From a virus: DNA of 35,034 nucleotides. The notes below the pieces were generated by a model. It ran no database searches, was not told the DNA's origin, and saw only the letters and a program-made list of their open reading frames with translations. Where the stretch lies: positions 1-35,034 of the IMG/VR virus record IMGVR_UViG_3300023301_000043. One strand, written 5' to 3'. A program made the translations under genes and the position numbers. Shown piece after piece: positions 1 to 35,034 of the stretch (the stretch's first letter is position 1; each line of letters begins with the position of its first letter).

Positions 1-218
1 AATACTGTTAAAGTTTCTGTAAAAAATAAGTTTAAAAATATTTGTTTTAGATTACTATCCGTACCCAAAGGATATATTTTTTAAACTATCATTGCATATT
101 GCGATGTGGAATACTGCTAAAATTACTTGTTGTGGGTTTATTTAAAGCTCTTTTAAGACAGTATTAGCTTTTTGTTATATGATTGTAGGGGTAAGTAACT
201 AAAATTAGCTTAAACTAG
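1..218. other. No gene recognised at the left edge
   Basis: AT-rich stretch with stop codons in all frames and no ORF of useful length. I see no TAnnTTTG promoter on either strand and no GC-rich hairpin followed by a T run. It lies downstream of the leftward gene string, so it is probably a 3' untranslated or intergenic part of that transcript, but the window ends before the next gene. Confidence 0.4.
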
Positions 219-314
219 CTACTTTTCTTTACCACAGATTTCACAAGTTGAACTATCGACCTCTTCTACTTCTGTATCTTTACACTCACAGTATTTGTTT
301 TTCTCTTCTTCCAT
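219..314 (-). CDS. Tiny Cys-rich protein (31 aa), possible zinc knuckle
   Basis: A 31-codon ORF from ATG at 314 to TAG at 219. It starts 3 bases after the stop of the upstream gene, as expected for a translationally coupled member of the leftward operon. The product is very acidic in its first two thirds and contains CEC near residue 9 and CEIC near residue 24, four cysteines that could hold one zinc ion. A lysine-rich end (GKEK) follows. I do not recognise a family. Evidence for coding is the tight packing and the paired cysteine spacing; length alone would not support it. Confidence 0.5.
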   Translation of the reverse strand: MEEEKNKYCECKDTEVEEVDSSTCEICGKEK

Positions 315-316
315 AG

Positions 317-514
317 TTAATATAAGCTTAGCTCTTGGTTGTATTTAATTTTTATTTCACCATCAACAGGAAATTCATCTAATATACTTTCTAAATTATT
401 ACTAAGGTATTTTGCAGCCTCTTCTATATCTTCAAAGCATAAGTTTTTATAAACTTCATTGTTCCTTTTATAAGGTGTTTCTGGGTACCAAGTTTTTAAT
501 ATTATTTCGTACAT
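317..514 (-). CDS. Hypothetical protein (65 aa)
   Basis: Small acidic protein of unknown function. The sequence reads as a short beta strand (YEIILKTWYP), an amphipathic helix rich in Glu and Asn, then a second strand (GEIKIKYN), an alpha/beta pattern common in small phage proteins. It starts 2 bases after the stop of the HNH gene upstream and ends 3 bases before the Cys-rich mini-gene, so it belongs to the same transcript. No signal peptide or membrane segment. Confidence 0.65.
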   Translation of the reverse strand: MYEIILKTWYPETPYKRNNEVYKNLCFEDIEEAAKYLSNNLESILDEFPVDGEIKIKYNQELSLY

Positions 515-516
515 TA

Positions 517-990
517 TTACTTGTTTAAACTGTTAAATTTTTCAAAGTAGAACACAACGGGCTTTATTTCTTCTTTTACTAGACCATATCTCTTGGCTAT
601 TTTATACTGTGTATTTACTTCATTCAAATGTTTCATAAATCCAGATATTAGGTTTCTAAAATCTTCGATAGTACCACTATGTTTGTTTATGTTACAACTT
701 GGACAGCTTGGCATTTGATTGTCTATGTTTAATCTTTCTGGGTATCGCATTCCATCTGCAACCCACCTACCTTCTTTCCATTTATAATCCTCGTTTTCTA
801 ATGCCCTAGAATCTTTGCTTTTTACTTCTCCAGTTTTAACATGATAGAATCCCGACTTAACCCATTTTCTTTTTCTAATAACAGGAAGCACCTCATCTAC
901 ATGAAATTTATTATTCAGCTCTTCCCCACAATAGGCACAATGTCCATTATACTTATTATAAATAAATTCCCTTTTTTCTTTTTTTGTCAT
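517..990 (-). CDS. HNH endonuclease
   Basis: HNH-family nuclease of 157 aa. Two cysteine pairs are visible: CAYC at residues 18-21 and CPSC at 96-99, the zinc knuckles that frame the beta-beta-alpha metal fold. Between them is HVDEVLP at 30-36, where the usual form is H-[VI]-D-H-[VI]-x-P; the second residue of the catalytic HH/DH pair is Glu here. The final N-x-x-K (N100 to K103) matches the HNH helix. The insert between the knuckles is longer than usual (about 50 residues, rich in Lys and Trp). Such genes in phages act as DNA nickases in homing or packaging; standing alone in an early operon far from terL, a homing or recombination role is likelier. Start ATG at 990. Confidence 0.8.
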   Translation of the reverse strand: MTKKEKREFIYNKYNGHCAYCGEELNNKFHVDEVLPVIRKRKWVKSGFYHVKTGEVKSKDSRALENEDYKWKEGRWVADGMRYPERLNIDNQMPSCPSCNINKHSGTIEDFRNLISGFMKHLNEVNTQYKIAKRYGLVKEEIKPVVFYFEKFNSLNK

Positions 991-1059
991 ATTATTTTAT
1001 TAGATTTTAGTCGTAGAGACATTAGTTTCATTACCATGTTTTTATAGTTTTTGTAAATT

Positions 1060-1383
1060 CTAAAAAACATATTGTTCATCACTGCTAGGTACTATCTCAC
1101 CATATATTCTGTCAGACTTATTCCATTTTCCGTCTTTACATGAAAAAACTATTTTAAAAACCCTTTCACCAGCTTCTATTGCAGGATAAGTCAAATAACA
1201 AATTTGAGAGACTTCTTTATAAATAAATTCTATGCAATCGCTTTCTTCTCTAACCTCAATTTTGAAAGGTGTTGAATATTTATTAATGGAATATGTTGTT
1301 CCTGTACTAGGATTATTAGTAGTAGTCGTTCCTGTGATATTAGGGTCAATATTAAATGTGACTGTTTCGTTTAAATTTTTCAT
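1060..1383 (-). CDS. Hypothetical beta-rich protein (107 aa)
   Basis: Unknown function. The first 30 residues are low in complexity and rich in Thr, Asn and Gly (a TTTT/TNNPSTGTT stretch), followed by a beta-rich body with alternating hydrophobic residues and three cysteines. The composition resembles secreted or surface proteins more than its enzyme neighbours, yet no signal peptide is visible. Upstream (1384-1471) are two small hairpins and no consensus promoter, so it is probably read through from the 1472-1672 gene. Confidence 0.65.
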   Translation of the reverse strand: MKNLNETVTFNIDPNITGTTTTNNPSTGTTYSINKYSTPFKIEVREESDCIEFIYKEVSQICYLTYPAIEAGERVFKIVFSCKDGKWNKSDRIYGEIVPSSDEQYVF

Positions 1384-1471
1384 TCGTTGTATTTATCGAA
1401 TAGTTTAGTATTCGAGTTATTAATCTAATTTGTATCTTTTATGTCAGTTTAAACCTGACTTGGGTACTATA

Positions 1472-1672
1472 CTATGTTGTACTACTTAAATACTCTTCTA
1501 TCTCTTTTAAGTGTGCTAACATTAGAAAAGCCTTGTGGCACTCTTTATCTTCTGTAGGACTTCTACCCTCTTTTAAAAGCGGTTCTGCTAATCGGCCAGC
1601 ATTTATTTCTAAGTGCTCTTTTAAAGTGTCGATAAGATCTGCCATATAGTATCTTATTTCATTTGTTTTCAT
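1472..1672 (-). CDS. Hypothetical helical protein (66 aa)
   Basis: Predicted all-helical, strongly charged protein (helices near residues 5-30 and 43-63) of unknown function. It follows the cREC-domain gene by 26 bases in the same direction. Nothing in the sequence points to a catalytic role; small helical proteins at such positions are often host-takeover factors, but that is only a general expectation. Confidence 0.65.
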   Translation of the reverse strand: MKTNEIRYYMADLIDTLKEHLEINAGRLAEPLLKEGRSPTEDKECHKAFLMLAHLKEIEEYLSSTT

Positions 1673-1698
1673 AATCCATGTATATGTTGTACTTTATA

Positions 1699-2121
1699 TT
1701 ACTTTCGCAGCTCATTTATAAATTCAAAATCTTCTATTACCTTTCTTATCTTGTCTGCACCAACAGGGTTGGCCGAGTGAATAAATATCTCTGGTAAAGA
1801 TTCATCATTACTGTTACAGTATTCTACTAGCCACTTAGCACAGCCTTCTCCAGTCTCATACTTATAGGATTTACTCTTCCACTCTTGAAACTTTTTGCTT
1901 GCTTCATAGTCATCCCAAAAGTATTCAGGCGTATAGTGCTGTTCATGTAAATCGTGATTGAAAGAAATTGCATCTGGCAAACCATACATTTCTATCCAAG
2001 ATACAAACTGATTATAGTCTAAAACCCAATTAATATTCCAATCATGTATATCCCCAGGTACTTTCTCATCTTCATTTAAAAATGGGTTCCTCCTGTCATC
2101 AAGCCAAAGCAAATTTTTCAT
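1699..2121 (-). CDS. cREC-domain protein, predicted cyclic-phosphate RNA-end processing
   Basis: 140-residue protein that matches the cREC family (cyclic-phosphate-processing receiver-like domain). Visible signatures in order: LWLDDRRNP at 5-13 with the acidic pair D8 D9; SFNHDL at 53-58; a TG at 90-91 followed by an amphipathic helix with KWLVEY; and HSANPVGADKI at 115-125 with the conserved His and NP.G. In response-regulator receivers the acidic pair and a later Asp bind metal and accept phosphate; in cREC proteins the changed active site is predicted to act on 2',3'-cyclic phosphates, linking it to RNA repair or RNA-based conflict. It fills nearly the whole protein, so no partner domain is fused. 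Neighbours give no second RNA-repair gene in this window. Family call is fairly sure; the reaction is a published prediction, not seen here. Confidence 0.7.
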   Translation of the reverse strand: MKNLLWLDDRRNPFLNEDEKVPGDIHDWNINWVLDYNQFVSWIEMYGLPDAISFNHDLHEQHYTPEYFWDDYEASKKFQEWKSKSYKYETGEGCAKWLVEYCNSNDESLPEIFIHSANPVGADKIRKVIEDFEFINELRK

Positions 2122-2130
2122 AGTTTTATT

Positions 2131-2397
2131 TTAAAGTAAAAATTCTAAGTCTTTTACAAAACTTTCTAGACTAATCTGGGCTCTGAAGTTGTCTGTTGCA
2201 AACAGTTTGTAATAAAACACTTTCTGATCTTCTGTTATATTTTTATTCTCAGGCAGGGCATTTTTAAAAACCGTAAAGTTAATTCCTTTCTTGTGAAGCT
2301 TATCAATCATTTTTTGATCTTCTTTTTCTAACTTCTCTCTCACTACTTCCTGTTCTATCAAGTCATAGAGGTCCAACTGTAAATTATTATCTTCCAT
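2131..2397 (-). CDS. Hypothetical protein (88 aa)
   Basis: Charged helical protein of unknown function, first gene of a leftward transcription unit. Its ATG at 2397 lies 17 bases downstream of a TATCTTTG promoter element (2422-2415), which itself follows the terminator of the metallophosphoesterase gene. Having its own promoter suggests it and the following cREC gene are expressed separately from the replication block to the right. Confidence 0.65.
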   Translation of the reverse strand: MEDNNLQLDLYDLIEQEVVREKLEKEDQKMIDKLHKKGINFTVFKNALPENKNITEDQKVFYYKLFATDNFRAQISLESFVKDLEFLL

Positions 2398-2414
2398 TAT
2401 TCTATTTGTTTTAT

Positions 2415-2422
2415 CAAAGATA
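2415..2422 (-). promoter_or_regulatory. Leftward promoter, -7 element TATCTTTG
   Basis: Read leftward the sequence is TATCTTTG, matching the Bacteroidota -7 box TAnnTTTG, 17 bases before the ATG at 2397. The -33 region (about 2442) is T-rich and not a clear TTTG. The stretch AAAAGTATTATCTTT is shared with the region before phoH (7074-7088). Confidence 0.6.
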
Positions 2423-2439
2423 ATACTTTTATCCTTATA

Positions 2440-2475
2440 AAAAAAGAAAACCCCCTAAAAATTAGAGAGTTTATT
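2440..2475 (-). terminator. Intrinsic terminator after the metallophosphoesterase gene
   Basis: Read leftward: a 10-bp stem AACTCTCTAA / TTAGGGGGTT (three G-U pairs) with a TTT loop, positions 2471-2449, followed by TTCTTTTTTT. It lies 20 to 50 bases past the stop at 2497 and just before the next promoter. Confidence 0.75.
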
Positions 2476-2496
2476 GAAAGTATTAAGTTAAGTTTT

Positions 2497-3807
2497 TTAA
2501 AATATAAGGGGTATATTAATTTTTAAGTTTTTCTCTTTGTGTATGTTAAACATGTCAAAAGAAGAGCTAGTGTCTTTAAAGTTTGTTCCTACCCAATTAG
2601 AAGGAGGAGAGAATGCTCCATAAGCGAAGTAGTTGAAGTCGTTATTAGAAGTGGTGTCAAAAATACGTTGATGTTGGTCGCCCATAGAAAATTCTAAAAA
2701 GTTCCCATTATACAATTTATTAGATTTGCAATATTGGTCTATAACGTCTGCTGCTTTAGGGTCATAAGTAGCTTTAAAGCCAAACTTCTTTTCTCCACTG
2801 TCCTTACCATGAGAAATTATGAAAGTATGGTTTGATACAGAATAGTGATCTATAAACCTTTCTATTACATTATATTCTACTTTATCAGGATACTTTGTTT
2901 CTACTATCCTTCTAACAGAATCATTTACAAAAAATCCAAACAAAAAACTGTGATTATCATTTGTTATATTGTTCATCACAACTTTGTCATACAAATGAAC
3001 AACCCTATCTATAAGGTACATCTTAAAGTCTATGCCTAATTGAAAGGCTTCTTTATCAGAAGTTGATTGGGGTAAATGATGCCCTCCTCTTGTGGTCTGA
3101 GAGTTAAGACCATCCATTAGGTCTCCAAGTTCGTCTATAATTAATACGTCTCCTTTTTTATGGTCTATAATGTGTTGAATTGCTAAATCTAGTCGTTCGA
3201 ATATTTCTTTACTTCCCCACTTATGTTGATACATAGGCACTGTGTTTATTTCCCCTGATGGGTCCATATTTAAATGTATATCTGTCATTACACACCTATC
3301 AAAGTATTCTGAATTAACAGGTAGGTTTTTATTAAAAGTTATATTAACAGGCTTTATATGTCTCTGTACTACTTCTTCAACGAACTCTTCATTTATACCC
3401 TCTTCACTAAAAATGCTCTCTGAGAAGGCGATATTGTATATCATATGACCTGCAATGTGGACTACAAGCTTAGAAGAGCGAACAGTACTTATATCCAGAT
3501 TGTATTTATCACAATATTCTTCTATAGTGTAAAAGCAATTATTTTCAGCGTCCCAAGCTGAGGGCATATAAGACTTTTTAGATTCTTTGTCATTAGCATA
3601 CTGATTTGTCTCAGTTGTTGTTTCAGTTTGAAGGTCAGTGTCTACTACAGTCTCTACTTCTTTGCTCTTATTAATCAAGCTACTAAACTTTCTCCTAAGA
3701 CTATCATCATATTCTATACCTTCTTCTTTAGCATATCTTTTAGCGGTTAGTGTTATATTTTGTTCCGTTTCAAAAATATCTTGAATCTTTTCTAAGTTAT
3801 ACTTCAT
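2497..3807 (-). CDS. Calcineurin-like metallophosphoesterase
   Basis: 436-residue protein with the dimetal phosphoesterase motifs in order: D-x-H in MTDIHLN (D176, H178), GD at 228-229 within IIDELGDLMDG, NDNH at 283-286, a catalytic-type His in ISHGKD (H333) and GDQH at 376-379 for the final G-[DH]-x-H. Residues 1-150 form a separate N-terminal part: a helical segment (1-50), a Thr/Glu-rich linker (50-80) and a small domain with YTIEEYCDKYNLDISTVR that looks like a helix-turn-helix. Phosphoesterases of this class in phage replication blocks resemble the SbcD/Mre11 nuclease subunit or act as DNA/RNA phosphodiesterases, but no SbcC partner is present. Overlaps the upstream gene by 11 bases and ends at a strong terminator. 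The fold is sure; the substrate is unknown. Confidence 0.8.
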   Translation of the reverse strand: MKYNLEKIQDIFETEQNITLTAKRYAKEEGIEYDDSLRRKFSSLINKSKEVETVVDTDLQTETTTETNQYANDKESKKSYMPSAWDAENNCFYTIEEYCDKYNLDISTVRSSKLVVHIAGHMIYNIAFSESIFSEEGINEEFVEEVVQRHIKPVNITFNKNLPVNSEYFDRCVMTDIHLNMDPSGEINTVPMYQHKWGSKEIFERLDLAIQHIIDHKKGDVLIIDELGDLMDGLNSQTTRGGHHLPQSTSDKEAFQLGIDFKMYLIDRVVHLYDKVVMNNITNDNHSFLFGFFVNDSVRRIVETKYPDKVEYNVIERFIDHYSVSNHTFIISHGKDSGEKKFGFKATYDPKAADVIDQYCKSNKLYNGNFLEFSMGDQHQRIFDTTSNNDFNYFAYGAFSPPSNWVGTNFKDTSSSFDMFNIHKEKNLKINIPLIF

Positions 3808-4078
3808 TGCAGTCGGCTAGTTTTGTGGATATTGTGTCTGTGTTTACTAGATTATATACTGTTACTCTCTCTACTATTTTATTACAAATTTCGTATTCCT
3901 CCTCTTCTTCGAAAAACTTTAAGATTATAGCAGTATAGTTATTAGGGTAGTTAGTAAGCACAAACTCGTAATACTCTTTATTTAAATAGGAAATCATCTT
4001 AATGAGAGCCTCTTTTGTAGGTAGTGTTTTATCACAAGAGTATTTTCTAAAACAGTTTAAAAGTAGGTTTACTTGCAT
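3797..4078 (-). CDS. Hypothetical helical protein (93 aa)
   Basis: Unknown function. Composed of amphipathic helices with two or three cysteines near the N-terminus and a run of six glutamates near residue 54 (FFEEEEEYE). It overlaps the start of the metallophosphoesterase by 11 bases, which suggests translational coupling. No promoter is visible in front; the 46-aa gene upstream ends 9 bases before its ATG. Confidence 0.65.
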   Translation of the reverse strand: MQVNLLLNCFRKYSCDKTLPTKEALIKMISYLNKEYYEFVLTNYPNNYTAIILKFFEEEEEYEICNKIVERVTVYNLVNTDTISTKLADCNEV

Positions 4079-4087
4079 GTTTTATTT

Positions 4088-4228
4088 TTAACTTTTATTT
4101 TGCTCGAAAATTATTTCGAACTCTTCTTTGTCTTCTTCCCAATTTCCAGAAAAATGAGGAAAGATTTCTAGTAGTTCCTCATGCATTAAAAAGTCTTGGT
4201 ATTGTCTTTTAGCTGTTGTTTCTCTCAT
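4088..4228 (-). CDS. Hypothetical small acidic protein (46 aa)
   Basis: ORF of 46 codons, ATG at 4228 to TAA at 4088. It overlaps the 3' end of the 94-aa gene by 20 bases in another frame and ends 9 bases before the next start, filling an otherwise empty 130-base gap. The product is helical and acidic (long Glu-rich second half ending FEQNKS). Unknown function. The support is the gap-filling position and the absence of any other explanation for the gap. Confidence 0.55.
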   Translation of the reverse strand: MRETTAKRQYQDFLMHEELLEIFPHFSGNWEEDKEEFEIIFEQNKS

Positions 4229-4493
4229 CACTCTCGTATTTTAATCCTGTTAAGTAACTTTCTATCGCCTGTTCATAATCTTTGTCTGTAAAAAGACTGA
4301 AAGCTTTAGCTCCTCCATACTTTAGTTCAAAGGTCTTGCTCTTTATGTGTATGCAGTTTATTTTTCTTTTATTGTCTTGGTCATAGAACCCTTCGATATG
4401 TCCAACGTGTGTGGCCTTGGTTCTTTTCTTAATCTCTTTTACCCAGTACTTATGAAAGAATGATTGGTACCCTGTATCTGTTTCTTTAGCCAT
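4209..4493 (-). CDS. Hypothetical protein (94 aa)
   Basis: Basic N-terminal half (KYWVKEIKKRTKATH) followed by a beta-rich stretch with two His and one Cys in KINCIHIKSKTFELKYGG and an acidic C-terminal helix. No family recognised. It is the first gene after the terminator-like region at 4501-4569, although no TAnnTTTG promoter is visible before its ATG at 4493, so it may depend on read-through. Confidence 0.65.
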   Translation of the reverse strand: MAKETDTGYQSFFHKYWVKEIKKRTKATHVGHIEGFYDQDNKRKINCIHIKSKTFELKYGGAKAFSLFTDKDYEQAIESYLTGLKYESDERNNS

Positions 4494-4500
4494 TTATTAG

Positions 4501-4569
4501 TTTTTTAAAAAACCCACACATATTCGGGTTATGCGAGACCTAGATAGCACTTATATACTATAGTGGGTT
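4501..4569 (-). terminator. Intrinsic terminator after the SSB-like gene, two possible pairings
   Basis: Read leftward, AACCCAC at 4569-4563 can pair with GTGGGTT at 4517-4511, and alternatively AACCC at 4530-4526 can pair with the same GGGTT at 4515-4511; both are followed by a TTTTTT-type tract. The shared 3' arm gives two mutually exclusive hairpins, so it may simply be a robust terminator or could act as a switch. Confidence 0.55.
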
Positions 4570-4612
4570 GAGTTGTTTAAGTTATTGTAACTGCCTGATT
4601 ATTATATACTTA

Positions 4613-5329
4613 CTAAAAGGGGAGTTCACTGTCGTCTTCTTCCTCTGCTTCTTTTTCAGAAGGTTTGAACGCTTCTTCTGGAGTTCCCTTGGGTAAATCA
4701 TGGGCTTTTTTTGGCTCTGGTGCATCTTCTGTCTGTTCTCCAAAACTTGCTAGAGATTCTTTAAACTTGGCTATGTAAAACTTATTTGATTCAGTTGCAT
4801 CGTACTCTTTAATTTCTTTACCAAATTCATCTTCTTTAGTAGACACAACCCACTTTGGTGAGTCTGTAAAACTGAAATCAGATTTAATAGGCTTATTATC
4901 TTCGTTCAATACTACTATATTTCTGTATAGATTACCGTTCCTATCTTCGTTCCTAGTATTAACAAACATTGTAATTGTATCTCCCTTCTTTACATTTTTA
5001 AAGACCCCCGCAATAGAATTGAAATACTGATTGGTAGTTCTTACAGTTCCTCCCGTATCCATAATTGGTATCTGCAAAGAATAGCTTTCTTCTTTTTCTT
5101 TGTTGTTGACAATTAAAGACAGTACATTTCCATCATATCTATCTTCTTTCATAGCTAGATAAGTTATCTTACCTTCTATAGATAATTCTCTGTGATACCT
5201 TACTAGGGTTTCATCTTTGTTTTGTGGGTTTTTGAACTCGTTTTTTGTCCACCCTTCGCCTTGATCTTCCTTTGAAGAAATGTAGAAAGTACCTTTTTTA
5301 ACTTTCACTTTTTTTAAATCTTGTGCCAT
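4613..5329 (-). CDS. Single-stranded DNA-binding protein (SSB-like, acidic tail)
   Basis: 238-residue protein likely to coat single-stranded DNA during replication and recombination. The last 30 residues are dominated by Glu and Asp and end DDSELPF, closely matching the acidic tip of bacterial SSB (DDDIPF) that recruits partner proteins. The preceding 200 residues are beta-rich with alternating basic and aromatic residues (TFYISS, YLAMKEDRYDGN, GDTITMFVN), compatible with an OB-fold, though I see no diagnostic SSB motif. It sits between replication genes and is expressed from its own promoter (-7 box 5367-5360), consistent with a need for high dosage. A gp32-type or other OB protein would be the alternative. 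The acidic tail is observed; DNA binding is inferred. Confidence 0.65.
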   Translation of the reverse strand: MAQDLKKVKVKKGTFYISSKEDQGEGWTKNEFKNPQNKDETLVRYHRELSIEGKITYLAMKEDRYDGNVLSLIVNNKEKEESYSLQIPIMDTGGTVRTTNQYFNSIAGVFKNVKKGDTITMFVNTRNEDRNGNLYRNIVVLNEDNKPIKSDFSFTDSPKWVVSTKEDEFGKEIKEYDATESNKFYIAKFKESLASFGEQTEDAPEPKKAHDLPKGTPEEAFKPSEKEAEEEDDSELPF

Positions 5330-5359
5330 TTTTTATTTATTTGGTTTATTTTATATACT

Positions 5360-5391
5360 CAAAGATACAACATTATTATTTACTGTGCAAA
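5360..5391 (-). promoter_or_regulatory. Leftward promoter of the SSB-like gene
   Basis: TTTG (5391-5388), 20-base spacer, TATCTTTG (5367-5360), read leftward; exact Bacteroidota consensus and spacing, 31 bases before the ATG at 5329. The -33 box lies inside the last codons of the upstream gene. The flank AAAAAGTTTGCACAGTA is nearly identical to that of the promoter at 12928-12958. Confidence 0.75.
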
Positions 5392-5757
5392 CTTTTTTAC
5401 TAAATCTGATACACTATCTGTAACTTCTATTACTTCTCCGTCTATGTCTAAAAATGTTATTTTCTCTTCTCCTTTATCTGTAATTATTACTCTAAGGTCT
5501 TCTCTTATATATTTTTTATAAGTAAACTCTTCAAAGTCTTCGTCCATTAAATATTCTGTAATTACACTAGGGTCTGTAGTGTCTTCGTCTAAACCCAGTG
5601 CACTTTTTTGTTCTCTTGTAAGACCGTCATCTTCGTTTTCTAATCTTTCAAAGAGCTCTCTTTTTTTAATATCTATTTTCTCTTTTTTTTCTTTAGTAAG
5701 TCTACTGTCTACAACTTCAACTTCTATAAAGCCTGTTGGTACTCCTGGGTTTCTCAT
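5380..5757 (-). CDS. Hypothetical acidic protein (125 aa)
   Basis: Unknown function. A Lys/Glu-rich helical region at residues 15-50 is followed by an acidic centre (LDEDTTDPSVITEYLMDEDFEEF) and a C-terminal beta region with a clear strand pattern (LRVIITDKGEEKITFLDIDGEVIEV). ATG at 5757 overlaps the stop of the 48-aa gene by 4 bases (ATGA arrangement), a typical coupled start. The 3' end carries the -33 box of the SSB promoter. Confidence 0.7.
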   Translation of the reverse strand: MRNPGVPTGFIEVEVVDSRLTKEKKEKIDIKKRELFERLENEDDGLTREQKSALGLDEDTTDPSVITEYLMDEDFEEFTYKKYIREDLRVIITDKGEEKITFLDIDGEVIEVTDSVSDLVKKFAQ

Positions 5758-5900
5758 GATTTCTTTTTTTTAATTATTTTCTTTATCTTACCATTTTCTG
5801 TTCTGGCATATCTTGCCTCAGAAGTTTCCCTTGAAGGAATCTCTGTACCATAATATTTTTTACCGCCATACATCCAGCTTACTCTTTTACCCTTTGCCAT
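5754..5900 (-). CDS. Hypothetical small basic protein (48 aa)
   Basis: ORF of 48 codons, ATG at 5900 to TGA at 5754. It overlaps the upstream gene by 14 bases and the downstream gene by 3 bases, so it exactly bridges two certain genes. The product is strongly basic (ends KIIKKKKS; Arg/Lys through the body) and contains a Tyr/Gly/Trp stretch (SWMYGGKKYYGTE). Such a small basic protein could bind nucleic acid; no family recognised. Confidence 0.6.
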   Translation of the reverse strand: MAKGKRVSWMYGGKKYYGTEIPSRETSEARYARTENGKIKKIIKKKKS

Positions 5901-6381
5901 TATTATAATTTTTAAGTTGATAGTTAATCATCATTCCATTACAACCAAGAGCTTCAGCATGTTCTAAATCAGTTTCTGTATCACCTTCTAATGGTTGAAG
6001 TATTTTTCTAGCGTGTCTTATTGCAGATTTTGCTAACTCTTTTATATCCATAGGCTTTTTCCAATTTTCAGGTGGGTACTTAGTATTCTTAGCCATTCTG
6101 ATAGTAATAGCATCTATGTACTCCCAATCTAGTTCTCCGTAGTCTACTTTGTTTTCAGACTCTTTTAGACCTTCTCTTTTTTTAAGGTATGATGGGTACT
6201 CCCCTTTAGCTATTTGTGATGTAGAAGTATTCCCTTTATGAAAATAAATATCTGCTTCACAATCTTGTTTTTCTAACTCTTTTTTAATTTCTTCGTATCT
6301 GCTTGAAGACATCTTATCGCTATTAAAAAATGCTATCGTTCCGTAGTCTTTCTTTTTAGACTCCTCTTCGTTTATTATCAT
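5887..6381 (-). CDS. dATP/dGTP pyrophosphohydrolase-like protein (DUF5664/MazZ-like)
   Basis: 164 aa. Residues about 85-158 follow the DUF5664 helical pattern: YIDAITIRMAKNTKYPPENW, then a helix with AIRHARKI and a final EHAEALGCNGMMINYQL, that is KY..NW - RH - D.E..HA - N. This family includes MazZ, a MazG-type hydrolase that turns dATP and dGTP into monophosphates plus pyrophosphate; metal binding is by the Glu/Asp cluster in D-T-E-T-D-x-E-H. Residues 1-75 are a separate alpha/beta part with no motif I recognise. It overlaps phoH by 4 bases. MazZ is known with PurZ in phages with diaminopurine DNA, but DUF5664 proteins also occur alone; no purZ is in this window. Family call moderate; substrate inferred. 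Confidence 0.6.
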   Translation of the reverse strand: MIINEEESKKKDYGTIAFFNSDKMSSSRYEEIKKELEKQDCEADIYFHKGNTSTSQIAKGEYPSYLKKREGLKESENKVDYGELDWEYIDAITIRMAKNTKYPPENWKKPMDIKELAKSAIRHARKILQPLEGDTETDLEHAEALGCNGMMINYQLKNYNNGKG

Positions 6382-7052
6382 TTATTTTTGTTTAAAAAGT
6401 CTACGTACTTGTTGTTGATTAATACAATCATTCTGTTTCTCATTTGGTAGTCGTCTCCTAAGACCATAACACCTATTCCCTCTATATTTTCTACAATATC
6501 TACAAACGGTAAAAATCCACTGTTTCTTATATCCGACTGTAATGCATCCCCATTTATAAACAGTTTACTTGTATCAGAGACTCTTGTTACTACTGATATA
6601 AGCTCTTTTAAAGTTAGGTTTTGGGCCTCCTCTAATATAACTGCCGATCTCTTTAATGTTTTACCTCTCAAAAAACCAACGTGCTCAAAACGAACTGCCT
6701 TTTTTACTTTAGTCAACACTGGGCCAGATACCATATCTTTTAAATTATCAAAAAATGCTTCTTGATATGGCTCCAACTTTTCTTCTGCCTCCCCTGGTAA
6801 AAACCCAATTCCAACACCTATTTCAACAGCACTTCTTATGTGGATTATTTCATCAAACTCTCCTGCTAAAAGACCCTCTACTGCCCTATGCAACTGTATA
6901 AAACTTTTACCTGTACCTGGAGCACCTTTCAGTATTGATATTTCATTGGTCTTTAAAAAGTTACTAACTACTTTTTGATTTGGTTTAAGTTCTACTCTAA
7001 AATTATCGGCATTTAGTGAAGACTTTGACTTAGTACTTTTTCTTTTCGACAT
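6378..7052 (-). CDS. phoH: PhoH-like ATPase
   Basis: 224-residue P-loop ATPase of the PhoH family (related to the ATPase half of SF1 helicases). Walker A GAPGTGKS at 43-50, the conserved phage PhoH stretch RSAVEIGVGIGFLPGEAEEK at 73-92, Walker B AVILEEAQN at 137-145 and the sensor-like GDALQSD at 168-174. PhoH is one of the most frequent auxiliary genes in marine phages; its role is thought to be in RNA or phosphate-stress metabolism but is unproven. Residues 1-18 are a Lys/Ser-rich tail. Overlaps the downstream gene by 4 bases. A weak promoter-like TATCTTTA lies 20-28 bases upstream (7080-7073). Confidence 0.9.
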   Translation of the reverse strand: MSKRKSTKSKSSLNADNFRVELKPNQKVVSNFLKTNEISILKGAPGTGKSFIQLHRAVEGLLAGEFDEIIHIRSAVEIGVGIGFLPGEAEEKLEPYQEAFFDNLKDMVSGPVLTKVKKAVRFEHVGFLRGKTLKRSAVILEEAQNLTLKELISVVTRVSDTSKLFINGDALQSDIRNSGFLPFVDIVENIEGIGVMVLGDDYQMRNRMIVLINNKYVDFLNKNK

Positions 7053-7072
7053 ATAGATAATTTTATTTACAG

Positions 7073-7104
7073 TAAAGATAATACTTTTTATTACATTATA
7101 AAAA
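7073..7104 (-). promoter_or_regulatory. Weak leftward promoter before phoH
   Basis: Read leftward: TTTT, 20 bases, TATCTTTA, one mismatch from TAnnTTTG at the last base. The surrounding AAAAGTATTATCTTT is the same as at the 2415 promoter, which supports a genuine signal of a weaker class. Confidence 0.4.
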
Positions 7105-7115
7105 TAAGTTAATAG

Positions 7116-7601
7116 TTATTTCAAATCTTTATGAAAGTATTTTCCAAGTATATTCTCATTCCAAGAGTTATTGTTTTCTTCTATTACTCCATTACATATT
7201 TGATGCTTTGTTTCATAGTAAGACATCTGCTTACTGTTTTTACAAACCTGGATTATTTCTTTGCTGTATTTTAAACCCTTTTTTATATTTGCATTTAGCT
7301 CTATATTGGAGCCATTATATTTTTGCCAATTGGTTTCTTTTTGTACTCTCTTTTTGTATCTCCAAACAACGCTTCCCTTTTTTGACTTCGCTTTATTTTT
7401 TGTCTTAGTCACAGGGAAGCCTTCTTTTTTTAAATTGTCATATACATTTTTAGAGACTTCTGTATTAAGCTTGGATATTAAAGACTTTTTACCTATGTAA
7501 AATTTGCCGTTCTCATCTTCTATCCTATAAACAAATCCAACTGTATCTTTAGGTAAGTCTTTTATTGACTTTACTTCTTTGCCTCTGTATGTCCAATTCA
7601 T
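7116..7601 (-). CDS. GIY-YIG-like phage endonuclease
   Basis: 161 aa. VGFVYRI at 21-27 and KFYIGKK at 33-39 form the two-strand GIY-YIG signature (here VYR...YIG). Further family features follow: a basic stretch, NWQKYNGSN, a later YYETKHQ with the candidate metal-binding Glu, and a terminal Asn in SWNEN. The pattern G-x-VY-x-I...YIGKK...W..Y.GS is common in T4-type phage proteins annotated as putative nucleases. Expected function: cleavage of one DNA strand at a time, either as a homing enzyme or in degrading host DNA. Between phoH and groES-like genes with short gaps (14 and 63 bases), so it may be a resident rather than a recent insertion. The assignment is from motifs only. Confidence 0.7.
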   Translation of the reverse strand: MNWTYRGKEVKSIKDLPKDTVGFVYRIEDENGKFYIGKKSLISKLNTEVSKNVYDNLKKEGFPVTKTKNKAKSKKGSVVWRYKKRVQKETNWQKYNGSNIELNANIKKGLKYSKEIIQVCKNSKQMSYYETKHQICNGVIEENNNSWNENILGKYFHKDLK

Positions 7602-7615
7602 AATTTATTTTTCTG

Positions 7616-7990
7616 TTACAGTACAAACTTTTTTTCTTTAGGTACTGTCGGTGTTGGGTTTGGTCTTACAAGTCTGTCTTGCTCGTGTACCCACCCAATC
7701 ACATCCGTCTCTTCTCTAAGAAGGTATGCTGGGTCTCCGTTTACAGATATCATCCTGTCAGACAGGTCTAGAAATTTAGCATTCATAATGATCTCGTCTC
7801 CAACTTGGCATTCCATGTCATACTCTCTAGTGTTTGCTCCTACGGCAGTCACTATAGCCCTTGAATACATTTGCATCTCTTTGGCTTGACTTGGTAGAAA
7901 TATACCCCCCGCTGTTTTATCTTCTTTTTCTTGTAATGCTCGGACGTAAACCCATCCTTTTTTTGGTTTTGGTACTTTTGTTAAAATCAT
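7616..7990 (-). CDS. GroES-like co-chaperonin
   Basis: 124 aa with the Cpn10 fold pattern: an N-terminal strand (GWVYVRALQ), the mobile-loop region TAGGIFLP at 27-34, which binds GroEL, a central part with AIVTAVGANT and VGDEIIMN, and a C-terminal strand with YLLREETDVIG. The mobile-loop motif GGI.LP is the best evidence. Phage co-chaperonins (T4 gp31 type) replace host GroES so that the host GroEL cage can fold the large capsid protein; no groEL is present here. The C-terminal tail of about 20 residues (Pro/Lys-rich) extends beyond standard GroES. Its ATG overlaps the recA-like stop by 4 bases. Confidence 0.8.
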   Translation of the reverse strand: MILTKVPKPKKGWVYVRALQEKEDKTAGGIFLPSQAKEMQMYSRAIVTAVGANTREYDMECQVGDEIIMNAKFLDLSDRMISVNGDPAYLLREETDVIGWVHEQDRLVRPNPTPTVPKEKKFVL

Positions 7991-8991
7991 AATTCTTCTT
8001 TTTTAGTTTTGCTTTTTATTTCTTCTAATAGTGTATTTAATAATTCAGGGTTATCTTTTAACACAGGAACTAGGTTATCTACTCCTTGTGCTACGGATGC
8101 ACCTTCATACTTTAACCAGCTTCCTGCTTTTTCTAATATTCCTAATCTAACTGCGGAAGACGCTACATCTGCTTCTATTGTGTATCCCTCACCGTAAGTA
8201 AACTCTACAGCAACTTCTCTGTTTACTGTTCCTACTTTATTCTTAGTACACTTAATTCTAATCATGTTACCAAGAATTACTTCCTCCTTGTTACCTAGAT
8301 TATCTTTTTCTTTTTGCTTTTTCTTTGTAGACTTAAACAGCTCTAAAGTCATTGAACTATTGTGATGTAAAGATCTACCACCTGGAACTACTGTATCGGG
8401 AGAATACTTATTAGACTTGTTCATATTATCTCTAACTTGTGATAATACAAACAAAGTTGTATTATACTGATTAGCCAAACCTATAAAAATAGGTAATTGC
8501 TCAGACATAACACGAGCCCTATTAGCCATAGTTTTTTCTTCAGCACTTTTTTGTATCTGTTCTCCTGATGCAGAGTTGTTTATAGAGTCTATGATTATTA
8601 CGTCATAATCAGGTATTTTCTGTCTTATAACATTACACATTTGTTCTGTTGTAGAAGGTATAAAATGTGAGAAACTATTAGGGTCTGCTCCCAGACTCTT
8701 TATGTAATCTGTTGTTAGTGTTGCTTCTGTATCAGCATAAAGAATTTTTTTACCTACTTTTTCAGCTAATTGTATAATTATACTCGATTTACCAGATGAT
8801 TCTTCTCCTGCGATAAGTATTAATCTGCCTTTTGGAAAACCACCATCTGTAACATAATCTATACTGGGCCTACCTGTCAATACTTTTTCAGGGTACCTTG
8901 GATGTTTTCCTAAATTAACAATGCCTCCATCGGCATATAAACTGTTAAAACTTTCTAGAGCTTCATTTAATTCTTCTTTCTTTTTTGCCAT
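7987..8991 (-). CDS. RecA/UvsX-type recombinase
   Basis: 334 aa, close to bacterial RecA length. Walker A GEESSGKSS at 62-70, catalytic-type Glu in ADTEAT (E89), Walker B VIIIDSIN at 131-138, the L1-region following it, the SQ motif in FVLSQVRDNM at 181-190 (Gln sensor that couples ATP to DNA binding) and GGRSLHHNSS at 204-213, the counterpart of GGNALKFYAS. The C-terminal portion has the GEGY strand typical of RecA (FTYGEGYTIE). It would form filaments on single-stranded DNA for strand exchange and recombination-dependent replication, with the SSB-like, NinG-like and helicase products of the same operon as likely partners. Start ATG at 8991; the coiled-coil gene ends 3 bases before it. Confidence 0.92.
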   Translation of the reverse strand: MAKKKEELNEALESFNSLYADGGIVNLGKHPRYPEKVLTGRPSIDYVTDGGFPKGRLILIAGEESSGKSSIIIQLAEKVGKKILYADTEATLTTDYIKSLGADPNSFSHFIPSTTEQMCNVIRQKIPDYDVIIIDSINNSASGEQIQKSAEEKTMANRARVMSEQLPIFIGLANQYNTTLFVLSQVRDNMNKSNKYSPDTVVPGGRSLHHNSSMTLELFKSTKKKQKEKDNLGNKEEVILGNMIRIKCTKNKVGTVNREVAVEFTYGEGYTIEADVASSAVRLGILEKAGSWLKYEGASVAQGVDNLVPVLKDNPELLNTLLEEIKSKTKKEEL

Positions 8992-8994
8992 TTT

Positions 8995-9402
8995 TTATTT
9001 TTCTATCATGTGTAATCGTGAAGATATTGCATTTAATATCTGTTGAGTTGAGCTAAGTATAATCCTAACTCTCTCTTTTTGTCTTAATGCTTTAACTACT
9101 GCCTCTTCTTTTTCTTTGTTAGATATTCTAGCTAAACTCTCCATAACAGTAACAGTGTTTTTACTGCCTTCTTCATCATATCTGTTTTCTTCTATTAACT
9201 CAGCATAAGATCTTTTACGTTCCCAATCTGCCTTGTCATAGTTACTGAGAGCTGTTGATGCACTATCGGATAAATAAAATAAAGTTAAAGAAATGTTTTC
9301 TCTCATATCCTGTAACTCTTTAGCAGAGTAAGAGTTTTTCTTCTCTGAATACTCTTCTATTAAATCTGATAATCTTATAAAAGGATGTTCTTTTTTAGAC
9401 AT
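8995..9402 (-). CDS. Coiled-coil protein between recombinase and nuclease genes (135 aa)
   Basis: All-helical, highly charged protein with heptad-like spacing over most of its length (residues 10-60 and 75-130), unknown family. It overlaps the NinG-like gene by 8 bases and lies 3 bases ahead of the recombinase. In T4 a small helical mediator (UvsY) loads UvsX onto SSB-coated DNA; position and character would suit an analogue, but there is no sequence basis for that beyond the neighbourhood. Confidence 0.65.
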   Translation of the reverse strand: MSKKEHPFIRLSDLIEEYSEKKNSYSAKELQDMRENISLTLFYLSDSASTALSNYDKADWERKRSYAELIEENRYDEEGSKNTVTVMESLARISNKEKEEAVVKALRQKERVRIILSSTQQILNAISSRLHMIEK

Positions 9403-9841
9403 TTCTAAATTTTTTAATTAGCTCTATATAGTCTTGGTCTGCAAATATACGAATCTTTTTTGATTTAACTAGCAAATTATCAAATTCTTTTTTGCCTAAT
9501 TTTTCTATTAGCCATTCCTCATACTCTTTATGGTGTAGTGATTTATAACCTTCAACTTGTATTTTTGCATCCCAAACATTACTAGCTTCACTTATCAAAA
9601 AGATATTGTTTAAATCATACCTAGTGTTCATACAAGCTCTATCAATAAAATGAGATACATTAATTTTATCTTTTTTATAGTACTTATTTTTTAATGGGCA
9701 CTTTATCTCGTTTCTTCCATTCTTTTTTGTTTTGCTTAATAAATATTTTCTCACCCAGTAATCACACATCTTCTTTAGTTGGCTTTTACTTAAAGATTTA
9801 TAATCTTCTGTATTGAAATCAAAATGCTTTTTATAAACCAT
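9395..9841 (-). CDS. NinG/Rap-like Holliday-junction nuclease
   Basis: 148 aa. The core SHFIDRACMNTRYDLNNI (about 64-81) followed by a helix and a YKSLHHKEYEEWLIEKLG segment matches the NinG pattern H-(F/Y)-x-x-R...RF/RY-x-x-N, then Y-x-x-x-(L/W)-x-x-x-x-G. NinG (Rap) is a structure-specific nuclease that cleaves recombination intermediates. Lambda-type NinG has cysteine pairs for zinc; here only one Cys is left near the first site (IKCPLKNK) and the second pair is replaced by FLISEASN, so zinc binding is probably lost or remodelled. The gene abuts the helicase stop and overlaps the coiled-coil gene by 8 bases, matching a recombination operon. Confidence 0.6.
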   Translation of the reverse strand: MVYKKHFDFNTEDYKSLSKSQLKKMCDYWVRKYLLSKTKKNGRNEIKCPLKNKYYKKDKINVSHFIDRACMNTRYDLNNIFLISEASNVWDAKIQVEGYKSLHHKEYEEWLIEKLGKKEFDNLLVKSKKIRIFADQDYIELIKKFRNV

Positions 9842-12442
9842 TTAAAAAGGGTCTTTACTTTTTACAGGTACACCAAGCGGCAGTTTTAACTCTCTGTAAA
9901 TAGCAGCTTTTAATTCTGCTCCATTCTTACGTCCAAAGTTAAATTCTGTTTTTGGATCAACCATCCAGAATAAATATCCCTCGTGATTTCTTTTAACAAT
10001 AGATACTTTAGTACCTTTATGTTTTCCAAACGTAAATTCAGGGTCCTTTGGAAATGCTGAAGGATTTGTAAATTCTTTGTAGTGGTCTTTTAGACTTTGC
10101 TTTGTTGGTACCAGACTTCCACCTAAAGCATAATCTGTTAACAGTCTATCTCCACTAAATGCTGCCCAACCGCCAACATAATCTGCATTAAGAAATTCTA
10201 AATCTTCTATTGCCCCGAACTTATTATAGTTACCTGAAATATCTACAATCTTAGCATCTGTCTTATTTTTGTGTATACGAACTGCACGGCCAAGTATTTG
10301 AGAGTACAATGTATAAGAGTTAGTTGGACGAGCAAGGACAATAGAAGAAAGTAAAGGATAGTCAAAACCCTGCTTTAAACAATTACCCATAACCATTACT
10401 TTACCTTTTCTTCTTGTAATTATATTAGTAGAAGTAGTAGAGACACACCAAACTTTTTCTTTTTTAAAACCCTCTTTTTTTACTTTTATTCTGTTATTAA
10501 TGGTACAGTGGTTAGAAAAAGAGTAGTTTAAGCAATACATTTGATTGTGCTTTTTATTTTTTGGTTTACTCTTCTTTGTTATATTGCACTTTATACCTCT
10601 TGTTACGCATATTGTTTGAAGATAATTTAGTAAACTTATATTTGTGTTGTGTATTGTATTACCTTTTTGCTTTCTATTCTCTCCTGAACCATCTCCATGA
10701 TTACCGTCTGCCATCCAGAATCCGTGTAACAAACTTTTAAACTGTTCCTTACTTAAAAATTTTAAATATTCAGACCCTCCCTTGTTTAAATAAGGGATTA
10801 TAGAGTATACTCCTTTTCTTTTTTGAACCCCCCAACCTGTACCAGTATACAGAGTGTAAATAATAGAATTATATTTTGATTTTTTGTCAGGTTTTATTAT
10901 ATTTCTATCATGCTCAATACCACAACTAGCTAAAATACTATCTATTTTTTTTATAATAATAGGGTATGCAAAAGATTGACTTACACTATATCTACAGCCA
11001 TCTGATTTACTCTTAACAATAGTACCATCTCCTAAGAAAAAACCAATTAAAAAACATTCGTCTTTTGTGAGACTGTCAGGATTTTTGTACCTTAAAGACT
11101 CTCTTTCTTCTATTCTTTCTTTTGCTATTTTTTTTGAATCTTCTAATGATAAGTTAGGGTCTTTTTTTCTATAGTTAAAAGAGTTTGCAGTAATTCTTCT
11201 ATTTAAGCCTTTATTATTTTTTTCTTGATCTATTTTTATTTTTTTAGGTTTGTACTCTCCATGAAAAGGGACTTGGAATTTTTTATCCCAGATGTCTTCT
11301 ATTTTAATTTTTTCGTACTTTTTTTTCTTTTTTACTAAAAGGTCATGTTTATTAGTTATTCTAAAATTAGTGGAATTAGATTCATAAGAATAAAAATTTT
11401 CGTCAGGTTGTAAATCTCTTTTTATAATATTTAGAGGCTTTTCGTAATACACCTCATTATCTTTCCAATTTGCAACTTCATGATTATAGCTAATTTCATT
11501 GTGCTTTACCCAACCTTCACTAGTAAGTATTTCTGTTTCTGTATCTAAGCAATTTATATTTATGATTGTCTGCAATCTCCCACTGGTAAATTCTCTGATT
11601 ATTCTATCCCTTACTACATCTCTTACTTTAGAGTGCAACACCGCAGCATTGTCTATTTTAGCAGCTACAGCCTCTGCTTCTTCTATAGAGGTAACATAAA
11701 CTATACAACTCTTTCTACCTTCTTCTCGGAGCCTGTAAACGGCTTCTATACACTTCTGTCTTATGTTATTAGCGTTTGAAAAGGCTGCCAATGATTTTAA
11801 AGTATAATCGGAGCCTGTTGTGTTTAATTCTAACTTTGTTTCGTCAACATTTTCTACGTTGTATATAAGCTTTGACCATCGTCCTTCTGCGATAACATCA
11901 GATACTTGCACCACGCTCTCTAATGTGGAGTAGATACATTTAAACTGTCGGTTCATCATAGATAATCTTGCACCACCTGATGTTGGATTTAATCTCATGG
12001 GTGTGGCCGTAACCCCCACTACTTTACACTTTTTCAGTTTTTTAGTAAATAAATCTAACTGTCCTCCACGAAGAGATCCTTCATGTGCCTCATCACTAAG
12101 GAGTATTACATCTTTATTTTTAAAAAAATCTGCATGCTTAATTAATGTACCAATAGTAGCAAAAGTTACTTTAGATACATCATTTGAGTTAAGTGATGCC
12201 GAACACAATGAAGCATCATAACCGTAGGAAATGTACTTCTCGTAGTTCTGTTTTACTAGCTCTTTGTTTGGTGCAATGTTTATGAAATATTTCTCAGGGT
12301 ATCGCATAGCAACATTAGCTATAACAATAGATTTACCAAAAGCTACAGGCATAGCAAAGATTCCTTTTTTAGATGTTTTGCTATCTATAAATTTTACTAT
12401 CTTTTCTATCTCTATTTGTTGCGTTGGAAACGGTGTATACAT
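9842..12442 (-). CDS. SF2 DEAH-type helicase with a 390-residue intein
   Basis: 866-residue precursor. Helicase motifs: I PVAFGKS at 32-38, II DEAH at 117-120, III TATP at 145-148, V ININ + CLKQGFDYP split by the intein, VI QILGRAVR at 715-722. N-extein is residues 1-297, intein 298-687, C-extein 688-866; splicing would give a 476-residue helicase. The C-extein ends with FGKHKGTKV (805-813) and YLFWM, the small exonuclease-X-like C-terminal fold often attached to nucleases and helicases. The phage helicase is likely to act in replication initiation or branch migration with the recombinase in the same operon. The intein interrupts motif V, so the unspliced protein should be inactive. Start ATG at 12442, 23 bases after the previous gene; downstream NinG-like gene abuts directly. 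Confidence 0.9.
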   Translation of the reverse strand: MYTPFPTQQIEIEKIVKFIDSKTSKKGIFAMPVAFGKSIVIANVAMRYPEKYFINIAPNKELVKQNYEKYISYGYDASLCSASLNSNDVSKVTFATIGTLIKHADFFKNKDVILLSDEAHEGSLRGGQLDLFTKKLKKCKVVGVTATPMRLNPTSGGARLSMMNRQFKCIYSTLESVVQVSDVIAEGRWSKLIYNVENVDETKLELNTTGSDYTLKSLAAFSNANNIRQKCIEAVYRLREEGRKSCIVYVTSIEEAEAVAAKIDNAAVLHSKVRDVVRDRIIREFTSGRLQTIININCLDTETEILTSEGWVKHNEISYNHEVANWKDNEVYYEKPLNIIKRDLQPDENFYSYESNSTNFRITNKHDLLVKKKKKYEKIKIEDIWDKKFQVPFHGEYKPKKIKIDQEKNNKGLNRRITANSFNYRKKDPNLSLEDSKKIAKERIEERESLRYKNPDSLTKDECFLIGFFLGDGTIVKSKSDGCRYSVSQSFAYPIIIKKIDSILASCGIEHDRNIIKPDKKSKYNSIIYTLYTGTGWGVQKRKGVYSIIPYLNKGGSEYLKFLSKEQFKSLLHGFWMADGNHGDGSGENRKQKGNTIHNTNISLLNYLQTICVTRGIKCNITKKSKPKNKKHNQMYCLNYSFSNHCTINNRIKVKKEGFKKEKVWCVSTTSTNIITRRKGKVMVMGNCLKQGFDYPLLSSIVLARPTNSYTLYSQILGRAVRIHKNKTDAKIVDISGNYNKFGAIEDLEFLNADYVGGWAAFSGDRLLTDYALGGSLVPTKQSLKDHYKEFTNPSAFPKDPEFTFGKHKGTKVSIVKRNHEGYLFWMVDPKTEFNFGRKNGAELKAAIYRELKLPLGVPVKSKDPF
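10382..11551 (-). mobile_element. LAGLIDADG intein in the helicase
   Basis: In-frame insertion of 390 codons. Block A starts with Cys1: CLDTETEILTSEGWV. Block B is ITNKHDLLV at 65-73, with the conserved T-x-x-H. The two homing-endonuclease motifs are LIGFFLGDG at 168-176 and LLHGFWMADG at 274-283, so both catalytic Asp are kept. Blocks F/G are VWCVSTTSTNIITRR at 367-381 and VMVMGN at 385-390, followed by Cys+1 of the extein. The last two residues are Gly-Asn; the usual penultimate His is absent. The flanks ININ and CLKQGFDYP read straight through as helicase motif V, which fixes the borders. The endonuclease looks intact, so the element may still be mobile. Confidence 0.92.
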
Positions 12443-12464
12443 GTTTTAATTTTTTGTGATATTC

Positions 12465-12908
12465 TTATATGCTACTTGTTAACACATTTAACTGTTTTAA
12501 TAGTACTTTAAATTCTGATATGTTTTTGATAGTTCCGTCAAACAGACAATTATTGATAGCTTCAAAATAATTTAAATCCTCTTTATAAACTTCCAATTTA
12601 TTAAAACTATAATTATATTTTAAAACATATTCAAAAAATGAATCTTTTTTATAGCTGAAAATATCTACATTGTTTTTAATTAATCTACCTCCTGTATGAA
12701 CAAACCCTAGACTTTCTATATCTTCTTTATCAAGATACTTTATTCTGTAATGCCCTGGATATTTAATAAAAGTAGATGTTAAGTCACCCTGATTAAAAAC
12801 TTTTTTAGTCCAGTTAGTAATGTACCAATCACTATTTACTGAAGCTACTTCATATTTAAACCCTATATGCAGATCTTTAGATTCTGGAGTGTAATATTTG
12901 TCTTCCAT
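12465..12908 (-). CDS. Hypothetical protein, first gene of the replication operon (147 aa)
   Basis: Unknown function. Rich in Tyr, Asn and Lys with a beta-rich first half (GFKYEVASVNSDWYITNW, HYRIKYLDKED) and a helical second half. It is the promoter-proximal gene of the long leftward block: a TTG - 20 bases - TATATTTG promoter lies immediately upstream, and the helicase starts 22 bases after it ends. First genes in early phage operons often encode host-takeover factors; that is general expectation only. Confidence 0.65.
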   Translation of the reverse strand: MEDKYYTPESKDLHIGFKYEVASVNSDWYITNWTKKVFNQGDLTSTFIKYPGHYRIKYLDKEDIESLGFVHTGGRLIKNNVDIFSYKKDSFFEYVLKYNYSFNKLEVYKEDLNYFEAINNCLFDGTIKNISEFKVLLKQLNVLTSSI

Positions 12909-12927
12909 AATGCTGTTATTTCTTATA

Positions 12928-12958
12928 CAAATATACTGATAATCAATATACTGTGCAA
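12928..12958 (-). promoter_or_regulatory. Leftward promoter of the replication operon
   Basis: Read leftward: TTG (12958-12956), 20 bases, TATATTTG (12935-12928), 20 bases before the ATG at 12908. The flank AAAAAGCTTGCACAGTA matches the SSB-like gene promoter almost base for base. Confidence 0.75.
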
Positions 12959-12959
12959 G

Positions 12960-13624
12960 CTTTTTAACATTTAATTACCCCCTAAAAAATTGGATTGGCT
13001 TTGGGCAAAACTGCTACCCTACTGCCGTAGAATCTAAAACCCATTTGCATGTAGGTACCTACGTTCGAGTAAAAGACCGTTTCTTTATCTCTCCGAAAGA
13101 CTAAACTGAAATACATCACACTGTACCATTCTGAGTATACATTAAAAATGAAAAATTACTGTTTAGTAAACTGAGGTACGAAGTTTACAGTATCCAAAGA
13201 CTTTCTTTGGTCGCCGTTTAGGCGAAATTCGTAATTTTTGTTATTTTTTAAATTTTTCGGGCAAGTGTTTAATTTGGATGTTGGGGATAACCCCTTGCAA
13301 AAAATCGTAAGTAGCTGATTTAGTGCATTTTAGCTATTTTCTAGCTAGTTTTAAAAACAGTTTTAAATATCAATCGTCTTAGATAAAAGCTTTTACACCT
13401 TTAAAATTGACCCTACAGTTATCGTAATTCCCATTACGGACTGAAGAAGGCTCTTTAAACCTTTAGGGATACCCTATATACTGTTTTCTTTTGTGTACAG
13501 ATTGCGCCCTAAGACTTCAAACCTCCCCGTTATGTTTCCTTATTATTGCAAAGGCACAGTTATTAAACCTGTTCAAAGCCACCCCTATTCCGTTACGATG
13601 ATTAGTGGCCTGGATAAAACACTC
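12960..13624 (-). other. Hairpin-rich noncoding region, possible long leader or structured RNA
   Basis: About 660 bases without a credible gene. Perfect or near-perfect inverted repeats (plus coordinates): CTAC/GTAG near 13020-13031; 13041-13070 GTAGGTACCTAC; 13163-13190 TACTGT..AAACT/AGTTT..ACAGTA; CCAAAG/CTTTGG at 13194-13210; CGCC/GGCG at 13212-13224; ATTTTT..GCAAG/CTTGC..AAAAAT at about 13251-13313 enclosing GGGG/CCCC; TTTAAAA/TTTTAAA near 13350; CAGT + CGTAAT/ATTACG near 13416-13445; TAGGG/CCCTA near 13464-13476; GCCAC/GTGGC near 13578-13609. Read leftward, the CGTAAT hairpin has a GGGA loop, a GNRA tetraloop. The only good promoter feeding it is leftward (13742-13773), hence the strand. 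A replication origin is the main alternative. Confidence 0.45.
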
Positions 13625-13680
13625 AAAAACAAAAAACCCTTGGGGATGAAGAGTGTCGCTAGACAAGTTTCCCAAGGGTT
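13625..13680 (-). terminator. Intrinsic terminator of the candidate small RNA
   Basis: Perfect 10-bp stem AACCCTTGGG / CCCAAGGGTT with a 26-base loop, followed on the leftward strand by TTTTGTTTTT. On the rightward strand no T run follows, so the orientation is clear. Confidence 0.65.
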
Positions 13681-13735
13681 GCACTTCTTTTCAGAAGTTA
13701 ATACTTTACAGTAAATGACTAGCATGGACAAATCT
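13625..13735 (-). ncRNA. Candidate phage small RNA with its own promoter and terminator
   Basis: A transcript of about 110 nt is predicted from three signals read leftward: promoter TTTG - 20 bases - TATCTTTG (13773-13742) giving a start near 13735; a hairpin ACTTCT-GAAA-AGAAGT (13698-13683) closed by a GNRA tetraloop; and an intrinsic terminator with a perfect 10-bp stem AACCCTTGGG / CCCAAGGGTT (13680-13671 with 13644-13635) followed by TTTTGTTTTT. Inside the terminator loop TGTC-TAGC-GACA can form a further small stem. It does not match any RNA family I know (not tRNA, tmRNA, 6S or RNase P RNA). A 46-codon ORF overlaps it but runs through the terminator. Its existence is inferred from signals, its function is unknown. 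Confidence 0.5.
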
Positions 13736-13741
13736 TCGAGG

Positions 13742-13773
13742 CAAAGATAAGTAAAAAGAATGTATCCTCCAAA
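13742..13773 (-). promoter_or_regulatory. Leftward promoter of the noncoding region
   Basis: TTTG (13773-13770), exactly 20 bases, TATCTTTG (13749-13742), read leftward. This is a full match to the -33/-7 pair with the same spacing as the other strong promoters here, yet no protein gene begins behind it for about 800 bases. Confidence 0.7.
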
Positions 13774-13796
13774 TATGTTAACTGATATTTTACAAA

Positions 13797-13836
13797 ATAA
13801 AAAAGACCCCCTTATTTAAAAAATAATTGTGGGGCC
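13797..13836 (-). terminator. Intrinsic terminator of the 83-aa gene
   Basis: Read leftward: GGCCCC (13836-13831) pairs with GGGGGTC (13811-13805, one bulged G), with further A-T pairing in the loop, followed by TTTTTTATTTT. It lies 37 bases past the stop at 13873 and ahead of the next leftward promoter. Confidence 0.7.
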
Positions 13837-13872
13837 TTTGGTTCAACAAATCACTACTTTATTAAACAATAT

Positions 13873-14124
13873 TTACATTAAGTGATAATCGTCATCTAGT
13901 ATGTTAGCCATTTTAGGCTTGTGTTCAAATGACAATTTTAAAAACTCGGTTATCATTTCTGCTATTACTTCAGTAGAAAAACCGTTCATTCTTTTTTGGT
14001 AAAAGAAAAATAGTAGGTCTCTAAAGTAATCTTCATTTTCGTCAATATACTTGTTGGATGCAACTTCTTGTGGAACCAGCATCCAAATATCTTCTGTAAA
14101 TTCGTGAATATTGTAATCAATCAT
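13873..14124 (-). CDS. Hypothetical acidic protein (83 aa), isolated transcription unit
   Basis: Unknown acidic helical protein. The longer reading from the ATG at 14151 is rejected because the promoter -7 box TATTTTTG (14148-14141) overlaps that ATG; the expected RNA start is near 14134, so the first usable start is ATG at 14124. That leaves a leader of about 10 bases. The gene has its own promoter and its own terminator and sits between the two arms of the genome. Monocistronic placement next to the divergent promoter region would suit an early regulator, but no DNA-binding motif is visible. Confidence 0.6.
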   Translation of the reverse strand: MIDYNIHEFTEDIWMLVPQEVASNKYIDENEDYFRDLLFFFYQKRMNGFSTEVIAEMITEFLKLSFEHKPKMANILDDDYHLM

Positions 14125-14140
14125 CTCTTTTGGTTTTATG

Positions 14141-14172
14141 CAAAAATACATAAATAGATTATATCTAGCAAA
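14141..14172 (-). promoter_or_regulatory. Leftward promoter of the 83-aa gene
   Basis: Read leftward: TTTG (14172-14169), 20 bases, TATTTTTG (14148-14141). The -33 box is part of the palindrome CAAATTTG (14169-14176), the same element used at the portal-gene and 26983-gene promoters. Confidence 0.75.
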
Positions 14173-14212
14173 TTTGTTAAACAGAAAAAGTTAAAAAAAT
14201 TAACACTTTAAA

Positions 14213-14244
14213 TTAGGAAGATAGTTTTATAATAGCTATATTTG
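14213..14244 (+). promoter_or_regulatory. Rightward promoter starting the right arm
   Basis: TTAG (14213-14216, one mismatch from TTTG), 20 bases, TATATTTG (14237-14244), 16 bases before the ATG at 14261. Together with the leftward promoter at 14141 it forms a divergent control region of about 100 bases. Confidence 0.65.
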
Positions 14245-14260
14245 CATAAAAGCAAAATAG

Positions 14261-14629
14261 ATGGCCAAACAATTCGGTATACCAGTTAAATATGAAAATA
14301 ATTTAGATTTAGCTAAAAAATTTGTTGATGTTTATCTTGCAGTAAATCCTCCAAAAAGTAATATGCATATAAGAGCAAGGGAAGCTTTAGCCTATTATTT
14401 AGTGTATGGATATGAAAGCAAGTCGGATATAAAAACTATGTTCTCAGACCAAATAGATGATGGATATATGAGATCAATAAAATCACTACTTAGAAAAAAC
14501 GGATACTTAATAAAAGATAAGTACAATCAACGTAAGGGGCATCTATCTGAAGAAATGATAGGATGTGCAAAACAGCTTTTTGAAAACAATCAAAGAATAT
14601 TTATAGTAGGATTCATAAAAGATGTATAA
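14261..14629 (+). CDS. Hypothetical protein, possible winged-helix fold (122 aa)
   Basis: First gene of the rightward arm. After a charged N-terminus, residues 40-95 contain a helix (AREALAYYLVYG), a second helix with SKSDIKTMF and a third (GYMRSIKSLLRKNGYL) followed by a basic beta-turn (IKDKYNQRKGHLS), a layout like a winged helix in which helix three would contact DNA. I do not recognise a family. Its position ahead of the terminase block would suit a packaging or late-gene regulator. It overlaps the next gene by 8 bases. Confidence 0.65.
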   Translation: MAKQFGIPVKYENNLDLAKKFVDVYLAVNPPKSNMHIRAREALAYYLVYGYESKSDIKTMFSDQIDDGYMRSIKSLLRKNGYLIKDKYNQRKGHLSEEMIGCAKQLFENNQRIFIVGFIKDV

Positions 14630-15086
14630 AGAAGGGATAGCCGATAAGAAAGAGGTTATGGAAAGGACCTTAAAAAACTTGCAGGACAAACACGGCATTT
14701 ATCTAAACAAAGAAATACTTAATGAAGTATATGAATCAACTGTAAGTTACATAAGGAAAAGAAAAAAAGAGATTCCTTTTTGCTCAATAAAATTAGGAGA
14801 TGATTTAGGAAGAGCATATTGGCCACAGTCTGAGTGTAAGATAAGAAAGAATTACATAAGCCCTCACTCCTATACTACTAAAAGGTCAGAAGAATTAGGA
14901 GAAATACAGAGACAGTTATGGGAAGAAAGATACGCTTTAATAGAGGAGGATTATCAAAGTAACCAGCCTAAAGTAAACGTATCGAGGTTGCATAGAAATT
15001 ACCACATTATAATACCCCTTACTAAAGGGATATCCAGAAGAAAAATTTTAATGGAAGAAGTAGAAGAAATACAAAACAAAATATGA
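14622..15086 (+). CDS. Hypothetical protein with a possible HU/IHF-like segment (154 aa)
   Basis: Residues about 25-70 (LNKEILNEVYESTVSYIRKR, then an IKLGDDLGRAYWP turn) resemble the helix pair plus beta turn of HU/IHF-type DNA-binding proteins common in Bacteroidota phages; the longer basic C-terminal half (SRLHRNYHIIIPLTKGISRRK) has no match I know. The resemblance is loose. Overlaps both neighbours (8 bases upstream, 4 bases downstream), so it is a firm member of the small-gene operon in front of the terminase. Confidence 0.65.
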   Translation: MYKEGIADKKEVMERTLKNLQDKHGIYLNKEILNEVYESTVSYIRKRKKEIPFCSIKLGDDLGRAYWPQSECKIRKNYISPHSYTTKRSEELGEIQRQLWEERYALIEEDYQSNQPKVNVSRLHRNYHIIIPLTKGISRRKILMEEVEEIQNKI

Positions 15087-15370
15087 TTCGAAAAATAATT
15101 AATATTATAAAGTCTAGGTTCATTAAAGACAAAAACTTACCAGAGTGGCATAAAAAAAGATTGAGCCATTGTAAAACTTGTGTGCATAATTTTAAAAATG
15201 TACCTTTAATTAGTAGGACACTTAAAGATTATTGGTGGTTTTATTTAAACGGTTTCAACAACCAATGTACTATTTGCAACTGCGGGATAAAATTTAAGAC
15301 TAGAATAAAAGAAGAGTACTGCTCTTTAGAAAATATAGGAGGAAAACCAAAATGGGATACAGAAGAATAA
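15083..15370 (+). CDS. Zinc-ribbon-like protein (95 aa)
   Basis: Cysteine pattern C30-x-x-C33 ... C62-x-x-C65-x-C67 ... C80 with the string CTICNCGIKFKTR and the end NIGGKPKW. This arrangement, C..C - C..CxC - C - GGKPKW, is seen in small zinc-binding proteins of T4-type and Bacteroidota phages whose role is unknown. A basic N-terminal helix (IIKSRFIKDK) precedes it. The gene overlaps both neighbours. Zinc binding is a confident inference from spacing; nucleic-acid contact is a guess from the basic helix. Confidence 0.7.
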   Translation: MIRKIINIIKSRFIKDKNLPEWHKKRLSHCKTCVHNFKNVPLISRTLKDYWWFYLNGFNNQCTICNCGIKFKTRIKEEYCSLENIGGKPKWDTEE

Positions 15371-15717
15371 CTATGGAAACACTAATTAAAAATTCAGATG
15401 ATATAACAGTTCTAAAAAAAGTAAGTGATGGAAATTACGAACTAGATTATGGGACCATAACTAAAGGTAAAGAAGTAAAAATAGAACTAGAGTTTTCTCC
15501 AGGAGTAGTTATGAAAAAGTTCTTTGCAGAAGCTTCTTGTGGAGGTTGTACTAAAGTTAGAGTTCTTTATGCAAAAGAAGAAAAAGTAGGAGTATTCATA
15601 GAGTATGATACTAAGCTTTTAGGGCGAGTAAACAAAAGGGTTTACTTTTACTACGAGGATGTCAACAAAAAAGAATACAAAACAGAAATAAAACTAACAG
15701 GTAAAATAGAAGAATAA
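15352..15717 (+). CDS. DUF1573-like protein (121 aa)
   Basis: The sequence follows DUF1573: YELDYGTITKGKEVKIELEF, then a strand, the hallmark CGGCT (usually CGCT or CGCTxP), a Gly-containing loop, a strand ending KRVYFYYED and a final IKLTGKI. DUF1573 is an Ig-like (ASPM-SPD2-Hydin type) domain widespread in Bacteroidota, usually extracytoplasmic with a lipoprotein signal; here no signal peptide exists, so a virion or cytoplasmic role is more likely. Two starts are possible: ATG at 15352 has an AGGAGG nine bases upstream but overlaps the previous gene by 19 bases; ATG at 15373 lies 2 bases after its stop. I give the first. Confidence 0.65.
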   Translation: MGYRRITMETLIKNSDDITVLKKVSDGNYELDYGTITKGKEVKIELEFSPGVVMKKFFAEASCGGCTKVRVLYAKEEKVGVFIEYDTKLLGRVNKRVYFYYEDVNKKEYKTEIKLTGKIEE

Positions 15718-15926
15718 TGACAGCAACTAAAGCATCCATAGTAAAAGAACTAATAGACTTCCTAGAAGAGCATGAGGATTACTCCTATGCACAGGTGCAC
15801 TATGCATTCTTTAGACCTTATGGTAATTCAAAAAGAACAGATAAACTATCTGATTTATTAGAACTAAGAGACGAGCAGGTTCTAACAAACCTAGAACGTG
15901 CTAAAACTATTGAAAATGAAGGATAG
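15717..15926 (+). CDS. Hypothetical protein (69 aa)
   Basis: Small helical, acidic protein of unknown function. Its ATG shares one base with the stop of the DUF1573-like gene (TAATG), typical translational coupling. Aromatic residues cluster in YSYAQVHYAFFRPYG, the rest is helix-forming. Ends 11 bases inside the next gene. Confidence 0.6.
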   Translation: MTATKASIVKELIDFLEEHEDYSYAQVHYAFFRPYGNSKRTDKLSDLLELRDEQVLTNLERAKTIENEG

Positions 15927-16416
15927 AACAGAACTTGGTAACTCCGAAAGATTTATAATTAAAAAAGTAGAGAGCCTTTATGATGAATGGCAAGTCTTTA
16001 CTCAATTTATAAATACTGAAAATGATGACTTACAAAAAAACAAAGATAGTCTCATACAAGAAATGCACGACTCTGATGATGAATTAGAGAATATGGAAGA
16101 GGAGCTAGTACAAAAGATGGAGTTTCTTATGTACGGTTTCCAAATAAAAGCTAAGGACCAAAAGACTATGCTAGAAGTACTTTTGACATACTATGGTTTG
16201 GCCACAGAGTTAGGTCTAGATGAATATTTTTCACAAGACCTAAATAAGGTACTATCAGAGTTAAAAGAACAGAGAACAAAAACAACTTTTATAGTAGCTA
16301 ACAATAAGGTGGTAGAAAGAGAAAAGGGAGCTCAAAGAGAAGCGGTTAATAAGATATTAAAATCAGACCATTACAAAGAGTACAAAGAAAGACTCCTAAG
16401 TACAATGGAAAAATAA
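15916..16416 (+). CDS. Hypothetical coiled-coil protein upstream of terL (166 aa), possible small terminase
   Basis: Start chosen at ATG 15916; an upstream GTG at 15898 would only add six residues inside the preceding gene. The product is helical and acidic with a coiled-coil stretch at 30-65 (DDLQKNKDSLIQEMHDSDDE) and a basic C-terminal third. The place directly before the large terminase subunit is where phages usually encode the small subunit, a helical oligomer, and length and composition would fit. I see no helix-turn-helix, so the call rests on position. A terminator follows. Confidence 0.6.
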   Translation: MKDRTELGNSERFIIKKVESLYDEWQVFTQFINTENDDLQKNKDSLIQEMHDSDDELENMEEELVQKMEFLMYGFQIKAKDQKTMLEVLLTYYGLATELGLDEYFSQDLNKVLSELKEQRTKTTFIVANNKVVEREKGAQREAVNKILKSDHYKEYKERLLSTMEK

Positions 16417-16463
16417 TTAAACCATTCATTCATTTTAATTGGTATTAGGTGAATTTTACTAAG

Positions 16464-16489
16464 TCCAGAAGTCTACCTTCTGGATTTTT
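16464..16489 (+). terminator. Intrinsic terminator before terL
   Basis: Perfect 7-bp stem TCCAGAA / TTCTGGA with loop GTCTACC, followed by TTTTTC. It closes the small-gene operon 48 bases past its last stop. Confidence 0.8.
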
Positions 16490-16502
16490 CAATTTAACAT
16501 TT

Positions 16503-16533
16503 TTTGTAGATTAAGCTATATTCCGTATTTTTG
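16503..16533 (+). promoter_or_regulatory. Promoter of the terL gene
   Basis: TTTG (16503-16506), 19 bases, TATTTTTG (16526-16533), 17 bases before the ATG at 16550. Confidence 0.75.
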
Positions 16534-16549
16534 TAAAAAATTACTATAA

Positions 16550-19264
16550 ATGAATCAATTTCTTAAAAACTTTAGGAAAAAGAATGTATCTAAGTCTGAG
16601 GACTATTTTAAGTATATAAAAGATAATGATTGGTCTAAGGCAGAGGTTGAAAGAGATGGCGACAACAAGATATCATACTGTAAGTTTTACTTTATAAAAG
16701 ATAATAAGAGTAAGAAGTGGGAAGGAAAAGAAGGAGAGTATAAAATACAGACTAAGCTTGTATCTGCACTTCTAGATAGGCTCACATACTTCTGTTCTAA
16801 AGTTTCTGAGGATATAGGCAGAAAAGATTCTGTTAATAATATCATAAAAAAGATGAGGGTCCCTATAGACCACCATTTAAAAAGAATAGACAATTTTACA
16901 TCTAGGTCTGAGGAGTTTAGTGTCAATGAGGAAGATATACCAGACGAAGAGGAGGAACTAGACGAGAAGACCTTTAAAAGTCAGGAGATAGAGTTTGACA
17001 GCCTATTATACAAAGACCAAAACTCCATACAAGACAAAATATATAAATTAGACTTAGACAGAGAAAACCAGGAAGGTATATTAGAGCTTTGGGATAATCA
17101 AAAAGCAACCCTAGCAATAAGAGACTTAGTAGAAAGAGAGTATCCAAAAATCAAAGAGATTATGGATGCTATGAATCTAGACTTTAAATCCACGCCAAAA
17201 AATGAAATGCTCATCCACATGGAAAATCCACCAGAGTGGAATCCAGAAAAACATTATTTTGAACAAGACAAAAAAACATTACAGTTTTATATTGATGAAT
17301 ATAAGAAAATTAGGGACGGCATCACCATTGATGGAGTATTTATATCCCCTTGGATGTATACTCACCTAAATGTATTTAAATCAGATATACCTCAAGATTA
17401 CATAAACCCAAACACCCAAGAAAAAGAATCTAAAGATAAGTTGATGCACCCACCACTCAGAGACAACGAGTGGTTTGTTATTCAAGACGAATACGAAAAA
17501 GCTAAGAGAAGGGAAGACGGCTATATCTTATTTTTGTGTGCAACAAGAAGAGCAGCAAAGACAACAGACATTGCATCTCACTTACAGACAGTAGCATTAC
17601 AAGGAGGAAAAGAATTAATAGTTGCTGGGGGTAGTTCTAAAGATTTAGGACAAATAGAGAAAAACTTTAAAAAAACAATGACTAATGCCGACCCAGCATT
17701 TAAGATACCAAATCCTAGTTCTGACTGGTCCAAGAAAGTAACACTAGGCATAAAGACCAAAAATCAAAAAACACTTGCTTCTTGTGTATTAGAGATTGTA
17801 AACTTAGACTCAGGAAAGAAAAAAAAGTCTGAAATATTAGCTGGTTATACACCAGATGCTTTTGTACTTGATGAGTGTATGAAGATATCTTTTTTAGAAC
17901 AGCTTAATGCAGCAAAACCAAGTTTCGATGCAACAGGGGGCAAAAGATGTGTACCAATATTATCAGGAACAGGAAACGCAAATGAGGAGCTTGTAGAAGA
18001 CGCATTAAAAGTATTAGCTGCACCAAACACTTATGGTATATCACAGATGAATTTTGATAACCTAGAAAGAGGTATTCCAAAAGAACTTATAACTTGGACT
18101 AGAAGAAAATTTGGAACCTATTTACCAGGGCAAATGAGTGCCAAAGAAGGGCTTATAAAAATAGAAAAAACTTTAGCAGAGTATTTAGGAGTGCCCTCTA
18201 CACCAAACTTAGATAAAATAAAGATATTAGTTACAGACTGGAAAGTAGCACTAGACATAATTACAAAAGACAGAGAGTTAAAATCGGGAGATAAAGACGA
18301 ACTAATTAAAGAAAAAGTATACTACCCAATAGATATAGAAGAAATATTTTTGTCAGGTAAGGAAAACCCTTTTCCAAAAGAAGAGCTTTTAAATTACAAA
18401 CAAAGAATAATCGAGGAAGGAGACACAGGTAAAAAAGTAGTATTTTCCTATGATAAAAATGGAGATGTAACTTACGACTTATCAAATAAAGAATATGCTC
18501 CTTTTCCTTATAATGGTGGAAATCACGATGCACCTTGTACTATATTTGAAGACCCGATGGATGGAAACACCTTTGGTTTTTATGTTGTAGGACTTGATGA
18601 TTACAAACAAGACAAAGCTGATTCAGATTCAGTTGGTTCTTTTGTACTTGTAAATAGATTCACTGGGGATGTGGCAGCGACTTATCATTCAAGACCAGAC
18701 TCACACCCACACTTCCACGAACAGGGGCTTATGATGATGGAGTTTTTCAAAGCTCCTGTATTTATGGAGAACGAAGACATGGGATTCAAGGTACATACAG
18801 ATCAGTTAGAGTTGACAGACGAGTACATAATAGAATCGTTTAACCTAACAGGGAGGTTTGAACTAAATAGGAATGATAACAGAAGATTTGGGTGGGCCCC
18901 AACAGTTAAAAACAAATCTTCACTTATGGGATACTTCATAAATGTAATGAAGAAAAAAGAAAAATACGAAGATGAACAAGGAAGAATAAGAACTAGATGG
19001 GGCTTTGAAAAAGTTAAAGATATAAGACTTTTAGATGAGATGATTAAGTTTAAATTTGGAGGAAACCACGATGGTATAACTGCTGCAATGTCTGCATATT
19101 TTTATGACTACTTTTTACAAGTAACCTACGGAGCTCCAAAACCGCCTTTAACTCAAGAGGAGGAAAAAATAAAAAGAGAAAAAATAAAAAACAATAGATT
19201 AGCAAGAGCTAGTCGCCAAAAGAACCCTTATCCTAATACAAACAGAGCAGGGAAGTATTGGTAA
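16550..19264 (+). CDS. terL: Terminase large subunit
   Basis: 904-residue packaging motor. ATPase: Walker A-like CATRRAAKTT at 330-339 (the Arg-rich form common in terminases), Walker B FVLDE at 438-442 with catalytic Glu442, and the coupling motif SGTGN at 472-476. Nuclease: a first acidic strand VVGLDDY at 679-685 (D683), later a HDG at 840-842 (D841) in the RNase H-like fold. The first 300 residues form an unusually long, acidic N-terminal extension (many phage TerL are 450-650 aa); a linker region near 125-145 is rich in Glu and Asp. It docks on the portal to pump DNA into the prohead and cuts the concatemer. Own promoter upstream; a promoter for the portal gene follows the stop at once. 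Confidence 0.9.
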   Translation: MNQFLKNFRKKNVSKSEDYFKYIKDNDWSKAEVERDGDNKISYCKFYFIKDNKSKKWEGKEGEYKIQTKLVSALLDRLTYFCSKVSEDIGRKDSVNNIIKKMRVPIDHHLKRIDNFTSRSEEFSVNEEDIPDEEEELDEKTFKSQEIEFDSLLYKDQNSIQDKIYKLDLDRENQEGILELWDNQKATLAIRDLVEREYPKIKEIMDAMNLDFKSTPKNEMLIHMENPPEWNPEKHYFEQDKKTLQFYIDEYKKIRDGITIDGVFISPWMYTHLNVFKSDIPQDYINPNTQEKESKDKLMHPPLRDNEWFVIQDEYEKAKRREDGYILFLCATRRAAKTTDIASHLQTVALQGGKELIVAGGSSKDLGQIEKNFKKTMTNADPAFKIPNPSSDWSKKVTLGIKTKNQKTLASCVLEIVNLDSGKKKKSEILAGYTPDAFVLDECMKISFLEQLNAAKPSFDATGGKRCVPILSGTGNANEELVEDALKVLAAPNTYGISQMNFDNLERGIPKELITWTRRKFGTYLPGQMSAKEGLIKIEKTLAEYLGVPSTPNLDKIKILVTDWKVALDIITKDRELKSGDKDELIKEKVYYPIDIEEIFLSGKENPFPKEELLNYKQRIIEEGDTGKKVVFSYDKNGDVTYDLSNKEYAPFPYNGGNHDAPCTIFEDPMDGNTFGFYVVGLDDYKQDKADSDSVGSFVLVNRFTGDVAATYHSRPDSHPHFHEQGLMMMEFFKAPVFMENEDMGFKVHTDQLELTDEYIIESFNLTGRFELNRNDNRRFGWAPTVKNKSSLMGYFINVMKKKEKYEDEQGRIRTRWGFEKVKDIRLLDEMIKFKFGGNHDGITAAMSAYFYDYFLQVTYGAPKPPLTQEEEKIKREKIKNNRLARASRQKNPYPNTNRAGKYW

Positions 19265-19270
19265 CTTTAA

Positions 19271-19306
19271 CAAATTTGTAACGGAGCGTTAAGATACGTA
19301 TCTTTG
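19271..19306 (+). promoter_or_regulatory. Promoter of the portal gene
   Basis: CAAATTTG at 19271-19278 supplies the -33 TTTG, then 20 bases, then TATCTTTG (19299-19306), 20 bases before the ATG at 19326. The palindromic CAAATTTG is shared with the promoters at 14141 and 26948. Confidence 0.75.
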
Positions 19307-19325
19307 CAAAACATAAAATATAGAA

Positions 19326-22148
19326 ATGTCAAAGGATTCAGCTAGTTTATATACCCACGTATTTCAGGGATTAGGTTCACCAAATCAGGTGTCCTCAGCC
19401 TTGCCTCCGCAAGCAATACCCTCTTATAAAAAAAATAAGAAGTGGGGAGAAGATACAATGGACCGACTAGAGGAAATAGGTCAAAGGCAGATAACCAAAA
19501 ATCTTGTTTTTGATGAATACTATAGAATGGTTGAGGGGGATTTAGCGTACACCGATTACGAGATGACCCCTGAGATATTGAAACATGTAGAGGGAATAAG
19601 AGACAAAGCAAATATACCTTCGAGTGTGAGGCACTTTGACATAATAGGAGGAGTTGCTCATCACCTTGCGACAAAATACAATGAGACCAAAGCAAAATTT
19701 AGAGTAGACTTTTTTGATGAAATAGCTGTAAATGAATATGACAGGGAACTAACAAATAGACTTTTCGATTTTTCAAGAGAATATTTTCAAGCAGAATTAA
19801 AAACCAGATTAGCAAGAAATGGGATATTTATTGAGCAGTTGGAGCAGCTTAAAACTGACGAGCAAAAACAGCAGTATATTCAAATGCTCGAACAAAAAAA
19901 GGCAGAACTAGCTACTCCACCAGAAATAAACTCTGCAATGCAAACAGAGTGGAAACCTATTGCAGCTAAATGGGCCCGAATAACATTAGAAAAAGATAGG
20001 GTAGTATTTAACCTAGATGAAATGGAGAGACAGTTTTTTGTAGACAGGTTTCTTACAGGAAGATACTTTAAACATTATAGGATAGGCTACGATTATTATA
20101 ATATAGAACGCTGGAATACAGTAGAGACATTTTTCTCGGAAGATGCAGATTTAAAATATCCACAAAAAGGAGAATATGTAGGACACCTAACAGAGATGGC
20201 ACCGTTTAAGATAGTTGACAATTTTGGCCACTTGATGAAAGAGGCTGACATCAAACTCATAATGAATCATTTCGATTATAATGGTGGAGGACAAGGAGAA
20301 AGAAACAGTAAAAAGCCTGGGTTCCAAAAGATGTTAGAAAATAATCTAACAGAAGATGCAAAACTAATACCACACGAAAACTACTATGACAGAAAATCTT
20401 CTTTAGAGCTTCAGTCAGCTTTACAAGTACCTTTAGGAAAAACTACTTTTTATGATGATGAAGGACAGCAACAAGAAGCTGCTGACTGGATACCAGATTA
20501 CGACTTTGACAACAACGTAGGTGTAAATAGCGTAACTAAATACCTTCGTAGAGATATAGATGTAAGAGAAGATACTATTAGAGTTACACAAGCTTATTGG
20601 AAGTCTTGGCAGAAAATAGGTTTACTATATTATGAAAACGATTTTGGTAGAGGAGTTACAGAGTGGGTAACAGATGAATTACTAGATGACTTTTTAACAG
20701 AAAACAACATAAAGACTTTAAGATCTAAATCCCTTAAAGAGTTTGAAACTGAAATGGAAAAAGGAACATTAGAACCAAATTCTATTGTTTTTACCTATGC
20801 TCCAATAGCATACAAAGGTATCAAACTTTCAGGAAGGAATACAATATTAGGAAAAGACATATACTTAGATGTCGGCCCTATGGAAATTCAAATAAAAGGC
20901 AACTCAGAAATATACGATATAAGTCTACCAGTCACAGGAATTGTCACAAATTCCGAGGCTAAAAAAATGAGACCTTATCAAATAGAACACAACTACCAAA
21001 TGAACCTTATGCACTCTTTAACAGAAAAAGAGATAGGTATATTTTGGTTGTTTGATATTTCTCTATTACCTTCTGACTTTGAAGGTATGGGTGATGCTAG
21101 AGAAACACTACTTAATGTTTTAGATATGGCCAGAGACACAGGATTAGTTCCTATTGATATGTCAAAAGCAAATATGAAAGACAGGGTAGGACAACAGTAT
21201 AATTCCATGATGCCACAGGATATATCTTTTGTACCACAGATACAACAGAAAATGGAATTGGCAAGGTACTACAAAAACTTAGCACTAGACAGTATAGGAA
21301 TAACCGAACAGAATATGAAAACTCCCGACCAATACTCTACTGCGGAAGGTATTAAAGTTGGACAGGTAAATTCAGTAGCTCAAATAGAGCATGTATTTGA
21401 AGAGATGGACCAAGCTAGACTAAAAGACTTAGAAGTAGGTTTAACGATAGCTCAGTTCTGTGAGGCAAATGATAAGGAGATATCTTTCTCTTATATGAGG
21501 AGTGATGAAGAGCAGTTTTTAATAAGACAAGTATTTAAAGACGAAGATTTTCATTTAAGAAAGTTGGGACTATTACCAATAGCAGACTCTAAAAAGAGAA
21601 AACAGTTAGAGGAGTTCAAACAGTATATTCTACAAACAAACACTTTAAGTAATGACTTGCTAGACATATCTCAAATAATTGTAAGTGAAAGCTTCCAAAC
21701 AATAAACAAAGTATTAAAAGAATCTAGAAAGGATATTGAAAAGCAAAGACAACAAGAACAAGAATACGAGCAAAATCTAGTAAACAGCAAACTACAAGCA
21801 GAAGCAGAACAGAAAGAATTAGATAGAGTAGAAAAAAGAGAAACACAACAAAGAGAGCTAGATAATAATTTACAGACTTCACATATAGCTGCCGTATCAA
21901 GAGTTAAAGACAGAAATGAAGAAGATGGAGATGTAGAGGACGTTAATAAAGTAGCAGACAGATATTCCAAAGAAAGAATAGAAGGGGAGAAGAATAAGAT
22001 AAAAAAAGAAGATAACATATCAAAACAAGAGTTAGCATTTGCCAAACTAAAACTTCAAATGGAACAGCTTAAAGTACAGAAAGAACAAAACCAAGTTCAA
22101 AGAGATACAAACATGGCTAAAAGAACAGGAGACATATTAGAGGTCTAA
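19326..22148 (+). CDS. Portal protein
   Basis: 940-residue protein expected to form the dodecameric portal at one capsid vertex. Evidence is mainly place and architecture: it follows terL and precedes scaffold and capsid. The first half is mixed alpha/beta with a conserved-looking region HFDIIGGVAHHLATKYNE near 100. The central part has long strands (YLDVGPMEIQIKGN) and the helix-rich stem/wing stretch with QNMKTPDQYSTAEGIKVG near 660, a pattern seen in large portals where a helix lines the tunnel. The last 180 residues are a Gln/Glu-rich coiled coil (QRQQEQEYEQN...). At 940 aa it is longer than typical portals (450-750 aa), mostly due to that tail, which may protrude into the capsid as a barrel. 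Confidence 0.8.
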   Translation: MSKDSASLYTHVFQGLGSPNQVSSALPPQAIPSYKKNKKWGEDTMDRLEEIGQRQITKNLVFDEYYRMVEGDLAYTDYEMTPEILKHVEGIRDKANIPSSVRHFDIIGGVAHHLATKYNETKAKFRVDFFDEIAVNEYDRELTNRLFDFSREYFQAELKTRLARNGIFIEQLEQLKTDEQKQQYIQMLEQKKAELATPPEINSAMQTEWKPIAAKWARITLEKDRVVFNLDEMERQFFVDRFLTGRYFKHYRIGYDYYNIERWNTVETFFSEDADLKYPQKGEYVGHLTEMAPFKIVDNFGHLMKEADIKLIMNHFDYNGGGQGERNSKKPGFQKMLENNLTEDAKLIPHENYYDRKSSLELQSALQVPLGKTTFYDDEGQQQEAADWIPDYDFDNNVGVNSVTKYLRRDIDVREDTIRVTQAYWKSWQKIGLLYYENDFGRGVTEWVTDELLDDFLTENNIKTLRSKSLKEFETEMEKGTLEPNSIVFTYAPIAYKGIKLSGRNTILGKDIYLDVGPMEIQIKGNSEIYDISLPVTGIVTNSEAKKMRPYQIEHNYQMNLMHSLTEKEIGIFWLFDISLLPSDFEGMGDARETLLNVLDMARDTGLVPIDMSKANMKDRVGQQYNSMMPQDISFVPQIQQKMELARYYKNLALDSIGITEQNMKTPDQYSTAEGIKVGQVNSVAQIEHVFEEMDQARLKDLEVGLTIAQFCEANDKEISFSYMRSDEEQFLIRQVFKDEDFHLRKLGLLPIADSKKRKQLEEFKQYILQTNTLSNDLLDISQIIVSESFQTINKVLKESRKDIEKQRQQEQEYEQNLVNSKLQAEAEQKELDRVEKRETQQRELDNNLQTSHIAAVSRVKDRNEEDGDVEDVNKVADRYSKERIEGEKNKIKKEDNISKQELAFAKLKLQMEQLKVQKEQNQVQRDTNMAKRTGDILEV

Positions 22149-22221
22149 GTTAAATAATAATTAACAACTATTACAGCCAATGTTAAATTTTAACATATTT
22201 TTAAAAACCAGAATAGTAACA

Positions 22222-22229
22222 TATATTTG
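22222..22229 (+). promoter_or_regulatory. Promoter of the scaffold gene
   Basis: TATATTTG at 22222-22229, 10 bases before the ATG at 22239. The -33 site is a weaker TTTTT near 22198-22202 with 19-base spacing. A short A-T hairpin (TGTTAA/TTAACA, 22180-22194) precedes it. Confidence 0.6.
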
Positions 22230-22238
22230 CAAAGCAGT

Positions 22239-23423
22239 ATGAAAACCAAAGAAACAAATACACAAGTAAGACAACCAGCAGGAACTTATGATTTTAGTTC
22301 CATGCTTATTACAAACGAAGAAGTAGAAGACACAAATAAAGAACCGTCCTTTGAAGGATTTAAAAACGAAGAAGATGAAAAACATGAAGAAGATGCCAAA
22401 GAAAATGAAGACGATGAAAAAGACGAAAACAACGATGACGAAAAAGAAGAAGAAGTAAAAAAAGCAGAAACTGAATCTGCTGAAGAGGAAGCTAAAAAAA
22501 ATAAGGAGCCTGAGAAAAATACTGGAGAAGTATCTCAACCTAGTAAAATGGCTAAAAAATATATAGAGCAAGGTATTTGGGAAGACTATGTAATTGATTA
22601 CAAAGGAGAAGAAACCTCAATATCAGAAATTGAAGATTTAGACGAAGACACTTTCTTTGAAATCATCAAAGCTCAAAAAGAAGAAAACGAAAAAGACATA
22701 TCTAGCAACTATATTAACAAGTCGGAGCTAGATGAAATATCTTTAGAAGTAATAGAGATTTCTAAAAACGGAGGGGATATTTCAAACGTCCTTAAAATAA
22801 AAGAACAGTTCATAAATCCACTAGAGAGTTATGACCTAAACGAAGAGGATCATCAAGAAGAGCTAGTCAGACAGATGTATTCTATGGAAAACAAAGCTTT
22901 AAGTTCTAAACAAATCGACAGCCTAATACAGTCTGACAAAGTAGATTTAGAGTTAGAGACCAAAGCTACAAATTTTGCCAACAAACTTAAAGACTCTTTT
23001 AAAGAAACTTTAAGACAGCAAAAGCAAGCCACTTACGACAATAAGCAAAAGCAAGAGGACGACACTAAAAAATTAAAGAAGGATTTAAGAGAAGAGTTTA
23101 AAAACTTAGGTTATGACAAACCAGCTTTTACTTCACCTTTAATTGATAAAGCAACTTCAAAGGAGGGTTTTGACCAAGAGATTAAATCTTTAAGAGAAGA
23201 TCCTAAAATGCTTGCAGAGTTTTTAATTTGGAAGAGTAATCCAGAGGAATACAGAAAAAATATAGCAAGCAAAGAGATTAAAAAAGAACAAGTAGGAACA
23301 GCTAGAAAGTTAAATCTTTTAAGAAAAGAGTCAGGCAGCAGTTCTAAATCAAGTTCTAAAAAAGAAACAGTAAAGGAAGACAAAACAGAAGAAGAGTTTT
23401 TCAAGAGGTTAGAAAAGAAATAA
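22239..23423 (+). CDS. Capsid scaffolding protein
   Basis: 394 aa from ATG 22239. A TTG at 22227 that would add four residues lies inside the promoter -7 box and is rejected. Residues 20-105 are extremely rich in Glu, Asp, Lys and Asn and must be disordered. The rest is almost entirely helical, with coiled-coil segments around 160-300, and the last 40 residues carry a Ser/Lys run (GSSSKSSSKK) and a basic end (FFKRLEKK). Charged, helical, placed between portal and capsid genes and ending with a basic helix is the profile of internal scaffolds, whose basic C-terminus binds the capsid subunit. No protease domain is visible, so removal may be by exit rather than by an encoded prohead protease here. 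Confidence 0.75.
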   Translation: MKTKETNTQVRQPAGTYDFSSMLITNEEVEDTNKEPSFEGFKNEEDEKHEEDAKENEDDEKDENNDDEKEEEVKKAETESAEEEAKKNKEPEKNTGEVSQPSKMAKKYIEQGIWEDYVIDYKGEETSISEIEDLDEDTFFEIIKAQKEENEKDISSNYINKSELDEISLEVIEISKNGGDISNVLKIKEQFINPLESYDLNEEDHQEELVRQMYSMENKALSSKQIDSLIQSDKVDLELETKATNFANKLKDSFKETLRQQKQATYDNKQKQEDDTKKLKKDLREEFKNLGYDKPAFTSPLIDKATSKEGFDQEIKSLREDPKMLAEFLIWKSNPEEYRKNIASKEIKKEQVGTARKLNLLRKESGSSSKSSSKKETVKEDKTEEEFFKRLEKK

Positions 23424-23425
23424 AT

Positions 23426-23436
23426 ACAAATCACTA
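23426..23436 (+). promoter_or_regulatory. Shared leader motif before the capsid gene
   Basis: ACAAATCACTA, 16 bases before the ATG at 23453, followed by TAAATTTTAAAAACAATG. The same 11 bases and the same A-rich run-in precede the 658-aa virion gene (28632-28642). Both genes even begin ATGAGTTTACA. Confidence 0.55.
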
Positions 23437-23452
23437 ATAAATTTTAAAAACA

Positions 23453-25162
23453 ATGAGTTTACAAACGAATATTCCTACTATTAATAATGGGAATCAAATG
23501 ATTGCCTTTATGAAAGGGCAAGACGTTGGAAAATATTTCAACGGTGGGTTCGACTCAGCGAGTCTAAATTCTTGGTATCAAGAAGATCCGCTAGAGAATC
23601 ACATGGGTCTTATGACTATGTGGAACGACCAGAAGAGGGAAAAATCCCCAGCTTCTTTATTAACAGACCTCGTAGGAGAACGTTCTGTATTAGAAGTAAA
23701 CGGCTTTGAGGGTAGTTTTACTTACTCCATAGAAAACAAACAAAAAGGAGGTCTTTTCGTTGAAGAGTCTTCTAGCCACCAAACATTCGCAGGAGTGGAT
23801 AATGGTATTTTTTATGCAAATTTTAACAAAGAGTTATCGCCAGGAACAGTAATTGGTTATGATGATTTTGATGGAATCCAAGCAGTAGTTTCTGACGAAG
23901 AGGATGTTGAGCCAACAGGAACTGGTTATAGGACACCACTACAACTTACAACCCAGAATAAAAGGGCAAGTTTTCCAGTAGAGAAGCTTAATAGAGGTGT
24001 AGAATTTTTCGTTGTATCTCACGGTGCCCCAGAATACGGAACTAAATTTGCTAAACTTGACATGCCAGATACACCTGGAAGTATGAAGTTTGAGTTTAGA
24101 TTAGGTTCAGTAACTGGTGTCGAATCTTTCATTACAGCTAAGGCAGGTTCAGTAACTTTGAAAGAAGGAATTGCAACAGCAGGAACTAAGCAGTACATGG
24201 ATAAGATTAAAGGTGAAATGGATGCTAAAGGCTATGGAGACGTTGCAGTTAGAATGGACGTAGATCCTAAAAACGGACAACCAATCAAAGCTTCTGCTAA
24301 CCTTGGTTCTACAATGGAACTTCTTACAATGAAGTATCTTGATAAGATTACTTCTACAAAACTTTTATTCCAACAGTCTGGTGAAGTTAGAACAACTAAC
24401 GGAGTTCTAAGATTCAATGACGGTCTTTGGAGACAAGCAATGAGAGGTAGAATTATTGAATACGGAAGAGAGATTACAAAACAGCACATCAGAAAAGCTG
24501 TAGAATATATCTTTAGCAAATCAGATCTAGAATTTGAATCAAGACGTATCAAATTCAAATGTGGTACTCAAGCATTTTATAATGTACTAGAGATTTTCAA
24601 AGAAGAAGTCAATCTTCAAATTGCACAACTTTCTCCGCTATTCAACCAAGATGCACTCTTGAAAAAAGATGTTATCACAGGAACTGATTTGCTTAACTTA
24701 AGCATGTTGCCAGTAAGATTTACAAATGTATATCTTCCAATGATAGGTATGGTAGAAATCGAAAGAGATGTAAACTTAGATTATGGTCTAAGAGGAGATC
24801 GTTTTGAGACAGGAATGCACCCAGATGGAGCAGCCCACTCTACATACTCTATGATTATAGGGGACGCTTCTAGCCAAGACTTTTCTAACAACGCAACTTC
24901 AAACTTGCCAGCAGGAACAAACTTAGCTGAAGGTGGTAATGCAAATTCAAATATTTTCCTAGTAAAACCAGAGGGTCCAGTAATGTACTCAGGACGTAGC
25001 ACAGGAAGATATGACTCTAGAAGATCTAGCGATATTATGGCTGCGGGTAAATACATGGCCGAAGAATATTTTGCTTATAATATCTCAGATGTATTCATTA
25101 AAGACCCTTCTAAGATTGTGATGATTCACAAATCTCCTAAGTTTAGAAGAGGATTTAACTAA
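23453..25162 (+). CDS. Major capsid protein
   Basis: 569 residues, in the place and with the character of a HK97-fold capsid subunit: directly after scaffold, alpha/beta, no membrane segment, few cysteines. An N-arm (about 1-75) precedes a region with NGFEGSFTYSIENKQKGG, the long spine-helix candidate lies near 340-375 (DGLWRQAMRGRIIEYGREIT), and the P-domain-like part with the IGMVEIERDVNLDYGLRGD stretch comes near 430-445. The size leaves room for an inserted surface domain of about 150 residues (residues 100-220). It likely is the most expressed virion gene: it has a private leader motif and a strong terminator. The GroES-like protein of the left arm may assist its folding. Confidence 0.85.
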   Translation: MSLQTNIPTINNGNQMIAFMKGQDVGKYFNGGFDSASLNSWYQEDPLENHMGLMTMWNDQKREKSPASLLTDLVGERSVLEVNGFEGSFTYSIENKQKGGLFVEESSSHQTFAGVDNGIFYANFNKELSPGTVIGYDDFDGIQAVVSDEEDVEPTGTGYRTPLQLTTQNKRASFPVEKLNRGVEFFVVSHGAPEYGTKFAKLDMPDTPGSMKFEFRLGSVTGVESFITAKAGSVTLKEGIATAGTKQYMDKIKGEMDAKGYGDVAVRMDVDPKNGQPIKASANLGSTMELLTMKYLDKITSTKLLFQQSGEVRTTNGVLRFNDGLWRQAMRGRIIEYGREITKQHIRKAVEYIFSKSDLEFESRRIKFKCGTQAFYNVLEIFKEEVNLQIAQLSPLFNQDALLKKDVITGTDLLNLSMLPVRFTNVYLPMIGMVEIERDVNLDYGLRGDRFETGMHPDGAAHSTYSMIIGDASSQDFSNNATSNLPAGTNLAEGGNANSNIFLVKPEGPVMYSGRSTGRYDSRRSSDIMAAGKYMAEEYFAYNISDVFIKDPSKIVMIHKSPKFRRGFN

Positions 25163-25183
25163 AGTAATAAACACTATTTTATT

Positions 25184-25224
25184 AAGATACCCACTCTCTC
25201 ATTTGCAGAAGTGGGTATTTTTGT
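25184..25224 (+). terminator. Intrinsic terminator of the capsid gene
   Basis: Stem ATACCCACT / AGTGGGTAT (25187-25195 with 25210-25218, extended by a G-U and two A-U pairs) with a 14-base loop, followed by TTTTTG. It ends 13 bases before the homing endonuclease start. Confidence 0.85.
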
Positions 25225-25237
25225 TTATATTTACGAC

Positions 25238-26893
25238 ATGAAAATTACAACAGAAAGTTTTATAAAAGAGTGTGCAGCAACCCACAAAGGTTTCTATACT
25301 TATGAAAATACAGTTTATACTACTGCCAAAAGCAATGTTGTGGTCAACTGTCCTATACATGGTGAATTTAAAACAATAGCTTTCAATCATAAAAAAGGTT
25401 CAGGGTGCCCTAAGTGTGGTGGGGTTAGAACTGCCAATGCAAAGTGTAGTAGTAATGAAAAATTTACAACAAAAGCTAAAAAAGTACACGGAGATACTTA
25501 TGACTATAGTAAAGTAAACTATCAAAATAGTGTCACTAAGGTAGAGATAATTTGTAAAGAGCACGGAAGCTTTTTCCAAGCACCATCAAACCATTTAGGA
25601 AAAAAAGGATGTCCAGAGTGCGGTAAAATAAATAGAGGTCTAAACTCTAGAGTAACTAAAAAGGACTTCAAAGAAAGAGCAAAAAAAGTACATGGTGAAT
25701 TATACGACTATACAAATTCAAATTATCAAACCTCAAATAAAAAAGTAGAAATTATTTGTAAAAAACATGGAAGTTTTTTTCAATCACCTTTTAATCATCT
25801 AACAGGAAGTGGTTGTAAAAAATGTTCAGAGGAAACACCTAAAAATTATTTAGAACATGGCCAATTTTTAGAGAAAGCAAAAGAAGTACATTCCAACCTT
25901 TATGATTATAAAGGTGCAGAGTATACTAAATCAAAAGACACAGTTGGTATAGTTTGTAAAAAACATGGATACTTCGAGCAAATGGCCAATGCACATTTAT
26001 CAGGTAAAGGGTGCCCTAAGTGTGGTCACTCTATTTCTAATAATGAATCTGAGATATACGAATTTTTAAAGGATAGTGGTCTAAAAGTAGAAGAGAGAAA
26101 CAGAAGTATAATAGCACCACAAGAGATAGACGTATTAGTAGCGGATAAAAAAATAGCAATAGAGTATAACGGTTTATATTTTCACTCGGACAAGTTTTTA
26201 AACAGTGACTATCACCTACTTAAAACAGAGTCTTGTGAAAGTAAAGGCTATCAACTTATACATATTTTTTCAGATGAATGGATAAGCAAGAAAGACATTG
26301 TAAAATCCAGGCTTTTAAATCTAGTAGGTGAGACCGAAAACAAAATATATGCTAGAAAATGCCATGTAAAACAAGTGCCTACAACAGAAGCAATGCTGTT
26401 CTTAGACAGTAACCACATACAAGGTAAGTTAGGGTCCAAAATTAAATTGGGTTTATATTATGAGGATAGGTTGGTTTCTATCATGACTTTTGGAGGGCTA
26501 AGAAAAAGCTTGGGTAGTAACAAAAAAGAAGGTCATTTTGAACTACTTAGATTTTGCAATGAAAAAAATACAACAGTTATAGGAGGAGCTTCAAAACTGT
26601 TTAAGCATTTCCTCAGAAACTTTGAAGTTAAAAATGTTGTATCTTACGCAGATAGAAGGTGGAGCATGGGAAATTTATACGAAAAGCTAGGATTTAGTTT
26701 AACATCTAAGACTAAACCGAACTATTTCTACACAAAAGGTCATTTTAGGGAGAATAGATTTAAGTATAGAAAGTCTGAGATAATAGTTAATGAAGAGGAT
26801 AAGGCAAAAACTGAAAAAGAAATAATGAAAGAAAGAGGTTACAATAGAGTTTACGACAGTGGTACATTAAAATATAGTTATGATAATAACTAA
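25238..26893 (+). CDS. Free-standing homing endonuclease, EDxHD/Vsr-like with zinc-knuckle repeats
   Basis: 551 aa from ATG 25238; the longer GTG start at 25211 lies in the capsid terminator hairpin. Residues 1-255 are four tandem repeats of about 60 residues built as F..KA..VHG..YDY...Y...K.V.I.C..HG.F.Q...HL.GKGCPKCG (DUF723-like), each with paired cysteines and histidines for a zinc knuckle that reads DNA. Residues about 263-330 form the nuclease: NESEIYEFL, EIDVLVADKKIAIEYN and YFHSD, the E...D...HxD pattern of EDxHD/Vsr-fold enzymes. The last 200 residues (SIMTFGG...GGASKLFKHFL...) are a phage-specific C-terminal domain found with such nucleases. It interrupts the structural operon and has no clear promoter. 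Expected to cut phage relatives lacking it. Confidence 0.8.
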   Translation: MKITTESFIKECAATHKGFYTYENTVYTTAKSNVVVNCPIHGEFKTIAFNHKKGSGCPKCGGVRTANAKCSSNEKFTTKAKKVHGDTYDYSKVNYQNSVTKVEIICKEHGSFFQAPSNHLGKKGCPECGKINRGLNSRVTKKDFKERAKKVHGELYDYTNSNYQTSNKKVEIICKKHGSFFQSPFNHLTGSGCKKCSEETPKNYLEHGQFLEKAKEVHSNLYDYKGAEYTKSKDTVGIVCKKHGYFEQMANAHLSGKGCPKCGHSISNNESEIYEFLKDSGLKVEERNRSIIAPQEIDVLVADKKIAIEYNGLYFHSDKFLNSDYHLLKTESCESKGYQLIHIFSDEWISKKDIVKSRLLNLVGETENKIYARKCHVKQVPTTEAMLFLDSNHIQGKLGSKIKLGLYYEDRLVSIMTFGGLRKSLGSNKKEGHFELLRFCNEKNTTVIGGASKLFKHFLRNFEVKNVVSYADRRWSMGNLYEKLGFSLTSKTKPNYFYTKGHFRENRFKYRKSEIIVNEEDKAKTEKEIMKERGYNRVYDSGTLKYSYDNN

Positions 26894-26919
26894 TAATTAA
26901 CAAAAGTAACCACAATTAA

Positions 26920-26955
26920 CAAATTTGTAATAACAAATCTATTTGCTTATTTTTG
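26920..26955 (+). promoter_or_regulatory. Promoter after the homing endonuclease gene
   Basis: CAAATTTG (26920-26927) with -33 TTTG, 20 bases, TATTTTTG (26948-26955), 27 bases before the ATG at 26983. It restarts transcription of the structural operon after the capsid terminator and the inserted gene. Confidence 0.75.
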
Positions 26956-26982
26956 TATCCAGATAAACCAAACATCTAAAAC

Positions 26983-27954
26983 ATGACTAAAAGTTTAAAA
27001 AAAATAATTGATATTAAAGGATATCCATTAGATTTATCAGAAGATATCATTTACCAAGTAGTACCTAAGTACGATGCAGATGCACCAGACGGATTTAAAA
27101 ACAGTAGGACTACAAAATACTTAGACGATCAAGTAGGCGTTAACACAGTAGAGGCAGTTTGGAATGAAGATGTAGGAATTTGGGACACTGGATTGCATGA
27201 GGGAAGCCCCGTACTCTCAGATATGTCTGTTAAAGATAGGGCAATTTTTATAGATAAAGTAGAAGAGCTTATTATAAAGCCCTTTGAAAAAAGATACGGA
27301 GAAGGGAAATTAGATCCAAAAGATATTGAGAGTAGATTTTGGAATTTTGTTAATGATAGTTCTTTTCATGTTGACTTAAAAAATGGAAAACTCTTTAAAA
27401 CGAGTGATCCACAACACGCTCTTCAATTATTTATTTGTATTATAAACAGGTCTTTAGCACCTAAAGATTTAGAAGATTTACCAGAGTATAGGTCAGCACA
27501 GTTTTGTATAGAGAATAGAGATAAAGCGAGAGATGTTGAACAAGAGAAAGATGCATTACAAATAGATACTATCGGTAAGTTCTATACTCTTAAAAATAAC
27601 CCGACAGTATTACATTTAATACTAAACTATATTGGACTAAAAGGTATTACAGTAGACACACCAGATGTTACAATAAATCAAAGGTTCAAACAGTTTACAG
27701 AAAACAAGAGAGACGGGTATTCCAACCAAAAAAACTTTTTAGAAGCAGCAGAAATGTCGGGAAATAAAAAGGGAATGGTAGAACTAGGAATATTTAAAGA
27801 GCTACAAACCTTATCTAAAAAAGGAGTAGTAACAAAAGACAGAGACATTTTCGTAATAGGAGATATGCAACTAGGAGGTTCTTTAAAACAAGGAGCCAAA
27901 TTAGCCTCACAAAAAGCTGCTGTCTTAACAGAAATAAATTCACATTTAGAGTAA
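26983..27954 (+). CDS. Probable head or neck protein (323 aa)
   Basis: No family recognised. Mixed alpha/beta, acidic, with a helical centre (residues 75-230) and a beta turn region near the end (DIFVIGDMQLGGSLKQGAKLA). It stands between the capsid gene and a presumed connector, so a head-completion or capsid-decoration role is most likely. It begins behind a full-consensus promoter and is followed 5 bases later by the next gene, showing joint expression. Confidence 0.6.
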   Translation: MTKSLKKIIDIKGYPLDLSEDIIYQVVPKYDADAPDGFKNSRTTKYLDDQVGVNTVEAVWNEDVGIWDTGLHEGSPVLSDMSVKDRAIFIDKVEELIIKPFEKRYGEGKLDPKDIESRFWNFVNDSSFHVDLKNGKLFKTSDPQHALQLFICIINRSLAPKDLEDLPEYRSAQFCIENRDKARDVEQEKDALQIDTIGKFYTLKNNPTVLHLILNYIGLKGITVDTPDVTINQRFKQFTENKRDGYSNQKNFLEAAEMSGNKKGMVELGIFKELQTLSKKGVVTKDRDIFVIGDMQLGGSLKQGAKLASQKAAVLTEINSHLE

Positions 27955-27959
27955 GATAA

Positions 27960-28628
27960 ATGACCCCAAACGATGTCTACGATAAGTATATAGTAAAAGC
28001 AGAGAAGAACTCTACGAATGATAACTTTTCTACTGACAGGGGTAAAGTAGCTTTATTATATAATGAGTTGTCAGTTAGAGTAATCCAATTTTATTTACAC
28101 AATAGGCAATTAGACGTAAAAAAAGATATTCAGGCACTACTCGTGGATAATTTAGAGTTAGACCTTGAACTTGAAGAAGAGGGTTATAGTTTATTTAGCT
28201 TACCCCAAGACTTTTTAAGTTGGTCTTCAGCAAGTGCCACAGGCTCAAAAGGAACCTGCTCTAATGAACATATAGATTTATTTGAACTTAGAGATGAAGA
28301 CAAATCAAACATACTAACAAGTTCTTTTTTTTCACCCTCTTTTGACTATAGAGAGGCCCCATACAATTACACAGGAGACCGACTAAAGGTTTACAAAGAG
28401 GTGGGGATGAGTATCGACAAAACTTTCCTAACATATTACAAGTACCCGATTAAAATACAACTACAAGATCCTGACAATCCAGAAAGTACATTCCAAAATG
28501 TACAGATTGAACTACCAGAAAAAGTGGTAGACAGAATCGTTTCTGCAATGGTAGGGGACTTTAAGATCAACAACGCAGATCCAAGTTTCCAATTCGACAA
28601 GCAAAGACAGAACGAGAATATTTCGTAA
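27960..28628 (+). CDS. Probable head-tail connector protein (222 aa)
   Basis: Acidic protein. The N-terminal third is helical (VYDKYIVKAEKNSTNDNF, then VALLYNELSVRVIQFYL), the middle third has many Ser, Phe and Pro (SLPQDFLSWSS), the last third is beta-rich with a final helix (KVVDRIVSAMVGDFKIN). Helix bundle plus beta region and place two genes after the capsid fit adaptor proteins that bridge portal and tail, but the sequence has no motif I can name. Stop is 41 bases before the 658-aa virion gene. Confidence 0.6.
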   Translation: MTPNDVYDKYIVKAEKNSTNDNFSTDRGKVALLYNELSVRVIQFYLHNRQLDVKKDIQALLVDNLELDLELEEEGYSLFSLPQDFLSWSSASATGSKGTCSNEHIDLFELRDEDKSNILTSSFFSPSFDYREAPYNYTGDRLKVYKEVGMSIDKTFLTYYKYPIKIQLQDPDNPESTFQNVQIELPEKVVDRIVSAMVGDFKINNADPSFQFDKQRQNENIS

Positions 28629-28631
28629 CAC

Positions 28632-28642
28632 ACAAATCACTA
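28632..28642 (+). promoter_or_regulatory. Shared leader motif before the 658-aa virion gene
   Basis: ACAAATCACTA again, followed by TTAACATTAAATTTTAAAACAATG, 27 bases before the ATG at 28670. The A-rich run-in TAAATTTTAAAA(A)CAATGAGTTTACA is nearly identical to that of the capsid gene. Confidence 0.55.
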
Positions 28643-28669
28643 TATTAATTAACATTAAATTTTAAAACA

Positions 28670-30646
28670 ATGAGTTTACACAGAGGTTTTGATAGGTTTT
28701 TACCTACATTAAACGGAAATGTAATGAAACAAGGAGGCTCCCTCGATTTGGCCAAAGGTCAATTAGGAGTATTTGATGCTAGAAGTTCAGGAAGAAATGG
28801 ACTTAAAGCAATCTCTAATTTTTCAGGACTTTCCAAAGACACCCGACTACAGGTTAAAGTAGGAGTTAACGAGTTAGACCTTGCCAGAACGCAAGCTAAC
28901 TTTAACAAAGGAACTAGAACTTTCAAATTAAGTGAAATCACAGGATTAGATGTATTCGCTCCAAGTGCTAACAAAAGAGTAGATGATTTTATTGTTGGGT
29001 ACAATGGAAACGAAGACAGTAGCGCTTTAGATTTCTCTGATTTAGAAGTAGGGGAAGTAGAGACAATGCAAATTGAACTTTCTGGAGGAACTATATCTTT
29101 GATAGGTTACAGTGGAGATTTTATAACTGCGGAAGTATTTTTTTCAAAAGAAAGTGCAACACAGACCAATCAAGAGATTGTAGAGCAAGCTATCATCAAT
29201 CTTAAAGAAGAGTATAAACTTATTTCTGACATACCTTTTAGCGATATTTTAGAAGTTACTCCAGTTAACTCTGAAAGTGGTTCTTTATCAGGACAGACAG
29301 AACACACCTTTTATAATCTATCTTTGGTAGATGTAGGAGACAGTAATTCTTTAGCACAAGTTCAAGCACAGTTTGGAACTAAGGTAGAGAGGAGTGATAG
29401 AAAAGGTGCAGTTTCTACTTATACCATTTTAATTCCTACTATAGCAACAGCAGGTGTACCAGCAGCTTTTGTTAAGACAGTAGGTTCTGTAATTAAAGGT
29501 TGTGCAGATTGCCCAACAGGATTTACAGCAGATACAGGTGGAGTAATTTACTATGTATCTTTAGAAGATGACGGTGAAGATGAGTCTGCGAAGTTTACTC
29601 CAGATTCAGCTGCAACTCCAGAGGTCGTTGGTATACCAGGTGTAATTGCAGGTTCTGTAGTTAAGCAAGGTCAAGACGGAGGTAAAGGTGTCTACGCTGT
29701 AGCTACCGATGATGAACTAACAGATGCTGAAATTGATGCGTTTGTTGAGGCAAACCCAACAACAGAATTATCAAAAATCGGCGAGACAAAAGATATCTGT
29801 TCTAATGATTCAGAAACAACTGAAGCTTGGTCAGCAGGAAGTACTGCAAATGCATTGACGGAATCTTATACTCTTACTTTATCTGATGATAAATGTGGAG
29901 ATAATATACTAACGGAAGTAGAAGAGACTTATCCAGAATTAACTATAACAGCAGCAAGCTCAGTAGCGTGTCAAACTGTATATTCTACAAGTGTTGTTAC
30001 AAGCATAGTAGAGGAAGAGTGTGCAACAATTTTTAGAGATCTGTTTATTTCTGAATCACCTTCTGCATTTGGTTTTACCGAGTGGATTGGAGTAGCTAAA
30101 ACTTATAGTGCAGATGCTAAAATGGGTATCAGACTTAGAGGTAAAGAAACTATAGTTAATCCAGGAGAATTTTTAAGAGACGGTGTGCCATTTATAGATA
30201 CTTCTACAAGAATTTCTGTAGTAGGTGGATATAGAGCTAACGTATTCTATTCTTTAATGGAAGGTAGTGGAGATAGATTTAGTGTAAAAGTTCTTTCAAG
30301 AGCAGAAGACCTTTCTAACTTAGGAGGACACCTTTATGCTTTAGAGGACAGAGACCACAACTATTTCACAGGAGTTCAGAGACATAGACATGCTGATGGC
30401 CACCAAAATGAGTTTGTAAAAGCTTTACTTGGAGAAGAGTCAGTTCTTGTAGCAGATGCACAATATGTAGTATACAAGTTGAAAGTATCTCCAGAATCAA
30501 GCTCTCAGAGTATGGGACAAAAGATTCAAGAGAATTTCGTTTACACCATTGCTGCCGAAGTTGGAAAGCATGTAGATGTAGAGACTGTACTTAACAGTCT
30601 AGTTGCTACAGTAGGATTACCTACAGTAAAAGCTTTTGGAGCATAA
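28670..30646 (+). CDS. Large abundant virion protein, probable major tail protein (658 aa)
   Basis: Unrecognised at family level. The N-terminal 130 residues (KGQLGVFDARSSGRNGLKAI...) and the C-terminal 210 residues (RANVFYSLMEGSGDRF..., GLPTVKAF) look like folded virion domains; the middle (about 230-450) is a loose, Ala/Thr/Glu-rich stretch with several cysteines (CADCPTGF, CSND, CGDN), probably an inserted surface domain. Expression signals match those of the capsid gene, so it should be a high-copy component: a tail tube or sheath subunit, or a second shell or appendage protein. Length is that of the T4 sheath (659 aa), but I see no sheath C-terminal signature, so I do not call it sheath. 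Followed by a terminator-like hairpin. Confidence 0.6.
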   Translation: MSLHRGFDRFLPTLNGNVMKQGGSLDLAKGQLGVFDARSSGRNGLKAISNFSGLSKDTRLQVKVGVNELDLARTQANFNKGTRTFKLSEITGLDVFAPSANKRVDDFIVGYNGNEDSSALDFSDLEVGEVETMQIELSGGTISLIGYSGDFITAEVFFSKESATQTNQEIVEQAIINLKEEYKLISDIPFSDILEVTPVNSESGSLSGQTEHTFYNLSLVDVGDSNSLAQVQAQFGTKVERSDRKGAVSTYTILIPTIATAGVPAAFVKTVGSVIKGCADCPTGFTADTGGVIYYVSLEDDGEDESAKFTPDSAATPEVVGIPGVIAGSVVKQGQDGGKGVYAVATDDELTDAEIDAFVEANPTTELSKIGETKDICSNDSETTEAWSAGSTANALTESYTLTLSDDKCGDNILTEVEETYPELTITAASSVACQTVYSTSVVTSIVEEECATIFRDLFISESPSAFGFTEWIGVAKTYSADAKMGIRLRGKETIVNPGEFLRDGVPFIDTSTRISVVGGYRANVFYSLMEGSGDRFSVKVLSRAEDLSNLGGHLYALEDRDHNYFTGVQRHRHADGHQNEFVKALLGEESVLVADAQYVVYKLKVSPESSSQSMGQKIQENFVYTIAAEVGKHVDVETVLNSLVATVGLPTVKAFGA

Positions 30647-30659
30647 TAACTTTAAATAT

Positions 30660-30690
30660 AGGGGGATGAAATATGCCCCCTTATTTAATA
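30660..30690 (+). terminator. Terminator-like hairpin after the 658-aa gene
   Basis: AGGGGG / CCCCCT (30660-30665 with 30676-30681), loop of 10, followed by TATTTAAT. Stem strong, T run short, so termination may be partial; that would fit genes downstream needing lower expression. Confidence 0.6.
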
Positions 30691-30830
30691 AGCATTTGAG
30701 TGGGGAATACACTCTTAAAAATCGGAACGAACTGTCTACAATCGTAGAAGTGTTGACTTTCGAAACTCAGTCATAGCCTATCGGCTTGGGTGGGTAGTTC
30801 ACTAATTAATAATCACTACTATAATTAATT
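30691..30830 (+). other. Hairpin-rich intergenic stretch before the lysis cassette
   Basis: 140 bases without ORF. Successive small stems: GAGTG/CACTC (30698-30714), TCTAC-AATC-GTAGA (30735-30748), TGACT/AGTCA (30754-30773), AGCC-TATC-GGCT (30775-30786). Then AATCACTA at 30811-30818, 12 bases before the holin ATG, the same core as the capsid leader. No TAnnTTTG promoter. It may be a leader that is processed or a structured element controlling holin synthesis; it does not fold as a tRNA. Confidence 0.45.
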
Positions 30831-31325
30831 ATGTCTTTAAAGATTTTCTTAGCAAAATTAACAAACTTAGACCCAGATACATGGGAATATATAACTTATT
30901 TAACTTATGCTGCATTTGCATACTTGAGCCTAGATATTGATATTGTAAGAATATTAATGTGGCTTATGATTATAGACACTTTTTTTGGTGCAATAAAAGC
31001 AGTTAGAGTTTCAAAAATAAAATTCAGCTTAAAGATGATGCTTTGGGGCATTTTAACCAAAGCCACCATATTAACAATACCTATGATATTAGCACTAGTC
31101 GCATTAGGACTAGGCTATAATTTTATATGGTTAATAGACATAGTAATTAAAATACTAGTTTTACATGAGGGGATATCAATCATAACAAATATGATATCTA
31201 TAAGGCAAAATAAGGATATAGTTAATGCCGACATAATAAGTGTAATGCTGTTAAAAATAAGAGAGGTATTTATAGGACTAGTAAAAAAGTTAACAGGTGA
31301 TATATCTAAAGGCGAGGAAAAATGA
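30831..31325 (+). CDS. Holin (phage_holin_4/Cph1-like family)
   Basis: 164-residue inner-membrane protein. Hydrophobic segments near residues 20-58, 65-105 and 107-125 give three or four membrane spans, with the family-type stretch MIIDTFFGAIKAV (D near 49) and a following basic loop KISFSLK-like, WGILTK, then LHEGISIITNM. These are hallmarks of the holin_4/Cph1 family (D-T-x-x-G-x-x-K-A ... E-x-x-S-I). The C-terminal 40 residues are charged and cytoplasmic. The holin forms the membrane lesion that ends infection. The stop overlaps the next start by 4 bases (ATGA), linking it to the DUF5675 gene as a lysis cassette. Confidence 0.8.
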   Translation: MSLKIFLAKLTNLDPDTWEYITYLTYAAFAYLSLDIDIVRILMWLMIIDTFFGAIKAVRVSKIKFSLKMMLWGILTKATILTIPMILALVALGLGYNFIWLIDIVIKILVLHEGISIITNMISIRQNKDIVNADIISVMLLKIREVFIGLVKKLTGDISKGEEK

Positions 31326-31732
31326 AGATACTAATTGATAGGTACAGCCCAGAGTTAAAACAGTCTATAGGTAAATTTTACTTGTTAGAGGATAACAACT
31401 CTGTTATTGATAGTTGGGACTCTTTGGAGCTCCCTTGGCTAAACAACCAAAAGTATATAAGCTGCATTCCAAAAGGAAGCTATAAGGCTAAAAAGCACAA
31501 TTCTCCGAATTTTGGAGAATGCCTATGGATTCAGGACGTTCCAAATAGGAGTGAAATATTAGTACACAAAGGAAACTATTACACAGATATTTTAGGTTGT
31601 GTTTTAATTGGTACAGGATTAAGCGATATTAATAAAGACGGCGAAATAGATGTAGTTAGTTCAAAAACAGCAATAGGAGAACTACTATCTTACCTAAAAG
31701 AAGTAGACGGTATAATGATAGAAATCAAGTAA
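31322..31732 (+). CDS. DUF5675-family protein in the lysis cassette
   Basis: 136 aa with the family pattern: an opening strand (ILIDRYSP), SLELPWLNNQ, SCIPKGSYKAKKHNSP, then LWIQDVPNRSEILVHKGNY, a Gly-Cys step LGCVLIGTG and a final beta-helix unit. The conserved elements PW..N, C.P.GSY, VP.RS.IL.H.GN and GC...G are all present. The biochemical role of DUF5675 is unknown; it is regularly beside holins and endolysins in Bacteroidota phages, and the single His in the IL.H motif with the Cys of the GC step would suit a catalytic site such as a wall hydrolase. No other endolysin is visible in this window, which makes it the best candidate, by inference only. Confidence 0.65.
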   Translation: MKILIDRYSPELKQSIGKFYLLEDNNSVIDSWDSLELPWLNNQKYISCIPKGSYKAKKHNSPNFGECLWIQDVPNRSEILVHKGNYYTDILGCVLIGTGLSDINKDGEIDVVSSKTAIGELLSYLKEVDGIMIEIK

Positions 31733-31742
31733 ACAAAAAGCT

Positions 31743-32474
31743 TTGAGTATAATTCTTAAAAATTGGGTAACAATATTTTTCTTTATACTAGCCTTACTTA
31801 TAGGTTGGTATTTAGCTAATAAATTTTCAGACAGTAAAATTAGAAAGCTAGAAAAAGAAGTAAAGAGCATAGTGTTAAAAAATGACAGTCTTGTTATTCT
31901 ACAGAAGGGCCTTTACTCAAAACTAGTAGCGGATACAGCTACAGCAAAACAACTTAAAATAAAAGTAGAAGAGTTACAATTGGAGTTAAAAAAGCCAAAT
32001 CTAGTAATCGAGCAAGAGGTGGTATTTGACACAATAGAAACAACAATAGAAGTTGTAAAAAAATCGGAAGGTAGTTTTGAATTTAATGACTACTACCCAA
32101 TAAAAGAAGATTATTTTATAAAATACAGTGCAAACATAGACACTAAAACTAAAACAGGCAAAGGCAAATTTACATTAAAACCTTTATCTTTTTCTTTGGG
32201 AATAGAAGAGGAGTCTAAAGGTATGTATAGATTAAATACTAAAGTTCCAGACTTTGTAAAAATATCTAAAATAGATGTAATATCCTTACCTTACGAAGAG
32301 AAGTTTAAAAAAGACGTTTTCGGTTTCATTTTCGGAGCAGGATACGGAAAATCCTTTCAGACAGACTCACAGTTTATACAGATGAACACAGGTATTAGAA
32401 TTAATAAAACATACTTATTTATAAACGCAGGTACAAACCAAACGGTAGGTGCCTCACTAATGGTAGAATTTTAA
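31743..32474 (+). CDS. Spanin-like membrane-anchored coiled-coil protein (243 aa)
   Basis: TTG start at 31743, with no other in-frame start near the N-terminus. Residues 7-26 form a membrane anchor (IFFFILALLIGWYLAN) followed by a basic/polar coiled coil at 30-95 (KIRKLEKEVKSIVLKND...) and a beta-rich C-terminal part (residues 100-243) rich in Tyr, Phe and Gly, ending SLMVEF. N-in anchor plus periplasmic coiled coil is the layout of inner-membrane spanins; the C-terminal beta part, with strand pairs such as FGFIFGAGYGKSF and TYLFINAGT ending in Phe, resembles an outer-membrane beta segment, so one protein may span the envelope. Position after holin and DUF5675 fits. Function inferred. Confidence 0.6.
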   Translation: MSIILKNWVTIFFFILALLIGWYLANKFSDSKIRKLEKEVKSIVLKNDSLVILQKGLYSKLVADTATAKQLKIKVEELQLELKKPNLVIEQEVVFDTIETTIEVVKKSEGSFEFNDYYPIKEDYFIKYSANIDTKTKTGKGKFTLKPLSFSLGIEEESKGMYRLNTKVPDFVKISKIDVISLPYEEKFKKDVFGFIFGAGYGKSFQTDSQFIQMNTGIRINKTYLFINAGTNQTVGASLMVEF

Positions 32475-32475
32475 C

Positions 32476-33012
32476 ATGGATTCAAATATAGGTAAAATAA
32501 GGTTAGACTTTCAAATATTAGACTCTGGAGATCCAAGGGTCATTCTTGTATCTGACTTTTCAGAGTGGTTGGTTATTGAAGACATGCCAGCATATTTATA
32601 TGTTACACCACCCAGTATGGAAGAAGCGATAGTAAGGGTGTTCAACAAAAACGCAACAAATGGACTTAATAGTTTAAATTTAGGTTTGAGTTGTGGTGAA
32701 GAGTTAGAAAACTTGGAAGATGGAATATGGAATATAAAAGTACGTGGAGGAAAAAACGGAGAAAGGATTGTTGAGAAATACTATCTAAAAAAAGATGAAT
32801 TACAAATAGAGCTAGACAAGGTTTGGGTAAAATTAGGAATAGAGTACGATATCTTTGATAGAGAAGTTAGAGATTATTTGCTATATATCGTAGGATTTTT
32901 AGAAGCAGCTTCTGCTCAAATAAGACAAGGAGATGTTCCTAAAGCAAAGGAATTTTTTAAGCTCGCTCAGAATAAGATGGAAGCCTTTAAAGAATGTAAA
33001 AACTGTATTTAA
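32476..33012 (+). CDS. Hypothetical protein, Bacteroidota-phage tail-associated type (178 aa)
   Basis: A beta-rich half (residues 1-110: LDFQILDSGDPRVILVSDFSEW, then NLDDGIWNIKVRGG-like stretch EDGIWNIKV) and a helical half (120-178) ending ECKNCI with a Cys pair. The NL.DGIWNIK strand pattern is typical of small structural proteins encoded after the lysis genes in flavobacterial phages; no named family. One base separates it from the previous gene and it abuts the next one. Confidence 0.6.
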   Translation: MDSNIGKIRLDFQILDSGDPRVILVSDFSEWLVIEDMPAYLYVTPPSMEEAIVRVFNKNATNGLNSLNLGLSCGEELENLEDGIWNIKVRGGKNGERIVEKYYLKKDELQIELDKVWVKLGIEYDIFDREVRDYLLYIVGFLEAASAQIRQGDVPKAKEFFKLAQNKMEAFKECKNCI

Positions 33013-33354
33013 ATGCCACTAAGTAATCAAATAAAAAATTTAGCGATAGTAGCCTTAGAGGTAGAGAAATTCCTTATTGACTATGTAACAAAAGAGAACT
33101 TAAAAAAAAGGTTTGGCATAGGAAAAACAGTTAAAAAAGACAAATTTTTACACACGCTTATAATACACAGAATATTATCAAAACCTTCGTGCGAAATTAA
33201 AAACTTCACCGAGAAAGTAATACTAGAAGGTAACGAAGATTGTAAGGAACAGTATAATAAAACTAAAATAAAAACCGTATACGTAAATAAGGATACTTCA
33301 GATAATGTAGACGAAGTTCCCAATGTTACTTGTGCATCAAAAATAGAATGGTAA
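33013..33354 (+). CDS. Hypothetical small protein (113 aa)
   Basis: Basic N-terminal helices (LAIVALEVEKFLIDYVTKENLKKRFG) and a Cys-containing middle (KPSCEIKNF, GNEDCKEQYN) with an acidic end. Unknown function. The ATG follows directly on the previous stop and the next gene starts one base after its own stop, so it is co-expressed with the tail genes. Confidence 0.6.
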   Translation: MPLSNQIKNLAIVALEVEKFLIDYVTKENLKKRFGIGKTVKKDKFLHTLIIHRILSKPSCEIKNFTEKVILEGNEDCKEQYNKTKIKTVYVNKDTSDNVDEVPNVTCASKIEW

Positions 33355-33355
33355 T

Positions 33356-34279
33356 ATGGACGAACTAAAAAAGTTTTTTGTTTTAGGATTACCAGAAAAA
33401 GAACATAGATGCCCCAATGCACTTTACATTGTAAGAACGGATGCGGATAAAGTAGAGATATATTTTACCGATAGACTTAAAAATGTTTTAACCCCTGAGT
33501 TTGAAACAGAAGTAATTTCACAGCTAGGAACTATAGAAGTTTCCAACTTAGATGAAAGTACAAACATAGAAGTAGCACAGTATATACTAGATGCAATAGC
33601 TAATGAAGTAGCTTATGAACAACCTTCTTCAACTTTATCTTTGGGTGACAATTTAGTAGAAGCTGGTTCCACTATTGAAAGAACGATAGTATCCAGTTTT
33701 ATCAGAAATGATGCGGGGCCTGTAAGCAGACAAAGAATAAGTAGGGGGAATACAGATATACTAGATAGCTTATCTACGGATTTAGTAAAAGAAGTTGAAG
33801 ATACTGTGACTATAAGCAGAGGTACCACAGAGTACTCTTCTATTATAAATTATGGTATAGGTTTAGTAAAACAAAATAATCTAGGGGAAATAGATGACAC
33901 AAATAGAATATTTGTTGGTAGCGTACTAAAAAGCAACTCTATAAAAGGAGAGATAAAGATATTTTATAAAACAGCAAATAGCTTTTCATCAGATGGAGAA
34001 CAGTTAAGACAAACAGCAACAGGCAGTATTTTTGAAAGTATAAATTCCTTCTCATTTTATGTTGACGGAACACACACTAGTATAGCTATACCCACAGATA
34101 TAGATGTATCTAACATAGAAATTAAAACTTCTAACAGTGAGAATGTAACTTCAAACTTTACAAATAATGAGAGTAACATAAGTATTCCAGATGCGGGCTC
34201 TAATCTACAGTCATACAGAATTTATAACTATTCTTCTGGGGTTCCACTTGAAGCAACACTAACAATCACTTTATCATAA
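33356..34279 (+). CDS. Probable tail or fibre-attachment protein (307 aa)
   Basis: Acidic, Ser/Thr/Asn-rich with repeated short beta stretches. The N-terminal 130 residues (ELKKFFVLGLPEKEHRCPNALYIV, later AQYILDAIANEVAYE) look folded, the rest is low-complexity beta (SNIEIKTSNSENVTSNFTNN) as in fibre-linked proteins. Directly upstream of the fibre gene (stop to ATG 3 bases). No named family, so the assignment is from composition and place. Confidence 0.6.
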   Translation: MDELKKFFVLGLPEKEHRCPNALYIVRTDADKVEIYFTDRLKNVLTPEFETEVISQLGTIEVSNLDESTNIEVAQYILDAIANEVAYEQPSSTLSLGDNLVEAGSTIERTIVSSFIRNDAGPVSRQRISRGNTDILDSLSTDLVKEVEDTVTISRGTTEYSSIINYGIGLVKQNNLGEIDDTNRIFVGSVLKSNSIKGEIKIFYKTANSFSSDGEQLRQTATGSIFESINSFSFYVDGTHTSIAIPTDIDVSNIEIKTSNSENVTSNFTNNESNISIPDAGSNLQSYRIYNYSSGVPLEATLTITLS

Positions 34280-34282
34280 AAT

Positions 34283-35034
34283 ATGAGCAGTTTTAATCTT
34301 TTTAATAAAGTAAAAGTAACCACTCCACATGCAAGTCCAGACTCTTACTATGGAACATATACCTCAATAGCTGAAGCCAAATCTCAGGTACCCTTAGGAA
34401 TAAGAGAGATAGGTAGAACAGTAGGCATAGTGTTTGTAGATGGTGGCGTTTCAAAAGTAAAAGAATATTGGTGGGAGTCTAATACAAGTGATGAAGGTTT
34501 AGTCCTAAAAGGAAAAGGAGCTTTACACAGTAACTTAACCCTAGACGATGGAACCAACCCTCATGGAACGACTAAGGATGATGTAGAATTAGGTTTAGCC
34601 GATAATACTTCCGATGCTGATAAACCATTAAGTAATGCCGATGTAGATGCTCTAGCTTTAAAGGTAAATAAGGTTACTGGAAGTAGTTTAATAGAAGATA
34701 CTTCGGTTACAAGATTAGCTGATACGAGTGGAGAAAATACAGGAGATCAAGACTTAAGTGGGAAGCTAGATAAAAACACATTAATCACACCTGACACTAA
34801 AACAAAAATCACTTACGATGCAGATGGTTTAATTACAGTAGGTGAGGATGCAACTACTCAGGATATAGAACCAAGCACAGATCGAAAATACCTAACTGAC
34901 TCTCAGTTAGCAACGGTTCAAGATACATCAGGGGAAAACACGGGAGATCAAGACATATCAGTTAAAGTAGACAAAGTTAATGGCAGTAGTCTAATAGAAG
35001 ACTCCTCCATTACAAGATTAGCTGACACGAGTGG
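34283..35034 (+). CDS. Tail fibre or spike protein, 5' part only
   Basis: ORF from ATG 34283 open to the window end (over 250 codons visible, incomplete). After a 40-residue start with GIREIGRTVGIVFVDGG, the string HSNLTLDDGTNPHGTTKDDVELGLAD is the classic fibre-shaft unit (NPHGTT..DVGLG) of tail fibres. From about residue 125 there are repeated units of the form GSSLIEDTSVTRLADTSGENTGDQD, giving a beta-rich shaft. The C-terminal receptor-binding tip lies outside the window. Fibre identity is well supported by the shaft unit; the receptor is unknown. Confidence 0.8.
   Translation, partial: MSSFNLFNKVKVTTPHASPDSYYGTYTSIAEAKSQVPLGIREIGRTVGIVFVDGGVSKVKEYWWESNTSDEGLVLKGKGALHSNLTLDDGTNPHGTTKDDVELGLADNTSDADKPLSNADVDALALKVNKVTGSSLIEDTSVTRLADTSGENTGDQDLSGKLDKNTLITPDTKTKITYDADGLITVGEDATTQDIEPSTDRKYLTDSQLATVQDTSGENTGDQDISVKVDKVNGSSLIEDSSITRLADTS
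34664..35034 (+). repeat. Tandem-like repeats in the fibre gene
   Basis: A 68-base unit at 34664-34731 recurs at 34967-35034 (same codons GSSLIEDxSxTRLADTSG, mostly synonymous changes). A second module, GENTGDQD, at 34730-34755 recurs at 34931-34956. The copies differ mainly at third codon positions, so they are diverged duplicates and not recent ones. Confidence 0.75.

Follow-up and report, generated by a model that had tools for sequence, protein, structure and literature searches.

The window, meaning the whole 35,034-nucleotide stretch of viral DNA that was analysed, carries on its minus strand a short promoter-to-terminator unit followed by a larger structured noncoding region (Table 1). 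The unit opens with a TTTG box (13773-13770) and TATCTTTG (13749-13742) separated by exactly 20 nt. The window has 14 boxes of this type, whereas dinucleotide shuffles give 2.7 ± 1.6; several of the others lie shortly 5' of start codons, at 16503, 19275 and 26924 on the plus strand and at 14172 and 5391 on the minus strand. With exact coordinates and a box count above that of shuffles, the leftward promoter motif described in an earlier sequence-only reading is borne out.

Behind the promoter stand a GAAA-capped 6-bp hairpin and a hairpin whose arms, AACCCTTGGG and CCCAAGGGTT, form 10 perfect pairs around a 26-nt loop; followed by TTTTTTGTTTTT, this stem has the make-up of an intrinsic terminator, a GC-rich stem and then a U run. 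Perfect terminators with 9-bp arms and a T run occur twice in the window, one of them at 13636 on the minus strand, versus 0.03 in shuffles, so the terminator described in the earlier reading is beyond chance. That reading also placed the GNRA loop on the leftward strand alone, and the opposite strand indeed reads TTTC. As it had further stated, the ORF list holds no credible gene over the unit; the overlapping ORFs have GTG or TTG starts and only 48-73 aa, and a coding role was rejected. The upstream gene (13873-14151, minus) is followed by its own terminator-like hairpin at ~13834-13801 and a separate promoter precedes the downstream gene, so the interval looks like a separate transcription unit. 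Near the upstream gene, 14237-14263 (+) resembles 14122-14148 (-) inverted, with 89% identity over 27 nt and 67% over 147 nt; this likeness upstream of divergent genes is probably shared promoter sequence.

Table 1. Features of the locus; positions are those of the window unless a record is named.
Feature	Position	Strand	Remarks
Promoter TTTG-N20-TATCTTTG	13742-13773	minus	Bacteroidota -33/-7 type
Module 1, predicted small RNA of ~110 nt	13630-13741	minus	z -2.1 on folding the 117-nt transcript; layout kept in relatives
Proposed pseudoknot, 5' strand	13713-13724	minus	swapped along with the loop in L005, complementarity kept
GAAA-capped 6-bp hairpin ACTTCT-GAAA-AGAAGT	13683-13698	minus	
Terminator hairpin	13635-13680	minus	10-bp stem, 13680-13671 / 13644-13635
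Proposed pseudoknot, loop segment	13657-13665	minus	complementary to the 5' strand
U-rich tail TTTTGTTTTT	13625-13634	minus	
Module 2, larger structured noncoding RNA including the core	13280-13612	minus	fold z -2.8, 0/100 shuffles
Conserved core matched by covariance model R1	13518-13586	minus	74.6 bits, E 2.7e-13; window in the training set
Inner helix, loop UGNAAUAAU (UGCAAUAAU in the window)	13538-13554	minus	both sides of all 4 pairs vary between members
Hairpin with compensatory changes relative to L005	13418-13439	minus	CCGTAA..TTACG (window) vs CCACGG..CGTG
AAGGGG motif	13283-13298	minus	probable 3' end of the large RNA, judged by eye
Separate promoter TTG-N..-TATATTTG of the downstream gene (ORF 12465-12908)	12928-12958	minus	
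phi4:1 promoter box TACGTTTG	NC_021788, locus ~91,620-92,200	plus	

Recurrence of the unit and a proposed pseudoknot

Promoter, hairpin and terminator recur together in four other elements, giving a sample of five for module 1: the window, its relative L005 (92% identity across 1.37 kb), the phages phi4:1/phi17:2, and two unrelated contigs, L023 (binned as Cryomorphaceae) and L034, the latter laid out as in the window. On the flanks of the unit L005 is 93-97% identical to the window, with identity falling to 68-78% across most of 13736-13637. The GAAA hairpin is present in L005 and, with a different stem sequence (AACATC-GAAA-GATGTT), in L023. phi4:1 and phi17:2 have the promoter, UCGCUGAG, a stem AAACCTACC/GGTAGGTTT, CUCAGCG in the loop and a T tail, all in a sequence that differs from that of the window.

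A feature missed in the earlier reading is that the 5' strand of the window unit shows partial complementarity to the terminator loop (UGCUAGUCA with UGUCUAGCG). In L005 both segments are replaced and are still complementary (UAAUAAGAGCGUU with AACACUCUUAUUG), and cross-pairings between window and L005 score far lower; the L023 counterpart is UUUUCGCAG with CUGCGAAAA. When all 5' strands were scored against all loops, the self-pairing total was the highest among 120 permutations. Compared with shuffles, complementarity gave p values of 0.010 (L005), 0.0055 (L023), 0.078 (phi4:1), 0.43 (window) and 0.39 (L034), alone falling short of significance in the last two, with a Fisher value of 0.0017 over the five; these values are indicative because the compared regions were delimited by the analyst. 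The joint swaps and the self-pairing statistics, mainly those from L005, L023 and phi4:1, suggest that the 5' strand and terminator loop form a conserved pseudoknot.

Such a pairing, kept despite sequence change, could hinder or outlast termination, in which case the terminator hairpin would be a domain in the structure of a single, uninterrupted large RNA and would not end transcription in the cell. We think this unlikely, given that a T run of 6-7 comes after the hairpin in each of the five elements, behind stems of unrelated sequence, as expected of terminators. Judged by these comparisons, the ~110-nt promoter-to-terminator unit is real and conserved.

A conserved, predicted core RNA downstream of the unit

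The larger RNA family next to the small unit, also missed in the earlier reading, is the more important object. The closest DNA match among annotated phages, to phi4:1 and phi17:2 (74.5% across 98 nt, window 13515-13612), lies just past the terminator. It overlaps a core of three nested helices with the loop UGNAAUAAU, whose members have in common GKUUARUAAYUGC, a 4-bp helix that varies in sequence and bears that loop, then AAACAUA and GCGGU. For the two inner helices (12 sequences) 96% of positions are paired, a fraction equalled in 0/500 shuffles and falling to ~30% when the partner is shifted by one column. In a hand-made alignment of 14 sequences, with the outer helix added by hand and a single inserted base removed from each of L045, L047 and L056, 98% of cells are paired (0/2000 shuffles match this fraction); 11 of the 14 core pairs change on both sides, G-U pairs included, and the middle helix opens with a nonstandard pair in 4 of the 14 sequences. 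Model R1 scored known members at 67-88 bits, versus 17.5 for the best non-member, and retrieved four members from outside its training set in Bacteroidota genomes (L045, L046, L047 and L083, 50-59 bits); L056, also outside the training set, was picked up with a looser pattern and has an R1 score of 37 bits. All five keep the helices with new pairs. The core thus appears, from its covariation, to be a strongly conserved RNA fold previously uncatalogued in Rfam 15. By eye, a helix just 5' of the core looks plausible, as does a long-range pairing with the 3' motif; both were left unclaimed because they had been chosen for complementarity, so that counting them would be circular.

The window copy lies between divergent transcription arms, where the conserved sequence might act as DNA, for example as a replication origin or protein-binding site. 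That reading is highly improbable, since the helices survive changes on both sides, the promoters are strand-oriented and the GNRA loops lie on the transcript strand. Beyond the core, an AAGGGG-like motif follows in L006, L012, L023, L034, L036 and L045-L047.

The order of promoter, module, terminator and core is identical in the five elements that have the terminated module, the larger structured RNA that contains the core following within ~50-130 nt of the unit in each. In L006, L035, L036 and L056 the core comes ~60-100 nt after the promoter and no terminator intervenes, which suggests that the window promoter also serves the core. Because the core follows, or the promoter abuts it, the simplest view of the unit is as the 5' module of a larger noncoding RNA gene. 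The sequence-only reading had proposed a discrete RNA of ~110 nt; its recurrence with changed sequences in four other elements upholds that unit, while the covarying core downstream and the promoters that run straight into a core elsewhere speak against an isolated small RNA.

Our preferred reading, to which we assign a probability of about 0.5, is that 13741 to ~13280 (minus) would be one noncoding RNA gene of ~460 nt, with one promoter and an internal terminator subject to read-through. RNA polymerase would initiate near 13738, and the first ~110 nt would fold into the GNRA hairpin and the terminator, the loop of which would pair back to the 5' strand. A fraction of transcripts would stop there as a small RNA; read-through would give the ~460-nt RNA containing the core, the putative functional heart and a free-standing structured RNA of phages and integrating elements, with a structural or regulatory role. 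The sequence itself shows the elements, their conservation and covariation, the common order and the lack of an Rfam match; that the gene is transcribed, that its transcripts partly terminate and partly read through, that the pseudoknot forms in solution and that the RNA has such a role are inferences. The identical order in five elements favours a single gene; an efficient terminator, which would halt most transcripts before the core, counts against it. More tentatively, the pseudoknotted small RNA, made by programmed termination, and the read-through core RNA from the same promoter could act together, for example in one complex, and would then represent a new class.

The strength of the terminator, with its perfect 10-bp stem and T run, and the many core members that lack module 1 would also fit an independent ~110-nt small RNA beside a separate large RNA gene, each with its own promoter and perhaps acting as partners. 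This alternative is somewhat doubtful, as the box scan of the window showed no promoter of the TTTG-N20 type between terminator and core and the promoter serves the core directly in other members.

Distribution and relation to known RNAs

Pattern scans and R1 located the core at ~19 distinct loci in viral contigs and bacterial genomes, a lower bound because the patterns demanded exact matches and the genomes were sampled. The carriers appear to be Bacteroidota phages and integrating elements that are only distantly related. Lightbulbvirus relatives carry it, and the terminase of the window phage is 45% identical to that of phi4:1. A crAss-like carrier of 96.7 kb (L035) has sequence in common with crAss-like phage cr116_1, and L036 was called crAss-like from gene order only; other phage contigs with the core are L012, L019-L022, L029-L031, L034 and L056. 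Integrating elements or their remnants carry the core 3' of glmS in two genomes (L046/L048 and L045/L050) and, in one genome, after a superoxide dismutase gene (L047/L049), the last encoding a 580-aa serine recombinase. A 146-kb relative (L008) has no copy of the core, and blastn searches with other members turned up no additional annotated phages carrying the RNA. Pattern matches L013, L024-L028, L032 and L037-L041, as well as all new matches of the looser pattern except L056, were dismissed as chance occurrences in view of their sequence context and model scores.

The window, phi4:1 and L006 each have a helicase gene downstream, as would be expected of a cis-regulatory leader of an early helicase operon. 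We rejected this as very unlikely: in the window a promoter of its own precedes the downstream gene, and the next gene in other members varies (among others NUMOD4-HNH, GIY-YIG and one for an uncharacterised protein of 1091 aa), a pattern at odds with the leader of any single gene. Endonuclease ORFs of the NUMOD4-HNH or GIY-YIG kind directly after the core RNA occupy 6752-7117 in L022 and 5977-6303 in L023. The window also has a 560-aa HNH/homing-endonuclease-like ORF amid virion genes (25211-26893, plus).

In type III toxin-antitoxin systems the antitoxin is a small RNA with a pseudoknot, and the terminator behind it could permit read-through. The unit resembles these in its proposed pseudoknot and in a terminator open to possible read-through, but an RNA rather than a toxin gene lies behind the terminator; tandem unit repeats were absent on reading the sequence, and the ORF list shows no credibly sized ORF immediately downstream. 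HEARO and intron RNAs associate with homing endonucleases, and an HNH or GIY-YIG endonuclease gene likewise follows some copies of the core; unlike in those systems, no split gene was seen and most copies lack an adjoining endonuclease gene. The Rfam models for group I introns, group II introns and HEARO were unmatched in the window and 13 other loci. Over the same loci, cmscan against Rfam 15 at gathering and permissive thresholds gave no family match, in agreement with the earlier statement that no known family fits; the permissive thresholds yielded, tRNAs aside, low-scoring chance matches only. PADLOC gave no match for the window ORFs flanking the RNA, and an association with defence was rejected. 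No description of the RNA was found in the literature covered, which was incomplete and excluded supplements of large motif catalogues (e.g., PMC8040213).

ROOL and GOLLD, which are large structured RNAs found in phages as well as prophages, have no known function and often lie near tRNA genes (PMC12286853), are the nearest known kind, yet the RNA described here does not match their Rfam models and, by those models, is not a member. It shares with them a long, structured, noncoding nature and residence on phages and mobile elements. The phi4:1 copy adjoins a tRNA cluster (23 annotated tRNA features), sitting between it and the helicase gene in a stretch where the annotated ORFs are two small hypothetical ones only; L035 has two tRNA genes within 5 kb, and the window and most other copies have none near. 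It differs in its conserved motifs, its shorter length (about 300-460 nt) and the terminated leader module of some members. A further trait of ROOL and GOLLD is the formation of RNA-only oligomeric cages. ROOL and GOLLD are still unexplained, and the core adds another phage RNA family with strong covariation, spanning cultured Cellulophaga phages (phi4:1 and phi17:2), crAss-like phages and integrating elements beside glmS. Its terminated, apparently pseudoknotted leader is unusual and would yield two RNAs per promoter. Both phi4:1 and its host, Cellulophaga baltica, are in culture, so expression and deletion are directly testable.

Farther left in the window, a third ORF-free stretch (13060-13260, minus) is mostly 97-100% identical to L005 and has small hairpins and a 12-nt palindrome, GTAGGTACCTAC, at 13051-13062; its fold z is only -0.7.
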